Shown piece after piece: positions 1 through 64,000 of a stretch of 64,000 nucleotides of DNA. Within the stretch, counting starts at the first letter, position 1. Each line of letters starts with the position of its first letter. Location: contig NZ_CP059556.1 in assembly GCF_024734405.1 (NCBI RefSeq), positions 5,332,001 to 5,396,000 of the forward strand, read 5' to 3'. The notes under the pieces are model-generated. The model made no database searches, was not told the DNA's origin, and saw only the letters and a list, made by a program, of their open reading frames with translations. The position numbers and the translations under genes are program-made. The stretch comes from Saccharopolyspora gregorii. Its GTDB lineage: Bacteria > Actinomycetota > Actinomycetes > Mycobacteriales > Pseudonocardiaceae.

Positions 1-216
1 CCCGAGACGCGGGCGGGGGGCGCGGAGATCGGGCTGCGGCACTGCCCCTTCCTGGAACTCGCCGAGCAGCAGCGGCAGGTCGTGTGCCAGGTGCACCTCG
101 GCCTCATGCAGGGCGTCACGGCGGCGACGGGTTCCCCGGTGACCGTCGATCGGCTGGACGCGTTCGTGGCGCCCGACCTGTGCGTGGCGCACCTCGCGCC
201 CGAGGAGCGGGGGTGA
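1..216 (+). CDS. C-terminal part of an ArsR/SufR-like HTH transcriptional regulator (5' end outside window)
   Basis: The frame is open from base 1 to a TGA at 214-216, so only the last 71 residues are present and the DNA-binding domain lies upstream. The visible part has a Cys in LRHCPFLEL, a second in VVCQVH and a third near the end in PDLCVAHL. This spacing is the C-terminal signature of winged-helix regulators related to SufR, in which the cysteines can hold an Fe-S cluster. The stop overlaps the GTG of the following membrane-protein gene by four bases, so the two are probably co-transcribed. Which genes it controls cannot be seen. The family call is fairly secure; cluster binding is inferred from the cysteines alone. 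Confidence 0.65.
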   Translation, partial: PETRAGGAEIGLRHCPFLELAEQQRQVVCQVHLGLMQGVTAATGSPVTVDRLDAFVAPDLCVAHLAPEERG

Positions 217-635
217 CCGCGGGGTCGGTCGCGGCGGCCGCCACCTTCACCTGGGTCGGCATGGTGCTCGCGATCTCGTTCGTCGAAGCCCCGCTGAAGT
301 TCCGCGCGCCCGGCGTGACCGCGCCGATCGGGCTGGGCATCGGGCGGCTGGTGTTCCGCGCGCTCAACGCCGTCGAGCTCGTGCTCGCGCTGGTCGTGCT
401 GAGCTGCCTCGCCGCGCGGACGCCGCCGGTCGCGACCTGGGTCGCCTCGGGACTCGCCGTGGCCGCGCTGGCGGCGCAGCTGCTGCTGGTGCGGCCGGTG
501 CTGGGCCGGCGCACGCGCGCCGTGCTCGCCGGTCAGGAGCCGCCGCGCTCGCCCGCCCACCTCGCCTACGTCGCGCTGGAGGTCGGCAAGCTCGTCGCGC
601 TGCTGACCGGCGGCGTCCTGCTGCTCACGTCCTGA
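213..635 (+). CDS. Small conserved integral membrane protein
   Basis: A 140-residue protein starting at a GTG that overlaps the upstream regulator stop (GTGA). It has about four hydrophobic segments: residues 5-22, about 45-65, about 70-90 and the C-terminal 20. A conserved-looking FVEAPLKFRAPG stretch follows the first helix. I do not recognise a named family. It sits between an Fe-S-type regulator and a cupin gene, the latter 11 bp downstream, so all three look like one short operon. A metal- or stress-related role would fit the regulator but is guesswork. The internal ATG at 261 would remove the first helix and is less likely. Confidence 0.6.
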   Translation: MTAGSVAAAATFTWVGMVLAISFVEAPLKFRAPGVTAPIGLGIGRLVFRALNAVELVLALVVLSCLAARTPPVATWVASGLAVAALAAQLLLVRPVLGRRTRAVLAGQEPPRSPAHLAYVALEVGKLVALLTGGVLLLTS

Positions 636-646
636 AGGGGAGACCG

Positions 647-982
647 TTGGCCACGACCTCGCTCACCGAACTCGCCGCCGAACGGCTCGCCGCCGCCCAG
701 CGCTCCCGCGCGGGACGGGCCGCGAGCACCGTCCACGGCGGGTCGGGGCACGCGTTGCGGCAGGTGCTGCTCGCGCTCACCGCGGGCAGCGCGCTCGCCG
801 ACCACGACAGCCCCGGCGAAGCCACGTTGCAGGTGCTGCGCGGTTCGGTCCGGGTCACCACCGGGTCCGATTCCGTCGCGGCGGCGGAAGGCGACCACCT
901 CGCCCTCCCGCGCGAACGGCACGGCCTGACCGCGGTCGGCGACGCCGTGGTGCTGCTGACCGTCGTCGCGGCGACCTCGTGA
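647..982 (+). CDS. Cupin-domain protein
   Basis: A 111-residue single-domain protein with a TTG start preceded by a purine-rich site (AAGGGGAGA, about 635-643). The segment from roughly residue 35 to 105 has the beta-strand and glycine pattern of a small cupin, including ADHDSPGEATLQVLRGSVRV and a later GDHLALPRERHGL. His at the start of the first motif and His in PRERHGL are plausible metal ligands. Such proteins are often metal-dependent enzymes or sensors; the substrate cannot be told. It is the third gene of the short operon that begins with the SufR-like regulator. It may be a LuxR-target-type cupin, but nothing in the sequence decides this. Confidence 0.7.
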   Translation: MATTSLTELAAERLAAAQRSRAGRAASTVHGGSGHALRQVLLALTAGSALADHDSPGEATLQVLRGSVRVTTGSDSVAAAEGDHLALPRERHGLTAVGDAVVLLTVVAATS

Positions 983-1010
983 CCCGGCGACCTCGTGACG
1001 TGGCCGGTCG

Positions 1011-1643
1011 CTACCGGCGGATGAGGCCGCGGTCGACGGCCACGGCCACCGCCGCCGTGCGGGAGTCCACGCCGAGCTTGCCGTAGATGTGCACCAGGTG
1101 GGACTTCACCGTGGCCTGGCTGAGGAACAGCCGCTTGCTGATCCGCTGGTTCGACAGGCCGTCCGCGACGAGCTCCAGCACCTCCGTCTCGCGACGGCTC
1201 AGCGCGGTGCCGGGCGTGCGCATCCGGTCCATCAGGCGGTGCGCGATGGCCGGCGCCAGCGCGGACTGGCCGGCGGCGGCGGTGCGCACGGCCGCGGCCA
1301 GCTCCTCCGGCGGTGCGTCCTTGAGCAGGTAGCCGGTGGCTCCGGCTTCGACCGCGGCGAGGATGTCGGCGTCGGTGTCGTAGGTGGTCAGCACCAGCAC
1401 GCGGGGCGCGTCCGGCAGCGCCGTGATGGCGGCGGTCGCGTCCGAGCCGTGCATGCCCGCGCCGAACCGGAGGTCCATCAGCACCACGTCGACCTGTTCG
1501 GTGCCGGCGAGCGCGACGGCGCGTTCGGCGCTGGCGGCCTCGGCGACCACCTCGAAGTCCGGTTCGGTGTCGAGCACGGCGCGCAGGCCGGTGCGCACCA
1601 CCGGGTGGTCGTCGGCCAGCAGCAACCGGATGGTCCCGCTCAT
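1011..1643 (-). CDS. NarL/LuxR-family two-component response regulator
   Basis: A 210-residue protein with an N-terminal receiver domain and a C-terminal LuxR-type HTH. The phosphoacceptor is Asp57 (VVLMDLR), with the acidic pair Asp11-Asp12 near the N terminus and a Lys in GYLLKDAPPEE. The HTH covers about residues 140-200 (LSRRETEVLELVADGLSN, then SQATVKSHLVHIYGKLGV). The ATG overlaps the stop of the histidine kinase by four bases (ATGA), and a GGAAGGGGAC site lies just upstream, so kinase and regulator are translationally coupled. The pair is divergent from an FtsX-type ABC exporter, its most likely target. The inverted repeat at 2886-2917 could be its binding site. Confidence 0.93.
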   Translation of the reverse strand: MSGTIRLLLADDHPVVRTGLRAVLDTEPDFEVVAEAASAERAVALAGTEQVDVVLMDLRFGAGMHGSDATAAITALPDAPRVLVLTTYDTDADILAAVEAGATGYLLKDAPPEELAAAVRTAAAGQSALAPAIAHRLMDRMRTPGTALSRRETEVLELVADGLSNQRISKRLFLSQATVKSHLVHIYGKLGVDSRTAAVAVAVDRGLIRR

Positions 1644-2845
1644 CGCACGTCCCCTTCCGCCGCGGGCCTGCGCGGGAAGCTCACCGCGAGCGCGGTGCCC
1701 TGCCCCGGCGCGGACTCCACGCTCAACGTGCCACCGAGCGCGCGGGCCCGCGCCCGCATCGCGGCCAGCCCGAAACCGCCGTCGACGCGCCCGGCACCGG
1801 ACTCCGCCGCCGGGTCGAACCCGATCCCGTCGTCCACCAGGTCGAGCGCGACGCGGGTGTCCATGTAGGTCAGCGTCATCTCCGCCGCCGCGGCCCGCGC
1901 GTGCCGGACGGTGTTGGCCAGCGCGGACTGCGCGATCCGCAGCAGCGCCACCTCGAACGGGGTGGGGATCTCTGCCGGTTCGCCGTCCAGGTGGAACCGG
2001 ACCGCGGCCCCGGAATGCGCCGAGGTGGTGGCGCACAACCGTTCCAGCGCCGCCGGCAGCGATCCCCCTTCCAGGTCGGGCGGGGTGAGGGCGTGCACGA
2101 AACGCCGGGCCTCCGCCAGGTTGTCCTGCGCCTCCCCGCGGGCCCGGAGCACGTGGTCCGCGGCCAGGTCCGGCTGGTCGGGCAGGGCGCGTTCGGCGGC
2201 GCGCAGCAGCAGCTGGATGCTGGAGAGGCCCTGCGCGAGGGTGTCGTGGATCTCCTTCGCCAGCCGCTCCCGTTCCGCGAGCACGCCCGCGGAGCGCTCG
2301 GCCGCGGCGAGGTCGTGGCGGGCCGCGGTGAGCTCCTCGATCAGCTCGCGGCGCTGCTCGCTCTCCCGGTGCAGGGCCTGGTAGCCGAGCACGACGGCCA
2401 CCGCGACGGCCGCGCCGAGCGCGGGGCCGAGCGCCGCCGCCGGGGTGAAACCGCCCTGGTGCCAGGCGAAACCGGCGATCGCGAACACCGTGGTGAGCAG
2501 CACCACCGGCAGTCCGGAGCGGTCCGGCAGCAGGTGCAGCTGCAGGAAGAACAGCGGGAACGCCAGCCACACCCCGTCGGGCGTGAGCCACAGCAGCACC
2601 AGCCACACCGCGCCGAGCAGGCCGAGCCACACCGCCGCGGCCCACTTCGACCGGCTCACCCCGGGCAGCAGCGGGCCGGTGGCGTACACGGCGGCCAGCG
2701 CGGTGGCGGCGGCGATCACCGCGCCGGGGTGCGGCAGGTCGGTGGTGACGGCGTGCACGACGGCCAGCACGAGCAGGCCCGCCATCAGCAGGTGCAGGCA
2801 CAGGCGCAACGCGCGCAGCGGTCGGGTGAGCGTCAGCGGGTCCAC
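1640..2845 (-). CDS. NarL-type sensor histidine kinase (HisKA_3)
   Basis: 401 residues. The first 160 hold about five membrane segments with no large extracellular loop, as in DesK/LiaS-type intramembrane sensors. A coiled linker (about 160-195, ESEQRRELIEELTAAR) leads to the HisKA_3 dimerisation domain with phosphorylatable His200 in AKEIHDTLAQGLSSI. The HATPase domain follows, with an N-box-like QSALANTVRHARA and the G-box motifs DDGIGFD and GFGLAAMRARA. The start is a GTG. It forms a coupled operon with the response regulator and is divergent from an ABC exporter. Such triads commonly respond to membrane-active compounds; the ligand here is unknown. Confidence 0.92.
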   Translation of the reverse strand: MDPLTLTRPLRALRLCLHLLMAGLLVLAVVHAVTTDLPHPGAVIAAATALAAVYATGPLLPGVSRSKWAAAVWLGLLGAVWLVLLWLTPDGVWLAFPLFFLQLHLLPDRSGLPVVLLTTVFAIAGFAWHQGGFTPAAALGPALGAAVAVAVVLGYQALHRESEQRRELIEELTAARHDLAAAERSAGVLAERERLAKEIHDTLAQGLSSIQLLLRAAERALPDQPDLAADHVLRARGEAQDNLAEARRFVHALTPPDLEGGSLPAALERLCATTSAHSGAAVRFHLDGEPAEIPTPFEVALLRIAQSALANTVRHARAAAAEMTLTYMDTRVALDLVDDGIGFDPAAESGAGRVDGGFGLAAMRARARALGGTLSVESAPGQGTALAVSFPRRPAAEGDVR

Positions 2846-2885
2846 GGTGTTCCCAGGCTACGTGCTGGTCAGGGCGGTGCATCGA

Positions 2886-2917
2886 TCGAAAGGTTGATTC
2901 GCGCCCGCACCTTTCGA
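2886..2917. promoter_or_regulatory. Inverted repeat in the divergent kinase/exporter promoter region
   Basis: TCGAAAGGT at 2886-2894 and ACCTTTCGA at 2909-2917 form a perfect 9-bp inverted repeat with a 14-bp spacer, 41 bp upstream of the kinase start and 109 bp upstream of the permease start. Spaced dyads of this kind are typical sites for dimeric LuxR-type regulators, so this is a candidate operator for the neighbouring response regulator. Binding is inferred. Confidence 0.5.
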
Positions 2918-3025
2918 CACCGCGGAGCCGACCGGCGGCGCGATGTTCCGCGGCGTCCCCCGGCCGAGTGTTGGTGCCGTGCCGGGCAGGAACCCGGCCG
3001 GAACGTGAGAGAAAGGCACTCGACC

Positions 3026-4096
3026 GTGTTCGTCGCCACCAGAGACCTCCGGTTCGCGAAGGGGCGGTTCGCCCTGATGGGGACCGTCATCATCCTGATG
3101 ACCCTGCTCGTCGGGTTGCTGTCCGGCCTGACCGCGGGCCTGGGCCGGGAGAGCACCTCGGCCATCACCGACCTGCCCGCCGACCACGTGGTGTTCTCCG
3201 CGCCGGCGGAGGGCCAGGAGCCGACCTTCACCGAGTCCGAAGTGGACCGGCAGCAGTGGGAGCGGTGGCGCGAGGTTCCCGGCGTGCACCGCGCGGACCC
3301 GCTGGGCATCGCCACCGCCAAGGTGCGGTCCGGCACGAACAGCACCGCGCTGGCCACCTTCGGCGTCGAGCCCGGCTCCGCGCTGGTGCCCGCGGGCGGC
3401 GCCGTCGGTCCCGGGGAGGTCGTGCTCTCCGAAGGGGCCGCCGACGACCTCGACGTCGGCGCCGGGGACGCCATCACCGCGTCGGGACAGGAGCTGCGGG
3501 TGACCGCCGTGTCCGGCGACGCGTCCTACAGCCACAACCCGGTCGTGTGGACGAGCCTCGCCGACTGGCAGCGGCTGTCGCCCGGCAGCGAGCGGCAGGC
3601 GACCGTGATCGCCCTCGGCAGCGACGACGGCGCCGACCTCGCGACCGCCGACGCGCGGCTGGGCACCAGCACCGCCACCACCGCAGGCGCCCTGTCGGCG
3701 ATCAGCTCGTACAGCTCGGAGAACGGGTCGCTGCAGCTGATGCAGGCGTTCCTGTTCGTGATCTCCGCGCTGGTCATCGGCGCCTTCTTCACCGTGTGGA
3801 CCATCCAGCGCGGCGGGGACGTCGCGGTGCTCAAGGCGCTCGGCGCCACCACCCGCTACCTGCTGCGCGACGCGCTCGGGCAGGCCGTGGTGCTGCTCGT
3901 CGGCGGCACCGCCATCGGCACCGGCCTCGCCGCCGCGATCGGCGCGGTCGCCGTGGGCACCGTCCCGTTCGTGCTGGAGGTCGGCACGGTGCTGCCGCCC
4001 GCCGCCGTGATGGTCGTGCTGGGCGCGCTCGGCGCGGCGCTGTCGGTCCGGCGCATCACCGCGGTCGATCCGCTGACCGCCCTGTCCACCCGCTGA
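3026..4096 (+). CDS. FtsX/MacB-like ABC transporter permease
   Basis: A 356-residue protein starting at GTG 3026 after a GAGAAAGG site. It has one N-terminal membrane segment (about residues 17-38, TVIILMTLLVGLLSGLTAGL), an extracytoplasmic MacB_PCD-like domain (about 40-220), then three helices of an FtsX domain (about 235-355). The last includes the cytoplasmic loop GDVAVLKALGATTRYLLRD, which contacts the ATPase in this family. The partner ATPase follows 160 bp downstream across a tandem repeat. Proteins of this type work as mechanotransmitters or peptide and lipid exporters. The two-component system upstream is the likely regulator. The CDS ends inside the first unit of the 20-bp repeat. 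Confidence 0.88.
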   Translation: MFVATRDLRFAKGRFALMGTVIILMTLLVGLLSGLTAGLGRESTSAITDLPADHVVFSAPAEGQEPTFTESEVDRQQWERWREVPGVHRADPLGIATAKVRSGTNSTALATFGVEPGSALVPAGGAVGPGEVVLSEGAADDLDVGAGDAITASGQELRVTAVSGDASYSHNPVVWTSLADWQRLSPGSERQATVIALGSDDGADLATADARLGTSTATTAGALSAISSYSSENGSLQLMQAFLFVISALVIGAFFTVWTIQRGGDVAVLKALGATTRYLLRDALGQAVVLLVGGTAIGTGLAAAIGAVAVGTVPFVLEVGTVLPPAAVMVVLGALGAALSVRRITAVDPLTALSTR

Positions 4097-4234
4097 TCAC
4101 CCTGTCCACCCGCTGATCACCCTGTCCACCCGCTGATCGCCCTGTCCACCCGCTGATCACCCGGCCACCGGCTGATCACCCGGCCAACCCGCTGATCGGG
4201 CCGTCCCGCTGATCGCCCGGCCGGCCCGCTGATC
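4079..4234 (+). repeat. 20-bp tandem repeat running out of the permease gene
   Basis: Four near-identical 20-bp units (4079-4098, 4099-4118, 4119-4138, 4139-4158; core CCTGTCCACCCGCTGATC) are followed by four degraded units ending at 4177, 4197, 4214 and 4234. The first unit contains the last codons and TGA of the permease gene. Because 20 is not a multiple of 3, successive units place Leu-Ser-Thr-Arg-stop in different frames. The array fills almost the whole permease-ATPase gap. It looks like slippage copies of the gene end; no function is visible. Confidence 0.9.
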
Positions 4235-4255
4235 ACCTCGAACCAGGAGCCAGTC

Positions 4256-4936
4256 ATGAGCTTGCAGTTGCGCGACATCACCCTCACCTACCCCGACGGC
4301 GGTTCCCGGCTCACCGCCGTGGACCACGCCGACCTGGACGTGCCCGCCGGTTCGGTGACGGCGGTGATCGGCCCGTCCGGCTCGGGCAAGTCCAGCCTGC
4401 TCGCCGTCGCCGCCGCGCTGGTCACGCCCGACTCCGGCCGGGTCGTCGTGGACGGCACCACCGTCACCGGCATGAACCAGGCGCAGCTGACGGCGGTGCG
4501 GCGGGAGAAGATCGGCATCGTCTTCCAGCAGCCGAACCTGATCGCCTCGCTGACCGCGGCCGAGCAGCTGCAGGTCATGGCGCACCTCGACGGCCGCTCG
4601 GCGCGCGACGCGCGGGACCGCGCGGTGGAACTGCTGGACGCGGTGGGCCTGTCCGGCGAGAAGGACCGCAGGCCGCACCAGCTCTCCGGCGGGCAGCGGC
4701 AGCGCGTCAACATCGCCCGCGCGCTGATGAACGACCCGGCGGTGCTGCTCGTCGACGAGCCGACCAGCGCGCTCGACCACGAGCGCGGGGCCGCCGTGAT
4801 CGACCTGATCACCACGCTGACCCACCGCCGCGCCACCGCGACCGTGCTGGTCACGCACGACACCACCCACCTCAGCGGGGTGGACCAGGTCGCCGAGGTC
4901 CTCGACGGCCGGGTCCGCGTGCCCGCGGCGAGCTGA
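4256..4936 (+). CDS. LolD/MacB-type ABC transporter ATP-binding protein
   Basis: 226 residues. Walker A is GPSGSGKS at 39-46, the Q-loop is in VFQQPNLIA, the signature is LSGGQRQR, Walker B is VLLVDEPTSALD, and the H-loop is in VLVTHDTTHL. The size and signature fit the LolD/MacB/FtsE group that pairs with FtsX-type permeases, here the gene just upstream. The start ATG has a good AGGAG site 7 bases upstream (4245-4249). Two subunits would drive the permease; the exported substrate is unknown. A DUF2871 membrane-protein gene follows 12 bp downstream and may belong to the same transcript. Confidence 0.93.
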   Translation: MSLQLRDITLTYPDGGSRLTAVDHADLDVPAGSVTAVIGPSGSGKSSLLAVAAALVTPDSGRVVVDGTTVTGMNQAQLTAVRREKIGIVFQQPNLIASLTAAEQLQVMAHLDGRSARDARDRAVELLDAVGLSGEKDRRPHQLSGGQRQRVNIARALMNDPAVLLVDEPTSALDHERGAAVIDLITTLTHRRATATVLVTHDTTHLSGVDQVAEVLDGRVRVPAAS

Positions 4937-4948
4937 GGGGACACGATC

Positions 4949-5371
4949 ATGCGGAAGAACTTCTTCGCCGCGGTGGGCTACGCGGTGCTGGGCCTGCTGG
5001 CCGGGGTGTACTACCGCGAGCTGACCAAGGCGCAGGACTTCGTCGGTGACACGCAGCTCTCGGTGCTGCACACCCACCTGCTGGTGCTCGGCACCCTGGT
5101 GTTCCTGCTGGTCCTGCTGTTCGAGCGGGTCGCCGGGCCGTCCCGGAGCAGGTGGTTCGGCCGGTTCTTCTGGACCTACAACGCCGGGCTGCTGGTCACC
5201 ACGGGCGGCATGGCGGTGCACGGCACCAGGACCGTGCTGGGCGAGCCGACGGGCGCCGCGCTCGCCGGCGCCTCCGGGCTCGGCCACGTCCTGCTGACCG
5301 TCGGCCTGGCCTGCCTGTTCACGGCGATCCACCGCACCCTGCCCGCCCCGGACCACGCCCAGCGGCGCTGA
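4949..5371 (+). CDS. DUF2871-type integral membrane protein
   Basis: 140 residues with four predicted membrane helices (about 8-23, 42-60, 72-92 and 108-128). The conserved-looking motifs are GVYYRELTKAQDF after the first helix and VLHTHLLVLGTL at the start of the second, where paired His residues could bind metal or heme. This pattern matches small DUF2871 proteins of unknown function in Actinobacteria and Firmicutes. It lies 12 bp after the ATPase gene, so it is probably the last gene of the exporter operon. A palindromic repeat 15 bp after its stop probably marks the operon end. Confidence 0.7.
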   Translation: MRKNFFAAVGYAVLGLLAGVYYRELTKAQDFVGDTQLSVLHTHLLVLGTLVFLLVLLFERVAGPSRSRWFGRFFWTYNAGLLVTTGGMAVHGTRTVLGEPTGAALAGASGLGHVLLTVGLACLFTAIHRTLPAPDHAQRR

Positions 5372-5385
5372 GCCCCGCCGCCACC

Positions 5386-5438
5386 GGAGTGAACGGACCG
5401 TTCGTCCAACTAGATCGGACGAACGGTCCGTTCACTCC
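5386..5438 (+). repeat. Intergenic palindromic repeat, family 1, copy 1 (perfect)
   Basis: Two perfectly complementary 22-bp arms (5386-5407 and 5417-5438) flank the 9-base loop AACTAGATC. Each arm contains its own small palindrome, GAACGG-A-CCGTTC or GAACGG-T-CCGTTC. The element starts 15 bp after the stop of the DUF2871 gene. It is the best-preserved of eleven copies. A terminator-like role at RNA level is the simplest reading; no U-tract follows. Confidence 0.93.
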
Positions 5439-5613
5439 CTCCGCGGCGTCGGCGGGTCGACGGGGAACGTGGCGACCGGGCGCGGCCCTCCCCCAGCTCG
5501 CCGCGCTGCTCGGCACCGGGCACCTTCGCGGCGGACCGGCCGCCCGAGCGCCACCACCGACGCGGGACCGACACCCCGGCCAGGCTGGTGAGCTGGGCCG
5601 ATACCATGTCCGG

Positions 5614-7113
5614 GTGAGTGAAGCGGTGGACGAGAATCACGAGGACCTGCCGGAGCAGATGCGCATCCGGCGGGAGAAGCTGGACCGGCTGCGGGAGAGC
5701 GGAGTCGACCCCTACCCGGTCGGTTACCCGCGCACCACCTCGATCGGGCCCGTCCGCGAGAGTCACGAGGGCCTCGAACCGGACGTCGCCACCGGCGATC
5801 GGGTGTCGGTCACCGGCCGGGTGCTGCTGTACCGCACCGGCGGCAAGCTGTGCTTCGCCACCATCCGCGACGACAGCGGCTCCATCCAGATCATGCTCGC
5901 GCTGGACAAGATCGGCGCGGAGGCCCTGGACTCCTGGAAGGCCGACGTGGACCTCGGCGACCACGTGGGCATCACCGGCGAGGTGATCACCTCCAAGCGC
6001 GGCGAGCTCTCGATCATGGCCGACTCGTGGGCGTTGACGTCCAAGTGCCTGCGGCCGCTGCCGGAGAAGCACAAGGGCCTCACCGACCCCGAGGCCCGGG
6101 TGCGGCAGCGCTACGTGGACCTGATCGTCAACCCCGAGGCGCGGCAGCTGGCGCACCAGCGCGGCAAGGCCGTGCAGGCCCTGCGCTCGGTGCTGCTCGG
6201 CCGCGACTACCTCGAGGTCGAGACCCCGATGCTGCAGCAGGTGCACGGCGGCGCCACGGCCCGGCCGTTCACCACGCACATCAACGCCTACGACCTCGAC
6301 CTGTACCTGCGGATCGCGCCGGAGCTGTACCTGAAGCGGCTCGTGGTCGGTGGGGTGGAGAAGGTCTTCGAGATCAACCGGAATTTCCGCAACGAGGGCG
6401 CGGACTCCACGCACAATCCCGAGTTCACCATGCTGGAGTTCTACGAGGCCTACGGGGACTACGACACGGCCGCGGAGCTCACCACCGAACTGTTCCGGCA
6501 GGCCGCGAAGGCCGTGTTCGGCGACATGGTGGTGCGCCACCCGGAGCACGGGGACATCGACCTGGGCGCCGAATGGCCGTCGATCACGCTGTACGGCTCG
6601 GTCGGCGAGGCGCTCGGCGAGGAGATCACCACCGCCACCCCGGTCGAGCGGCTGCGGGAGCTGGCCGATGCCAGGGAGATCGCCTGGGATCCGGCGTGGG
6701 GCCCGGGCAAGCTGGTGGAGCACCTGTTCGAGGAGCTCGTCGAGCACACCCTGATCCGGCCGACCTACGTGCGCGATTTCCCGTTGGAGACGAGCCCGCT
6801 GACCCGCCAGCACCGGCAGGACCCGCTGCTGACGGAGAAGTGGGACCTGATCGGGTTCGGCATGGAGCTCGGCACCGGCTTCTCCGAACTGGTCGATCCG
6901 GTGGAGCAGCGGCGCAGGCTCACCGAGCAGTCCCTGCTCGCCGCCGGCGGTGATGCCGAGGCGATGCAGCTCGACGAGGACTTCCTGCGCGCCCTGGAGT
7001 ACGGCATGCCGCCGACCGGCGGGGTCGGCATCGGCATCGACCGGATGCTGATGGCGTTCACCGGCAAGGGGATCCGGGAGACGATCCTGTTCCCGATGGT
7101 CAAGCCCGGCTGA
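5614..7113 (+). CDS. lysS: Lysyl-tRNA synthetase, class II
   Basis: 499 residues from GTG 5614 (no strong ribosome site is seen, so the start is less certain than the rest). An OB-fold anticodon-binding domain covers about residues 60-150. The class II catalytic core has motif 1 around 200-210 (YLEVETPMLQ), motif 2 around 257-274 (FRNEGADSTHNPEF) and motif 3 from 470 (GVGIGIDRMLMAF). It charges tRNA-Lys with lysine in the cytoplasm. In many actinobacteria lysS lies in a panC/coaX-lysS-lsr2-clpC neighbourhood. Here it stands alone between a palindromic repeat and a YdcF-like gene, so this may be a second or relocated copy. Confidence 0.95.
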   Translation: MSEAVDENHEDLPEQMRIRREKLDRLRESGVDPYPVGYPRTTSIGPVRESHEGLEPDVATGDRVSVTGRVLLYRTGGKLCFATIRDDSGSIQIMLALDKIGAEALDSWKADVDLGDHVGITGEVITSKRGELSIMADSWALTSKCLRPLPEKHKGLTDPEARVRQRYVDLIVNPEARQLAHQRGKAVQALRSVLLGRDYLEVETPMLQQVHGGATARPFTTHINAYDLDLYLRIAPELYLKRLVVGGVEKVFEINRNFRNEGADSTHNPEFTMLEFYEAYGDYDTAAELTTELFRQAAKAVFGDMVVRHPEHGDIDLGAEWPSITLYGSVGEALGEEITTATPVERLRELADAREIAWDPAWGPGKLVEHLFEELVEHTLIRPTYVRDFPLETSPLTRQHRQDPLLTEKWDLIGFGMELGTGFSELVDPVEQRRRLTEQSLLAAGGDAEAMQLDEDFLRALEYGMPPTGGVGIGIDRMLMAFTGKGIRETILFPMVKPG

Positions 7114-7168
7114 AGCCCGGTTCCCGTGGCGGGGCGGTGCGCGTGGTCGCACCGCCCCGTTGCGCGTC

Positions 7169-8164
7169 TCAGACCGCGGTGAGCACGGTGCTGACGACGA
7201 GCAGCCCGCACATCCCGAAGTTCACCACCCGGTGGGCGAGGAAGACCGCCACGAATTCGCGGATCGTGGCGCTCGGCCAGAAGTAGCGCGCCGTCGGCGA
7301 ACCGATCACCTGGGCGTTCACGCCTTCCTTGCGGGCGATCCGGGCGGCCCGCATCACGTGGAAGTTGTTCGTCACGACCAGCGCGCGGTGCTCCGGGCGG
7401 TGCTCGCGCATGATGGCCGCGCTGAACCGCAGGTTCTCCTCGGTGCTGCGCGACCGGTCCTCGACCAGGATCCGCTCGGGCGGCGCCCCGTTCGCGATGA
7501 GGTGGTCGGCCATGGCGCGCGCCTCCGGGACGTCCTCACCGGGACCTTGCCCTCCGGAGGTGACCAGCACCGGCTCGCGCCCCTTCTCCTGCTGCGCGCG
7601 GAACTCGGCGAGGCCCTTGTCGAGCCTGCTCGCCAGCAGCGGCGGCACCCGCGAACCGATCAGCCCCGAGCCGAGCACCACGATGAAGTCGACGCGGCGG
7701 CGGTGCGGGAACGCGCCGTAGACGAGCGAGTAGAGCAGGAAGCACGCGAACAGCACCGAGACGTAGCCGATCACCTTGCCCGTGGCGTCCATCGTCACTT
7801 CCAGCGGTGCCCACCCGATGGTGCCCGCGATCCCGCGCAGCACCACGAAGCCGATGATCCCGACCCCGGCGGCCAGCGACAGCACGTTCGCGAGCCGCCT
7901 GCCCTCCCGCCGCAGCATCGTCACGCCGTTGAGGACGAGGAACACCGCGAGCGCCAAGGTGGTCAGCGGGATCAGCAGGGCCAGCACGATCAGCACCACC
8001 GCCGCCGCCGATTCCGAGTACGTGGCCAGCCACATCAGCAGGCCGCCGACCAAGAACAGGCAGGCCAGGAACAGGTAGACGCCGTTGCGGACCAGCCGCC
8101 GTTCGTAGGCGAAACCGATCCCGAAGATCACGAACAGGACGGCGGCGGGGATCAAGAACAGCAC
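7169..8164 (-). CDS. YdcF/SanA-family (DUF218) membrane protein
   Basis: 331 residues. The N-terminal 150 hold about five membrane helices, and the rest is a cytoplasmic or periplasmic DUF218 domain starting at DFIVVLGSGLIG. Family motifs include VTSGGQGPGED, ARAMADHLIANG, a Glu/Asn pair in RSTEENLRFS and VVTNNFHVMRAARIARK. Proteins of this family are linked to envelope integrity and vancomycin sensitivity in enterobacteria; no reaction has been firmly assigned. The start is GTG. It is convergent with lysS and forms no obvious operon with the sulfatase gene on the same strand 82 bp upstream. Confidence 0.85.
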   Translation of the reverse strand: MLFLIPAAVLFVIFGIGFAYERRLVRNGVYLFLACLFLVGGLLMWLATYSESAAAVVLIVLALLIPLTTLALAVFLVLNGVTMLRREGRRLANVLSLAAGVGIIGFVVLRGIAGTIGWAPLEVTMDATGKVIGYVSVLFACFLLYSLVYGAFPHRRRVDFIVVLGSGLIGSRVPPLLASRLDKGLAEFRAQQEKGREPVLVTSGGQGPGEDVPEARAMADHLIANGAPPERILVEDRSRSTEENLRFSAAIMREHRPEHRALVVTNNFHVMRAARIARKEGVNAQVIGSPTARYFWPSATIREFVAVFLAHRVVNFGMCGLLVVSTVLTAV

Positions 8165-8246
8165 GCGCGGCAGCCTACCGGTCCGGATCGGGCGGTACGG
8201 CCGGTTCGGTCGATCTTCCGGCTTCGCCGCGGGTATTCCCCTGCGC

Positions 8247-9899
8247 TCACCCGGGTCGTGGTGCGGCCGGGATCGGCCGGGCGCACTCCGCGCCGCGGCA
8301 GCCCTGCAGCGCGTCGAGGTGCCGGTCGAGGAACGCCCGCACCTGCGCGTAGCGGGCGTCGTCGTGCTTCGACGCCAGTTCGTCCGGGTCCACGTGCAGG
8401 TCGTAGAGCTCGTGGTCGCCGCTGACGTACCGGACGTAGAGGTAGCGTTCGGTGCGGATCGCCTCGTAGGCGGCGTCGAGGACCTGGCTGTGGTCGTCGC
8501 GCGGTTTCGCCGGCGCGGGCGGTGATGCGGAACCGTCCTGGTCCAGGTCGCCTGCCCCGGCCGCCCGGCCCGACGCCACGTCCAGCGCGGACGCTCCGTC
8601 GCCCGCCGCGCCCGGCCGCACCGGGTCGGGCAGCGCGCCTTCCGCGGCCTCGTGCAGCAGTGGTCTTCCGGTGCGCAGCAACGGGTCCCGGGCGAACGGC
8701 AGCAGTGAACGCCCGTCCAGCGGGATCGTCGGTTCCGCCCCGCCGATGTCGGTGATGGTGGCGGTGAGGTCGGTGTTCGTGCTCAGCTCCGGCACGTGCG
8801 CGCCGCCCGCGATGCCCGGCCCGCGCAGCAGCAGCGGCACGTGCGCCGCCGCCTCGTGCGGCAGGAACTTGCCGGTCGGGACGCGGTGCTGGCCGAAGAA
8901 GAAACCGTTGTCCGACACGAACATCAGGTAGGTGTCGTCGAGCTCCCCGTTGGCGCGCAGCGCGTCGACGATCCGCTGCACCGCTTCGTCCACGGCCAGC
9001 AGCGATTCCAGGCGCAGCCGGTAGCTGGTGGTGATCTCGGTGCCGGTGGCCGCCGAGATCTCCGGGTAGTCGCGGAGGAACTCCGGCTTGTCCGCCACGT
9101 CCTGCTCGCCGTAGGACGCGTCGTACGGCGGCCGTTCCGCGGCGAACTCGCCCTGGTGGCGCAGCGCGGGCCGCGGGCCACGACCGACCCGGAAGAAGTC
9201 GCCGTTGTCCGGGGCGCCGTGCACGTTCTCCCCGTGCGGGGCCAGGAACGCCACGCTCAGGAAGAACGGGTCGTCCGCCGCCGACCGCCGGTCGATGAAG
9301 TCGATCGCCTTGTCCCGGTAGACGTCGGTCTGGTACATCGCCGGGTCCTGCACCCACGGGTCGCCGTAGGTGCGCAACCGACCGTTCTCGTTCAACCGGT
9401 AGCCGTACATGTCGTAGGTGGTCGGGTCGATCGAGCCGCGCCACTCGTCCCAGCCCGGTGGCACGTGCGTCTCGTCCGACTTGCCGTAGCCGTTCGGGTA
9501 CTTGCCGATGTGCGAGGTCGTGTAGCCGGCCCGCTGCATCCACACCGGCAACGCGTTCTCCTCGTCCAGCGCGTCGTAGCCGCCGAGCGGCGGCGCGTTG
9601 TGCCGCACCCCGTTGTTGTGCGCCAACTGTCCACTGAGGAAGGTCGAGCGGGAGGGGCAGCACAGCGGGAACGACGCGTAGTACCGGTCGAACGTGGCGC
9701 CGCCCAACCCCAGCAGCCGCTGCACGTTCGGCATGAACCGCACGCTGTCCAGCCACTGGTCGTCGGTCATCACCACGACTACGTTCGGCCTGCTCGCGGG
9801 GGCGGCGGTGCGCACCGGACGGGCGCAGCCCGCCAGCAGCACGCCGAGAACCAGCAGCACGGCGACCGGGATTCGGGTGGTTCCGGCGGAACGGGCCAT
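8247..9899 (-). CDS. Secreted lipoprotein sulfatase (type I, Cys-type)
   Basis: 550 residues from ATG 9899. The signal peptide ends in a lipobox (LLAGC, Cys25), so the enzyme should be anchored outside the membrane. The alkaline-phosphatase-fold core begins with PNVVVVMTDDQ (metal-binding Asp pair). The formylglycine motif C-x-P-S-R is at Cys80-Arg84, inside LCCPSRSTFLSGQ. Other family marks are ASYGEQDVADKP, VSDNGFFFGQH and FLPHEAAAHVPLLLRGPG. It should hydrolyse sulfate esters after Cys80 is converted to formylglycine by a separate enzyme, which is not in this window. The substrate is unknown. The acidic, Ala/Gly-rich stretch around residues 435-470 is unusual and probably a loop. Confidence 0.92.
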   Translation of the reverse strand: MARSAGTTRIPVAVLLVLGVLLAGCARPVRTAAPASRPNVVVVMTDDQWLDSVRFMPNVQRLLGLGGATFDRYYASFPLCCPSRSTFLSGQLAHNNGVRHNAPPLGGYDALDEENALPVWMQRAGYTTSHIGKYPNGYGKSDETHVPPGWDEWRGSIDPTTYDMYGYRLNENGRLRTYGDPWVQDPAMYQTDVYRDKAIDFIDRRSAADDPFFLSVAFLAPHGENVHGAPDNGDFFRVGRGPRPALRHQGEFAAERPPYDASYGEQDVADKPEFLRDYPEISAATGTEITTSYRLRLESLLAVDEAVQRIVDALRANGELDDTYLMFVSDNGFFFGQHRVPTGKFLPHEAAAHVPLLLRGPGIAGGAHVPELSTNTDLTATITDIGGAEPTIPLDGRSLLPFARDPLLRTGRPLLHEAAEGALPDPVRPGAAGDGASALDVASGRAAGAGDLDQDGSASPPAPAKPRDDHSQVLDAAYEAIRTERYLYVRYVSGDHELYDLHVDPDELASKHDDARYAQVRAFLDRHLDALQGCRGAECARPIPAAPRPG

Positions 9900-10036
9900 G
9901 GCCTCGATTTCCGCGCCGCGCCGCGGAGAAGTCAAGCTCCCCGGGGCGGTGGAACACGTTCAGCCGCGTCCCATCGGGTCATCTTCGGCGGGGTGGATCG
10001 ATCCGGCGGGAACCGGCCGCCACCCCATCGGCGGGA

Positions 10037-10429
10037 TCAGTAGCCGTCGCCGCCGAAGAAGGTCTCCTCCAGCTGGTCCGCCGTGTCCGCCACCAGCTGC
10101 AGCGGGTCGAGGAACTCGTTGATGTCGAGGTTCAGCAGCGGCAGCGAGTGGCGCAGCACCACGTGCTCACCCATGATCACCGCGCCGCAGACGACGGAGG
10201 TCTCGCCGATCTCCTTGAGCACCAGTCGCAGGTCCACGTCCGAGACGAGCCCGCACACCGAGGCGATCTGGACCCACTCCTCGCGCTGGTCCAGCACCTC
10301 CCGGCAAACGATGATCACCTGGCTGCGCTCGTCCTCGTACTCGATGAGGATGCGGATCTCGTCGCCGGTGTCCTCGATGACGCGGTACTCGGACCGGACG
10401 AATGCGGCGATGTCGTCCCACGTGGCCAA
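10037..10429 (-). CDS. YbjN-like small protein (type III chaperone-like fold)
   Basis: A 130-residue acidic soluble protein with ATG start. The pattern of alternating beta strands (RILIEYEDERSQVIIVCREVL, EWVQIASVCGL), a VDLRLVLKEIGE helix and a final amphipathic helix (PLQLVADTADQLEETFF) fits actinobacterial YbjN-like proteins, whose fold resembles secretion chaperones. No catalytic residues are visible. It stands alone, with a 504-bp upstream gap filled by four palindromic repeats. The family assignment is by overall pattern only and the role is unknown. Confidence 0.6.
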   Translation of the reverse strand: MATWDDIAAFVRSEYRVIEDTGDEIRILIEYEDERSQVIIVCREVLDQREEWVQIASVCGLVSDVDLRLVLKEIGETSVVCGAVIMGEHVVLRHSLPLLNLDINEFLDPLQLVADTADQLEETFFGGDGY

Positions 10430-10599
10430 GGTGCCCCCAAGGTCGTCGATCGTGCCGCCGCGAGACTAGTGCACCTGATCATGTCGCGGGAACCGCTCGG
10501 CAGCGTGATCCGGTTGGCCCGATCGCACCGCCGCACCACCGGATCCGGCGACGCGGCGTGCACCGCCGCGGCAACGGGGTGGACCCGCCGGTTCTGCGG

Positions 10600-10646
10600 G
10601 TGAACGGACCGTTCGTCCCATCTGGTTGGACGAACGGTCCGTTCAC
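10600..10646 (-). repeat. Palindromic repeat, family 1, copy 2
   Basis: A perfect 19-bp stem (10600-10618 with 10628-10646) and 9-base loop. Read on the minus strand the loop is AACCAGATG, so this copy points the same way as the acylase gene transcribed towards it. It is the copy farthest from that gene in a cluster of four. Confidence 0.92.
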
Positions 10647-10676
10647 TCCGCCCGGAGTGCGGCAGCGGTTATCGCC

Positions 10677-10727
10677 GAGTGAACGGACCGTCTGCCCAAT
10701 CCGGTTGGACGAACGGTCCGTTCGCTC
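10677..10727 (-). repeat. Palindromic repeat, family 1, copy 3 (imperfect)
   Basis: The same design with a diverged left arm: TCTGCCC replaces TTCGTCC, and one further mismatch lies near the outer end. The right arm keeps the consensus except for a T-to-C outer change. On the minus strand the loop reads AACCGGATT. Confidence 0.88.
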
Positions 10728-10779
10728 CGAACGGCTCGTGGCCGCCCCGCACGGCTCGAACCGCTCCCGTCCTCCCCCG

Positions 10780-10826
10780 GTGAACGGACCGTTCGTCCCA
10801 TCTCCTTGGACGAACGGTCCGTTCAC
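10780..10826 (-). repeat. Palindromic repeat, family 1, copy 4
   Basis: A perfect 19-bp stem (10780-10798 with 10808-10826). The loop on the minus strand is AAGGAGATG. Confidence 0.92.
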
Positions 10827-10872
10827 TCCACACCGCGCACGGGTGCCGGGGCGCTGCCTGCACACCGGTCTC

Positions 10873-10925
10873 GGAGTGAACGGACCGCTTGCCCCATCCC
10901 GCTGGACGAACGGTCCGTTCACTCC
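10873..10925 (-). repeat. Palindromic repeat, family 1, copy 5 (CTTG subtype)
   Basis: The outer parts of both arms are complementary from 10873 and 10925 inward, but the inner left arm carries CTTGCCC instead of TTCGTCC. The loop on the minus strand is AGCGGGATG. The element ends 9 bp from the acylase stop codon. Confidence 0.9.
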
Positions 10926-10933
10926 GCGGCGGA

Positions 10934-13831
10934 TCAGCGGTGGGACGGGAACTCCACCACCTGCTGGTACGTCGGCCGGTTCTGCCAGCTGATCGGGTCG
11001 TGCGCGATGCCGCCGATCTTGTTGTGCACGATCGCGTCGGCGCACCACTGGTCGCCGGGTTCGCAGTCGGCGTCACCGGGGTAGGTCTGCTCGGCCGGCG
11101 TGTCGGCGGCGGCGCGGAGGCTGTCCTGCAGCGCCTGCCGGCACGCGTCGAGGTCTCCTTCACCGCACAGCGAGTTCCCGGGCGCGGCGGGCCCGGTGCC
11201 GAACCCGCCGGGCACCTCGTCGCCGAGCGCGCCGCGCAGGTTCTTCGACACCTGCCCGTACCAGCCGTTGAGGAACGCCGAGCCCTGGTGCGGCTGCCCG
11301 ACGTGCAGCCCGGGTTCCTCGTTCTGCCAACCGGAGGGCGATTCGTTGATGTGCTCGGCGCCGGTCAGCGCCCGGTAGGCGTCGGCGCCCACGGCGGGTT
11401 CGAAGATGCCGCGGGTGAGCTGCGGCCACCAGGCGTCGAGGAGTTCGACGGCGTCGGCGTGCGCGTACTCCCGGCTGCCGGGTTCGGTCTCGGTGCGGAG
11501 GCCGCCGTCGGCGAGCCAGGCGCGCAGCGAGTCGATCTCCCCGGCGAGCGCCGGGTCGACGGGCCCGCTGTCGAGCACCCGCAGCAGGTCCGGCAGCACG
11601 CGTTCGGCGCGCAGGTCGGCGACGGCGGCCTCGGACATGGCGCGGGTCAGTTCGGCCCGGTCGACGCCGCCCTGGGCGACGAGTCCGCGGACGCGGGAGT
11701 CGAGCAGGTCGCCGCGCTGCACGGCACCCTTGTTGAGGCCCGCGCCGCTGGTCCCGGGCGCCTGCTTGTTGTTCCAGCTGACGTAGTAGTCCTGGTCGAC
11801 GGACTGCGGGTGCTGCTCCGGCGGCAGGTACCGGGCGGTGTTCCCGTCGGGGTTCCAGTCCTGCCAGTCGTGGGCGGGGTCGGCGAGCACCGGCATGCTG
11901 GGGTCGACGTGCGGTTGCCGCGCCGGGTTGGCCCCGGAGTTGAAGTAGGCGGTGTGCTCGGCGTCGGCGTAGAACCAGTTGAAGGTGTAGTTCACGTCGT
12001 TCGCGGCCTGCTGGAACGCTTCCGGCGAGGTGATCTCGCCGGGGTCGTTGAACCGCTGGAACCCGATGATCGAGTCGACCTCGTGCTGGAAGGTGGAGCG
12101 CAGCGTGGTGTAGGCGACGGGTTTTCCGCCGATGGTGGCGCGGTGGGTGATCGGCCCGTACTCGGTGCGGAAGGACACGAGCCGGTAGGAGCCGGCGGGG
12201 GTGTCGTCACCGAGGTTCGGTTCCCACGCGTTGCGCCGCTCGACCTGCTTCATCGGCACGCATTCACCGCGGAACAGGTAGTGGTCGGCGTCCTTGGTGG
12301 CGGGACCGCCGTCCGGGGAGCAGAGCTCGACGGCGTAGGTGTCGATGATGTCCTGGGCGGCGGTGGTGGCGCTCCACGAGTAGTCCTGGCCGCGGCCGAG
12401 CAGCGTGTAGAAGCTGAGTCCCGCGAACGAGGCGCCCTGGGAGGAGATCCCGGGCCCCTGCAGCTCTTGCAGGGTGAGCAGCTGCGGCGCGAAGTACCCG
12501 GTCTGCGGCCCGTACACGGCGATGGGGTGCCCGCTGGCGGTGTGCTCGCCGGAGACGAGCAGCGCGTTGGACATGCCGCGCGGTTCGGCCATGCCCGCGG
12601 GCAGCACGCCGTCGTCGAACATGCCGCGCAGCGCGTCGACCTGCTCTTCGTGGGGCAGCGGCCGTTCGGGCGCGGCTTCGGGGGCGGTCTGCGGCCCGGG
12701 CGCGGCGGCGTCGGGTTCGGCGGCGGAGCCGGTCTCGTCGAACACGAGCTGCTGCTCGGTGACGGAGCCGGGGTCGGGCATGGCGCGGCCCTGCGGGTCG
12801 TCCGGGGTGGCGGCGTAGGGGAATTCGCTGCCGTCGTGCACGGTGGAGATGGCTTCGGGGTCGTTCTCGGCGCGGAAGGTGCGCCAGACCTGTTCGCCGC
12901 GTTCGGGCCCGAAGCGCTCGTGCAGGGACATGCGGGCCACCGCCTGCTGCACTTCGTTGCCGCCTCCGCCGCCGAACTGGGCGCCGACGACGGAGGCCAG
13001 CACGACGAGGTCGGTGAGCTCGAACGGTTCGATCTCGCCCGCGTTGGTGATGGGGTCGACGTGGCCGGTGGCGACGTATTCGCCGGGGAAGTAGCGGCCG
13101 TCGTGGGCTTCGCGGAGGTAGGTGTTGATGCCGTCCACGTAGGACTGCGCGTCGGCGAGGGCCTGCGCACCGCGCGGTCCCGATGCGGCGGCGTTGTCGA
13201 TCTGCTGCTGCAGCTCCTCCTCGGTGTAGGGCGAGGTGGCGAAGAAGCTCTGCTCCAGTTCGCGGTTCGCGGGGGCGCCGCCGGCGAAGGGGCTGACCTC
13301 GCCGCGTCCGGCGTGGCGCAGCACGTCCATCAGGAACAGCTTGTCCTCGGCGGTGGCGTACCCGGCGCCGAAGGTGGTGCCCGCGCGGGTGTCGCCGTAG
13401 ATGTGCGGGACTCCGGCGGACTTGTCCCGCACGACCGTGACGTCTTCGCGCGGCCGGTAGGTGCGGTCCACGTCGTCGGGTTCGACGCCGAAGGAGTTGT
13501 CGCTGAAGAACTCGTCGATGGTGCCGGTGGTGAGCTGCTTGTACCCGGTGGCCAGGTCGGCGTAGGGCGCGATCTGGTCATCGGAGTGCTTCGGCTTGGT
13601 GCCGAACAGCAGGTGTCCGGCGAGTTCGGCGAGCGTGGCGTTGCCGTTCTGGCCGGGTGGCAGCACGTGGTGGCACTGCCCGCCGCAGTGGTCCGGGACC
13701 TCGGGCGCGGTGAACCCGGACGTGCCGGGTGCGGCGGGCTCGGGGGCGGCGGCTGCGGCGGGGGCGAGGGCGAGCGCGCCGAGGAGGGCGCCGACGCCGA
13801 GTGCGGCGGTGATGCGGTGCGGCCCGGCCAT
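10934..13831 (-). CDS. Secreted penicillin-acylase-family Ntn hydrolase
   Basis: 965 residues with a signal peptide (residues 1-29, LAPAAAAA before the likely cleavage). The precursor has the layout of penicillin amidase family enzymes. An alpha chain (to about 390) contains DVTVVRDKSAGVPHIYGDTRAG. It is followed by a spacer rich in Ala, Pro and Glu, and then a beta chain expected to begin at Ser421 (GMSNALLVSGEHTASG) after self-cleavage. Ser421 would be the N-terminal nucleophile. Downstream marks include GPQTGYFAPQLL and the Asn-rich YTFNWFYADAEHTAYFNSG. Members cleave amide bonds in beta-lactams, acyl-homoserine lactones, cyclic lipopeptides or related molecules; the substrate cannot be chosen from sequence. 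It stands alone, with four palindromes just beyond its stop. Confidence 0.92.
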   Translation of the reverse strand: MAGPHRITAALGVGALLGALALAPAAAAAPEPAAPGTSGFTAPEVPDHCGGQCHHVLPPGQNGNATLAELAGHLLFGTKPKHSDDQIAPYADLATGYKQLTTGTIDEFFSDNSFGVEPDDVDRTYRPREDVTVVRDKSAGVPHIYGDTRAGTTFGAGYATAEDKLFLMDVLRHAGRGEVSPFAGGAPANRELEQSFFATSPYTEEELQQQIDNAAASGPRGAQALADAQSYVDGINTYLREAHDGRYFPGEYVATGHVDPITNAGEIEPFELTDLVVLASVVGAQFGGGGGNEVQQAVARMSLHERFGPERGEQVWRTFRAENDPEAISTVHDGSEFPYAATPDDPQGRAMPDPGSVTEQQLVFDETGSAAEPDAAAPGPQTAPEAAPERPLPHEEQVDALRGMFDDGVLPAGMAEPRGMSNALLVSGEHTASGHPIAVYGPQTGYFAPQLLTLQELQGPGISSQGASFAGLSFYTLLGRGQDYSWSATTAAQDIIDTYAVELCSPDGGPATKDADHYLFRGECVPMKQVERRNAWEPNLGDDTPAGSYRLVSFRTEYGPITHRATIGGKPVAYTTLRSTFQHEVDSIIGFQRFNDPGEITSPEAFQQAANDVNYTFNWFYADAEHTAYFNSGANPARQPHVDPSMPVLADPAHDWQDWNPDGNTARYLPPEQHPQSVDQDYYVSWNNKQAPGTSGAGLNKGAVQRGDLLDSRVRGLVAQGGVDRAELTRAMSEAAVADLRAERVLPDLLRVLDSGPVDPALAGEIDSLRAWLADGGLRTETEPGSREYAHADAVELLDAWWPQLTRGIFEPAVGADAYRALTGAEHINESPSGWQNEEPGLHVGQPHQGSAFLNGWYGQVSKNLRGALGDEVPGGFGTGPAAPGNSLCGEGDLDACRQALQDSLRAAADTPAEQTYPGDADCEPGDQWCADAIVHNKIGGIAHDPISWQNRPTYQQVVEFPSHR

Positions 13832-13995
13832 CTGCGAGTCCTCTCGTCGGCTTCGGGCCGGACGCTAATCGAAGATCAGCGGAAATGAAATCAATTCACG
13901 TTCTGCGTGGATTCAGATTGGGCCGTCCGAGTGATCCGGTGGCCCCGAACGCTCAGCTCCGCCACGACCACCGCTGCCCGGGCCGGCGCAGCGGC

Positions 13996-15021
13996 TCATC
14001 CGGCATCCGGGTGCCGCCCCACGTCCGCGGCCGCCCTCGCCGCGGGCACCGGCGCGTCGCACCTCCCGGCCCCCGGCCGGTCCGGCACCGCCCGATCCGG
14101 CGCCACCCCGTCCGGCTCGTCCCGATCAGACCCGGCCCGCTCCGAGGCGGCCCGCTCCGAGCCGACCCGGCCGACCCCGGCCCGCTCCGGCACGCCCCGC
14201 CCCCGGAACGCACCACCGCGGATCCGCCGCAGCTCCCGCCGTTCCCGCCGCAGCGCCAGCACCTCCCGCACCACCACCGCGACCCCGTGCGGCAGCAGGT
14301 CCGAGCCGCGCCGCACCAGCCACGGCACACCGCGGAACACCAACCATCCCGCGTGGTGCCAGGCCGTGATCCGGGCACCTCCGGAACACCGCAGCGCCAC
14401 CGGCTCCACCAGCAGCCCCGCGGCCGCCAGCTGCTCCCCCATCGCCCGCGCCAGCAACCGGTGCCCGAACTCGGAGGGGTGCAGCCGGTCCACCGACCAC
14501 GCGTCCAGCTCGTAGGCGCCGGGCAGCGCGTCCAGGTCCACGCACCGCGCCCCGTGCCGGGCCAGCACCTCGTCGAGCACCGCGTTCACCTGCTCGATCC
14601 GCTTGCGCAGCGCGCGGTGCAGCGGAGCAGGCAGCCGGAACACCCTCCCGTGGTCGTGGTAGCGCGCGGCCACCACCACCGCACCTGCGCGGGTCAGCTC
14701 GCCCACCACCGCGTCCAGCCGCCGCCGCAGCGAGGCCGGGTCGAAGTCGGACCGCAGCGTGTCGTTCATGCCGACCACCAGCACCACCGCGTCCGGCCGC
14801 AGCCGCAGCGCCGCGGGCAGCTGCACCTCGTGCACGTCGCGCACCCGCGCGCCCGAAGCGGACAGGTTCGCGTACCGGATCCGGCCGGGGCCGCCGCAGG
14901 CGTCCGCGAGCATCCGGGCGAAGCCGCGCCAACCACCCGGGACCCGGTCGCCCATGCCGACGGTGGTCGAATCGCCGAGCGCCACCAGGGCGCGCACCGG
15001 CCGGGTTCTCGGCTCGCTCAC
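13996..15021 (-). CDS. SGNH/GDSL-family hydrolase with a basic, low-complexity tail
   Basis: 341 residues from GTG 15021, chosen over the GTG at 15027 because a GAAGG site lies 7 bases before it. The catalytic Ser18 is in VALGDSTTVG (block I), with the Asn of GMNDTL (block III) and the Asp/His pair in DRLHPSEFGH (block V). There is no signal peptide, so it is probably a cytoplasmic esterase or lipase. The fold ends by about residue 200. The remaining 140 residues are Arg/Ala/Gly/Pro-rich and look disordered; the last 60 have composition like read-through of noncoding DNA and may reflect a lost stop. The substrate is unknown. Confidence 0.85.
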   Translation of the reverse strand: MSEPRTRPVRALVALGDSTTVGMGDRVPGGWRGFARMLADACGGPGRIRYANLSASGARVRDVHEVQLPAALRLRPDAVVLVVGMNDTLRSDFDPASLRRRLDAVVGELTRAGAVVVAARYHDHGRVFRLPAPLHRALRKRIEQVNAVLDEVLARHGARCVDLDALPGAYELDAWSVDRLHPSEFGHRLLARAMGEQLAAAGLLVEPVALRCSGGARITAWHHAGWLVFRGVPWLVRRGSDLLPHGVAVVVREVLALRRERRELRRIRGGAFRGRGVPERAGVGRVGSERAASERAGSDRDEPDGVAPDRAVPDRPGAGRCDAPVPAARAAADVGRHPDAG

Positions 15022-15104
15022 CCGCACACCTTCACCGGCGCGGGCTCACCGGCGGTGAGGAATCGGTGGCCGGGCGGAGACGTCTCGGCGAACTGTCGGG
15101 CCGG

Positions 15105-16178
15105 TCAGCCGCTGGTGGGCCGCTCCGCGCGCCACTCGTCGTGCCTGCTGGTCAACGCCGCCCACAACCGGTTCAGCGGGTGGTCCGCGTCGTGCTGCCC
15201 GAGTTCGCCCGCCCTGGCGAACGCGCCGACCAGCACCTCCAGCCGCGGCTCCAGGTCGCCGAGCACGTCGAGGATCCGCAGGCCGCGGCCGTCCGGCAGC
15301 CTGCCGTCCGCGGCGGCCTCCGCGACGCCGCGGGTGACCAGCATGCAGCCGTGCAGCAGCCCGGAGCTGAGCAGTTCCAGCCCGTAGCGCACGTCGTCGA
15401 CCTCGGCGGCCACGTTCAGCAGGCCCCGGTAGTCGGCGCCGTACCAGCCGCGCAGGAACTCGGCGACCAGCCCGCTGCCCGCGACGATCAGCGGTAGCCG
15501 GGGCAGCCCGGCGGCGCGCACCGCGGGGCCGGGGACCAGCCTGCGGTCCAGGTTGGTGACGAGGGTGAGCCCGCTGCGCCGCCACTCCAGCACGTCGAGG
15601 CCCGCCGGGTTCGCGCCGACGTGGGTGAGCGTGCTGCCGCAGACCAGGTCGACCTCGTTGGCGCGCAACGCTTCCAGCAGGTTGCGAGTGCGCAGGTGCA
15701 CCACCTTGAGGTCGATGCCGTCGGCGCGGAACCCGGCGGCGACCCGTTCCACGGCGGGCGTGAGGAAGCCGAGGGTGAACCGGGTGGTGCCGACCCGCAG
15801 CGAACCGCCGACGCGGCGCCGGGAGTCGGTGACGACGTCCAGCCAGTCGTCGAGGGTGTCCCGCGCGCGTTCGACCAGCGCTTCGCCGGTGCCGGTGAAC
15901 AGCGCGCTCTTCCCCCTGCCCTGCTTGAGCACCAGCGGTTCGCCGCACAGTTCCCGGAAGTTCCGGTTCAGCGTGTCCAGCTGCTTCTGCACGCTGGACT
16001 GCTCGCGTCCGAGCAGCCGGGCCGCGGCCAGCGCGGTGCCCGCCTCGTGCACCACCACCAGGGTCCGCAGCTGGTCCAGCGTCGTGTCCAGGAGTGCTTG
16101 CGGGGCGCGCACCCGCCGGTGTTCGGCTTCGGCGAGCGCGATCTCGGAGGCTCCGGGCAACGTCAGGTGTCCTTCCAC
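15105..16178 (-). CDS. LysR-type transcriptional regulator
   Basis: 357 residues from GTG 16178 (start uncertain; codons upstream stay open but are of non-coding character). The winged HTH covers about residues 30-90 (TTLDQLRTLVVVHEAG, then LGREQSSVQKQLDTLNRNF). An effector-binding domain follows, beginning with GGSLRVGTTRFTLGFLTPAV, a typical start for the periplasmic-binding-like fold. The C-terminal helix region (LGDLEPRLEVLVGAFARAGEL) is longer than usual. A perfect 24-bp palindrome lies 11 bp upstream of the start. It is divergent from an XRE-type regulator 454 bp away. The effector and targets are unknown; the divergent arrangement suggests self-regulation. Confidence 0.85.
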   Translation of the reverse strand: MEGHLTLPGASEIALAEAEHRRVRAPQALLDTTLDQLRTLVVVHEAGTALAAARLLGREQSSVQKQLDTLNRNFRELCGEPLVLKQGRGKSALFTGTGEALVERARDTLDDWLDVVTDSRRRVGGSLRVGTTRFTLGFLTPAVERVAAGFRADGIDLKVVHLRTRNLLEALRANEVDLVCGSTLTHVGANPAGLDVLEWRRSGLTLVTNLDRRLVPGPAVRAAGLPRLPLIVAGSGLVAEFLRGWYGADYRGLLNVAAEVDDVRYGLELLSSGLLHGCMLVTRGVAEAAADGRLPDGRGLRILDVLGDLEPRLEVLVGAFARAGELGQHDADHPLNRLWAALTSRHDEWRAERPTSG

Positions 16179-16632
16179 ATGTGCGGTACCGCCCGCTCCG
16201 CGGAGCGGGCGGGCTGCGACCACCACGCGCGGGCGGCTGACGACCCTCCCCGGGGTGAGTCTATCCCCGCGAACTGATCTCGACTGCAGGCCACATGTTC
16301 CTGCGGTTCGTCGGTCGTTCCGGTGGAAGCGGCGGCGGCGCTCGTGCCACTCTGGTCCCAGCGGCGCCGAGGGGGACGCCGCGAGGCATCCGGGGGGTCG
16401 GATGGCCTGGGGGTGGCGGGGGCCCGGTTTCCGGGTCCCCGCGACATCACCGCGCGTGGCGGCCGGGGGATCGGGCACGGAAGCGGGGCTGCGCTGGAGG
16501 ATTCCGCTCCGGGAAGTTCTCGGCAGGGGCGCATCTTCGGTGCAGGGCCGGGAATCTGCGGCCGTTCGGGCAGTTCACCAGTACCTGATCGAGCGACGGT
16601 TTTTTCCGCGCTGGCACCATATTCTGACGATC
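16179..16632. other. 454-bp divergent intergenic region (LysR / XRE)
   Basis: No convincing gene is visible. Next to the LysR start is the palindrome at 16189-16212. The XRE side has a T-rich stretch (GGTTTTTTCC around 16598) and an AT-richer CATATTCTG just before the ATG, a possible promoter with no clear -35 box. The central part is G-rich. Confidence 0.5.
16189..16212. promoter_or_regulatory. Perfect 24-bp palindrome upstream of the LysR gene
   Basis: The 12 bases at 16189-16200 are the exact reverse complement of 16201-16212 (centre GCTCCGCGGAGC). It begins 11 bp before the proposed GTG start, so it could be an operator or, in the mRNA, a hairpin masking the ribosome site. Which of these holds cannot be told. 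Confidence 0.6.
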
Positions 16633-17487
16633 ATGTCGAACTCCCCCCGGGCCCGCGCGCTGGCGGCCGAGGTCCGCAAGGTGCGCAAGGACAAAGGGAT
16701 GTCCCAGGGAGTGCTCGCCGAACAGCTGGGCTGGAGCATCGCGAAGATCAGCCGGATCGAGACGGCGCAGCGCGGCATCGGCGGCCCCGACCTGGCCGCG
16801 GTGCTCGCGGCGCTGCGGGTGCGCGGCAAGCGGCGCGAGCAGCTGCTGACGATGGCCGAGGAGCTGGGCCGCCCGTCGTGGTGGGAGGCGATGGCGGGGC
16901 TCTCGGCGCACACGCGCGCGTGCATCGACGCGGAGCAGCGCGCCTCCCGGCTCACCGAGCTCAGCCTCGGCTACGTGCCGGTGCTGCTGCAGACCCGGGC
17001 GTACGCGACCGCGGTGTGCGCGGCGTCCGGTGCGGGCACGGGCGAGGTGGACGAGCAGGTCAACGTGCGGCAGGTGCGGCAGGGCATCCTGCACAAGGCC
17101 TCGCCGGTGGCGTTGACGGCGTACCTGGACGAATCGGTGCTGACCCGGCCCGTGGGCGGTGCGGCGGTGATGGGCGGGCAGCTGCGGCACCTGCTGCGCT
17201 CCGCGGAGGCGCCGAACATCGCGGTGCGGGTGCTGCCGACGAACCTGGGGGTGCACGCGGGGCTCGGCGGGCCGTTCACGCTGATCGAGTTCGCGCGCGG
17301 GGTGGCGACGGTGCTGCTGGAGAGCCAGGAGTGCGGACTGCTGCTGGACGACGAGGAGCGGGTGGCCGCGTTCCGCGAGTCCGTCGACTGCCTGGACCGG
17401 GTCGCGCTGGGCACGGTGGAATCCCGCGCGATCATCGGCGGCTACGCGACGAAGTTCGAAGACCGCTCCACCCGCCAGCTCACCTGA
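16633..17487 (+). CDS. XRE-family HTH regulator with DUF5753
   Basis: 284 residues from ATG 16633. The N-terminal XRE helix-turn-helix covers about residues 8-62 (MSQGVLAEQLGWSIAKISRIE). The rest is a DUF5753 sensor-like domain with typical phrases (LGYVPVLLQTRAYATAVCAA, LPTNLGVHAGLGGPFTLIEF). Such proteins are abundant in mycelial actinomycetes, and several affect development and antibiotic production. They usually pair with a DUF397 gene; none is next to this one, unlike the second copy at 37870. A hairpin terminator follows within 10 bp of the stop. The target is unknown. Confidence 0.9.
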   Translation: MSNSPRARALAAEVRKVRKDKGMSQGVLAEQLGWSIAKISRIETAQRGIGGPDLAAVLAALRVRGKRREQLLTMAEELGRPSWWEAMAGLSAHTRACIDAEQRASRLTELSLGYVPVLLQTRAYATAVCAASGAGTGEVDEQVNVRQVRQGILHKASPVALTAYLDESVLTRPVGGAAVMGGQLRHLLRSAEAPNIAVRVLPTNLGVHAGLGGPFTLIEFARGVATVLLESQECGLLLDDEERVAAFRESVDCLDRVALGTVESRAIIGGYATKFEDRSTRQLT

Positions 17488-17496
17488 CCGGACGCA

Positions 17497-17542
17497 CGAG
17501 AACGGGGCGGCCCTTCCGGACCGCCCCGCACTGCATTTCTCG
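17497..17542 (+). terminator. Hairpin after the XRE gene
   Basis: GGGGCGG (17504-17510) pairs with CCGCCCC (17521-17527) around a TTCC loop, extended inward by two pairs past a mismatch. An outer CGAGAA/TTCTCG pairing (17497-17502 with 17537-17542) adds to it. It starts 9 bp after the stop and lies between convergent genes, so it could serve both. Confidence 0.7.
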
Positions 17543-17602
17543 TGGGCGGAGCCACCTGTGCAAACGATCCCGCAGCGAGGGCACCGCTGAGGTTCCGCCA
17601 CC
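17539..17602. repeat. Intergenic repeat, family 2, partial copy
   Basis: This 64-bp segment matches 47966-48028 in order and spacing. Shared blocks are a GCGGAGCCAC core, GATCCCGCAGCGAG, and GCTGAGGTTCCGCCACC at the end. This copy lacks the long left arm seen in the other copy. It lies between convergent genes. Confidence 0.75.
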
Positions 17603-17641
17603 CGCCCAGCTCAGCCGAGCGAGCGGGAACCCGTCAGGCGA

Positions 17642-18439
17642 TCAGCTGCCGATCTGCTCGGTCAGGACGTCGTTGTAGGCGCCGACGCGGGCGTACACGC
17701 CCGGCTTGCCGGGGCGGGCGCAGCCTTCGCCCCAGGAGGTGACGCCGATGAGACGGCCGTCGGCCACCATCGGGCCGCCGGAGTCGCCCTGGCAGGCGTC
17801 GACGCCGCCTTCGGGCAGGCCGGCGCAGACCATCGAGTCGGGGCTGTACTCGTCGTACCCGGCGGAGCAGTCCGCGTCGGAGCTCACCGGCACGGTCGCG
17901 GTCTTCAGGTGGTCGGAGGTGGAGCCGCCTTCGGAGGTGGTCCCCCAGCCGAGGAGGGTGGCGTCGGTGCCCGCGGTGTAGCCGGCGTCGTCGGCGGTGG
18001 CCAGCTCGATCGGCTGAGCGCCTTCGACGGGAGCGGACAGGGTGAGGACGGAGACGTCGAAGCCCAGGGTGGCGTCGGTGTACTCGGGGTGCACCCAGAC
18101 GTCGCTGACCTCGGAGACGGTGCCGCCGGTGCCGCTGATCTCGGTCTGCCCGCTGAGCACGTTGATCTCGGACGGGTCGGAGCCGGTGGTGCAGTGCGCG
18201 GCGGTGACGACCTTCGTCTCGGAGACGAGCGATCCACCGCAGAACTGCTGGCCGTCGGGCGTGGTGAGCGCGACGACGAACGGGTGGTCGGCGATGTCGG
18301 CGTCCTGGCCGCCGACGATGTACGGGGTGACGTCGGCCGGTTCGGCCTGGGCGGCCGAGACGGAGACGGTGGCGGCGGCCGAGAGGGCGACCGCGGCGAT
18401 CCCGGCGATGCGGGCCATGCGACGTGGGGCAGCGACCAT
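17642..18439 (-). CDS. Secreted trypsin-like serine protease (S1 family)
   Basis: 265 residues with a signal peptide (to about residue 32) and a short propeptide before IVGG at 41-44. The catalytic triad is His82 (TAAHC), Asp128 (GFDVSVLTL) and Ser220 (GDSGGP). Asp214 lies six residues before the nucleophile, the position that gives trypsin its preference for Arg or Lys. Six cysteines, including Cys67/Cys83, fit the usual disulfides. The residue before IVGG is Tyr40, so activation needs a protease of different specificity rather than self-cleavage. It resembles streptomycete trypsins used in growth on protein and in development. It stands alone before an 867-bp gap. Confidence 0.94.
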
Positions 18440-19306
18440 CTTGCTCTCCTCGATCTCGCGCCCGGGGCGATGGGGCGTCCCGGGCGTTGTCGGTTGTCCG
18501 GGTTCGGCTGCGCGTGGTCCGTTCCCGGTCCCTCCACGAAACGGGCCGGTGCCCGCCCCGCTGCCATTGAGGAATCGTCTGCGACCCTAATCGCGGCGAC
18601 ATTCGGCCCAAAAGTGCCGGTATTTGCCGTTTTCACAGTGCCGTCGGACTATCCGCGGTTCGCCCGGTCGGCGGTGTTCGGCGGTTCGATCCCGCGCATT
18701 CGAGTCGAATGCGGGAAACGGGTCCGCGACCCCGGCGCGCCCCGAACGCACCGGGGCCGCGGTTCTGCCGCGACCGGTACTCCCGCCGGTCGTGGCGCAG
18801 CCACCGGTCCCCGGACCGTGGCGGGTGCGGCCGCCGGGCCCCGACTGCCGCTGTGGCGGGCGCACCGCGTCCGGTGTACCGAACGACCGGTGGAATATTC
18901 CAGAGCCATTCGGGCGAGCATGGTCACGCCGAGGGCGAACGACCGGCCGCGAAGCCCGTTGACCTGGCGGAACCACCTAGATCACAGATTGATCTCAACG
19001 CCCGCGCGCGGGTGCGCGGAGACGATCCGCGGCACGCCGCCCCACCGCGCCGCGGAGCGCGCGGACGAGGCCGCCGATCGGCTCGCCGCGGACTAGCACA
19101 GCGCCGGGACGCGCCGGACGACTCGCGTCCCGCTGCCGCGAAGATCTCAGGGGATCCCCTCGACAAAAACCGACTACACAGATTCGAAACACGTTCATCA
19201 CGTTCTACGAGATCGTGAACCTTGACATCGAAGGCCGCGGAACACAGTATTCGATCAGCATCGCGAGCGGTCCGGAACGAAACCGGCGGACACCGCACGA
19301 GAGGCC
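18440..19306. other. 867-bp intergenic region before the terpenoid cluster
   Basis: No frame here has convincing protein character. It must hold the promoters of the protease (minus) and the cluster (plus). Visible structure is a 19-bp palindrome at 18695-18713 (CGCATTCGA-G-TCGAATGCG) and a more AT-rich end, with a -35/-10 pair at 19222-19250. The stretch GGTTCGATCCC at 18683 looks like a tRNA T-arm but no tRNA can be built around it. Confidence 0.5.
19222..19250 (+). promoter_or_regulatory. Predicted sigma-70-type promoter of the terpenoid cluster
   Basis: A perfect -35 box TTGACA (19222-19227), a 17-bp spacer and a -10 box CAGTAT (19245-19250) lie 56 bp before the first ATG of the aminotransferase gene. 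The -10 matches TATAAT at half its positions. It is the clearest vegetative promoter I noticed in the window. Confidence 0.55.
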
Positions 19307-20389
19307 ATGAAACCCAGCAGCCAGAACGGGATTGGCACTGTGACCTCAATTGTGCACCAGCTCTCCCTGAACGAGAATTTCGCCCCACCGCTGCCCGGCG
19401 TGAGAACTGCCGCCGAAGCCGCCCTCGACACGCTGAACCTCACTCCGGACCCGTTCTCGTCGGATCTGGTGGCGCGCGTGGCCGAGCACCACGGGGTGGC
19501 CGCGGAGCGCGTGCTGGCCGGCGTCGGTTCGGGAGCGCTGCTCCAGCAGTTCCTGCAGGTCCACGCGGGCCCGGGCACCGAGGTGGTGCACCCCTGGCCG
19601 TCGTTCGAGATGTACCCGCTGATGATCCGCAACGCCGGGGCGAGCGCGGTGGGGGTGCCGCTGCGGGATTCGGCGCACGACCTGGACGCGATGGCGGCCG
19701 CGGTCACGGGCCGCACCCGGGTGGTGCTGTTGTGCAACCCCAACAATCCGACCGGGTCGATCCTCACCGCGGAACAGATCACCGGGTTCCTCGATCGCAT
19801 TCCGAGTGATGTGCACGTCGTGCTCGACGAGGCTTACATCGACTTCGCCACCGGGACCGGCGAGACCATTGCGGATGGAATCGAACTAGCCCGAACGGAC
19901 CACCGGCTCACCATCGCTCGGACCTTTTCCAAGTCGTACGGGCTGCTCGGCATGCGCGTCGGTTACCTGCTGGGGGCGGAGCCGGTGGTGGCCGCGTTGA
20001 AGCCGAGCGCGCTGTTCTTCCGGGTGAGCGGGCCCGCGCAGGCGGCGGCCGCGGCGGCGCTGGCGGCATCCGAGGTGATGCGCGCCCAGTGCGCGGAGGT
20101 CGCGGCCGAACGGGACCGGCTCCGGGAAGGCCTGCTGGCGCACGGGATCCCGGTGCCCGCCAGCGGCGGGAACTTCCTGTGGCTGCCGCTGGGCGGAGCG
20201 AACCAGCGGTTCGTGGACCGGTGCGCCGGGCGCGGTGTGGTGGTGCGGGAGATCGCCGAGTCCGGGGTGCGGCTGACCGTCGGCACCCGCGCGGCGAACG
20301 ACCTGGTGCTGGAGGTCGCGGCCGAGTTCTCCGCCGCGGACGCCACCGCCGGAGACCTGGCCGCCGAGGTCAGCGAGCCCGCCCGGTGA
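19307..20389 (+). CDS. HisC-like PLP-dependent aminotransferase of the terpenoid cluster
   Basis: 360 residues, fold type I class I/II aminotransferase. PLP-binding marks are the Asn of LCNPNNPTG (142-150), the Asp of LDEAYIDF and the Schiff-base Lys209 in TFSKSYGLLGMRVGY. The N terminus (LSLNENFAPPLPGV) and general layout match histidinol-phosphate aminotransferases. The location beside prenyl-metabolism genes argues against housekeeping histidine synthesis. It may make or remove an amine in the cluster product or supply an aromatic acceptor. The stop overlaps the GTG of the polyprenyl synthase by four bases. GTG 19340 is an alternative start. Confidence 0.85.
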   Translation: MKPSSQNGIGTVTSIVHQLSLNENFAPPLPGVRTAAEAALDTLNLTPDPFSSDLVARVAEHHGVAAERVLAGVGSGALLQQFLQVHAGPGTEVVHPWPSFEMYPLMIRNAGASAVGVPLRDSAHDLDAMAAAVTGRTRVVLLCNPNNPTGSILTAEQITGFLDRIPSDVHVVLDEAYIDFATGTGETIADGIELARTDHRLTIARTFSKSYGLLGMRVGYLLGAEPVVAALKPSALFFRVSGPAQAAAAAALAASEVMRAQCAEVAAERDRLREGLLAHGIPVPASGGNFLWLPLGGANQRFVDRCAGRGVVVREIAESGVRLTVGTRAANDLVLEVAAEFSAADATAGDLAAEVSEPAR

Positions 20390-21408
20390 CCGCCCGGATC
20401 AGCGACGCCCACGACCTGGCCGGGGATCCGGCGGCGCTGCTGGCCGCTTCCCCGGTGGCCGCGGAACTGCGCGCGGAGCTGGAACGCCGCTGGCCTGCGG
20501 GCACCGACCACATCGGGGAGGTGTCGCGGTACGCGCTGCTGGCGCCGGGCAAGATGCTGCGGCCGGTGATGCTGGTCGCGGCCGCGGAGGCCGTCGGCGG
20601 GGATCGCGCGGCGGTGCTGCCCGCCGCGGTCGCCATCGAGTACCTGCACGTGGCCTCGCTGGTGCACGACGACATCATCGACGGCGACGAGCTGCGGCGG
20701 GGCCGGGCTTCGGTGCCGGTGCGGTTCGGGGTGCCGGACGCGATCGTCACCGGCGACGCGTTGATCCTGAGCCTGTTCGCCGCGCTCACCGAGTGCGGAC
20801 TGCCCGCCGAACCGGTGCTGGCGGCGGTGCGCGCGGTCGCCGACGCGGGCGTGGACCTGTGCCGGGGGCAGGCGTTGGAGGCGGAGCTGCTGCGGGATCC
20901 GGCGTGCCCGCCGGAGCGGTACCGGCGGATGGCGGCGTTGAAGACGGGCGCCCTGTTCCGAGCGGCGTGCCGGTCCGGTGCGGTGCTCGGCGGCGGGGAC
21001 ACCGAGCAGGTGGCGGCGGCGACGCGGTTCGCCGACCGAGTCGGCACCGCGTTCCAGATGCACGACGACCTGCTGCCGTACCTGGCGGAGACCGAGGTGA
21101 CCGGCAAGTCCGGCAGCAGCGACGCGGGGAACATGCGGCCGACGTTCCCGGTGATCGTGGCGCACGGCATGGCGGGTGCGCGGGATCGCGCGCTGCTCGC
21201 GGAAGCGCTCAGCGGCCACCGGTCCCCGGTGGAGTCGTTCGCGCTGCTGCGGGAGGTGCTGACCCGGCTGGGCGCGGTGGAGCGCGCCGCGGCGGAGGCC
21301 GCCGAGGAGATCCGGCGGGCGCACCGGGACTTGGCGGTGCTGCCGGGCGGAGACGGTGCGCGGCTGCTGGCGGCGGTGGCGGACCTCGCGATCCACCGGG
21401 ACCGCTAG
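20386..21408 (+). CDS. Polyprenyl diphosphate synthase
   Basis: 340 residues, GTG start overlapping the upstream stop. The first aspartate-rich motif is DDIID at 95-99 in SLVHDDIIDGDELRRG. The second is HDDLLPYLAE, with the terminal Asp of DDxxD replaced as in CrtE-type geranylgeranyl synthases. The GKMLRP substrate-binding lysine-arginine loop is at about 55-60 and TGKSG follows the second motif. It should condense isopentenyl diphosphate with allylic diphosphates in trans. Chain length (C20 or longer) cannot be decided from the residues before the first motif. It supplies the chain for the UbiA and cyclase proteins encoded next. Confidence 0.92.
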   Translation: MTARISDAHDLAGDPAALLAASPVAAELRAELERRWPAGTDHIGEVSRYALLAPGKMLRPVMLVAAAEAVGGDRAAVLPAAVAIEYLHVASLVHDDIIDGDELRRGRASVPVRFGVPDAIVTGDALILSLFAALTECGLPAEPVLAAVRAVADAGVDLCRGQALEAELLRDPACPPERYRRMAALKTGALFRAACRSGAVLGGGDTEQVAAATRFADRVGTAFQMHDDLLPYLAETEVTGKSGSSDAGNMRPTFPVIVAHGMAGARDRALLAEALSGHRSPVESFALLREVLTRLGAVERAAAEAAEEIRRAHRDLAVLPGGDGARLLAAVADLAIHRDR

Positions 21409-21410
21409 CC

Positions 21411-22400
21411 GTGGCCGCATCGATGTCCGCGGTGCGCCGCGGGATCCGGGCGCACGTGGAGACCTGGCGGCCCTACACCACCTGCTATCCGGCGATGGTG
21501 GGGATCGCGGGCGCGGTCACCGCCGGCGCCGGGTGGGGCGTGCCGCTGCTGGCGGCGGCGGTGGTGCCCGCGCTGGGCTGGTTGTCCGGGCACTACTTGG
21601 GCGACTACTTCGACCGGGAGCTGGATGCGATCGGGAAGCCGCAGCGCCCCATCCCGTCCGGCCGGTTGTCGCCGCGGGCGGCGCTGGCCTGCGGGGTGGG
21701 CTGCGCGGCGGCGGCCGCGGTGTTCGCGCTGCTGGTGAACTGGAACGCGGTGCTGCTGGTGGTGGTGGCGACGGCGGGCATCGTCGCCTACAGCCGGTTC
21801 TGCAAAGCGCGCGGCCTGTCCGGGAACCTGGTGCGCGGTTCGCTGACGGCGCTGGCGCTGGCGGCGGGTGCGCTGCTGGGCGCGGACCGGGTGCCGTGGA
21901 CGGTGCTGGTGTTCGCGCTGGTGTTCCTGGCGCACGACGCGGCGTCGAACCTGGTGGGGACGATGCGCGACGTGGACGGCGACCGGGCGGGCGGCTACCG
22001 CTCGGTGCCGGTGCGCAGCGGCATCCCGGTGGCGGTGCGCACGTCGTTCGCGCTGTACGCGTCGGGGTTGCTGGTGGTGCTGGCGCTGGCGGAGGCGGTG
22101 CCGCAGCGGGGCGGTTACTCTGCGTTGGCGACGGTGGCGGCGTGCGCGGGGACGGCGGCGTTCTCCTTGCTGCTGGAGCACATCCGGGAGCTTCCGCCGC
22201 GGAAGGCGTTGCGGGCGCACGAGATCCTCGTCGCGGAGCGGCTGGTGCTGGCGGGCGCGCTGATCGCGGGTGCGGCGGGTCTGTGGCTCGCGTTGGCGGT
22301 GCTGGTGCCCGCGTTGGTCTTCAGCCTCGGTGCGCAGGCCGTGCTGCGTTCGGGGCACGAGTTCCCCACGGCGGAGCGACGGGAGGCGACGCTGCCATGA
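21411..22400 (+). CDS. UbiA-family membrane prenyltransferase
   Basis: 329 residues from GTG 21411, two bases after the previous stop; ATG 21423 is an alternative. About eight or nine membrane helices. The first Asp motif is GDYFDRELD (Asp65, Asp68, Asp72), with Gly where most family members have Asn. The second is MRDVDGDRAGGYRS. Both would bind the Mg-diphosphate of the prenyl donor. Members prenylate aromatic or polar acceptors, and some act as terpene cyclases, so either role is open here. The stop overlaps the ATG of the cyclase-like gene (ATGA). Which acceptor is used is unknown. Confidence 0.9.
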   Translation: MAASMSAVRRGIRAHVETWRPYTTCYPAMVGIAGAVTAGAGWGVPLLAAAVVPALGWLSGHYLGDYFDRELDAIGKPQRPIPSGRLSPRAALACGVGCAAAAAVFALLVNWNAVLLVVVATAGIVAYSRFCKARGLSGNLVRGSLTALALAAGALLGADRVPWTVLVFALVFLAHDAASNLVGTMRDVDGDRAGGYRSVPVRSGIPVAVRTSFALYASGLLVVLALAEAVPQRGGYSALATVAACAGTAAFSLLLEHIRELPPRKALRAHEILVAERLVLAGALIAGAAGLWLALAVLVPALVFSLGAQAVLRSGHEFPTAERREATLP

Positions 22401-24064
22401 CGACTTCGCGGGCCGAGGAGGTCTCCGAGGCGATCGAGGCCGCGGCGGAGGCCGTGTTCGCGGCGCGGCGGCCGGACGGCGTGTTCGACTACTCGGAGGA
22501 CGGGCTGACGTCCACGTTGAGCACGGTGGGCGCGGTGAGCGCGCTGCACTTCGCCGATCCGCGCGGTTCGGCGGACCTGATCGAGCGGGGCGTGGCGTGG
22601 CTGCGGGAGCGGCAGTCGGACACCGGCGGCTGGAGCATGGTGCCGGGCGGCGCGGACGAGCCGGGGCCGACGGCGGTGGCGTCGGCGACGTTGCAGCTGG
22701 TGGCGCCGGAGTCGGCGGCGGACGCGGTGGCGGCCGGGCAGCGCTGGATGCTGGACCACGGTGGCCTGGAAGGGATTCCGCACCCGGAGGTGACGGCCTG
22801 GTGCCGCCAGTTCTACTCGTTCGTCGGCTGGTTGCGGACGTCGGACATGCGCCGGTTCCCGCTGGAGCTGGCGGTGCTGCGCGGCGCGTTCCTGCGGTTG
22901 TTCGACCTGCGGGCGCCGATGGTGTGCGCGCTGGGGTTGGCGCAGGCGGCGACTCGGGAGCAGACGCCGCTGACGCGGTTGCTGGCGAAGGCGGGCACGC
23001 CGGGCGCGCTGGCGATCATCCGCGAGGTCTACGAGCACGAGGGCAGCACCGGTGGCTGGTGCGAGGACGCGTGGGTGACCGGGTTGATCTGCGGTGGGCT
23101 GGCGCGCGCCGGGCTCGGCGCGGACATGGTGGCGGGCGCGGTCCGCTGGTTCCGGGAGCAGGTGAACGAAGACGGGTCGTGGAACAGCGGCCCGCTGGGG
23201 TTGACCTGGTCGATGTACGCGGCGGGCGGGCTGCTGGAAGCGGGGTACGCGACCGACGAGCGGTTGCTGGCGACGCGGGAGGTGTTCCTGCGGGAGCAGC
23301 AGCACCGGCCGTTCACCGCGTTCGGCTGCCCGCCGGGGTTCTGGGGCTGGTCCGGCAAGGGCTGGCCGGCCTCGCTGGAGACCGGGGAGATCATGTCGGC
23401 GCTGGCGCGCTTCCCCGGTGAGCTGCAGCGCCCGGCGCTGGAGTCGGGCGCGCGCTGGTTGTTCGCGCAGCAGGACTCGCGGGGTTCGTGGGGCCTGTGC
23501 GTGCGGAACACGAAGGTCGCCAACAGCGGGCCGTGCCCGCACATGACGGCGCAGTCGCTGGACGGGCTGCTGGATTCCGGGGTTCCGGCGGCCGATCGGC
23601 GAATCCGCCGGGCGGTGCGCTGGCTGGCGAGCGCGCAGCGGCCGGACGGGTCGTTCGAGTCGGTCTGGTACCGGATGCACACGGCGGGCACGTCGGCGGT
23701 GCTGCAGACGCTGGTGCGGGCCGGGGCGGGCGGTTCCGACGCGGCGCGGCGGGCGCGGGAGTGGCTGGTGCGCGCGCAGCTGCCGGACGGTTCGTGGGGC
23801 ACCGGCGGCGACGAGCCGGGCACCGTCGAGGAGACGGCGTGGGCGGTCGGCGCGCTGCTGGTCGCGGGCGGAGGTGCCGACGGCGCGGAGGTGCGGCGCG
23901 GGGTGCGCTGGCTGCTGGACGCGCGCCGCCCGGACGGGTCCTGGTCGGCCGCGCCGGTGAACGAGTACGTGCGCCACGTGTCCCGCTACTCGAACCGGGC
24001 GCTGGCCAACGGGTTGGCGTTGCGCGCGCTGGCCCGCTACCGCGATGCCGCGGGGAGGAGTTGA
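22397..24064 (+). CDS. Squalene/oxidosqualene-cyclase-like protein lacking the DXDD motif
   Basis: 555 residues of alpha/alpha-barrel repeats with QW-like motifs (DTGGWS at 75-80, DGSWNS about 259, DGSFES about 417, DGSWGTG about 464, DGSWSA about 513). The C terminus NEYVRHVSRYSNRALANGL resembles the end of squalene-hopene cyclases. No DXDD, or even DD, occurs anywhere. At the expected place (residues 322-331) is GWPASLETGE, which lines up with GW-VSDCTAE of oxidosqualene cyclases: the catalytic Asp is Leu327 and the next position is Glu328. It may cyclise an epoxide formed by the FAD enzyme, use Glu as acid, or have lost cyclase activity. ATGA overlap upstream. Confidence 0.82.
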   Translation: MTTSRAEEVSEAIEAAAEAVFAARRPDGVFDYSEDGLTSTLSTVGAVSALHFADPRGSADLIERGVAWLRERQSDTGGWSMVPGGADEPGPTAVASATLQLVAPESAADAVAAGQRWMLDHGGLEGIPHPEVTAWCRQFYSFVGWLRTSDMRRFPLELAVLRGAFLRLFDLRAPMVCALGLAQAATREQTPLTRLLAKAGTPGALAIIREVYEHEGSTGGWCEDAWVTGLICGGLARAGLGADMVAGAVRWFREQVNEDGSWNSGPLGLTWSMYAAGGLLEAGYATDERLLATREVFLREQQHRPFTAFGCPPGFWGWSGKGWPASLETGEIMSALARFPGELQRPALESGARWLFAQQDSRGSWGLCVRNTKVANSGPCPHMTAQSLDGLLDSGVPAADRRIRRAVRWLASAQRPDGSFESVWYRMHTAGTSAVLQTLVRAGAGGSDAARRAREWLVRAQLPDGSWGTGGDEPGTVEETAWAVGALLVAGGGADGAEVRRGVRWLLDARRPDGSWSAAPVNEYVRHVSRYSNRALANGLALRALARYRDAAGRS

Positions 24065-24066
24065 CG

Positions 24067-25323
24067 GTGGACGCCGATGTGGTGGTGTGCGGGGCCGGGG
24101 TCGGTGGGCTCGCCGCGGCCTGCGCGCTGGGAGCGCGGGGTTTCCGCGTGCTGCTGCTGGAGAAGATGGCCGAGCCGTCGCGGGTCGCGAAGGGCGAGGT
24201 GCTGCAACCGGGCGCGCTGCGGGTGCTGCGCGAGTGGGGCGTGGCGCAGCGCTTGGAGTCGCGCGGCGGGCTGCGCCTGGCGCGGCTGGTGGCGCGGGAC
24301 ACCGCGGGCGCGCCGCTGATGGCGTTGGACTACGACCGGTTGCGGGAGCAGGAGCGGTGGCTGCTGGCCCACGACTACCCGGTGATTCTGGAGGCGTTGG
24401 CGGACCGGCTGGACGGCTCGGTGGAGTTCCGCCGCGGCGTGCTGGTGCGGGACCTGCTGCGGGACGCGGACGGCCGGGTCGCGGGGGTGCGGGTCGCCGA
24501 GGGCGGTCAGGAGCGGGAGGTGCGGGCGTCGCTGGTGGTCGCCGCGGACGGCATCTCCTCGCGGCTGCGGAAGTCGGCGGGCATCCCGGCGCACCGCGAC
24601 GAGTACCCGCACCGGTTGGCGGCGTTCGACATCGCCGACGCGCCGCGGGTCGAGCAGGACTTCTCGGCGTACGTCAGCGAACGCGGCCTGCGGTTGCGGT
24701 ATCCGCTGCCGGGCGGCCGGGTGCGGCTGTACGTGCAGGTGGGTGCGGACGAGCTGCGCGGGCTGGATTCCGACGGCATGGCCGGCTGGATCGAGCACCT
24801 GGTGCGGGACACGCCGGCACTGGAACCGCTGGCGGACGCGCTGCGGGCGAGCTCGGCGAACCGGCAGGTGCTGCCGGTGTCCCGGTTCTTGGCGCCGGGC
24901 CTGGGCGTTCCGGGGCTGGCGCTGGTCGGTGAGACGGGGCATTCGGTGCATCCGATGGCGGCGCAGGGCATGAACACGTCGATCACGGACGCGGAGAGCC
25001 TCGCCCGGCACGTGGGCGGGGAGCTGAGCCCTGCCGCGGTGGACGCGGGAATCCGCTCCTACGAGGCGGAACGGCTGCCCGAACTGGTCCACATCGGACG
25101 GACGAGCCACAACGCGGCCCGCATGATCACGGACCTGTCCTGGACGGGCCGCGTGGTGGGGCGACGGGCGCTGCGCTGCACCGGCGGCAACGACCGGCTG
25201 CGCTACACCGTCATGCACAACATGGCCGGGCTCGGGCAACACCGGTTGTCGCTGCTGGACCGGCTGCACCAGGTGGGGGTGCTGCCGGACCCGCGGGCGC
25301 GGCGCCTCCCGGCCTGGGCATGA
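24067..25323 (+). CDS. FAD-dependent monooxygenase/epoxidase-like enzyme
   Basis: 418 residues. GTG 24067 is chosen because AGGAG lies 6 bases before it; the TTG at 24061 would have no spacer. The Rossmann FAD motif is GAGVGG at 9-14. The DG motif is in VVAADGISSRLRKSAG. The second FAD motif is LALVGETGHSVHPMAAQGMN, with Gly-Glu where p-hydroxybenzoate-hydroxylase relatives have Gly-Asp. It is of the group that includes aromatic hydroxylases and squalene-epoxidase-like enzymes. Next to a cyclase-like gene, epoxidation of a prenyl chain is the attractive role, but hydroxylation of an aromatic head group is equally open. Confidence 0.88.
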   Translation: MDADVVVCGAGVGGLAAACALGARGFRVLLLEKMAEPSRVAKGEVLQPGALRVLREWGVAQRLESRGGLRLARLVARDTAGAPLMALDYDRLREQERWLLAHDYPVILEALADRLDGSVEFRRGVLVRDLLRDADGRVAGVRVAEGGQEREVRASLVVAADGISSRLRKSAGIPAHRDEYPHRLAAFDIADAPRVEQDFSAYVSERGLRLRYPLPGGRVRLYVQVGADELRGLDSDGMAGWIEHLVRDTPALEPLADALRASSANRQVLPVSRFLAPGLGVPGLALVGETGHSVHPMAAQGMNTSITDAESLARHVGGELSPAAVDAGIRSYEAERLPELVHIGRTSHNAARMITDLSWTGRVVGRRALRCTGGNDRLRYTVMHNMAGLGQHRLSLLDRLHQVGVLPDPRARRLPAWA

Positions 25324-25349
25324 GCGCCGCCCAGGCCGGGGACGGGTGG

Positions 25350-26363
25350 CTAGCCGGCGAGTGCGCACTCCACGAGCACCAGGCCGCCGTCCCAGCTGCG
25401 GCTGCCGCGCACCGCGAGACCGGCTTCGGCGGCCAGCGCCTCGAAGTCGGCGATGGAGCGCTCCCGGCCGCCGAGCAGCGACAGCGACTGCAGGTCGAAC
25501 GAGGAGTTGTTCTTCGCGTGCTCCTCCCCGGCCAGCACCTCCACCACCAGGACGCGTCCCGCGCTGCCCGCCGCTTCGGCGCAGCGGCGCAGGATGCGGA
25601 CCGCGTCGGCGTCCGGCCAGTCCGTCAGCACCCGCGACACCACGTACCGGTCGTAGCCGGCGGGCAGCTCGTCGAAGAAGCTGCCGGGCACGAACGCGGC
25701 GCGGTCGGCCACCTCGGACGCGGCGAGCGCCTCGTCGGCTTCGGCGGCCACCGGTGGCAGGTCCAGCACCGCGCCCTCCAGGTGCGATTGCCCGCGCAGC
25801 ACCTCGACGAGCAGCGCACCGACCCCGCCGCCGATGTCGATCACGCTCTTGACCGCGGACCAGTCGTACTCGGCGGCCAGCAGCGGGCCGGTCTGCCACG
25901 CGTGCGCGGCCATGATCGCGCCGAAGAACCCGCGCAGCGCGTCGTCGCGCTGGTAGTCCTCCCAGAACGGCACGCCGTGCACCGGTTCGTAACCGGAGCG
26001 GCCGGTGCGCACCGAGTGCGCCATGCCCGCGTACGCCAGGTCCATCTTCACACCCGGGCCGTCCAGGTCCAGCCACTTCTTCTGCCACGCGCTGTCCGCG
26101 CCCAGCAGGTGCCGGGACACGTCGGTCAGCGCGAAGCGGCCGTCCTGCTCGGCCACGAACCCGATCGCCACCAGGTGGCGCAGCAGCCGGGCCAGGGAAT
26201 CGGCGTCGGCCCCGGTGGCCGCCGCGAGCTCGGCGAGCCCGGTGGTGCCCTCCGCGATCCGGTCCGGGACGCCGAGCGTCACCGCCGCGCGCACCGCGAA
26301 CGGGGTGGCGAGGTCGGTCAGCGCCGCCAACCGCGCGCCGGGATCCGTCGTCTCCGAAGCCAT
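25350..26363 (-). CDS. O-methyltransferase, family 2
   Basis: 337 residues, ATG start with AGGAG 9 bases upstream. An N-terminal winged-helix dimerisation domain covers about residues 10-100 (DSLARLLRHLVAIGFVAEQDG). The AdoMet domain starts at VIDIGGGVGALLVEVL, followed by VLDLPPV and FVPGSFFDELPAGYD. The family's usual catalytic His is not obvious: the segment VVSRVLTDWPDADAVRILRR has Val-Leu-Thr-Asp-Trp where active members have His-Asp-Trp, so the general base may be lost or replaced. It is convergent with the FAD gene and probably tailors the cluster product. Similar proteins act on polyketides and quinones. Confidence 0.88.
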   Translation of the reverse strand: MASETTDPGARLAALTDLATPFAVRAAVTLGVPDRIAEGTTGLAELAAATGADADSLARLLRHLVAIGFVAEQDGRFALTDVSRHLLGADSAWQKKWLDLDGPGVKMDLAYAGMAHSVRTGRSGYEPVHGVPFWEDYQRDDALRGFFGAIMAAHAWQTGPLLAAEYDWSAVKSVIDIGGGVGALLVEVLRGQSHLEGAVLDLPPVAAEADEALAASEVADRAAFVPGSFFDELPAGYDRYVVSRVLTDWPDADAVRILRRCAEAAGSAGRVLVVEVLAGEEHAKNNSSFDLQSLSLLGGRERSIADFEALAAEAGLAVRGSRSWDGGLVLVECALAG

Positions 26364-26473
26364 ACTGGTGCACTCCTGTCCATGCTTCCGGTGTTCTCCA
26401 GCCGGGTTCCCGGCTCGCGATCCCCCGTTTTCCCGCGCATTCCACGCGGTTCTTCCGCCCGGGGAAAATCACC

Positions 26474-26525
26474 ACCGGAACCCGAATCCGGTTCGCGCAG
26501 CATCGCACCGGAACCCGATTCCGGT
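26474..26525. promoter_or_regulatory. Two operator-like dyads between methyltransferase and dioxygenase genes
   Basis: ACCGGAACCCGAATCCGGT (26474-26492) and ACCGGAACCCGATTCCGGT (26507-26525) differ at one base. Each has 6-bp inverted arms (ACCGGA/TCCGGT) around 7 bases. Their start-to-start distance is 33 bp, about three helical turns, which places both on the same face of the DNA. They lie centrally in the 266-bp divergent region. A dimeric regulator binding both is a reasonable inference. Confidence 0.6.
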
Positions 26526-26629
26526 CAAGAATTCGACCCGATCCGGACGGCGATTCCTCGATTCGCCGATCCGCCGTTCCGCATGCGCGGAACAAGTGTC
26601 ATCGGCTCCACTCAGAAAGGCGCATCATC

Positions 26630-27490
26630 ATGGCGGCTCCCGCTCAGGACACCGGCCTGCAGGTTCGCCCGATCAGCGGCGCACTCGGCGCCGAGGTCCG
26701 CGGCATCGACCTGAACTCCCTCACCGACGAGGCGTTCGCGCAGGTCCACGCACTGCTGCTCGAACACCTCGTGCTGTTCTTCCCCGAGGCCGCCGGGCTC
26801 GGGCCGCAGGCGCACATCGAGTTCGGCAAGCGGCTCGGGGAACTGGAAGTGCACCCGTTCCTGCCGAAGCTCGACGGGCACGAGGAAATCGTGGTGCTCG
26901 ATTCCGCGCAGGGCGCCAAAGCCGACGTGTGGCACACCGACGTCACGTTCAGCCCCACTCCGCCGGTCGCCTCCATCCTGCAGATCGTGCAATGCCCGCC
27001 GTTCGGCGGGGACACGATGTGGAGCAACCAGCACCGGGCTTACGAGTCCCTTTCCGCGCCGTTGCGCGACATGCTCGACGGGCTCACCGCGATCCACGTG
27101 TTCGAGCACCCCAACGGCTCGTTCCGCAGCGAAGCCGAGCACCCCGTGGTGCGGGTGCACCCGGAGACGGGGCGGCGCTCGCTGTACGTCAACCGCATGT
27201 TCACCCGGCGCATCCCGCAGCTGGCCGCCGCCGAGAGCGACGCGCTGCTCCAGCACCTGTACGCCGTCGCCGAGCACCCGAGCAACGTGTGCCGGTTCCG
27301 CTGGAACGCCGGGGCGATCGCCATGTGGGACAACCGCGCCACCCAGCACTACGCGATCAACGACTACACCGAGCGCCGCGTCGGCCAACGCGTCACCGTC
27401 CTCGGCGACACCCCTACGGGCGACACCCCGCGGTGGCCGCACCACGACGCGGACACCGGAGGCGCGGAAGCCCTGCGCACCAAGTCCTGA
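26630..27490 (+). CDS. TauD/TfdA-family 2-oxoglutarate-dependent dioxygenase
   Basis: 286 residues, ATG after an AAAGG site. The Fe(II) ligands are His102 and Asp104 (WHTDVTF) and His240 (RATQHYAIND), with Arg249 or Arg250 as the 2-oxoglutarate-binding Arg. The N-terminal GALGAEVRGIDL is typical of the family. In taurine dioxygenases the enzyme releases sulfite from sulfonates, while relatives hydroxylate many substrates. There is no sulfonate transporter beside it, and it is divergent from the methyltransferase gene across two operator-like dyads, so it may belong to the terpenoid cluster. Three palindromic repeats follow its stop. Confidence 0.9.
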   Translation: MAAPAQDTGLQVRPISGALGAEVRGIDLNSLTDEAFAQVHALLLEHLVLFFPEAAGLGPQAHIEFGKRLGELEVHPFLPKLDGHEEIVVLDSAQGAKADVWHTDVTFSPTPPVASILQIVQCPPFGGDTMWSNQHRAYESLSAPLRDMLDGLTAIHVFEHPNGSFRSEAEHPVVRVHPETGRRSLYVNRMFTRRIPQLAAAESDALLQHLYAVAEHPSNVCRFRWNAGAIAMWDNRATQHYAINDYTERRVGQRVTVLGDTPTGDTPRWPHHDADTGGAEALRTKS

Positions 27491-27501
27491 CCGGAAGCCG
27501 A

Positions 27502-27548
27502 GTGAACGGACCGTTCGACCAACTAGATGGGACGAACGGCCCGTTCAC
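27502..27548 (+). repeat. Palindromic repeat, family 1, copy 6
   Basis: Stem with two mismatches and loop AACTAGATG, 11 bp after the dioxygenase stop. The left arm has TTCGACC, the right arm has CGGCCCG in place of CGGTCCG. Confidence 0.9.
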
Positions 27549-27610
27549 CCCGCCACAGCCCGCGGGCAGGCCGACCGATCGCCGCATCCGCACACCTCCG
27601 ACGAAGTGGA

Positions 27611-27657
27611 GTGAACGGACCGCTTGACCAACAAGATGGGACGAACGGTCCGTTCAC
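27611..27657 (+). repeat. Palindromic repeat, family 1, copy 7 (CTTG subtype)
   Basis: The left arm carries CTTGACC and the right arm is consensus. The loop is AACAAGATG. It is the middle one of three between the convergent dioxygenase and SMP-30 genes. Confidence 0.9.
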
Positions 27658-27706
27658 CCCGGCCGAGCTCTCCGCGCAGCGGGTCGATCACCACGTCCGC
27701 TGGTGC

Positions 27707-27749
27707 GGAGTGAACGGACCGCTTGACCAACTAGATCGGACGAACGGTC
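27707..27749 (+). repeat. Palindromic repeat, family 1, copy 8 (CTTG subtype)
   Basis: The left arm carries CTTGACC and the right arm is consensus. The loop is AACTAGATC. The element ends 22 bp from the SMP-30 gene stop. Coordinates cover the paired region to within a few bases. Confidence 0.88.
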
Positions 27750-27771
27750 CGTTCACTCCGCTAGGAGGGCG

Positions 27772-28614
27772 TCAGCCGGGGAAGGTGTGCGACCGCAACC
27801 CCGCCCCCGCCCCGGGCACGACGAGCACCGCCCCGTCCGCCGGCTCCGGTTCGGCGAGGCCGTCGCGGGCGGTCGTGATGTAGAGGTCGGTGAGGTCTTC
27901 GCCGCCGAAGCAGCAGCTCGTCGGGCGCCGGGACGGCAGCGGCACGGTCCGGTCGACCCGCCCGTCGGGCGCGTAGCGGCGCACTTCCCCGCGGTCCCGC
28001 ACCGCGACCCACAGGAATCCGTCGGCGTCGGCGCACATCCCGGCGGGTTCCCCGTCGACGTCGAACGCGGTGCGGCGCTCGGTGGCGGCGCCGGTCACCT
28101 GGTCGACGGTCAGCACGTCGATGCGGCGGGCGGCGCTGTCGGCGAGGTGGAGCCGGGTGTCGTCGGGGCTCCAGGCGAGCCCGTTGCCCGCGGCGATCCC
28201 GTCGACGACCACGTGCGCGGCGCCGTTCGGGTCGACGCGGACGAGCCATCCGCCGCCGCTCTCGTCCTCGCGCACGGTGGTCGCCCAGACCCGTCCGCCC
28301 ACGTCGACGGTGGTCTCGCCGGCGCGGACCCCGTCGCGGGCCCAGAAGGTGAGCCAGGTGCGGCGTTCCCCGTCGGCGTCGTACAGCGCGACGCCCTCGT
28401 CGAAGTGCAGCAGCAGTCCGCCGCGGGTGCGCGGTTTGGCGGCGCTGACCTGCTGCGGGACCTGCATGGCGTGGTCGGTGTCGTCGGGCGCGTAGCGGTG
28501 CACGGTGCGGGCGCGCAGGTCGGTCCACAGCAGGCTCGCGGTTCCCGCGTCCCAGGTGGGGCCGTGCCCGTGGTGCGCTGCGGCAGGCACGGCCTGCTCG
28601 GCGGTGGTGGGCAC
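27772..28614 (-). CDS. SMP-30/gluconolactonase-like beta-propeller protein
   Basis: 280 residues, ATG start. The six-bladed propeller phrases are visible: GPTWDAGTASLLWTDL near the N terminus, then ANGLAWSPDDTRLHLADS-like wording (GNGLAWSPDDTRLHLADSA), DGEPAGMCADADGFLWVAV, and RPTSCCFGGEDLTDLYITTA. The early Glu that usually binds metal (as in EGP) is replaced: the first blade reads HGPTWD. The Asn and Asp ligands (GNGLAWS, HLADS) are present. Active members hydrolyse lactones with a divalent metal; with one ligand changed, activity is uncertain. It is convergent with the dioxygenase gene and divergent from the rhomboid gene. Confidence 0.82.
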   Translation of the reverse strand: MPTTAEQAVPAAAHHGHGPTWDAGTASLLWTDLRARTVHRYAPDDTDHAMQVPQQVSAAKPRTRGGLLLHFDEGVALYDADGERRTWLTFWARDGVRAGETTVDVGGRVWATTVREDESGGGWLVRVDPNGAAHVVVDGIAAGNGLAWSPDDTRLHLADSAARRIDVLTVDQVTGAATERRTAFDVDGEPAGMCADADGFLWVAVRDRGEVRRYAPDGRVDRTVPLPSRRPTSCCFGGEDLTDLYITTARDGLAEPEPADGAVLVVPGAGAGLRSHTFPG

Positions 28615-28724
28615 CGCTGTTACCTCCTGGGTTTCCGGGTTCGGCGAACGGTGCGGGAGCTTAGCGGGCGCGGCTGAACGTTCCCCCGAGTCACCGCTCC
28701 CCCGATCCGCGTAACCTCGGAAAG

Positions 28725-29345
28725 GTGACGAATCAGCCAGAGCGGCCGCGCGTCCTCCCGCGGAACCCGCTGCGCGCGGCGGTGCAGATGGCGTTCATGG
28801 TGGCGGTGCTCTACGCCGTCGAGTTCTGGGACCAGGCGACGCCGGGGAACCTGGACCAGAACGGCATCGTGCCCCACCGGATCAGCGGCTTGGACGGGGT
28901 CCTGTGGGCTCCGCTGCTGCACGCGGGCTGGGGCCACCTGATGTCGAACACGGTGCCGCTGCTGGTGCTGGGCTGGTTGCTGCTGGCGAACGGGGTGGGG
29001 CAGTTCGTGGCGGTGACGGCGATCGTGTGGGTCGTCGGTGGCCTCGGCACCTGGCTGATCGCGACCGGTGGCGTGCACGTGGGCGCGTCGGGAGTGGCGT
29101 TCGGCTGGATGGTGTTCCTGCTGGTGCGCGGTTTCTTCAACCGCAGCCTGGGGCAGATCGTGGTGGCGGTGGTGCTGTTCTTCTACTGGGGCGGCATGTT
29201 GTGGGGCGTGCTGCCCGGCCAGCCGTTGATCTCGTGGGAGGGTCACCTGTGCGGGGCGCTCGGCGGATTGCTGGCGGCGTGGCTGGTGGCGCGCAGCACT
29301 CGTCGCGGTTCGGGAACGCCGCAGCCTGGCACACTGTCGGCGTGA
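28725..29345 (+). CDS. Rhomboid-family intramembrane serine protease
   Basis: 206 residues with about six membrane helices. The catalytic Ser122 is in [10 protein letters not shown] and the catalytic His174 in [11 protein letters not shown]. The HxxxN motif is His71-Asn75 (HLMSN). It cuts membrane proteins within or near their membrane helices; the targets are unknown. It is the homologue by position of Rv1337 in M. tuberculosis: its stop overlaps the GTG of murI, and the MBL, rph and rdgB genes follow. In mycobacteria this gene directly follows cysM, which here lies 16 kb away in opposite orientation. Confidence 0.93.
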
Positions 29346-30154
29346 CGAACGCGCCGATCGGGATCTTCGACTCCGGAGTCGGCGGGCTGACCGTCGCCCG
29401 CGCCGTGCTGGACCAGTTGCCGGGCGAGGCGATCCGCTACGTGGGCGACACCGCGAACGCCCCGTACGGGCCGCGCCCGCTGGCCGACATCCGCGAACGC
29501 ACCTTGGCGATCACCGATTCGCTGGTGGAGGGCGGGGTGAAGGCCCTGGTCATCGCCTGCAACACGGCGTCGGCCGCATGCCTGCGGGATGCGCGGGAGC
29601 GCTACGACGTGCCGGTGGTGGAGGTGGTGCTGCCCGCGGTGCGCCGCGCGGTGGCCACGACCCGCAACGGCCGGGTCGGGGTGATCGGTACCGAGGCGAC
29701 GATCCGCTCGCGCGCCTACGACGACGCGTTCACGGCGGCTCCGCAGGTGCGGCTCACGACGGCGGCGTGCCCCCGGTTCGCGGACTTCGTGGAGCGCGGC
29801 ATCACCAGCGGCCGCCAGGTGCTGGGGTTGGCGCAGGGCTACCTGGATCCGCTGCAGCGGGCCGATGTGGACACGCTGGTGCTGGGCTGCACGCACTACC
29901 CGATGCTCACGGGCGTGCTGCAGCTGGCGATGGGTGATCAGGTGACGCTGGTGTCGAGCGCGGAGGAGACCGCGAAGGACGTGGTGCGGGTGCTCACCGA
30001 GCAGGACATGCTGGCGGGGCCGCAGGAACCCGATCACGAGTTCCGCACCACCGGCGATCCGGCGAGGTTCACCCGCTTGGCAGGCCGCTTCTTGGGTCCG
30101 ATCGCGGCTTTCGGGTCCGTGCGGCAGGTCGCCATGTCAGGCTCGTCGGCGTGA
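29342..30154 (+). CDS. murI: Glutamate racemase
   Basis: 270 residues, GTG start overlapping the rhomboid stop. It interconverts L- and D-glutamate for peptidoglycan. The two catalytic cysteines are Cys73 (VIACNTASA) and Cys183 (VLGCTHYP). The N-terminal [16 protein letters not shown] and [11 protein letters not shown] are family signatures. The length is normal. The stop overlaps the GTG of the following phosphodiesterase gene, so rhomboid, murI and the MBL gene are coupled. Confidence 0.96.
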
Positions 30155-30918
30155 AGCTGACGATTCTCGGATGTTCCGGCAGCCTGCCCCGGCCGGACTC
30201 ACCCGCCTCCGGCTACCTCGTCGAGGCCGGCGGGGCGCGGATCGCGCTCGACCTGGGGAACGGCACCGTCGGTGCGCTGCAACGCCATTCGGACCCGTTC
30301 TCGCTGGACGGGTTGTTCCTGAGCCACCTGCACCCGGACCACTGCTCGGACTTCGGGGCGTTGACGGTGCTGCGCCGCTACCACCCCGATCCCCCGCACG
30401 ACACGACGCGCCGCAAGCTGCCGGTGTTCGGGCCGCCGGAGACGCAGGACCGGCTGACCAGGCTGTACGCGCCGAACACCGCGGAGCTGGCGGAGACGGA
30501 CCTGGCCGACGTGTACGACTTCGCCGGTTTCGGCTCGCCCGCGGAGATCGGCCCGTTCCGGGTGGCGGCGTTCCCGGTGGACCACCTGTGCCCGGCGTGG
30601 GGTTTCCGGGTGTCGGCTGGTGGCCGGGTGCTGGCCTACACCGGTGACACGGGCCCGTGCGCGGCGCTGGAGGAGCTGGCGCGGGGCGCGGACGCGCTGC
30701 TGGCCGAGGCGTCCTGGTCGGATTCGCCGGACCGCCCCGACGGGGTGCACCTGTCCGGGCGGCAGGCGGCGCGGGTGGCGAAGCGGGCCGGGGTGCGGCA
30801 GCTGCTGCTGACCCACCTGCAACCGTGGACCGACCCGCAGGAGATCCTGCGGGAGGCGACCGAGGAGTTCGACGGCCCGGTGGAGGTCGTCGAGGCCGGT
30901 CGCGACTACCCGATCTGA
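30151..30918 (+). CDS. MBL-fold hydrolase, Rv1339-like cyclic nucleotide phosphodiesterase
   Basis: 255 residues, GTG start overlapping the murI stop. The metallo-beta-lactamase metal motif HxHxDH is His59-His64 ([10 protein letters not shown]). Further ligands are likely His in [10 protein letters not shown], Asp in AYTGDTGP and His in LLLTHLQPW. The sequence and position match M. tuberculosis Rv1339, reported as an atypical class II phosphodiesterase acting on cAMP. An RNase-Z-like nuclease role is a weaker alternative. It therefore probably sets cyclic-nucleotide levels in the cytoplasm. An Imm1-like gene follows 19 bp downstream, separating it from rph, unlike in mycobacteria. Confidence 0.88.
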
Positions 30919-30937
30919 GTCGGTGGGAAGGACGAGG

Positions 30938-31357
30938 ATGACGATCACGGCGGTGTGGTCGATCGCGTCGACGGCGGACGCGAACGCGGGCGACGGGCTC
31001 AGCGTCACCGAACCGGGCGAGGTCGACGACCTGGTTCGCCGGTTGGCGGAGCCGAACGCGGGCCCGGCGACGATCTGGCACGAGGGGCGGGAGCCCGCGG
31101 ACTCCGCCACCGGCATGCTCGACCACGACGTGATCGCCGCGGTGTCCGGCGGCTACGGCTACCTGAGCCACATCGACACCGACCACGACTACGCCGTCCT
31201 CGACGGCGACCCGGAATCGCCCGCGCTGATCAGCGAGGACGCCGAGTTCCCCGCGGGCAGCGGCGTGGACCCGGCGGTGCTGGCGGCGGCGCTGCGGGAC
31301 TTCTTGGAGACGGGGCGGCGGCCGAAGGCCGTGGAGTGGCGCACCCTCGACTGGTAG
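30938..31357 (+). CDS. Imm1-family immunity-like protein
   Basis: 139 residues from ATG 30938, chosen for the GGAAGGACGAGG site before it. The pattern GGYGYLSHIDTDHDY in the middle and a C-terminal helix ending in FLETGRRPKAVEWRTLDW match actinobacterial Imm1 immunity proteins, which neutralise deaminase or nuclease toxins of contact-dependent systems. No toxin gene is nearby. It sits between the Rv1339-like and rph genes, a pair that is adjacent in mycobacteria, so it looks like an insertion into a conserved operon. It could also have a housekeeping role, since Imm1-like proteins are common as solitary genes in this group. Confidence 0.72.
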   Translation: MTITAVWSIASTADANAGDGLSVTEPGEVDDLVRRLAEPNAGPATIWHEGREPADSATGMLDHDVIAAVSGGYGYLSHIDTDHDYAVLDGDPESPALISEDAEFPAGSGVDPAVLAAALRDFLETGRRPKAVEWRTLDW

Positions 31358-31412
31358 CGGTCCGGTCACCGCCACCCAGAACGGGCGCGGCACGGGCAGT
31401 TAGGGTGGGCGC

Positions 31413-32168
31413 GTGGCGAGAGCGGATGGGCGGAGCGACGACCAGCTCCGGGACGTGCGAATCACCCGCGGATACCAGGACTGGCCCGCCGGTTCGGTCC
31501 TGGTCGAGTTCGGGAAGACCCGCGTGCTGTGCGCGGCGAGCGTGCAGGACGGGGTGCCGCGCTGGCGCACCGGTTCCGGCCTCGGCTGGGTGACCGCCGA
31601 GTACGCGATGCTGCCGTCGGCGACGAACACCCGCGGGGTGCGCGAATCGGTGAAGGGCCGCATCGGCGGCCGCACCCACGAGATCAGCAGGCTCATCGGC
31701 CGTTCGCTGCGCGCCTGCATCGACCTGGCGGCGCTGGGCGAGAACACGATCGCGCTGGACTGCGACGTGATCCAGGCCGACGGCGGCACCCGCACGGCGG
31801 CGATCACCGGCGCGTACGTGGCGCTCGCGGACGCCGTCACCTGGCTGAGCTCGGCGGGCCGGTTGTCCGATCCGAAGCCGCTGTCCTGCTCGATCTCCGC
31901 GGTGAGCGTCGGCGTGGTGGACGGCCGGGTGCGGCTGGACCTGCCGTACGAGGAGGACTCGCGCGCCGAGGTGGACATGAACGTGGTCGCCACCGACCAC
32001 GGCACCCTCGTCGAGGTGCAGGGCACCGGGGAGGGCGCCACCTTCCCCCGGTCCACTTTGGACACGATGGTGGACTTCGCGCTGAACGGCTGCGCCGAGC
32101 TGTCCCGCAAGCAGGCCGAGGCGCTGGCCGCGCCGTACCCCGGCGAACTCCCCGGCGGTGCCCGGTGA
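31413..32168 (+). CDS. rph: Ribonuclease PH
   Basis: 251 residues, GTG start. A phosphorolytic 3'-5' exoribonuclease that trims tRNA 3' ends. Family marks are [16 protein letters not shown], the [28 protein letters not shown]-type region (arginines for phosphate and RNA), the acidic pair in [19 protein letters not shown] and the end ALAAPYPG. The stop overlaps the GTG of rdgB by four bases, the same coupling as in mycobacteria. Confidence 0.97.
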
Positions 32169-32773
32169 CGCGGCTGCTGCTGGCCACCCGCAACGCGAAG
32201 AAGCTCGTGGAGCTGCGGCGCATCCTCGAAGCCGAAGGCGTCACCGGCGTCGAGGTCGTCGGCCTGGACGCGGTGCCCGAGTTCCCGGAAGCCCCCGAGA
32301 CCGGGGCCACGTTCGAGGAGAACGCGCTCGCGAAGGCCGCCGACGCGGCCCGCGCGACCGGTCTCCCCGCCGTCGCCGACGACTCCGGGCTCGCCGTGGA
32401 CGCGCTCAACGGCATGCCCGGGGTGCTGTCCGCCCGCTGGTCCGGCGCGCACGGCGACGACCAGGCGAACCTGGACCTGCTGCTCGGCCAGATCGGGGAC
32501 GTGCCGGACGAGCGGCGCGGGGCGGCGTTCGTCTCGGCCGCCGCGCTGGTGCTGCCGGACGGCACCGAGACCGTGGTGCGCGGCGAGTGGCCGGGAACCG
32601 TGGTGCGTGCCGAACGCGGCACCAACGGGTTCGGCTACGACCCGATCTTCGTGCCCGAGGGCGAGACGCGGACCGCGGCGGAGCTGTCCGCCGCGGAGAA
32701 GGATGCGGACTCGCACCGGGGGCGGGCGCTGCGGCTGCTGCTGCCCACGCTGCGGGAGCTGGCGGGTCGGTAG
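32165..32773 (+). CDS. rdgB: XTP/dITP diphosphatase (non-canonical purine NTP pyrophosphatase)
   Basis: 202 residues. It hydrolyses dITP, XTP and related triphosphates to keep them out of nucleic acids. The marks are [18 protein letters not shown] at the N terminus (substrate-binding Asn/Lys), [25 protein letters not shown] (metal and catalytic Asp) and [12 protein letters not shown] near residue 158. The length is normal. It is the last gene of the conserved rhomboid-to-rdgB operon; the following 736 bp have no convincing gene. Confidence 0.96.
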
Positions 32774-33509
32774 TCGTAGGCGGCGGTTCCCGCGGAACCG
32801 GCTGAAAGTCGGGCTCATCATCGGGAAGCTCCGCCGCACCTGGCGCGGCCCCGCCGCAGGACGCCTCGGGTCCGGCGCTGCGCGGCCCCATCGATGTCAC
32901 CGGATCCGTTCGCGACGATCGGGTCTGCTGATCGGGTCTGCTGATCGAGACCGCCTGATCGGGATCGCCTGATCGGTGTCGGCGCGGACCGCGCTGAGGC
33001 GCCGCCGCGCAGCCTCGGCGATCCGCCCCGGACTCCGTCGGTCGCCCCCACTTCTCAACATTCGGCGCGGTTCCGGACCGGTGGGCAGCGCGCGCATGGC
33101 GGACCCCTAGCCGGGTTTCACGCGGATGGCGGACCCGATCGGCGAGTTCGCGGACCCGAGGCGGCGGGGTGGCTCAGCCCGGAGGCCACCGATCGGCGCA
33201 AGCGGAGCGGTGACCGGGCGCGATGCCGCCCGAACGCCGGGTGTGCGCCGCACCACCCGCGCGGGGTGTTCCCCGGACGCCGCGTAACGACCGGCCACGA
33301 TCCGGCGAAGTGTCGAGTGGGTCCGCGAATCGGGGCGGGCTCCGCAACTTCTCGCCATCGGGCGGACATCGCCGCGCGGCGCGGTGCAGGGATGCACCGA
33401 GCGCCGGCCCTTCGCTCTCCGGACCCCGCGACGCGGCGGCCGTCCGGAGCCTCCGCACCGATCGGCGTCCCGGTTTCCGCCGCGCAGTTCCCGCTGAAGG
33501 AGAACCTCG
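32774..33509. other. 736-bp intergenic region
   Basis: No frame with credible coding character was found on either strand. It holds a short GATC-rich tandem repeat (32917-32970) and, around 33090-33160, two copies of GCGxATGGCGGACCC. The last 15 bp provide the AAGGAG ribosome site of the small gene at 33510. Confidence 0.5.
32917..32970. repeat. Short 13-14-bp GATC-containing tandem repeat
   Basis: Two identical 13-bp units GATCGGGTCTGCT (32917-32929, 32930-32942) are followed by two related 14-bp units (GATCGAGACCGCCT, GATCGGGATCGCCT). A partial fifth begins at 32971. It shares the CTGATC step with the array at 4079 but not its unit length. Confidence 0.8.
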
Positions 33510-33659
33510 ATGAAGCCGTTGCTCGTGTGCGTGTCCGTCGGTGTCACCTCCGCCGCCGTCACCTTCAGCGTCCTCGCCGCGTTGCACGCCGCGAACTCGC
33601 TCGCCGCGCCGCCGCACCGGGCCCGCCACCCCCGAACCCGCCGACATCGAACCCGCTGA
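33510..33659 (+). CDS. Predicted 49-residue single-span membrane peptide
   Basis: ATG 33510 is preceded by AAGGAG at 33497-33502 with 7 bases of spacing, one of the better ribosome sites here. The product has a hydrophobic segment (LLVCVSVGVTSAAVTFSVLAA), a short linker, then a tail in which about half the residues are Arg or His. The tail lies in DNA that looks noncoding, so the true end could differ. No family is recognised. It may be a small membrane peptide or a chance reading frame. Confidence 0.35.
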   Translation: MKPLLVCVSVGVTSAAVTFSVLAALHAANSLAAPPHRARHPRTRRHRTR

Positions 33660-33846
33660 CGCCGAACCCGCTGACGCCGGCCGGCCGGAGCCGGTGCGCG
33701 TGCCCGTTCCCGCGCGCTGAACCGACCGGCGCATTCCGGTCATCACGTCCGGCGACACCCCGCGGAACGTTCGCCAGGCGGAATGCCGCTGTGACGACGG
33801 TCGCCCCAGATCCCGGTCCGGCGGTGTTGGCGGTTAGGTTCCGCTG

Positions 33847-34602
33847 GTGTTCAGCGAATGGATCGAACCGGTGCTGCTGCTCGTCGTCGGATTCCTGTCC
33901 GGGGCGATCAACGCCGTAGCGGGCGGCGGATCGCTGCTGGTGTTCCCGGCGCTGCTGGCCACCGGCATGCCACCGCTCGTCGCGAACGTGACGAACTCGG
34001 TGGTGCAAGGCCCCGGCTTCGTCGGCGCCGCCGTCGGGCAGCGCGACGACCTCACGGGTGCGCCGCGGCGACTGCTGTGGACGTCGATCGCCGCGGCCGT
34101 CGGCTCCGCCATCGGGTGCGTGCTGCTCATGGTGCTGCCCGGCGAGGTGTTCGACGCCGTGGTGCCCGTGCTGATCGGGCTGTCCGCGGTGCTCATGGCG
34201 TTCCAGAACACGATCAAGCGCTGGTTCGGCCGGAGCGAGGGTGGCGCGGAACGCCTCGGCTGGCTGTCGTTCGGGCTCTTCCTCGCCTCCATCTACGGCG
34301 GCTACTTCGGCGGGGCGCGCAGCGTCATCCTCATCGCGATCCTCATGTTCGCGGTCAACGACACGATGCGGCGGCTCAACGCGCTGAAGAACTGGCTCGG
34401 GCTCATCGGCAGCGCCGTCACGCTGGTCGTGTACTCGCTGATCGCGCCGGTCGACTGGGCGGCGGTGCTGCTCGTCGCACCCACGACGGTGCTCGGCGGC
34501 TACCTCGGGGGCAAGATCGCCCAGCGGATCCCGGCGACGCTGCTGCGCTACCTGGTGGTCGTCATCGCGGCCGGAGTCGCCCTCTACATGGCCTTCGACT
34601 GA
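33847..34602 (+). CDS. TSUP/TauE-family membrane permease
   Basis: 251 residues, GTG start, about eight hydrophobic segments. The two half-repeats begin with LLLVVGFLSGAINAVAGGGSLL and, after a cytoplasmic loop near residue 125, with LFLASIYGGYFGGARSV. This duplicated Gly-rich motif is the signature of the TSUP (DUF81) family. Members export or import sulfite, sulfoacetate, thiosulfate or related organic anions. A sulfonate link to the TauD-type gene 6 kb away is conceivable but they are not adjacent. Three palindromes separate its stop from the convergent bcp gene. Confidence 0.9.
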   Translation: MFSEWIEPVLLLVVGFLSGAINAVAGGGSLLVFPALLATGMPPLVANVTNSVVQGPGFVGAAVGQRDDLTGAPRRLLWTSIAAAVGSAIGCVLLMVLPGEVFDAVVPVLIGLSAVLMAFQNTIKRWFGRSEGGAERLGWLSFGLFLASIYGGYFGGARSVILIAILMFAVNDTMRRLNALKNWLGLIGSAVTLVVYSLIAPVDWAAVLLVAPTTVLGGYLGGKIAQRIPATLLRYLVVVIAAGVALYMAFD

Positions 34603-34608
34603 CCCGGG

Positions 34609-34655
34609 GTGAACGGACCGTTCGACCAACCGGATGGGACGAACGGTCCGTTCAC
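34609..34655 (+). repeat. Palindromic repeat, family 1, copy 9
   Basis: Starts 6 bp after the TSUP stop. Stem with a single A-A mismatch (left arm TTCGACC) and loop AACCGGATG. Confidence 0.9.
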
Positions 34656-34694
34656 TCCATCCGCGGGTCGCCGAGCCGGCCGCCTCTTCCCGGG

Positions 34695-34741
34695 GTGAAC
34701 GGACCCTTCGACCAACCAGACCTGACCAACAGTCCGTTCAC
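34695..34741 (+). repeat. Palindromic repeat, family 1, copy 10 (degraded)
   Basis: The most decayed copy. The outer GTGAACGGAC and GTCCGTTCAC still pair, but the inner right arm reads TGACCAACAG instead of GGACGAACGG. The loop is AACCAGACC. Confidence 0.8.
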
Positions 34742-34760
34742 CACCCCAAACCGATCCGGG

Positions 34761-34807
34761 GTGAACGGACCGTTCGACCAACCAGATGGGACGAACGGTC
34801 CGTTCAC
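34761..34807 (+). repeat. Palindromic repeat, family 1, copy 11
   Basis: Stem with one A-A mismatch and loop AACCAGATG, the same loop as copy 2 read on its own strand. It lies 69 bp from the bcp stop. Confidence 0.9.
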
Positions 34808-34875
34808 CCATCGGCGGTGGACGTGCGGCAGGGGCGGTTCCGAGCCGGAACCGCCCCTCCCGGTGGTGCGGGTCG

Positions 34876-35349
34876 TCAGACGCCGAGGTCCTTGCGGAGC
34901 CGGTCGACGTGGCCCGTGGCCTTGACGTTGTAGAGCGCCTTGTTGATCTTGCCGTCGGGGTCGACGACGAAGGTCGAGCGGATCACGCCCTGCACGACCT
35001 TGCCGTAGTTCTTCTTCTCCCCGAACGCGCCCCACGCGGTCATCACCGACTTGTCCACATCGGACAGCAACGGGAAGGTGAGGCCCTCGGCGTCGCGGAA
35101 CTTCGCCAGCTTCTCCGGCTTGTCCGGCGAGATGCCGACCACGTCGAACCCGGCGTCGTCGAGCACCGCCAAGCTGTCCCGGAAGTCGCACGCTTCCTTG
35201 GTGCAGCCGGGCGTGCTGGCCGCCGGGTAGAAGTAGACCACCAGGGAGCGGCCCCGGTAGTCGGCGAGCGCCACGGTCTTGCCGTCGGCGTCCGGCAGGG
35301 AGAATTCGGGTGCGGCGTCACCCGGTGCGAGTCGCTGCTGTTCGCTCAT
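34876..35349 (-). CDS. bcp: Thioredoxin-dependent peroxiredoxin, Bcp/PrxQ type
   Basis: 157 residues. The peroxidatic Cys49 is in PAASTPGCTKEACDF, and Cys54, five residues on, is the resolving Cys typical of the PrxQ subgroup. It reduces hydrogen peroxide and organic hydroperoxides with electrons from thioredoxin in the cytoplasm. The C terminus (VKATGHVDRLRKDLGV) and length are normal. It is a single gene convergent with the TSUP gene. Confidence 0.96.
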   Translation of the reverse strand: MSEQQRLAPGDAAPEFSLPDADGKTVALADYRGRSLVVYFYPAASTPGCTKEACDFRDSLAVLDDAGFDVVGISPDKPEKLAKFRDAEGLTFPLLSDVDKSVMTAWGAFGEKKNYGKVVQGVIRSTFVVDPDGKINKALYNVKATGHVDRLRKDLGV

Positions 35350-35447
35350 GCCTCGACGCTAGTCCACGCCGAACGCCCCGCTCGCCTGGGCGGCCACCGA
35401 CCGCCCAGGCCACCGCGGGCGAGATCACCTCGGGCGGAACCCTCGAC

Positions 35448-35609
35448 TCAGGGCAGTTGCGGCGCGGTCTCCGACACCGTCTGCGAGACGGTGTTCACCG
35501 ACACCGCCTCCTCCTGATCATCAGCGGCGATGAACCCACCGAAGAACAGCCCGGCCAGAGCCGAAGCGGTCACGGACAGCGCGCAAACGGTGTAAAGGCG
35601 CAGGCTCAC
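35448..35609 (-). CDS. Small 53-residue membrane-anchored protein
   Basis: GTG 35609 follows a good AGGAAAGGG site. The product is one hydrophobic helix (LYTVCALSVTASALAGLFFG) and a short acidic, Ser/Thr/Val-rich tail (SVNTVSQTVSETAPQLP). It is not in any family I know. It is divergent from poxB (191 bp between starts) and 98 bp upstream of bcp on the same strand. The clear ribosome site and clean composition make it more convincing than the small reading frame at 33510. Confidence 0.55.
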   Translation of the reverse strand: MSLRLYTVCALSVTASALAGLFFGGFIAADDQEEAVSVNTVSQTVSETAPQLP

Positions 35610-35800
35610 CGTTTTCCCTTTCCTGCAGGAGTTTTCGAGGAACACGTCGACATCGACTACCAAGTGATCGCCGGTCGGGGTGGAGACGTTACCGGGTTCC
35701 CCCGAACGGGGGGTGAACGCGGCGCTACCTCCTGGAGTTGCGGGGCTGCACCGCCCCGCGTAGACGGGAGACACCAGCACCCCACCTATCGGGAGAGCTC

Positions 35801-37534
35801 ATGCCGACCGTGGCCGACCAGTTCATCGAAGTGCTCGTGCAAGCAGGCGTGCGACGGATCTACGGGATCGTCGGCGACAGCCTCAACCCGGTGGTGGACG
35901 CGGTTCGGCGCACCGACGGCATCGAATGGGTGCACGTGCGGCACGAGGAGGCGGCGGCGTTCGCCGCCAGCGCCGAGGCTCAGCTGACCGGGCGGCTCGC
36001 GGTGTGCGCGGGCAGTTGCGGGCCGGGGAACCTGCACCTGATCAACGGGCTGTACGACGCGCACCGCAGCGGCGCCCCGGTGCTCGCCCTGGCCTCGCAC
36101 ATCCCGTCGGAGCAGATCGGCACCGGCTTCTTCCAGGAGACGCATCCGGAGGAGTTGTTCAACGAGTGCAGCCACTTCTGCGAGCTGCTCTCCCAGCCGG
36201 AGCAGATGCCGCGGCTGCTGCGCAGCGCCATGCAGACCGCGGCGGGGCGGCGCGGTGTTTCGGTGCTGGTGCTGCCGGGGGACGTCGCGCACAAGTCGGC
36301 GGCGCGGCCGACGGGCACCGGCGCGGTCGATTCGGAGCCGCCGACGGTGGTGCCCTCCCCGACGCAGGTCGACCAGCTCGCCGAATCGCTGAACTCGGCG
36401 GAGCGGGTGATGTTGTTCTGCGGTGCCGGGACCCGTGGCGCGCACCAGGACGTGATGCAGCTGGCGAGCACCTTGCAGGCCCCGGTGGGCCACGCGCTGC
36501 GCGGCAAGGAGTGGATCCAGTACGACAACCCGTACGACGTGGGCATGAGCGGGCTGCTCGGCTACGGCGCCTGCCAGCAGGCGATGCAGAAGGCGGACCG
36601 GGTGGTGCTGCTGGGCACCGACTTCCCGTACGACAACTTCCTGCCGCAGGCCAACACGGTGCAGGTGGACATCGACCCGACGCACCTGGGCAGGCGCACC
36701 GTGCTCGACCTGGCGGTGCACGGCGACGTGCGCGAGACGATCCGCGCGGTGCTGCCGAAGCTGCGGCAGAAGACGGACCGCTCGTTCCTGGACCGGATGC
36801 TGCGCGAGCACGCCGACCAGCTGGAACAGGTCGTCGACTCGTACACCACGAACGTCGGCAACCAGGTGCCGATCCACCCGGAGTACGTGGCCGACGCGCT
36901 GGACGACCTGGCGGCCGAGGACGCGGTGTTCACCGTGGACACCGGGATGTGCAACGTGTGGGCGGCGCGCTACGTGACGCCGAACGCGCACCGCCGGGTG
37001 CTGGGTTCGTTCGTGCACGGGTCGATGGCGAACGCGTTGCCGCAGGCCATCGGCGCCCAGCTCGTCGACCGGCGCAGGCAGGTGATCGCGATGGCCGGCG
37101 ACGGCGGGTTGTCCATGCTGATGGGCGAGCTGCTGACGCTGCGGACGCTCCAGCTGCCGGTGAAGGTGGTCGTGTTCAACAACTCCTCGCTGGGCATGGT
37201 GAAGCTGGAGATGCTGGTGGACGGGCTGCCGGACTTCGGCACCGACCACGATTCGATCGACTACGCCGGGATCGCCGCCGCGGCGGGCATTCACTCGGTG
37301 CGGGTGGAGCGGCCCGGTGAGGTGCGGGAGGCGCTGGAGGGGACGTTGGCCCGGCCGGGGCCGGCGCTCATCGACGTGGTGACCGACCCGAACGCGCTGT
37401 CGATCCCGCCGAAGATCACCGGAACGCAGGTGAAGGGCTTCGCGCTGGCGGTGAGCCGCACCGTGCTCTCCGGCGGGGTGGGGAAGATGGTGCAGCTGGC
37501 GCGGAGCAACCTGCGCAACATCCCCCGCCCCTGA
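35801..37534 (+). CDS. poxB: Pyruvate dehydrogenase (quinone)/pyruvate oxidase, ThDP-dependent
   Basis: 577 residues from ATG 35801 after a GGGAGAG site. The catalytic Glu50 is in VRHEEAAAFAAS. The ThDP-binding GDG motif is in MAGDGGLSMLMGEL with the closing Asn-Asn in VVFNNSSLGMVKLE. The layout (N-terminal Pyr, central FAD-binding, C-terminal PP domain) and wording such as GSCGPGNLHLINGLYDAHRSGAPVLAL are those of PoxB. It oxidatively decarboxylates pyruvate to acetate and CO2 and passes electrons to the quinone pool at the membrane. The last 25 residues (VLSGGVGKMVQLARSNL) probably form the membrane-binding helix. Confidence 0.94.
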   Translation: MPTVADQFIEVLVQAGVRRIYGIVGDSLNPVVDAVRRTDGIEWVHVRHEEAAAFAASAEAQLTGRLAVCAGSCGPGNLHLINGLYDAHRSGAPVLALASHIPSEQIGTGFFQETHPEELFNECSHFCELLSQPEQMPRLLRSAMQTAAGRRGVSVLVLPGDVAHKSAARPTGTGAVDSEPPTVVPSPTQVDQLAESLNSAERVMLFCGAGTRGAHQDVMQLASTLQAPVGHALRGKEWIQYDNPYDVGMSGLLGYGACQQAMQKADRVVLLGTDFPYDNFLPQANTVQVDIDPTHLGRRTVLDLAVHGDVRETIRAVLPKLRQKTDRSFLDRMLREHADQLEQVVDSYTTNVGNQVPIHPEYVADALDDLAAEDAVFTVDTGMCNVWAARYVTPNAHRRVLGSFVHGSMANALPQAIGAQLVDRRRQVIAMAGDGGLSMLMGELLTLRTLQLPVKVVVFNNSSLGMVKLEMLVDGLPDFGTDHDSIDYAGIAAAAGIHSVRVERPGEVREALEGTLARPGPALIDVVTDPNALSIPPKITGTQVKGFALAVSRTVLSGGVGKMVQLARSNLRNIPRP

Positions 37535-37869
37535 GCACGCGTCACTCGTCCCGGGAGGGACCAGCCGGGTTTCCGGGAAATCGGTCGCTCTGCGTGAGTT
37601 TTCCCGCGTCGCGGCGGGATCGAGAGGCGCGGCGCGGCGAGCCGGTTGCCGCCGCATCCGCCCGGGGCGGCGCCGCGGTCCCGATCCTCGGACCAGCACA
37701 CCGAGGTCGGGACCAGCTCCGCAGCGGGGAAAAGCACGCTCCGCCAGGTGTTCCGTCCGGTCCCGCACCGCCGCCCCCGGACTCGGTTCGTGCCGCCGGC
37801 GCCGGGAAAAGGATGTCGGTTGGGTGACGCGATGGTGACGCTCGGTTCGCAGGGTGGACACTGATCGCC
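37535..37869. other. 335-bp intergenic region
   Basis: I see no gene, strong hairpin or repeat. It must hold the end of the poxB transcript and the promoter of the DUF5753 regulator; GGTTGGGTGACGCGATGGTGACG near 37820 is GC-rich without a clear promoter. Confidence 0.4.
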
Positions 37870-38718
37870 ATGACAGTGAGTCCCACGGTGCGCCGCCGCC
37901 GCCTCGCCGCGGAGCTGCGCAGGCTCCGAGGACTGGCGGAGGTCACCCAGCAGCAGGCGGCCACCCACCTCGGTTGCACCCAGGCGAAGATAGGCAGATT
38001 CGAGACGGCGAAGCGTTCTCCGTCAATCGGCGACGTTAGCGCGTTGCTGGACTTCTACGCCGTCAACGGTGCCGAACGCGAACAGTTGATCAACCTGGCT
38101 CGGGACGCCCGGAAGCGCGGCTGGTGGCATTCCTACAGCGATGTGCTTCCCGAGTGGTACGAGACCTACGTCGGGCTGGAGGCCGAGGCCTCGTCCATGC
38201 ACACCTGGGAGTCGGAAGCGATCCCCGGCCTGCTCCAGACCGCCGAGTACGCGTACGCCATCACCAAGTCCACCTTGATCCGCGCGGACGAGCCGGAGAT
38301 CAGCCGCCGCGTGGAGCTCCGGATGCAGCGCCAGGACCGGATCACCGGATCGCAGCCCCTGGACCTGTGGGCGGTGATCGGCGAGACGGCGCTGCGCCGC
38401 GGCGTCGGCGGTTCGGCGGTATTGCGCCGCCAATTGGAGCACTTGCTCGCTTTGGCGGAACTCCCGAACGTGACGTTGCAGGTCATGCCGTTGGACGCGG
38501 GCGCGCATCCGGCGCAGGCAGGGCCATTCGTCATCCTCCGCTACTCCAATCACGTGGATCCGGCTGTCGTCTATCTGGAAACCCACGTGGGAGGACTTTA
38601 TCTCGAACGGGATAACGAGCTGTCCAAATACGTGACGATGATGGACCATCTACGCGCACACGCGATCGACCCGGAAGGGTCCATTCAAGTGATTCACGAG
38701 CGCATAGGAGAGCTGTAG
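37870..38718 (+). CDS. XRE-family HTH regulator with DUF5753
   Basis: 282 residues. The XRE domain covers about residues 8-62 (VTQQQAATHLGCTQAKIGRFE). The DUF5753 domain follows with WESEAIPGLLQTAEYAYAI, LEHLLALAELPNVTLQVMPL and GGLYLERDNELSKYV. It resembles WhiJ/AbaA-orfA-type regulators that affect sporulation and antibiotic production in streptomycetes. A DUF397 gene starts directly after its stop, the standard pairing. Codon use is less GC-biased than the neighbours (several AT-ending codons), which suggests horizontal transfer. Targets are unknown. Confidence 0.92.
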   Translation: MTVSPTVRRRRLAAELRRLRGLAEVTQQQAATHLGCTQAKIGRFETAKRSPSIGDVSALLDFYAVNGAEREQLINLARDARKRGWWHSYSDVLPEWYETYVGLEAEASSMHTWESEAIPGLLQTAEYAYAITKSTLIRADEPEISRRVELRMQRQDRITGSQPLDLWAVIGETALRRGVGGSAVLRRQLEHLLALAELPNVTLQVMPLDAGAHPAQAGPFVILRYSNHVDPAVVYLETHVGGLYLERDNELSKYVTMMDHLRAHAIDPEGSIQVIHERIGEL

Positions 38719-38910
38719 ATGGAATACCTCACGGGTTGGCGGACCAGCACCCGGAGCACGCACCAAGGACAATGCGTGGAGGTCGGCTTCGGTGCCGCGC
38801 GCATCGGCGTGCGTGACACGAAGGACCGGCCGGGTGGCTACTTCGTCGTCGATCCCGCGCGGTGGGCGGACTTCCTCGGAGGTCTCAAGCGCGGCACTTT
38901 CGACCGCTGA
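38719..38910 (+). CDS. DUF397 small protein (partner of DUF5753 regulator)
   Basis: 63 residues, ATG immediately after the regulator's TAG. It shows the family pattern W..ST.S...G.CVEV......I.VRDTKD..G....V....W..F. DUF397 proteins sit beside DUF5753 regulators across mycelial actinomycetes and are thought to modulate them, perhaps like an antitoxin or anti-regulator. Regulator and partner would be made from one message in similar amounts. Confidence 0.92.
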   Translation: MEYLTGWRTSTRSTHQGQCVEVGFGAARIGVRDTKDRPGGYFVVDPARWADFLGGLKRGTFDR

Positions 38911-39015
38911 CCCTCGCACCACCGCGTCCGGTGACCGCGCCGTCCCGGACGTGAGAACGAACCGAAGAACCGAGCGGGTCGCCGGATCCGCGCCCGCTCG
39001 GCTCCGATTCTCGAA

Positions 39016-39031
39016 GTCGGATTAATCCGAC
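39016..39031. promoter_or_regulatory. Perfect 16-bp palindrome between convergent genes
   Basis: GTCGGATTAATCCGAC lies 105 bp after the DUF397 stop and 84 bp before the stop of the PH-domain gene. The AT-rich centre stands out. It may be a protein-binding site or a weak terminator. Confidence 0.4.
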
Positions 39032-39114
39032 CGTCGATCGCCCCGTTTCCGCAGACCGAGGCGCCTTCCTGCTATTCCTTCGATCGCTGCGAAACGCATC
39101 TCACCCGAACGGCC

Positions 39115-40629
39115 CTACTCCTCACGGGTATTAATCGGTGGCGCGGGTTCGAGGAATGGGGTGAGCAGGCCCGGTACCGCCGCTTCGGCCAGCAGCAGGC
39201 CGTTCCCCGCGCGCACGTCGGGGATCGTGCACCGGCCGGACCCGGCCGCCGTGGTGGCCACGACGTCCAGCAGCCCGGAGCGGCGCTGGAACACCGACTG
39301 CTCGAAGCGCCAGCCGATGATCCCGTCCCGGCGCAGCGCGACGGTCCGGCGCAGCCCGGTGCCGCGCCTGCCCACCAGGTAGGCGCCGTGCAGCCGGTGT
39401 CCGAGGTTGCGGTAGGCGTCGACGCCGAACGCGATCGCGAGCAACGCCACCGAGGGCACCACGGCCGCCGCCGGGGCGAGGGGGATCCAGCCGAGCACCG
39501 CCGCCACCACCGCGGCCGCGGCGAACGGCAGCGCCACCAGCAGCCCCCACGTGATCCGCCGCCGCAGCGCGGCCCGCGGGTGCGCGGTGAAGCCGTCAGC
39601 GGGGAAGTTCTCCTCCCGCAGCACCTCGGCGGCGACCCGGCGGGCTTCAGCGCGCGGCGCGGGCGGCAGCAAGGTCTTCGCATCCGGTTGCTTCCCGCCC
39701 TCGGCGTCGCTGAGCCCGGTGGCGATCGCGTTGGTGCGGGCCCCGCCGACCCAGCGCAGCAGCAGCGGCTCGGCGAGCTCCACCCCGCGCAACCGGCTCT
39801 CCTCCAGGGAGATCGACCGCTGGGTGAGCAGCCCGCGGCGCACCCGGAGCGTCCCGGTGCTTTCGCGGGTGAGCCTGAACCCCCACCACAGCTCCACCGA
39901 CAGCAGCAGCGAGCCGAGCACCCCGACCAGCACGACCGCCACCACGGGGGCGCCGATGGCCAGCCAGAGCGGGACCGCCCGGATCTCCTCCCCGACGAGC
40001 CGGTACACCCCGGACTTCGCCAGCAGTTCGGAGAACGAGCCGAACGCCGAGGCGATCGCGCCCCACACGGCGAGGATCAACGACATCGTGGCGCCGGAGT
40101 ACAGCAGCCACACCGGACGCAGCCGGGCCAGCTCCCCGTCCCGCGGCCCGTCCGGCGCGTCGTCCGCGGCACCGTCCGCAGTGGACTCCCGGAGCAGCAG
40201 CGCCGCCCGGATCCGCTCCGCGTCGGACCGGGCCAGCGCGTCCAGCTTCAGCTCGCCGTCGCCCTGCGCGCCGGTGCCGATCTTCACCACGGACAACCCG
40301 AGCACCCGGTGCATCGGGTCGGCGGTGAGGTCGACGCTGCGGATGCGGTCCCGCGGTAGCGAGCGGTGGCTGCGGGACAGCACGCCCTTGCGCAGTTCCA
40401 CCCGTTCCTCGCCGATCCGGTAGGAGCCGAACCACCAGTCCAGCCCGGTGGTCACCGCCAGCAGCGCCGCGCAGGCGGCCCAGATCCCCGCCATGGCGGC
40501 GACTCCGGCCGGTTTCGTCCCGGCCACGAGCATCACCGCGGCGGTGGGCACCAGCGGCAGCAGCGCCAGGAGCACCGGCACCAGCACGACCCGGCCGTCG
40601 AGCCGCCGCCAGCCCGCCGGCCCGCTCAC
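39115..40629 (-). CDS. Large bPH2 (DUF304) membrane protein, YdbT-like
   Basis: 504 residues from GTG 40629, overlapping the previous stop. There are three bPH2 modules: about 55-130 (YRIGEERVELRKGVLSRSHRSLPRDRIRSVDL), about 240-310 (RLTRESTGTLRVRRGLLTQRSISLEESRL) and about 415-480 (RLHGAYLVGRRGTGLRRTVALRRDGIIGW). Each is preceded by paired membrane helices. The pattern matches YdbT of Bacillus, which works with YdbS in membrane or bacteriocin resistance. Together with the smaller protein encoded upstream it should form a membrane complex. The molecular function is unknown. Confidence 0.88.
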   Translation of the reverse strand: MSGPAGWRRLDGRVVLVPVLLALLPLVPTAAVMLVAGTKPAGVAAMAGIWAACAALLAVTTGLDWWFGSYRIGEERVELRKGVLSRSHRSLPRDRIRSVDLTADPMHRVLGLSVVKIGTGAQGDGELKLDALARSDAERIRAALLLRESTADGAADDAPDGPRDGELARLRPVWLLYSGATMSLILAVWGAIASAFGSFSELLAKSGVYRLVGEEIRAVPLWLAIGAPVVAVVLVGVLGSLLLSVELWWGFRLTRESTGTLRVRRGLLTQRSISLEESRLRGVELAEPLLLRWVGGARTNAIATGLSDAEGGKQPDAKTLLPPAPRAEARRVAAEVLREENFPADGFTAHPRAALRRRITWGLLVALPFAAAAVVAAVLGWIPLAPAAAVVPSVALLAIAFGVDAYRNLGHRLHGAYLVGRRGTGLRRTVALRRDGIIGWRFEQSVFQRRSGLLDVVATTAAGSGRCTIPDVRAGNGLLLAEAAVPGLLTPFLEPAPPINTREE

Positions 40630-41141
40630 GTCGCGTCCCCGGGCGCCGCCTGGGTGGTGGCGGTGAGCCGCTCGACGAGTTCGGCGGCGACCCGGTGGTC
40701 CAGCCCGTCGATGCGCAGCGGCCCGGCGGCCGATGCGGTGGTGACGGTGACGCTGGCGAGCCCGAACGCGCGTTGCAGCGGGCCGCGCACCGTGTCCACG
40801 GTCTGGATCCGGGACATCGGGGCCACGCGCCACTCCTGGCGCAACCAGCCGGCCGCGGTGTACACGGCGTCGTCGGTGTTCTCCCAGCGGTGCACCCGGT
40901 AGCGCCACTGCGGCATCACGACCAGGTAGGGGATGCCGAGCACGGCCACGACGGCGAGTCCGAGCAGCAGCCAGGGGCGGGCGGGGGCGATCAGCGCGGC
41001 GAGCACGGCGAGCACCACGGCCGGTGGGACGACGAGGATCGCGGCTTGGGCGGACCACCAGCCGACGGCTCGGCGCTCCACCCGGTGCCGGGGTGGCCGC
41101 AGGCGCACCTGCGCTGCGGGTTGTCTGTCTTCTGTGGACAC
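40626..41141 (-). CDS. Small bPH2 (DUF304) membrane protein, YdbS-like
   Basis: 171 residues from GTG 41141. Two close membrane helices (about 28-48 and 53-73) are followed by a bPH2 domain (VYTAAGWLRQEWRVAPMSRIQTVDTVRGPLQRAFGLASVTVTT). The wording PMSRIQTVDTVRGPLQRAFGL is highly characteristic of YdbS-like proteins. The stop overlaps the GTG of the larger bPH2 gene by four bases, so the two are made as a pair. Confidence 0.9.
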   Translation of the reverse strand: MSTEDRQPAAQVRLRPPRHRVERRAVGWWSAQAAILVVPPAVVLAVLAALIAPARPWLLLGLAVVAVLGIPYLVVMPQWRYRVHRWENTDDAVYTAAGWLRQEWRVAPMSRIQTVDTVRGPLQRAFGLASVTVTTASAAGPLRIDGLDHRVAAELVERLTATTQAAPGDAT

Positions 41142-41185
41142 GTCGTGGTCTCCGATTCGGTGGTGCGGCCCCGGTCGCGGCGGGC

Positions 41186-42679
41186 CTACTTCAAGCTCCG
41201 GACCTGTTCCCACAGCTGCGGCCACGGCTCCAGGCGGTCGGTGAGCAGCCACAGCGGGGTGCCGCCGCCGTCGATGCGGCGCACCGCCGCGAAGTGCGGC
41301 CGCCACGGTTCCGGGTCCTCGCCGACGAACAGCACGTCCCGCGCACCGTCGTCCGGCGTCCCGAAGTAGCCGTAGCCGCGATGCGCGCTGTGCGCCGGTG
41401 GCAGCCCGTACTCGTGGGTGTGCGCGTCGAGCATCGCAGCAAGGATGTAGCTCTCCCCCACCACCGCCGTGTGCTCCCGCTGCTGCGCGGGCAGCTGCCG
41501 GTACGCGGTGGCGACCTCTCCGGCCAGGGCCCGGTCCGCGGGCACCCCGAACGCGGTGGCCAGCATCGAGGACATCACCACGACGGCGCCCGCGGCGAGC
41601 ACCGCCAGCGCACCGGCCGGCCACGCGAGCCACGCGGCGCCGCGCCGCCCGGCCGCGGCCCGCGCTTCCCGCCTGCGTTGGAAGGCGACCGCGCCGGCCG
41701 CGAGCAGCACGCCGTACATGCCGACGACGTAGTAGGGCCGCCCGCTGGTGGCGATGTAGAAGGCGTACTGCGCGAGGGCGGCGGCCGCGATGAACCGGTA
41801 GGGGCGGAACTCGGCGGCGGTGAGCATCCGCGCCACGCCGTAGAGGCAGAGCGGGACGCCGAGAACTCCCATGTACAGCACCATCGAAAGGGCCGCGCCG
41901 CTCCGGCCGCCGCTGAGGATCGGCGTCTCCGCCTGGACCACTTCGCTCATCGCCAGCTGCGGCCACCCGTGCGCCGCCTGCCAGATCAACGTCGGTGCCG
42001 CGATGACCAGTGCGATCCCGATGCACCCCCAGAACATCGGGCGGCGCAGCAGGTCCCGCGGACCGAACACCAGCAGGCAGAGCAGCAGCGCCGCGCAGAG
42101 CACCGCGACGTGCACCTTCACCTGCATCGTGACCCCGATGACGCCGCCGAGGCCGAGCAGCAGCCGATCGTCGGCCCGCCCTTCCGCGTGCTGCCGGCAC
42201 CAGCGCACCATCAACAGGCACAGCAGCATCCACAGCGGCGCTTCCAGCGTGTACGGGGTGATCCAGTGCGCGACCAGCGAGGTCCACAGCCCCGTCGCGA
42301 ACCCCAGCCCCGCGAGCACCTGGCTGCGCCGGTCACCGCCGAACTCCCGCGCCAGCGACCCGGCGAGCAGCACGCCGCCTGCCGAGATCAGCACGGCGGG
42401 CAGGCGCAGCACGATCATGGAGCCGGGCGCGAGCCAGCCCATCGCACCGGCCAGCAGCGGCGCGAGCGGCGGCTGGTCGACGTAGCCCCAGTCCGGGTGG
42501 TACCGGCCCGCGGCCAGCATGTACACCTCGTCGATCCAGTACCCGCCGAACGCCCCCGCCACGAGGTGGACCACCGCGAACGCGGCCGCGACGAGCAGCA
42601 GCGGACGGCGGGCGAACGCGGGCGGCCCCGCAGTGGTGGACGGTGGCCGCGCCGCGGTGGCGCGCACTTCGGTATGCAT
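41186..42679 (-). CDS. GT39/ArnT-like membrane glycosyltransferase
   Basis: 497 residues from ATG 42679 (GGGGGAGA site before it; GTG 42733 would add 18 residues). It is a polytopic protein with about ten helices. The first loop has the catalytic-type acidic pair Asp50-Glu51 in GGYWIDEVYM and a second Asp68 in WGYVDQPPLAP, the usual GT39/ArnT/PMT-like arrangement. These enzymes move a sugar from a polyprenyl-phosphate carrier to a protein, lipid or polymer on the outer face of the membrane. The soluble C-terminal domain (about 370-497) is short. It is divergent from a two-component kinase gene. Confidence 0.88.
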   Translation of the reverse strand: MHTEVRATAARPPSTTAGPPAFARRPLLLVAAAFAVVHLVAGAFGGYWIDEVYMLAAGRYHPDWGYVDQPPLAPLLAGAMGWLAPGSMIVLRLPAVLISAGGVLLAGSLAREFGGDRRSQVLAGLGFATGLWTSLVAHWITPYTLEAPLWMLLCLLMVRWCRQHAEGRADDRLLLGLGGVIGVTMQVKVHVAVLCAALLLCLLVFGPRDLLRRPMFWGCIGIALVIAAPTLIWQAAHGWPQLAMSEVVQAETPILSGGRSGAALSMVLYMGVLGVPLCLYGVARMLTAAEFRPYRFIAAAALAQYAFYIATSGRPYYVVGMYGVLLAAGAVAFQRRREARAAAGRRGAAWLAWPAGALAVLAAGAVVVMSSMLATAFGVPADRALAGEVATAYRQLPAQQREHTAVVGESYILAAMLDAHTHEYGLPPAHSAHRGYGYFGTPDDGARDVLFVGEDPEPWRPHFAAVRRIDGGGTPLWLLTDRLEPWPQLWEQVRSLK

Positions 42680-42857
42680 GGTCTCCCCCAGGAGGATTCG
42701 CGATCGAGGACCATTCCACTCCACCCGGGGCACCCGGCGCGACGGATTTCGGTCGGTTCTCGCTGTGACGGAAGTCGTGCGCTGGTGCGACTTTCGTAGG
42801 TTCGCGGCCGACGGCGGTGTGGATTTCGGCGGTTCGCCCCGGTTCCGCGGCTACGGT

Positions 42858-44111
42858 GTGGCTGTGCAACGCCCGCTGTGGCGACACCTCTGGGACACCC
42901 CGCGCGATGCGGTGTTCGACGTGGTGCTGGTCGCCGTCCTGTTCCCGCTCGGCCCGATACTGGCCGTGTTCTTCCCGCCGGACGTGCCGCCGCAGGACTT
43001 CCGGTGGCTCGGCGGGGAATGGGTCGCGCAGGCGGTGCTGAACCTGTTCACGCTGGGCCTGCTGGTGCGGCGCCGCTACCCGGTGGTGCTGCTGGCAGTC
43101 GCGCTGGTGATGATGCTGGTGCACCTCGTCGCGGTGAGCACGGGGACCGGGGCGCTGTTCTCGATCAACCAGCACTCCGATCCGTGGATGCCCGGGGAAC
43201 TGCCGTTCCTCACCTACGCGTTCGCCGCGTTCGAGACGCGGGCCCGGTGGCGCGCCGCCGGCTGGGTGCTGGTCGCCGCGGTGGTGTTCACGGCGCTGCG
43301 GCCGTGGACGAACCCGGACGGCGAGACGTTGAACAACGCGGTCTGGGTGACGGCGTTCCCGGCGCTGCTCGGACTGTGGACCGGCGCGCGGCGGCGGCTG
43401 GTGGCGGCGCTGCGGGACCGGGCGGAGCGAGCCGAACGCGAGCAGCACCTGCTGGCCGAGCAGGTGCGCACCGAGGAGCGGGCGAAGCTGGCCTCGGAGA
43501 TGCACGACGTGGTCACGCACCGGGTGAGCCTGATGGTGCTGCAGGCGGGCGCGTTGGGGGTGACCGCGCAGGACGCGGCGACCCGGCGGGCCGCCGAGGA
43601 GCTGCGGGCCGGCGGCTGCCAGGCGCTGGACGAGCTGCGGGACTTCCTCGGCGTGCTGCGCTCCGGCGAGCAGCGGCCTGACGTGGTCGCCGAGTCGGCG
43701 CTGCCCGACCTGTCCGAGCTGGTCGCCGAGTCGGAGTCGGTGGGCGTCCCGGTGCGGCTCACCGAGCTCGGCGAGTCGACCGCGGTGTCCCCGGCGGTGG
43801 GCAGGACCGCCTACCGCGTGGTGCAGGAGGCGCTGACGAACGTGCACAAGCACGCGCCGGGCAGCGAGGTGCTGGTGCACGTGGAGTACGACGCGGACCG
43901 GGTGCGGCTGGCGGTGCGCAACACGCGCCCCGATCCCGCGGGCGGGGGCGAGCTCGCGGCCAGCGGTTCCGGGGCCGGGTTGCTGGGCCTGCGGCAGCGG
44001 GTGGAGCTGGTCGGCGGGACCTTCCGGTCCGGTCGAACCGGGGACGGGGGGTTCGAGGTCGGTGCCATACTCCCCGGGTACGTGCCCACGGCCGAAGCCG
44101 GATCGGGCTAG
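42858..44111 (+). CDS. NarL-type sensor histidine kinase (HisKA_3)
   Basis: 417 residues from GTG 42858 (GTG 42864 is equally possible). About five membrane helices fill the first 180 residues. The phosphoacceptor His216 is in ASEMHDVVTHRVSLMVLQAG. The ATP-binding domain shows an N-box in YRVVQEALTNVHKHAPGSEV and a G-box in GAGLLGLRQRVELVGG. It is the partner of the response regulator encoded 25 bp downstream. It is divergent from the GT39-like gene. The signal is unknown; the small outer loops suggest sensing in the membrane. Confidence 0.92.
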   Translation: MAVQRPLWRHLWDTPRDAVFDVVLVAVLFPLGPILAVFFPPDVPPQDFRWLGGEWVAQAVLNLFTLGLLVRRRYPVVLLAVALVMMLVHLVAVSTGTGALFSINQHSDPWMPGELPFLTYAFAAFETRARWRAAGWVLVAAVVFTALRPWTNPDGETLNNAVWVTAFPALLGLWTGARRRLVAALRDRAERAEREQHLLAEQVRTEERAKLASEMHDVVTHRVSLMVLQAGALGVTAQDAATRRAAEELRAGGCQALDELRDFLGVLRSGEQRPDVVAESALPDLSELVAESESVGVPVRLTELGESTAVSPAVGRTAYRVVQEALTNVHKHAPGSEVLVHVEYDADRVRLAVRNTRPDPAGGGELAASGSGAGLLGLRQRVELVGGTFRSGRTGDGGFEVGAILPGYVPTAEAGSG

Positions 44112-44136
44112 GCCCGCGGTGAACGGGGTTTCTGTG

Positions 44137-44790
44137 GTGAGCGAGACGGTCCGCGTCGTCGTGGTCGACGACGAGCCGATGGTGTGCGCGCACCTGCGCA
44201 CGATCCTCGGCTCGGCACCGGACGTCGAGGTCGTGGGCGAGGCGCAGGACGGAGCCGCGGCGGTGGAGGCCGTGGTGCGGCACCGGCCGCACGTGGTACT
44301 GATGGACCTGCGGATGCCGGGCGTGGACGGGCTGACCGCGACGGAACGCATCGCGCGGCTGCCCGAGGCGCCCGCGGTGGTGGTGCTGACGACGTTCGAC
44401 GCGGACCAGCACGTGCTGCGGGCGCTGCGAGCCGGGGCGTCCGGTTTCCTGGTGAAGTCGACTCCGCCGGAGGACCTGATCGGCCTGGTGCGGGTGGCGG
44501 CGGACGGGCACACCGTGCTGTCCCCGCAGGCGGCGAAGCGCCTGGTGGCCGCGTCGGACGGGACCGGGAGGCAGCGCGCGCAGGAGGCGGTCCGCGAACT
44601 CACCGACCGGGAGCGGGAGGTGCTGGCGGGGATCGGCGACGGCCTGTCCAACGCGCAGATCGGCGAACGGCTCTTCCTGTCGGAGGCGACGGTGAAGGGC
44701 TACGTGTCCCGGACCTTGGTGAAGCTGGAGTGCGCGAACCGGGTGCAGGCCGGGTTGATCGCCCACGAAGCAGGCCTGACGGAACGCTGA
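44137..44790 (+). CDS. NarL/LuxR-family response regulator
   Basis: 217 residues from GTG 44137 (GTG 44134 is directly before it). The receiver domain has Asp11-Asp12, phosphoacceptor Asp57 (VVLMDLRMPG) and Lys in GFLVKSTPPED. The LuxR-type HTH covers about residues 148-210 (LTDREREVLAGIGDGLSNAQIGERLFLSEATVKGYVSRTL). It is the second kinase/regulator pair of the NarL class here; its target is not obvious, since the kinase is divergent only from the glycosyltransferase gene. A strong hairpin follows 32 bp after the stop. Confidence 0.94.
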   Translation: MSETVRVVVVDDEPMVCAHLRTILGSAPDVEVVGEAQDGAAAVEAVVRHRPHVVLMDLRMPGVDGLTATERIARLPEAPAVVVLTTFDADQHVLRALRAGASGFLVKSTPPEDLIGLVRVAADGHTVLSPQAAKRLVAASDGTGRQRAQEAVRELTDREREVLAGIGDGLSNAQIGERLFLSEATVKGYVSRTLVKLECANRVQAGLIAHEAGLTER

Positions 44791-44822
44791 TCGCCGATCC
44801 GCAACGCACGCCCCCGGGAACG

Positions 44823-44863
44823 GCGGAAGGCCCACCCGAGGCGTGCTCGGATGGGCCTTCCGC
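44823..44863. terminator. Strong bidirectional hairpin terminator
   Basis: 18-base arms (44823-44840 with 44846-44863) with one mismatch and a 5-base loop GCGTG, between the convergent response regulator and cysM genes. No U-run follows, which is usual in this group. Confidence 0.88.
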
Positions 44864-44872
44864 TCGCCGGGC

Positions 44873-45838
<966 letters not shown>

Positions 45839-45855
45839 TCAGCGGCGGTGGGAGA

Positions 45856-46134
45856 TCAGCGCATGCCGCCGGCGACGGCGGGCAGGATCGTCACGTTGTC
45901 CCCGTCGGCCACGCTGGCCTCCAGGCCACCGGCGAAGCGCACGTCCTCGTCGTTGACGTAGACGTTGACGAAGCGGTGCAGCGAGCCTTCCTTGACCAGG
46001 CGGTCCTTGAGGCCGCCGTGCTTGCTGTCGAGGTCGTTGATGACCTCGGCGACGGTGCTGCCGCTGGCTTCGACGGACTTCTGCCCGTCGGTGTGGCTGC
46101 GCAGGATGGTGGGGATCGAGACCTTGATTGCCAT
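45856..46134 (-). CDS. cysO: CysO, ubiquitin-like sulfur carrier with C-terminal Met-Arg extension
   Basis: 92 residues from ATG 46134. It has the beta-grasp fold of MoaD/ThiS proteins (KVSIPTILRSHTDGQKSVEASG, then RFVNVYVNDEDVRF). In M. tuberculosis CysO ends in Gly-Gly, whose carboxylate is turned into the thiocarboxylate. Here the end is AVAGG-Met-Arg, so two residues must be removed before it can work. Mec, encoded just upstream, is the natural candidate for that trimming as well as for releasing cysteine from the CysO-cysteine adduct. It lies 32 bp before cysM. Confidence 0.96.
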   Translation of the reverse strand: MAIKVSIPTILRSHTDGQKSVEASGSTVAEVINDLDSKHGGLKDRLVKEGSLHRFVNVYVNDEDVRFAGGLEASVADGDNVTILPAVAGGMR

Positions 46135-46217
46135 GATGGGAACCTCCCTGTCCACGAGGACTACTGAACGGAACTTGCGCACGCCGAAACCCGCCGCGGC
46201 GGGGCGGCGGGAGCGGC

Positions 46218-46682
46218 TCAGCCCTGGTCGGGCACCTCGTCGGCGCCGGTGTGGGCGAACATGTACGACTCCACGATCTGCACCGGTTCCTCGGTCACCA
46301 CGCCGTCGAGGATCCGGTAGGAGCGCAGTTCGTGGGTCTCCGGGTCCCTGGTGGACACGAGGACGTAATGCGCGTGGGGCTCCGAGGCGTAGGAGACGTC
46401 GGTGCGCGACGGGTACGCCTCGGTGGCGGTGTGCGAGTGGTAGATGACGACGGGCTCCTCGTCGGCCTCGTCCATCCCCCGCCACACCTTGAGCTGCTCG
46501 CCGGAGTCGAACCGGTAGAACGTCGGCGAGCGCTCCGCGTTGATCATCTCGATGAGCCGCTCGGGGCGGTCCGACCCGTCGGGACCGGCGATGACGCCGC
46601 ACGCCTCGTCCGGGTGGTCCCGTCGAGCATGCGCGACCATCGCGTCCACGAGGTCACGTCGAATCACCAGCACAGGCACCAT
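46218..46682 (-). CDS. mec: Mec, JAMM-type metalloprotease acting on CysO
   Basis: 154 residues from ATG 46682 (an in-frame ATG at 46712 would add ten). The zinc site is the JAMM motif: Glu in DEACGVIAG, then HSH with exactly ten residues to Asp (HSHTATEAYPSRTD). It removes the C-terminal residue from CysO-cysteine adducts, releasing cysteine and regenerating the Gly-Gly end. Here it may also trim the Met-Arg tail of new CysO. It is the first gene of mec-cysO-cysM, a conserved sulfur-transfer unit. Confidence 0.95.
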   Translation of the reverse strand: MVPVLVIRRDLVDAMVAHARRDHPDEACGVIAGPDGSDRPERLIEMINAERSPTFYRFDSGEQLKVWRGMDEADEEPVVIYHSHTATEAYPSRTDVSYASEPHAHYVLVSTRDPETHELRSYRILDGVVTEEPVQIVESYMFAHTGADEVPDQG

Positions 46683-46767
46683 CCTACTATGTGGGGCACC
46701 GGTGTCCAGCATGCGGAATTCCCGCGGTCCGGTGCCGTTTGCGGGATCAACGTCCGCCCACCTTGGT

Positions 46768-47805
46768 TCATTCCCGCGCCGAGGGGTAGAGGCTCGTGTA
46801 CGACGTCACCTCGCCGACGGGTTCGGCGGCGAGCACGGCCCGCACGATCGCCCGGCGCACCACGCCGGCGGCGACGGCGCACACCTCGTCGAGCACGGGA
46901 ACCCACTGCGCACCAGGCTCGCGTTCCCCGGTCGCGAGCGCGAACACCGTGTCACCGTCGGCGAGGGAGTGCGCGGGCCGGATCGCCCGGGCGAGCCCGT
47001 CGTGGGCGGCGACGGCGATCCGCTTGCAGTGCGCCTTGGTGAGCGCGAGGTCGACGGCGACGACGCCGATGGTGGTGTTCAAGGGGCGGGACGCGGTGCC
47101 GTGCCGGGAGGGGCGGCCCGCGGTGGGCCCGGTGCGGGCGCGGGCGGCGACGACCTCGGCTTCGGCGGGGGCGCGCAGCCCGGGGTGGCCGTCCCAGGGC
47201 AGTCCGGTCTCCGGATCGATCACGGAGCCGAGGGAGTTGACCGCGAACAGCGCGCCGACGGTGACGTCGATGCCGAGCGCCGCGCTGTGGAACACCTCGC
47301 CCGCGGTGCCGATGCCGCCCTTGAGCGAGCCGGCGACGGCGCCGGTGCCCGCGCCGACGTTGCCCTCGCGGGACTCCTCGGCGGTGGCGGCGTCGCAGGC
47401 GAGGCGGCCGAACTCGGCGCCGGGCCGGTTGCCCCAGTCCCCCATCGGCAGGTCGAACAGCACGGCCGCGGGCACCACCGGCACCACTTCGTGGGCGTGC
47501 TCGCCGACCCGGAAGCCGTAGCCGCGGTCGGCGAGCCAGCTCATCGCGCCGTCGGCGGCGGCGAGCCCGTAGGCGCTGCCGCCGGTGAGCACCACGCCGT
47601 GCGCCTGCGCGACGAGGTGGGTCGGTTCGAGCACGTCGGTCTCACGGGTGCCGGGGCCGCCGCCGCGCACGTCCACCGCGGCGGTCGCGCCGCCGGGGGT
47701 GAGCACCACGCTCGTCCCGGTGGCCCACCGCTCGTCCAGCCGCTGGTGGTGCCCGACGAGCACCCCGCCCACGTCCACGATCGAATCCCGCGTCCCGGCA
47801 GCCAT
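46768..47805 (-). CDS. P1-family self-processing hydrolase (NylC/DmpA type)
   Basis: 345 residues from ATG 47805 after a G-rich site. It is a DmpA/NylC-fold N-terminal-nucleophile hydrolase. GGSAYGLAAADG, GNVGAGTGAVAG and NSLGSVIDPETG are family phrases. The self-cleavage site is Asn243-Thr244 in RPLNTTIGVVAVDLALTK, as in nylon hydrolase NylC; Thr244 becomes the nucleophile. It is the positional homologue of Rv1333. The activity is amide hydrolysis of an unknown natural substrate. It lies between mec and DUF2017 on the same strand, with a large nested hairpin in the 259-bp gap upstream. Confidence 0.92.
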   Translation of the reverse strand: MAAGTRDSIVDVGGVLVGHHQRLDERWATGTSVVLTPGGATAAVDVRGGGPGTRETDVLEPTHLVAQAHGVVLTGGSAYGLAAADGAMSWLADRGYGFRVGEHAHEVVPVVPAAVLFDLPMGDWGNRPGAEFGRLACDAATAEESREGNVGAGTGAVAGSLKGGIGTAGEVFHSAALGIDVTVGALFAVNSLGSVIDPETGLPWDGHPGLRAPAEAEVVAARARTGPTAGRPSRHGTASRPLNTTIGVVAVDLALTKAHCKRIAVAAHDGLARAIRPAHSLADGDTVFALATGEREPGAQWVPVLDEVCAVAAGVVRRAIVRAVLAAEPVGEVTSYTSLYPSARE

Positions 47806-47932
47806 CCCCCCATCCTGCCGCAGGGAGCGGCCCCGAAAACCGAGACCGAGCAACCCGCCACCCGATCTACCTCTTGTCAGCGGCAAAGCCGCTGAGCAGC
47901 GACCACCAAAGCAAAAGGACCACCCGCGGGTT

Positions 47933-48028
47933 CTCAGCCGCCTTCTCGCGAGGACGGCTTTTTCCCTCGTGGCGGAGCCACTCGGGAAAAAGATCCCGCA
48001 GCGAGAAGGCGGCTGAGGTTCCGCCACC
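47933..48028. repeat. Nested hairpin repeat, family 2, full copy
   Basis: Three nested stems share one axis. The outer 17-bp arms are 47933-47949 and 48001-48017. The middle stem is CTTTTTCCC/GGGAAAAAG (47958-47966 with 47984-47992). The inner stem is GTGGC/GCCAC (47969-47973 with 47977-47981) with loop GGA. The internal loops are symmetric. The right part continues to GGTTCCGCCACC. The region 47966-48028 matches the partial copy at 17539. It lies after the DUF2017 stop, so it may terminate that operon; the mirrored structure also resembles a miniature mobile element. Confidence 0.85.
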
Positions 48029-48064
48029 CCACCCGAAAATCAGGCTGGGGAACGAAGAACCCCC

Positions 48065-48628
48065 TCAAGAAGAGACCGCGTCGACCAGGCTGTCCTGGAC
48101 CCAGGTGAGCCACTGGTACACCCCGAGGTGCTCCCGCCGCAGGTCGTCCTCCGGCGGTTCCTCCGGCATGTCGTCCTGCACGTCGAGTGCGGTGCCGAGC
48201 GCGAGCCGCACGTCGTTGAGCGCGGCCATCCAGTTGTCGGCCTGCTCGCCGCTGAGCACGACCCGGCCGCCTTCGCGGGGGCAGGTGTCGAGGACGACGG
48301 CGGCGACGCCGGTCTTGACGTCGAGCAGTTCGGGTTCGTAGAGGGAGCGCATGGCGCCCGCGGCTTCGGGCTGCTCCTCGTCGGTCTCCCCGGTTTCGGG
48401 GTCGCGGCGGTAGAAGTCGGGCAGCAGCCGTCCGAGGACCCGGTCCTCGGGCGGGGTGGAGGGGCCGGTGCGGATGCCGGTGAGTTCGGCGAGCTCGTCC
48501 TGCGGCGTCTCCTCGGCGCGCGCGGTGAGCATGTCCTTGATCTGGCCGACGAGCCCCCGGATCACGGCCGCTTCCTGCTGGGAGAGCTCGGCGACGACGT
48601 GCCCGTTCTTGCGAGTCCAGCCGTTCAC
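48065..48628 (-). CDS. DUF2017 protein
   Basis: 187 residues, GTG start, four bases after the clpS stop. It is an acidic soluble protein of the DUF2017 family (LSQQEAAVIRGLVGQIKDML near the N terminus, LDTCPREGGRVVLSGEQADNWMAALNDVRLALGTAL near residue 115, EHLGVYQWLTWVQDSLV at the end). The family almost always follows clpS in actinobacteria, corresponding to Rv1332. The function is unknown; a role in ClpS-linked proteolysis is suggested by position only. Confidence 0.93.
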   Translation of the reverse strand: MNGWTRKNGHVVAELSQQEAAVIRGLVGQIKDMLTARAEETPQDELAELTGIRTGPSTPPEDRVLGRLLPDFYRRDPETGETDEEQPEAAGAMRSLYEPELLDVKTGVAAVVLDTCPREGGRVVLSGEQADNWMAALNDVRLALGTALDVQDDMPEEPPEDDLRREHLGVYQWLTWVQDSLVDAVSS

Positions 48629-48632
48629 GTGA

Positions 48633-48926
48633 TCACGAGTCTTTCTGCATCGTGGCCCACAGGCCTGCGGCGTGCAGTTTCGCGACGTCGCCCTCGACCT
48701 TCTCCTTGGCGCCCGAGGACACGGCGGCCCGGCCCTTGTTGTGGACGTCGAGCATGAGCTTGGTCGCGTGGTCCCGGCTGTAACCGAAGATCTTCTGCAG
48801 AACGTAGGTCACGTAGGACATCAGGTTCACCGGGTCGTTCCAGACCACGGTGACCCACGGCTTGTCCTCGTCTCCGAGTTCAGCCGGTTCCAGTTGCGCG
48901 CGCTCCAGTTCAGCGGGCGAGGTCAT
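48633..48926 (-). CDS. clpS: ClpS, N-degron adaptor of the Clp protease
   Basis: 97 residues from ATG 48926. The core [24 protein letters not shown] contains the N-end-recognising Asn-Asp pair and Met of the binding pocket, and the end [15 protein letters not shown] is the usual ClpC/ClpA-docking tail. It delivers proteins with destabilising N termini to the Clp protease. It is divergent from pncB across 105 bp. DUF2017 follows within a few bases, giving the conserved clpS-DUF2017 order. Confidence 0.96.
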
Positions 48927-49031
48927 GTCCCCATGTTCGCACGCGGGCACGGAGCGCATGTCGACCGCACGGTCAATTCGGGCACGACCTGCGGAGGGGG
49001 CGGGCGGTCGCGGCCACGTAACCTCTGATCC

Positions 49032-50342
49032 ATGACGGCCGCTGCCAGTACCGCGTTGCGCACAGATCATTACGAGCTGACCATGCTGGCCAGCGCCTTG
49101 CGGGATGGGACCGCGGAGCGCCGGTGCGTGTTCGAGGCGTTCACCCGGCGGTTGCCGGACGGTCGCCGCTACGGCGTGGTCGGCGGCACGGAGCGGGTGC
49201 TGGAGGCGATCGAGAACTTCCGCTTCGACGAAGCCGAGCTGGAGCGCCTTGCCGAGGATCATGTGGTCGATGAGACCACCCTCTCGTGGTTGCGCGACTA
49301 CCGGTTCCGCGGCGACGTGGACGGTTACCCGGAAGGGGAGCTGTACTTCCCGGGTTCGCCGCTGCTGACGGTGCGCGGCACGTTCGCCGAGGCGGTCATC
49401 CTGGAGACCGTCATCCTGTCGATCATGAACCACGACAGCGCGATCGCCGCGGCGGCCGCGCGGATGGTGTCGGCGGCCAACGGCAGGCGGATCATCGAGA
49501 TGGGGTCGCGCCGCACCCACGAGGAGTCGGCGGTGGCCGCGGCCCGCGCCGCCTACCTGGCCGGGTTCACCGCGACCTCGAACCTGGAGGCGGGCCGCCG
49601 CTACCGGATCCCGACGGCGGGCACCTCGGCGCATTCGTTCACGTTGCTGCACGACTCCGAGCGTGCCGCGTTCGAGTCGCAGATCGCCGCACTTGGCGCG
49701 GACACGACACTCCTGGTGGACACCTACGACATCTCGCGCGGCATCGCGACGGCGGTGGAGGTGGCGGGTCCGGGGCTGGGCGCGGTGCGCATCGACTCGG
49801 GTGATGTGGGCGTGCTGGCGCGGCAGGCGCGGGAGCAGCTGGATTCGCTGGGCGCGACGGGCACCCGGATCGTCGTCTCCGGTGATCTGGACGAGTACGC
49901 GATCGCCTCGCTGCGCGCGGAACCGGTGGACGGCTACGGGGTGGGCACGTCGCTGGTCACCGGTTCGGGGGCGCCGACGGCGGGCATGGTCTACAAGCTG
50001 ACCGACGTGGAGGGCCGGCCGGTCGCGAAGCGCAGCACGCACAAGGAGTCCCGCGGCGGCACGAAGTCGGCGCTGCGCAGGCACAAGGACACGGGCACCG
50101 CGCTGGAGGAGGTCGTGTTCCGCACCGGCCGCGGCTTCGAGGACCCGAAGGCGGGCCCGCACGACCGGGTGGTGCCGATCCCGCTGGTCCGCGGTGGCGA
50201 ACGGGTCGAGGACCTGCCGACGCTGGAGGACAATCGGGAGCGCCTGCGGCACGCCCTGGTGAGCCTGCCGTGGGAGGGCTTGAAGTTGTCCAGCGGGGAG
50301 CCCGCGATCCCGACGGTGTTCCAGGCGGAGGAGACGGCATGA
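49032..50342 (+). CDS. pncB: Nicotinate phosphoribosyltransferase
   Basis: 436 residues from ATG 49032. It makes nicotinate mononucleotide from nicotinate and PRPP for NAD salvage. Family marks are [17 protein letters not shown] at the N terminus, [33 protein letters not shown] near residue 155, [26 protein letters not shown] and [15 protein letters not shown]. It corresponds to Rv1330c (pncB1) in the conserved region. The stop overlaps the ATG of the nicotinamidase gene, so salvage steps are coupled. Confidence 0.96.
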
Positions 50343-50917
50343 GCGCTGCGGTGCGCGCGCTGCTGGTCGTGGACGTGCAGCTCGACTTCTGCGAGGGCGG
50401 CGCGCTGGCCGTGGCCGGTGGGGCCGCGGTGGCGGCGGCGATCTCCCGGCACCTGGCGGAGTCCGAGTACGCGCACGTGGTCGCCACCCGCGACTACCAC
50501 GTCGACCCGGGCGGCCACTTCAGCTCGGAGCCGGACTACGTGCGGTCCTGGCCGGTGCACTGCGTGGCGGGCACGGCGGGCGCGGCGTTCCACCCGGAGC
50601 TGGAGGTGGGGCCGGTGCGGGCCGTGTTCTCGAAGGGACGTTTCGACGACGGCTACTCGGGTTTCGAGGGCGTCGACGGCGACGGCCGCGGCCTCGCCGA
50701 GTGGCTGGCCGAGCGCGGGGTGACCGAGGTGGACGTGGTGGGCATCGCGACCGATCACTGCGTGCGGGCGACGGCGTTGGACGCGGCGGCGGCCGGGTTC
50801 GCGACGACGGTGCTGCTGGACCTGACGGCGGGCGTCGCGCGGGCCACGGTCGACGCGGCGCTGGACGAGCTGCGCGCGGCGGGGGTGCGCGCCACGGGGA
50901 CCCCGGTGGTGGCGTGA
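50339..50917 (+). CDS. pncA: Nicotinamidase (isochorismatase family)
   Basis: 192 residues. The catalytic triad is Asp12 (VVDVQLDF), Lys99 ([11 protein letters not shown]) and Cys141 (ATDHCVRAT). Metal ligands are Asp52, His54 and His60 ([11 protein letters not shown]). This is the layout of PncA, which converts nicotinamide to nicotinate. It overlaps pncB, so the two genes give a nicotinamide-to-NAMN salvage operon. In M. tuberculosis pncA lies elsewhere, so the coupling is a difference from the conserved region. It would also activate pyrazinamide-like amides. Confidence 0.95.
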
Positions 50918-50981
50918 CGTCGGGTGCACGGCCCGATGCACCCGCTCGGGGCGTCGGAGGTGGCCGGTAGCGTTGCCGGGC

Positions 50982-53156
50982 GTGCCAGGTTCTGTTCCGC
51001 AGTGGTCCGATCCGGACGTGTTCGCGCTCGACGACGATGACGAGCTCCCACCCGAGATCGCCGCCGACCTGGCGTCGCAGGGGCCGCCCGAACGCCGCAA
51101 GCAGCGCCGGGACGAACCGATCACGGCGAAACCACCGGAGCGGATCCCGGACCTGGCGACGCTGCTGGGCCTGGCGGTGAGCTCCGTCGGCGGCTCCGAA
51201 CGCGAGGGCCAGTCGCGGATGGCGGCGGCCGTCGAGCACTCCATCGCCTCCGGCGAGCACCTCGCCGTGCAGGCCGGCACCGGCACCGGGAAGTCGCTGG
51301 CCTACCTGGTGCCCGCGATCCGGCACGCCGTCGCCGCGGCCACCACCGTGGTGATCTCGACGGCCACGATCGCCCTGCAGCGCCAGCTCGTCGACCGCGA
51401 CCTGCCCCGGCTGTCGAAGGCGCTCGCCGACGCGCTCGGCAGGCCGCCGACCTTCGCGATCTTGAAGGGCCGCCGCAACTACCTGTGCCTGAACCGGGTC
51501 GAGGGCGGCGCCCCAGCCGAACCGGAGGAGGGCGCGCTGTTCGACCCGTTCGCCGCCTCCGCGCTGGAACGCCAGGTCAAACGGGTCCGCGAATGGGCCA
51601 CCGAGACCGAGACCGGGGACCGCGACGAGCTGGTGCCCGGCGTCACCGACCAGGCGTGGCGGCAGCTGTCGGTGACCGCGAAGGAATGCCTCGGCGTGCA
51701 CCGCTGCCCCATCGGCACCGACTGCTTCGCCGAACGGGCCCGCGGTGAGGCGGGGCGCGCCGACGTCGTCGTCACCAACCACGCCCTGCTGGCCATCGAC
51801 GCCCTCGACGACCGGCCGGTGCTGCCAGAGCACGACGTCGTCGTGGTCGACGAGGCGCACGACCTCGTCGACCGGGTCACCTCCGCCGCGACCGGCGAGC
51901 TGTCGGCGAACCAGGCGAAGCTCGCCGCGCGGCGCTGCGGGCGTGCCATCGACCAGGGCGTCGCCGACCGGCTCGACGAGGCCGCCGAAGGGCTGGAGAT
52001 CGTCCTCGCCGACGCCCGGCCGCAGCGGCTGGAGGAGATGCCCGAAGCGCTCGGCGGTGCGCTCACCGCGTTGCGCGACGCCGCGGCCGCCTGCACCACC
52101 GCGCTCGGGCCGGAGCGCAAGGAGGACCCGGACGGCAGCAGCGCCCGCAAGCTCGCGCTCGCCGTCACCGAGGAGGTGCACGACAACGCGGTGCGGCTGC
52201 TCGACGCCTTCGACGAGCCGGAGGGGCAGCGCCGCGACGTGGTGTGGGTCGCCGCCGAACCGAACCGGGCGCCCGCGGTGAAGGTCGCGCCGCTCGGCGT
52301 CGGCGGGCTGCTGCGGGAACGGCTGTTCGGGCAGCGCACGACGGTGCTCACCTCGGCGACGCTGGCGCTCGGCGGGTCCTTCGACACCCTCGCCCGGCAG
52401 TGGGGGCTGCCGCCCGAGCGCACGGCCTCCCCCGCCGCGGGCATGGCCAGCGGCAAGGAGGTGCCGTCCGACTCCGGTGGCCCGAAGTGGACGGGGCTGG
52501 ACGTCGGCTCGCCGTTCGAGCACCAGCGCAGCGGAATCCTCTACGTCGCCCGGCACCTGCCCCAGCCCGGGCGGGACGGGTTGCCGCCGGAATACCTCGA
52601 CGAGCTCACCGAACTCGTCGAGGCCGCCGGGGGCCGCACCCTCGGGTTGTTCTCCTCGATGCGGGCCGCGCGGCAGGCGTCCGAGGAACTGCGGGGGCGG
52701 CTCGGCACGCCGGTGCTGTGCCAGGGCGAGGACAACACGGCGCAGCTCGTCGCCAAGTTCGCCGCCGACCCGGCGACGTCCCTGTTCGGAACCTTGTCGC
52801 TGTGGCAGGGGGTGGACGTGCCCGGGGATTCGCTGCAGCTCGTGGTGATGGACCGGATCCCGTTCCCCAGACCGGACGACCCGTTGGCCTCGGCGCGGCA
52901 GAAGGCGGTCTCCGCGCACGGCGGCAACGGTTTCCTGACCGTGGCGGGCACGCACGCGGCGCTGCTGCTGGCGCAGGGTGCTGGGCGGCTGCTGCGGTCC
53001 TCGCACGACCGGGGGGTCATCGCGGTGCTCGACCCGCGGCTGGCCACCGCCCGCTACGGCGGGTTCCTGCGGGCTTCGCTGCCGCCGTTCTGGACGACGC
53101 ACGATCCGCAGGTGGTGCGGGGTGCGCTGACGCGGCTGAACGCGGCGGCGGGTTGA
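50982..53156 (+). CDS. dinG: DinG-type Fe-S ATP-dependent DNA helicase
   Basis: 724 residues from GTG 50982 (TTG 50973 would add three). Walker A is AGTGTGKS at 98-105, the DEAH box at 290-293 (VVVDEAHDL). Four cysteines for the [4Fe-4S] cluster are Cys169, Cys236, Cys242 and Cys248. Helicase motifs further on include TSATLALGGSFDTLA, GLFSSMRAAR and GRLLRSSHDRGVIAVLD. It unwinds DNA 5' to 3' and clears R-loops and G-quadruplex structures. It is the homologue of Rv1329c and ends the conserved block. Confidence 0.95.
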   Translation: MPGSVPQWSDPDVFALDDDDELPPEIAADLASQGPPERRKQRRDEPITAKPPERIPDLATLLGLAVSSVGGSEREGQSRMAAAVEHSIASGEHLAVQAGTGTGKSLAYLVPAIRHAVAAATTVVISTATIALQRQLVDRDLPRLSKALADALGRPPTFAILKGRRNYLCLNRVEGGAPAEPEEGALFDPFAASALERQVKRVREWATETETGDRDELVPGVTDQAWRQLSVTAKECLGVHRCPIGTDCFAERARGEAGRADVVVTNHALLAIDALDDRPVLPEHDVVVVDEAHDLVDRVTSAATGELSANQAKLAARRCGRAIDQGVADRLDEAAEGLEIVLADARPQRLEEMPEALGGALTALRDAAAACTTALGPERKEDPDGSSARKLALAVTEEVHDNAVRLLDAFDEPEGQRRDVVWVAAEPNRAPAVKVAPLGVGGLLRERLFGQRTTVLTSATLALGGSFDTLARQWGLPPERTASPAAGMASGKEVPSDSGGPKWTGLDVGSPFEHQRSGILYVARHLPQPGRDGLPPEYLDELTELVEAAGGRTLGLFSSMRAARQASEELRGRLGTPVLCQGEDNTAQLVAKFAADPATSLFGTLSLWQGVDVPGDSLQLVVMDRIPFPRPDDPLASARQKAVSAHGGNGFLTVAGTHAALLLAQGAGRLLRSSHDRGVIAVLDPRLATARYGGFLRASLPPFWTTHDPQVVRGALTRLNAAAG

Positions 53157-53264
53157 GCTCGGACACGGGTCGCCGGGTGTCCACGATGTGGCGCAGGTCT
53201 TTCCGCCCCGGCCCCGCCTGCGGGTACGTTGACGCCGATCCCCTGATCCCCATGAGGAGGCGTC

Positions 53265-53831
53265 GTGCCCGCGCAGCGCACCGAACCGGCCGCGGACCTG
53301 GCCAGGACCGTGGTGTTCGCGGCGTTCATCGCCGTGCTCGGGTTGTTCCCCGGCCTGTACCTGGCGGGCGCGGCGGTGCCGGTGGTGCTGCAGAACATGG
53401 GGCCGCTGCTGGCGGGCAGCATCCTGGGGGCGCGCCGGGCGGGCGCCTCGGTGCTGCTGTTCCTGGCGCTGGTGGCGATCGGGCTGCCGCTGCTGTCGGG
53501 TGGGCGGGGCGGCATCGCCCCGTTCGCGGGCCCGAGCGGCGGGTTCGTGATCGGCTGGTTGCTCTCGGCGGTCGTGGTGGGGCTGATCGTGCAGCGCGGA
53601 CTGCCGCGGCCCGGGTTGCCGCTGCTGCTGGCCGCGAACCTGGCGGGCATCGCCGCGGACTATTTGATCGGCATCCCGTACTGGGCGGCGTTCACGGGTG
53701 ATCTGGGTGCGGCGGCCGTGCAGTCGCTGGTGTTCGTGCCGGGCGACGCGGTGAAGCTGGTGCTGGTGTCGCTGGTGGCGGCGGCGGTGCACCGGGCGCT
53801 GCCGTCGTCGTTCGCCGGGGCGCGGCGCTGA
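53265..53831 (+). CDS. bioY: BioY, biotin-binding S component of an ECF transporter
   Basis: 188 residues, GTG start four bases after a perfect AGGAGG (53255-53260). Six hydrophobic segments and the phrases VPVVLQNMGPLLAGSILGARRAG and GPSGGFVIGWLLSA are those of BioY. It binds biotin at the membrane and works with the BioM ATPase and BioN encoded 2.4 kb downstream. An AMP-ligase gene starts on the base after its stop, so the whole bioY-ligase-thiolase-bioM-bioN run is one operon. Confidence 0.95.
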   Translation: MPAQRTEPAADLARTVVFAAFIAVLGLFPGLYLAGAAVPVVLQNMGPLLAGSILGARRAGASVLLFLALVAIGLPLLSGGRGGIAPFAGPSGGFVIGWLLSAVVVGLIVQRGLPRPGLPLLLAANLAGIAADYLIGIPYWAAFTGDLGAAAVQSLVFVPGDAVKLVLVSLVAAAVHRALPSSFAGARR

Positions 53832-55157
53832 ATGCTCCCGGCACTGATCTCGCGGGTGACCTGCGACGACGTCGCCTCGGACGGCGCGGAGCTGCGGCGT
53901 CGCGCGCACGGTGCGGCACGGGCGCTGGCGGGCGTGCGGCGGGTCGCGGTGGACGAACCGGATCCGGTGCACCGGTTGTGCTGGCTGCTGGGGGCCGAGC
54001 TGGCGGGCGCGGCGGCGCTGGTGGTGGATCCGGACTGGTCGCGGCGGGACGAGGTGCTGGCGGACGCGGCCCCGGAGGTCGTGGTCTCGGGCGCGCCGGA
54101 GCCGGGCGATCCGGTCGCGCGGCGGGGTGACGAGCGCACCTGGTTCTACCTGCCGACGACGTCGGGCAGCAGCGGGGCGCCGAAGGTGCTGGTGCGGTCG
54201 CGGCGTTCCTGGTCGGAGAGCTTCCGGGCGCTGGACGTGCCGCTCGGCCCGGACGACGCGGTGCTGGTGCCGGGCCCGTTGAGCTCCTCGCTGTTCCTGT
54301 TCGGCGCCGTGCACGCGCTGCACGGGGGCGCGTCGCTGCGGTTGCTGCGCCGCTGGTCGGCGAGGGCGGCGGCCGCGGCGTGCCGGGACGCGACGGTGGT
54401 GCACGTGGTGCCCGCGATGCTGGCGGCGCTGCTGTCGGTGTGGGAGCGCGAGCCGGAACCGCGCCCCCGGCTGCGGCTGGTGGTGTGCGGTGGTGCGGCG
54501 GTGGGCGCGGAGCTGGAGGCCCGGCTGCACCGGGTGCTGCCGGAGTGCGAGCTGCTGGAGTACTACGGGGCGGCGGAGCTGTCGCTGGTGGCGGTGCGAC
54601 GCGGTGAGCCGCGGCTGCGCCCGGTGGTGGAGGTGGACGTGCGCGACGAGTCCGGCGCGTCCCTCCCGCCGGAGGTGCCGGGTGCGTTGTGGGCGCGGTC
54701 CGAGCTGGTCTGCGACGGCCACCTGCGCGGCGGTGTCCTCGTGCCCGCCGCGCCCGGCTGGCGCGGGGTGGGTGATCGGGCGGTGCGCCACGAGGACGGC
54801 ACGGTGACGGTGCTGGGCCGCGCCGGGTCGGTGATCGGCACGGGCGGGCACCTGGTCGCCGCGGAAGAGGTGGAGGCGGTGCTGCGCGCGGTCGGCGGGG
54901 TGCTGGACGTGGTGGTGGCGGGGACGCCGCATCGGCGGCTGGGCGCGCTGGTGACCGCGGTGCTGGAGGTCGATCCGGGATCACCGCCGACGCGGGCGCG
55001 GCTGCGGGACGCGACCCGGCGCCTGGAGCCGGCGAAGCGCCCGCGGCGGTGGCTGGTGCTGCCCGAGCTGCCCCGCACTCCGGCGGGGAAACCGGCGCGG
55101 GCCGAGGTGGCGCGGCTGCTGCGGGACGGTGCGCTCGACGCGGAGGTGCCCGCGTGA
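53832..55157 (+). CDS. AMP-dependent acyl-CoA ligase-like enzyme of the biotin operon
   Basis: 441 residues, ATG directly after the bioY stop. The phosphate-binding loop is TTSGSSGAPKV (109-119). YYGAAELS, GDRAVRHEDGTVTVLGRAGSVI and the catalytic Lys in RTPAGKPARAEV mark the ANL superfamily. It is shorter than usual acyl-CoA synthetases (about 500 or more), missing part of the N-terminal domain. In a biotin-transport operon a pimelate or related acyl substrate is an appealing idea. It is not related in fold to BioW. The stop overlaps the thiolase-like start. Confidence 0.88.
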   Translation: MLPALISRVTCDDVASDGAELRRRAHGAARALAGVRRVAVDEPDPVHRLCWLLGAELAGAAALVVDPDWSRRDEVLADAAPEVVVSGAPEPGDPVARRGDERTWFYLPTTSGSSGAPKVLVRSRRSWSESFRALDVPLGPDDAVLVPGPLSSSLFLFGAVHALHGGASLRLLRRWSARAAAAACRDATVVHVVPAMLAALLSVWEREPEPRPRLRLVVCGGAAVGAELEARLHRVLPECELLEYYGAAELSLVAVRRGEPRLRPVVEVDVRDESGASLPPEVPGALWARSELVCDGHLRGGVLVPAAPGWRGVGDRAVRHEDGTVTVLGRAGSVIGTGGHLVAAEEVEAVLRAVGGVLDVVVAGTPHRRLGALVTAVLEVDPGSPPTRARLRDATRRLEPAKRPRRWLVLPELPRTPAGKPARAEVARLLRDGALDAEVPA

Positions 55158-56278
55158 GCGATCGCGAACCGGTGGTGATCGCCGCCCGCCGCAGCCCCGT
55201 CGGCGAGGTCGGCGGCGCGTTGAAGCACTGGGAGGTGGATCGGCTGGCCGCCCCGGTGCTGGCGGCGGTGCTGCGGGATTCGGGCTTGGATTCGGTGGAC
55301 GACGTGCTGCTGGGCAACGTGCTGGGCCCGGGCGGTAATCCGGCGCGGGTGGCGGCGTTGCGCGCCGGGCTCGGCCTGGAGGTGCCGGGCATGTCGGTGG
55401 ATCGGCAGTGCGCGAGCGGGTTGAGCGCGATCGTGGCGGCGGCGGCGCTGGTGCGCGGCGGCGCCGGGGAGCGCTACCTGGCCGGTGGGGTGGAGAGCGC
55501 GTCGACGGCGCCGTGGCGGGCGCACCGGCCCCGGTCGGCGGGGGAGCCGCCGCGGTTCTACTCGCGCGCCCCGTTCGCGCCCGCCGACCTCGGCGATCCG
55601 GACATGGGTCCGGCCGCGGACCTGGTGGCGGCGGAGGCGGGCGTGTCGCGGCGGCGGCAGGACGAGTTCGCGGCGCGCAGCCACGCGCGCGCGGTCGCCG
55701 CGCAGGACGCGGGCCGGTTCGACGCGGAGCTGGTCGATGTCAGCGGGCTGCGGGACGAGCGGCCGCGGCGCGGTTTCACCCCGGAGCGGCTGGCCCGGTT
55801 CCGCCCGGCGTTCACGGCGGACGGCACCGCGACGGCGGCGAACTCGTGCGGGATCAGCGACGGCGCCGCGGCCGTGCTGGTCACCAGCGAGCGGGAGCGC
55901 CGGCGGCTCGGGGTGCCGGGGCTGCGGCTGGTGGCCGAGCGCACCTGCGGGGTCGATCCGAACCGGTTGGGCCTGGGCGCGGTGCCCGCGTTGCGGCACG
56001 TGCTGCGCGACCGGCCCGCTCCGGAGCTGGTCGAGTTCACCGAGGCGTTCGCCGGTCAGGTGCTGGCCTGCACCGATGCGGCCGGGATCGACGAGCGCGC
56101 GGTGTCCCCGGACGGCGGCGCCATCGCGCTCGGGCACCCCTGGGGCGCGTCCGGCGCGGTCCTGGTGGTGCGATTGTTCAGCCGCATGGTGCGCGAGGAC
56201 GGACCGCGCACCGGGGTGGCGGCCCTGTCCTCCGGTGGCGGGCTGGGCGTGGCGACGGTGTGGGAGCGCGTGGAGTGA
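55154..56278 (+). CDS. Thiolase-like enzyme with altered active-site residues
   Basis: 374 residues, GTG start overlapping the ligase stop. Kept: nucleophile Cys86 (DRQCASGLSAI) and His328 (GGAIALGHPWGASGA). Changed: the usual Asn-Glu-Ala-Phe reads TEAF (Thr296), and the second catalytic Cys of the C-x-G-G-G loop is Ser359 (AALSSGGGLG). A normal thiolase needs these two for the oxyanion water and general base, so it may only transfer acyl groups or catalyse a modified condensation. Its place between bioY and bioM suggests a biotin-linked acyl substrate. The stop overlaps bioM. Confidence 0.88.
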   Translation: MSDREPVVIAARRSPVGEVGGALKHWEVDRLAAPVLAAVLRDSGLDSVDDVLLGNVLGPGGNPARVAALRAGLGLEVPGMSVDRQCASGLSAIVAAAALVRGGAGERYLAGGVESASTAPWRAHRPRSAGEPPRFYSRAPFAPADLGDPDMGPAADLVAAEAGVSRRRQDEFAARSHARAVAAQDAGRFDAELVDVSGLRDERPRRGFTPERLARFRPAFTADGTATAANSCGISDGAAAVLVTSERERRRLGVPGLRLVAERTCGVDPNRLGLGAVPALRHVLRDRPAPELVEFTEAFAGQVLACTDAAGIDERAVSPDGGAIALGHPWGASGAVLVVRLFSRMVREDGPRTGVAALSSGGGLGVATVWERVE

Positions 56279-56949
56279 TCGAGTTCGAGGGCGTCGGGCA
56301 CGCCTACGGCGAGCACGCGGTGCTGGACGGCGTGGACCTCCGGCTGCCGGAGAAGCGGGTCGCGTTCGTGGGGGCGAACGGGTCCGGCAAGTCCACCCTC
56401 GCCCGCATGATCAACGGGCTGGTGTCGCCGACGCGCGGGCGGGTGCTGGTGGACGGGTTGGATCCGGCGCGGGAGGGCCGGGCGGTGCGCCGCCGGGTCG
56501 GGTTCGTGTTCACCAACCCGGACAGCCAGATCGTGATGCCGACGGCCGGGGAGGACGTCGCGTTCTCGCTGCGCAGGCACGGCGTCCCGAAGGCGGAGCG
56601 GGAGCGGCGGGCGGCGGAGGTGCTGGCCCGGCACGGCCTCGACGGCTACGCGGAGCACCCGGCGCACCAGCTCTCCGGTGGGCAGAAGCAGCTGCTGGCG
56701 CTGTGCTCGATGCTGGTGCTGGAGCCCGACGTGCTGGTGTGCGACGAGCCGACGACGCTGCTGGACCTGCGCAACAAGCGGCACTTCGTGGAGCTGCTGC
56801 AGCAGCTGCCGCAGCAGGTGGTGCTGGTGACGCACGACCTGCACCTGCTGGACGGCTTCGACCGGGTGGTGGTGATCGACGAGGGCCGGGTGGCCGCGGA
56901 CGACGCCCCGGCGGCGGCGCTGGCGCACTACCGGGAGCTGGCCGGATGA
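56275..56949 (+). CDS. bioM: BioM, ATPase of the biotin ECF transporter
   Basis: 224 residues, GTG start in overlap. Walker A is GANGSGKS (33-40), the Q-loop is in VFTNPDSQIVMPT, the signature is LSGGQKQLLALCSML, Walker B is VLVCDEPTTLLD and the H-loop is in VLVTHDLHLLDG. The NPDSQIV wording is typical of CbiO/BioM-type ECF ATPases. It powers biotin uptake with BioN and BioY. Confidence 0.95.
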   Translation: MIEFEGVGHAYGEHAVLDGVDLRLPEKRVAFVGANGSGKSTLARMINGLVSPTRGRVLVDGLDPAREGRAVRRRVGFVFTNPDSQIVMPTAGEDVAFSLRRHGVPKAERERRAAEVLARHGLDGYAEHPAHQLSGGQKQLLALCSMLVLEPDVLVCDEPTTLLDLRNKRHFVELLQQLPQQVVLVTHDLHLLDGFDRVVVIDEGRVAADDAPAAALAHYRELAG

Positions 56950-57563
56950 GCCCGATCGGGCTGTACGAGCCGGGGTCGAGCGCGCTGCACCGGACTCCGG
57001 CCGGGGTCAAGTTCGTGCTGCTGCTGGCGTTCGCGGTGCTGATCTTCCTGCTGGGTTCGCCGGTGGCGCTGGGCGCGGTGGTGGCCGGGGTGCTGCTGGG
57101 CTACACGGTGGCGCGGATCCCGCCGCGGCGCTGCTGGCAGGTGTCCCGGCTGCTGCTGCCGCTGCTGGCGGTGATCTTCCTGCTGCAGTGGTGGACGCTG
57201 GGGGCGCAGCAGGCGGGCGTGGTGACGTTGCGGCTGCTGGCGGCGATCGCGGCGGCGAACCTGTTCACGTTGACCACCCGGGTCGACGACCTGGTGTCGG
57301 CGGTGGAGCGCGGGTTGTCGCCGCTGCGGCGCGTCGGGGTCCGCCCGGAGCGGGTGGGCTTGCTGGTGGGGTTGACCTTGCAGGCCGTCGCCGCGCTGTC
57401 GATCATCGCGGCGGAGACGCGGGAGGCGCAGCGGGCCCGGAACGCGGACCGGTCGCCGAGCGCGTTCGCCGTCCCGTTCCTGGTCCGCACGCTGCGCCAC
57501 TCCGACGAGTTGGGCGAAGCCCTCGCCGCGCGCGGGGTCGGGGACGACGAGCCGGCCCGCTGA
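56946..57563 (+). CDS. bioN: BioN, transmembrane T component of the biotin ECF transporter
   Basis: 205 residues, ATG overlapping the bioM stop. About five helices. The coupling motif with short charged loops ends in ETREAQRARNADRSPSAF, and a second is RAALSIIAAE-like (VAALSIIAAETREAQRARN); these Ala-Arg-x helices contact the ATPase in CbiQ/BioN proteins. VDDLVSAVERGLSPLRRVGV is also typical. A perfect hairpin begins 4 bp after the stop. Confidence 0.93.
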   Translation: MSPIGLYEPGSSALHRTPAGVKFVLLLAFAVLIFLLGSPVALGAVVAGVLLGYTVARIPPRRCWQVSRLLLPLLAVIFLLQWWTLGAQQAGVVTLRLLAAIAAANLFTLTTRVDDLVSAVERGLSPLRRVGVRPERVGLLVGLTLQAVAALSIIAAETREAQRARNADRSPSAFAVPFLVRTLRHSDELGEALAARGVGDDEPAR

Positions 57564-57566
57564 CCG

Positions 57567-57601
57567 ACGAATTCCCCCGCCGCGTGGACGGGGGAATTCG
57601 T
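57567..57601 (+). terminator. Hairpin terminator after bioN
   Basis: Perfect 13-bp arms (57567-57579 with 57589-57601, ACGAATTCCCCCG) and a 9-base loop, starting 4 bp after the bioN stop. It ends the bioY-bioN operon. Confidence 0.9.
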
Positions 57602-57638
57602 GCGGAGACGCGAGGCCGGGCTGTTCCGGCGCCGGTTC

Positions 57639-57859
57639 TCAGCCGCGCACGAGGTCGGTCGGACCTTCCGGATCGTCGGTGGTCGGCGCGCACATCAGCG
57701 GGCCCGGGTCACCGTCGGCGGCGTGCTGCATGAGCACGTCGGAGCACTCGGCGGAGGTGTCGTAGTGCCCGATCACCACTTCTTCGGCGAGCGCGGTACC
57801 CGGCCGAGCGCGGAGAAGGCGGCGGTGCACAGGGCCAGGGTGGTCAGCGTCTTGCGCAT
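57639..57859 (-). pseudogene. Frameshifted gene for a small secreted protein
   Basis: ATG 57859 has a GAAAGGA site. The first frame gives a signal-peptide start (MRKTLTTLALCTAAFSALG), then soon ends. A second frame, one base off, continues with GTALAEEVVIGHYDTSAEC and runs to a stop at 57639. Adding a single base near 57797 would give Leu-Gly-Ala-Gly-Thr-Ala-Leu-Ala, a good signal-peptidase site, and a mature acidic protein of about 50 residues with two cysteines. So this is one gene broken by a one-base loss, or by a sequencing error. The family is unknown. Confidence 0.6.
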
Positions 57860-58615
57860 GCGGGGTTCCTTTCGGGTCGTTTCGAACGTTCGCCCCGGAC
57901 GCTACGGACGAGGTGATCGGGAACGAGGCGAGGCGCGGCGGCGGACCGGGGAACCCCTCGGCGCGCGATTTCCGCCAAGGGCACGAGGAACGGGCAGGCC
58001 CTCGGCTGCTGCCACGAGCCGGGTGCGGCGTTCGCGACGTCGGCGGCGTTCGGGCGGCCATCGGGCGTTCGGGCGGCGACCGGATGGTCGGCGACAACCG
58101 GGAAATCGGCGGCGATCGGGAGTTCGGCGACGAGCGGATGTTCGGCGACAACCGGGAGCCCGGCGACAAGCGGGAGCCCGGCGACGAGCGGATGTTCGGC
58201 GACAACCGGGAGCCCGGCGACGACCGGCACATCGGTGACAACCGGGAAATCGGCGGCGACCGGGAGTCCGGCGACGAGCGGATGTTCGGCGACAACCCGG
58301 AGTTCGGCGGCGTGAGTTCCGGCGGCACGGCCGCTGATCGGGCGACGCGAAGCGCTGGACCGGGTGATTCCGGCCCAGCGCTTCGCCGCACTCCCCTCGG
58401 TGGTCGCGGGGCCCGCCCCGCGGGCTCCACGGCCCCGGTCGCCCCCTGGGGCGGTCGACGCGGCCGGCGGGCGGTCCACCCGCCCCCTCGCGCCGGTCTC
58501 CGCAGGTGTCCACCGCCGGGCACCGAGTGAAGCGCCTCCGGCGCGTCCGCGGGCGCGTCGCTCGGCGTTCGACGGGAGAACCCTCACCGAAGCGCCGGGG
58601 CGCTGCTCGAACGGC
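57860..58615. other. 756-bp intergenic region with tandem repeat
   Basis: Apart from the 18-bp array at 58090-58305, I see no supported gene. A GTG-initiated frame on the plus strand (57913-58530) spans the array but has no ribosome site and non-coding-like ends. Confidence 0.5.
58090..58305. repeat. 18-bp tandem repeat, twelve units
   Basis: Twelve head-to-tail 18-bp units begin with GGCGAC (or GGCGGC, GGTGAC). In one plus-strand frame each gives a hexapeptide Gly-Asp-x-Arg-x-x (GDNREI, GGDREF, GDERMF, GDNREP). A higher-order pattern is visible: GDERMF-GDNREP recurs. Unit length divisible by 3 keeps all frames open. Coding use is unproven. Confidence 0.9.
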
Positions 58616-59464
58616 TCAGGACCGCCCGATGCCGAGCCGTTCGGCGTGCCGCGCCAAGTAGCTCCGCACGTCGTCGGCGGGCGCGTCGGGCAGGCCCCAG
58701 ATCGCTTCCGCGACACCGCAGTCGGCCCATTCCGCGAGCAGGTCCGGCGTGGGCTTCCGGGTGGCCAGCACGCGGATCTCCGGTGCGCCCGCCCGGCCCG
58801 CCTCGGCCCAGGCCGTCCGCAACCGGTCCGCACCGCCGGGCACGTCGGTGTCGGCGGGGGTGGTGATCCAGCCGTCGGCGTGCGCGGCGATCCACGCGAA
58901 GGTCTTCGGCCCGGCGCCCGCCCCGATCAGCACCGGGATGCGGGACGGTTTCGGGTAGGCCCACGACGGCCCGAAGCGCACGAACTCGCCGGAGTACTCG
59001 GCCTCCTCCTCGGTCCACAGCGCGCGCATCGCCTCCAGGTGCTCGCGCAGCGCGGTCCGGCGCCGGTGCGCGGGCACCTGGTGGTCGGCGAGCTCGTCGG
59101 TGTTCCAGCCGAACCCGGCTCCCAGCACGACCCGGCCGCCGGAGAGCAGGTCGAGCGAGGCGATCGTCTTGGCGAGCGCGATGGGGTCGGATTCGACGGG
59201 CAGCGCCACCGCCGTGGCCAGCTCGATCCGGGTGGTGAGCGCGGCGGCCGAGCTCAGGCTCACCCACGGGTCCAGGGTGCGCAGGTAGCGGTCGTCGGGC
59301 AGGTCGGCGCCGCCGGTGCCGGGGTGCGCGGCGGTGCGCTTGATCGGGATGTGGGTGTGCTCGGGGACGTAGAAGGTGTCGAACCCGGCCTGCTCGGCCG
59401 CCTGCGCGGCCTGGCCCGGGGTGATCCCGCGATCGCTGGTGAACAGCACGATGCCGTGGCGCAA
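58616..59464 (-). CDS. Luciferase-like (LLM class) F420-dependent oxidoreductase
   Basis: 282 residues. TTG 59464 is chosen because GGAGAGGGGAAG lies just before it; an ATG 26 codons earlier has no such site. The TIM-barrel marks are RHGIVLFTSDRGITPGQAA, FYVPEHTHIP, VALPVESDPIALAKTIASLDLLSGGRVVLGAGFGWN and PVLIGAGAGPKTFAWIAAHADGW. These are of the F420-dependent LLM group of actinobacteria; the substrate is unknown. It stands alone, with a 172-bp gap to the PTH2-like gene upstream. Confidence 0.92.
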   Translation of the reverse strand: MRHGIVLFTSDRGITPGQAAQAAEQAGFDTFYVPEHTHIPIKRTAAHPGTGGADLPDDRYLRTLDPWVSLSSAAALTTRIELATAVALPVESDPIALAKTIASLDLLSGGRVVLGAGFGWNTDELADHQVPAHRRRTALREHLEAMRALWTEEEAEYSGEFVRFGPSWAYPKPSRIPVLIGAGAGPKTFAWIAAHADGWITTPADTDVPGGADRLRTAWAEAGRAGAPEIRVLATRKPTPDLLAEWADCGVAEAIWGLPDAPADDVRSYLARHAERLGIGRS

Positions 59465-59636
59465 CGGACTTCCCCTCTCCCGCGTCGTCGCGTGGAAGGA
59501 GCCTGGTGGGGCATCGACCCTAGCAAGCGTTCGGTCGAGCACCCAAGGACCAGGAGCGGAACCGTTGCGGCGCAGGGGAATCCCGAAGGTCGAGCGCGCG
59601 GACTACGTTCGGCGCGGACCCGCGCCGCGGGAACCG

Positions 59637-60410
59637 TCAGCGCCACTGCCCGAGGACGGTCACGGTGCCCGGGTCGACCTCGGTGAACCCGGCGTCGCGG
59701 ACCGCGGCCACGCCGTCGCGGCGCCACGCCTTCTCCGCGTCGTCACCGGGCAGCAGCCGCGCCCAGGTCGCCGGGTCCGCGGTCCGCACCGAGCAGGGCA
59801 GGCCGGCCGCCGACCAGCGTGCCACCTCGTCGGCGCGGCCTTCGCCGTTCAGCAGCGCGGCGAGGAACATGGTGGCGTGCCCGACCTGCGCGGCGGACTT
59901 GCCCGCGCTCATCGGCACGTGCGGGTTCAGCCACAGCACCGGCGCGTCCGGGCGCGGCGGGCCCGGTTCGTCGGCGTCGAGTTCGCTGCCGGAGATCTGC
60001 AGCCGGGTGAGCTCCTTCGGCATGTCGGCGACGCGCGAGGGCAGGAACGCCCGCACCTCGGCGCCGTCCACCTCGACGGTGCGGCCGGGGAGGTCCTGCA
60101 CGGCGGCCCAGTGCGCGCCCCGGGCCCGCCGGGACACCTTGCGGATGCGGCCGGAGGTCCAGCGGTGCAGCTGCTCGTGCCACTCCCCGCCGGGCTCGGC
60201 CCGCTCGTCCAGGCACACCGCGAGCGCGGCGGAGGCCGCCGCCTCCAGCAGCGCGGTGCGGCCGGGCGGGGTGCCGCGTTCGATGCGCAGCACCATCGGC
60301 ATCAGCACGACCTCGTCCGGGTCCTCGTCGGAGGTGTCCGCGGTCGCTTCGGTGGGCATCGCCAGCCAGGAGGCGTAGCGGGTGAGCAGGGGGTCGAGCA
60401 CGTCGGGCAC
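59637..60410 (-). CDS. PTH2-type peptidyl-tRNA hydrolase-domain protein
   Basis: 257 residues. The C-terminal half has the PTH2 signature VPMSAGKSAAQVGHATMFLAAL and the ending DAGFTEVDPGTVTVLGQW. The N-terminal 120 residues, with a PEDP-like acidic start and an RKVSRRARGAHWAAVQ stretch, are an extra domain seen in actinobacterial members. Archaeal and eukaryotic PTH2 enzymes release tRNA from peptidyl-tRNA. Actinobacteria usually have the bacterial Pth too, so this may be a back-up or have another role. Confidence 0.85.
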   Translation of the reverse strand: MPDVLDPLLTRYASWLAMPTEATADTSDEDPDEVVLMPMVLRIERGTPPGRTALLEAAASAALAVCLDERAEPGGEWHEQLHRWTSGRIRKVSRRARGAHWAAVQDLPGRTVEVDGAEVRAFLPSRVADMPKELTRLQISGSELDADEPGPPRPDAPVLWLNPHVPMSAGKSAAQVGHATMFLAALLNGEGRADEVARWSAAGLPCSVRTADPATWARLLPGDDAEKAWRRDGVAAVRDAGFTEVDPGTVTVLGQWR

Positions 60411-60483
60411 ACCCTGATTGTCCCCTGCTCCCGGACCGCGGCGGTGGCGACGGATCTCTCATTCCGCGGCGTCCGGCGGCGCG

Positions 60484-60516
60484 GGCGGACCGTTCGTGCG
60501 AGGCGAACGGCCCGCC
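60484..60516 (-). terminator. Hairpin after the SRPBCC gene, distant relative of repeat family 1
   Basis: GGCGGACCGTTCG (60484-60496) pairs with CGAACGGCCCGCC (60504-60516) with one mismatch and a 7-base loop. It lies 10 bp after the SRPBCC stop on the minus strand. The GGACCGTTCG/CGAACGG core is that of the family-1 palindromes, but the outer arms and loop differ. Confidence 0.7.
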
Positions 60517-60526
60517 GGCTCCGGGC

Positions 60527-60997
60527 TCACGCCTCCGCGGTGGCCTTGAGCCGCTGCAGCGTCTTCTCCATCCCGCCCCGGAACGAGGCGGCGAGCTTCT
60601 CCTCGCCCCCGGCGAGCCGGTTGAGCGTGTTCACCACGAACTTCTTGCTCTTCGAGGTGTCGCGCTGCTCGGTCACCACAGTGCCGTCCCCGTCCGGGGT
60701 GAGCAGGTAGCGCCACACGGTGTCGTGCGCGGTGGTGCGGAAGGAGAACTCGCGGCCGCGTTCGGCGCTCTCGATGACGTTCGGCGTCGGGAAGCCGGTC
60801 TTGTTGAAGCCGATGAACCTGGCCCCGGCGACGGGTTCCCGCACCTTCCCGCGCCAGCTGCAGCGCCACAGGTCCGGACTCCACTCCGGCATCCGGGTGA
60901 TGTCGGCGAGCAGGTCCCAGACCTTCTCCGGGGCCGCCTCGATGCGCAAGGACACCTCGTCCACGTCGGTCATCTCCGTTCGACTCGTGATCTCCAC
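60527..60997 (-). CDS. SRPBCC-fold (polyketide cyclase/START-like) protein
   Basis: 156 residues from GTG 60997 (ATG 60973 is possible, but its only purine-rich site touches it). SRPBCC marks are VSLRIEAAPEKVWDLLADITRMPEWSPDLWRCSW at the N terminus, a strand pair around RFIGFNKTGF, WRYLLTPDGDGTVVTEQRD and a long C-terminal helix (EEKLAASFRGGMEKTLQRLKATAEA). Such proteins bind hydrophobic ligands; no catalytic residues can be named. It lies 34 bp after serB on the same strand, so it may be co-transcribed with it. Confidence 0.88.
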   Translation of the reverse strand: MEITSRTEMTDVDEVSLRIEAAPEKVWDLLADITRMPEWSPDLWRCSWRGKVREPVAGARFIGFNKTGFPTPNVIESAERGREFSFRTTAHDTVWRYLLTPDGDGTVVTEQRDTSKSKKFVVNTLNRLAGGEEKLAASFRGGMEKTLQRLKATAEA

Positions 60998-61031
60998 TCG
61001 TCAACGACCGCGGCGCGGACGGGGTTCCGGG

Positions 61032-62351
<1,320 letters not shown>

Positions 62352-62429
62352 TCACCTTGGCACAGCGGTGCGGTGCGGCGGTAGCGCGCACGTCACGTTG
62401 CGCTCCCGCGGTGCCGCCGGTGGGTGCGG

Positions 62430-64000
62430 TCACTTCTCCCTGGCGTCGCGGTCCCCGCCCTGCTCGGGCGGCGTGACGGCCTGGGCGGCCTTCTCCGAGG
62501 GCGCGGCGTGCGCCAGCGGCTTGCCGGTGAGGCCGACGTGCGCTTCGAGGCGCATCCGCTCCGCGACGTGCGGGTAGTGCAGCTCGAACGCCGGGCGCTC
62601 GGACCGGATCCGGGGCAGCTCGGTGAAGTTGTGCCGCGGCGGCGGGCAGGACGTGGCCCACTCCAGGGAGTTGCCGTAGCCCCACGGGTCGTCGACGTCG
62701 ACGATCTCGCCGTACCGGTAGCTCTTGAACACGTTCCACAGGAACGGCAGCATCGAGGCGCCGAGGATGAACGCGCCCACGGTGGACAGCGTGTTCAGCG
62801 CGGTGAAGCCGTCGGATTCCAGGTAGTCCGCGTACCGCCGGACCATGCCCTCGTTGCCCAGCCAGTGCTGCACCAGGAACGTGGTGTGGAAGCCGATGAA
62901 CGTCAGCCAGAAGTGCAGCTTGCCGAGGCGCTCGTCCATCATCCGGCCGGTCATCTTCGGGAACCAGAAGTAGATCCCGGCGAAGGTCGCGAACACGATG
63001 GTGCCGTAGAGCACGTAGTGGAAGTGCGCCACCACGAAGTACGTGTCCGAGACGTGGAAGTCGATCGGCGGGGCGGCCAGCAGCACGCCGGTCAGACCGC
63101 CGAACAGGAACGTCACCAGGAACCCGACGCTGAAGATCATCGGCGTTTCGAAGGTCAGCTGGCCGCGCCACATGGTGCCGATCCAGTTGAAGAACTTCAT
63201 GCCGGTCGGGATGGCGATGAGGAACGTGGTGAACGAGAAGAACGGCAGCAGCACCGCGCCGGTCGCGTACATGTGGTGCGCCCACACCACGACCGACAGC
63301 GCCGCGATGCCCAGCGTCGCGTACACCAGGCCGGTGTAGCCGAACAGCGGCTTGCGGCTGAACACCGGGAAGATCTCCGAGACGATGCCGAAGAACGGCA
63401 GCGCCACGATGTAGACCTCCGGGTGCCCGAAGAACCAGAACAGGTGCTGCCACAGGATGACGCCGCCGTTGGCGGGGTCGAACACGTGCGCGCCCAGCTG
63501 CCGGTCCGCCAGCAGACCCATCAGGGCCGCGGTCAGGATCGGGAACGCCATCAGGATCAGCACGCTGGTGACCAGGATGTTCCAGGTGAAGATGGGCATC
63601 CGCCACATCGTCATGCCCGGTGCGCGCAAGCAGACCACGGTGGTGATCATGTTGACCGCACCGAGGATGGTGCCCAGACCGGAGACGGCCAGCCCGGCGA
63701 CCCAGAAGTCCGCGCCGTGGCCCGGCGAGTGCAGGGCGTCCGAGAGCGGGGTGTAGGCGAACCAGCCGAAGTCCGCGGCACCGCCCGGCAGCAGGAACCC
63801 GCTGACGACGACCAGCCCACCGAACAGGTAGAGCCAGTAGCCGAACGCGTTCAGCCGCGGGAACGCGACGTCCGGCGAGCCGATCTGCAGCGGCAGGATG
63901 TAGTTCGCGAAGCCGAACAGGATCGGCGTCGCGTACAGCAGCAGCATGATCGTGCCGTGCATCGTGAACAGCTGGTTGTACTGCTCCTGGGACAGGAACT
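62430..64000 (-). CDS. ctaD: Cytochrome c oxidase subunit I (5' end beyond window)
   Basis: The frame is open to the window edge; 522 codons are present, with the N terminus outside. The visible part begins [20 protein letters not shown], where the His is a heme a ligand. Cu-B ligands and the Tyr cross-link are in [13 protein letters not shown] and [11 protein letters not shown], and the heme a3/heme a histidines in [12 protein letters not shown]. About eleven helices remain. It is the catalytic subunit of the aa3-type oxidase that reduces oxygen and pumps protons. The C-terminal hydrophilic tail is normal for actinobacteria. Confidence 0.97.

Follow-up and report, generated by a model that had tools for sequence, protein, structure and literature searches.

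The stretch of DNA analysed here, called the window, comprises 64,000 nucleotides (positions 5332001–5396000) of the 6.34-Mb single-contig genome of a Saccharopolyspora strain. At 19307–27490 of the window lie seven intact and open genes, five of which are tightly packed on the plus strand and are followed by a convergent O-methyltransferase gene and a divergent gene for a TauD-type dioxygenase. The plus-strand run encodes a Pat/HisC2-like PLP aminotransferase (19307–20389; PF00155, Aminotran_1_2, 6.7e-53), a polyprenyl diphosphate synthase that probably makes GGPP, as far as chain length can be predicted (20386–21408; PF00348, polyprenyl_synt, 8.4e-55), a UbiA-family prenyltransferase (21411–22400; PF01040, UbiA, 2e-33), a class II cyclase of the squalene-cyclase fold that does not carry a DxDD motif (22397–24064; SQHop_cyclase_C, 2.3e-26) and an FAD monooxygenase proposed to epoxidise a terminal alkene (24067–25323; PF01494, FAD_binding_3, 2.1e-37; PF08491, squalene epoxidase, 6e-6). 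With the start codons that we chose for the seven genes, neighbouring genes of this run overlap by 4 bp at the first and third joins and lie 2 bp apart at the second and fourth. The O-methyltransferase is encoded on the minus strand (25350–26363; PF00891, Methyltransf_2, 3.5e-37) and the PlaO1-like Fe/2-oxoglutarate dioxygenase on the plus strand (26630–27490; PF02668, TauD, 2.6e-62). The original prediction had named these seven gene families, and all of them are present in open frames with Pfam matches far beyond chance (2.3e-26 to 2.6e-62).

Comparison with two congeneric loci (L048 in genome G003 and L033 in NFXS83) gave dN/dS values of 0.15–0.37 for the seven genes; values against the distant loci L034 and L043 were 0.30–0.72, at a high dS that makes them less reliable. 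Among the window genes scanned, the regulators upstream of the set are of the LysR and helix-turn-helix/DUF5753 types, to be compared with the SARP activator Bra12 of the brasilicardin cluster. An SMP-30 gene at 27772–28614 was considered as a further member and rejected, since L033 and L048, both congeneric, are the only other loci in which it adjoins the set.

To ascertain whether the seven genes belong together, we ran tblastn with the window proteins against 35 stretches, each with a relative of the cyclase at its centre (L033–L067; 15 GTDB contigs and 20 chosen from places matched in the genus and order genome searches). All seven families occur together in 29 of these stretches; the remaining six are L054, which is devoid of the FAD enzyme and the dioxygenase, L055, which additionally is devoid of the O-methyltransferase, and L062, L063, L064 and L065. 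The gene order is rearranged among loci, and the cyclase gene sometimes lies apart from the others and faces the opposite way. Because the full set recurs in 29 of 35 stretches and in several orders, the seven families belong together. The hosts are Saccharopolyspora, Nocardia, Streptomyces, Actinokineospora, Amycolatopsis, Actinosynnema, Umezawaea and others, and one contig is filed under Melainabacteria. Among the 397 genomes of the order, 27 contain the cyclase (E up to 1e-40) and 25 the PlaO1-like dioxygenase (E up to 1e-70), both being found in 24 genomes, i.e. in 24/25 with the PlaO1-like gene and 24/27 with the cyclase. The cyclase was further found in 3/6 genomes of the genus, 4/394 genomes of a draw from the class and 3/150 of a draw from the genus Nocardia. 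Pairwise identities of the seven genes correlate with r of 0.79–0.95 across the 26 stretches, window included, in which all seven were called by a simple gene caller stricter than the tblastn count; shared host descent may raise this correlation, and for each gene pair none of 300 permutations was as high as the observed value. Plasmid carriage was rejected, as none of 72,556 plasmid records gave a match at E 1e-20. The seven genes form a real, conserved and widely shared cluster. Genome G307 harbors a PlaO1-like gene (locus L101) and no cyclase match, and by the labels used the other six families are absent from that stretch.

The aminotransferase had originally been described as HisC-like and as the unusual member of the set. 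Its assignment to the aminotransferase family holds, while the HisC label is loose: it scores 238.5 bits against the NCBIfam hisC equivalog model, under the cut-off of 276.55 bits, and the nearest solved structure is a putative phenylalanine aminotransferase (4r2n, 1.5e-72). By sequence, it therefore resembles the aromatic aminotransferase Pat more than HisC. Nor is it the odd member of the set, since it is present in 31/35 stretches, and the published brasilicardin structure carries an amino-acid side chain. An intruding hisC gene was rejected in view of the score, the nearest structure and the recurrence; the next-best match in the genome, located at 153048, is 48% identical. K209 in an SKSYG motif is conserved among relatives. 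In the polyprenyl synthase, DDIID at residues 95–99 and D227/D228 are conserved, as are the aspartates of both UbiA motifs (D65, D68 and D72; D187 and D191) in the aligned relatives of the prenyltransferase.

For the tailoring enzymes, matches in the PDB were 2x3n and squalene monooxygenase (6c6n) for the FAD enzyme and 3i53 (4.6e-78) for the O-methyltransferase. The solved structure nearest to the dioxygenase is PlaO1 (7qtd, 5.1e-106), and the iron-ligand residues H102, D104 and H240 are conserved. The dioxygenase is hence PlaO1-like by kinship and by its iron-ligand residues, with a predicted activity.

The most interesting part of the set is the cyclase. Its predicted fold is the two-domain alpha-alpha barrel of squalene cyclases, as belongs to the family, and a conserved [LM]E[TS]xE stands in place of the DxDD motif. 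At the position aligned with DxDD the window cyclase reads ASLE, whether aligned by phmmer, in two separate MAFFT runs or by HMM. Among 32 aligned members of the group, the third DxDD place is taken by leucine (31) or methionine (1) and the fourth by glutamate in all 32, within a conserved motif that reads W323-P-x-x-[LM]327-E328-[TS]-x-E331 and is accompanied by C380. For this count, L062–L065 and L113 were treated as an outgroup, and L046, in which the cyclase is in two pieces, and L115 were left aside. In an alignment with human lanosterol synthase, L327-E328-T-x-E331 falls on the D-C-T-A-E motif and the invariant C380 on a cysteine. We consider that E328, helped by E331 and C380, probably replaces the missing DxDD aspartate. 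In the genomes that contain the cyclase and no dioxygenase (G167, G173 and G256), the motif reads ESED (L065), ESED (L064) and ETDD (L062). The type II terpene cyclase MstE of Scytonema differs from the window cyclase in size, with about 350 resolved residues against 555; since D109 mutants appear in the titles of its PDB entries, its acid is probably placed otherwise than in the window cyclase. The L115 cyclase has VE instead of LE at positions 327–328.

We compared the set with what is published on the brasilicardin A cluster (bra0–bra12) of Nocardia terpenica IFM 0406. According to that work, brasilicardin is a tricyclic diterpene with an amino-acid side chain, for which bra1–bra6 build the core, bra0 and bra11 account for methoxylation, Bra0 being a dioxygenase on the way to the methoxy group at C16, bra7–bra9 presumably provide 3-hydroxybenzoate and bra10 presumably attaches L-rhamnose. 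The enzyme classes in the window are plausible for such a tricyclic diterpene amino-acid core. The original prediction would have been refuted by a closely matching cluster of known product; in part there is one, in terms of enzyme functions and not of sequence. A TauD-type dioxygenase and an O-methyltransferase, as counterparts of Bra0 and Bra11, are present and travel with the set, though an action at C16 is only putative. The P450 family has 40 matching places in the genome, none of which lies within the window. The rhamnosyltransferase model TIGR01556 and PapA_C matched nothing above the cut-off anywhere in the genome, and within the window they matched nothing at any score. The product is therefore not brasilicardin A but is predicted to be a bare aglycone, and the locus is not classed as a brasilicardin A cluster, given that these families reveal no genes for rhamnose or 3-hydroxybenzoate. 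Rather, the comparison suggests a sugar-free variant of the brasilicardin-type kind.

A tailoring-rich relative was found in the Nocardia genome G424, in which the genes run aminotransferase, polyprenyl synthase, UbiA, cyclase, FAD enzyme, P450, PapA5-like acyltransferase, rhamnosyltransferase (154 bits against TIGR01556, under the cut-off of 200.55) and O-methyltransferase. By its gene content this run mirrors the published bra partition; since no dioxygenase was found in the fetched G424 stretch, G424 serves as a stand-in and is not bra itself. A P450 is present in 26/35 fetched stretches as well as in G424, while 9/35, with flanks of at most about 10 kb, contain none.

Taken together, we propose with a probability of about 0.68 that 19307–27490 is a minimal brasilicardin-type cluster, with a presumed kinship to bra, that would make an unglycosylated terpenyl amino acid. 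The chain synthase would supply GGPP (C20, or possibly a longer chain), which UbiA would join to a C3 acceptor of the enolpyruvate/pyruvate type to yield an alpha-keto acid. The FAD enzyme would epoxidise the far, terminal alkene, and the cyclase of squalene-hopene cyclase fold would open the epoxide and close a tricyclic core of the perhydrophenanthrene type; the proposal fixes no order among prenylation, epoxidation and cyclisation. Conversion of the terpenyl alpha-keto acid to the alpha-amino acid would fall to the aminotransferase, hydroxylation of the side chain to the PlaO1-like dioxygenase and capping of this hydroxyl as a methoxy group to the O-methyltransferase. The enolpyruvate acceptor rests on reported work on atolypene, a bacterial meroterpenoid whose cluster (ato) in Amycolatopsis tolypomycina reportedly encodes a class II cyclase of a non-canonical type. 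It also rests on the C23 logic of the trinulactones, termed dinorsesterterpenoids in the title of a reference. The gene content fits the meroterpenoid logic of the original prediction (chain synthase, UbiA, FAD epoxidase-like enzyme and class II cyclase fold), and an oxidised, methylated and probably amine-containing product is in line with it.

PlaO1 presumably is an enzyme of phenalinolactone biosynthesis that acts in lactone formation. It is conceivable, if unlikely, that the locus is of the phenalinolactone/tiancilactone type, in which the PlaO1-like dioxygenase would turn the C3 side chain into a gamma-butyrolactone, with a side role for the aminotransferase. The dioxygenase is indeed closest to PlaO1 (5.1e-106); the tiancilactones, close analogues of phenalinolactone, are described as a diterpene backbone with a gamma-butyrolactone, and the title designation of the trinulactones would fit a C20 plus C3 skeleton. 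The phenalinolactone, tiancilactone and trinulactone pathways share with the window the PlaO1-like dioxygenase and skeletons of a diterpene plus a small unit, but their products are terpene glycosides or lactones, whereas sets of the window type usually add an aminotransferase and an O-methyltransferase. These two enzymes accompany the dioxygenase in 29/35 stretches, which matches the amino acid and methoxy group of brasilicardin and not a lactone.

An aromatic acceptor as in zigralone, where the Pat-like aminotransferase would make an aromatic pyruvate such as indole-3-pyruvate for prenylation by UbiA, appears somewhat less probable still. The zig cluster of Micromonospora zingiberis shares an aminotransferase, a chain synthase, UbiA and methyltransferases with the window, and ZigA, ZigB and ZigC are proposed to start from tryptophan and assemble an indole intermediate that is prenylated (PMC13307353); the window aminotransferase being Pat-like is in keeping with such a role. 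However, the seven-gene set contains no aromatic-modifying enzyme, and zig uses a Pyr4-like cyclase and a P450 epoxidase and has five P450s and an indole-derived core, with an SHC-like cyclase absent from the gene list of that paper (PMC13307353). The PlaO1-like enzyme and the acyl- and rhamnosyltransferases of G424 likewise favour the brasilicardin side. A housekeeping isoprenoid locus for hopanoids or quinones, which had been named as a finding that would overturn the prediction and which draws on the same SHC-like, UbiA and polyprenyl synthase families, is highly improbable: the genome encodes a separate squalene-hopene cyclase with an intact DxDD motif (PDTDDTA) near 2.85 Mb, the occurrence of the window cyclase is patchy (27/397, 3/6 and 4/394 in order, genus and class), and the FAD enzyme, O-methyltransferase and dioxygenase genes travel with it.

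Others have already pointed out brasilicardin-like clusters, in text that as far as accessible names no product: a 'cluster Q' of Pseudonocardia is described as having weak similarity to brasilicardin A (PMC5183585), and a Micromonospora cluster is tabulated with 23% identity to the brasilicardin cluster (PMC8146288); that these are the same as the window cassette is only putative. Our literature search, whose scope left subscription literature largely outside so that prior print is possible, recognised no paper on this locus.

Supply is difficult for the immunosuppressant lead brasilicardin A, the current route being a heterologous intermediate followed by semisynthesis. The compact core found in Saccharopolyspora and relatives, with seven genes and none for sugars, could be an easier point from which to produce and diversify the scaffold, and a cyclase family with [LM]E[TS]xE in place of DxDD offers a direct test of epoxide activation without the usual acid in a squalene-cyclase fold. 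Tentatively, and with considerable doubt, we further speculate that the seven-gene set is a common core that is elaborated into glycosylated brasilicardin-like compounds, that the bare terpenyl amino acid is itself bioactive, perhaps on amino-acid transport, which the title of a reference gives as the target of brasilicardin A, and that the cyclase opens the epoxide by a glutamate one residue off the usual aspartate, distinct from both DxDD and DCTAE. At locus L059 (genus g38), the core is joined by two P450-cluster genes, two EryCIII-like glycosyltransferases and a KASIII-like protein. Judged by eye, L059 also carries genes resembling those of ABC transporters.

As an internal control for the cyclase comparison we used the genome's own squalene-hopene cyclase, which is encoded outside the window at about 2853537-2855597 (loci L002 and L003) and retains an intact PDTDDTA motif. 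At the position aligned to the DxDD of such enzymes, the related cyclases of three loci (L062, L064 and L065) read ETDD or ESED, and the stretches around them contain UbiA and P450-cluster genes. These cyclases are possible intermediates between the DxDD and LE types. Genome G370 harbors the seven-gene set plus a second, diverged cluster (L063, G370:C8), whose cyclase reads NALE at the motif; this stretch comprises the cyclase, FAD and chain synthase genes together with two P450-cluster genes, and UbiA was not found in it.

The O-methyltransferase (25350-26363) carries TDW, as does its relative in the Nocardia genome G424, at the position where its enzyme class usually reads HDW. This difference may point to a non-phenolic acceptor. 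A PlaO1-like dioxygenase is also encoded at L101 (G307:C18), in a genome in which a cyclase match is absent; one of its neighbors appeared sulfotransferase-like by eye.

Upstream of the cluster lie genes for a LysR-type regulator (15105-16478, minus strand) and a helix-turn-helix/DUF5753 regulator (16633-17487, plus strand), which among the compared loci are common only to the congeneric L033 and L048. A LysR regulator likewise flanks the brasilicardin cluster and lowers production there. The window additionally encodes a 965-residue member of the penicillin amidase family (PF01804; 10934-13831, minus strand).
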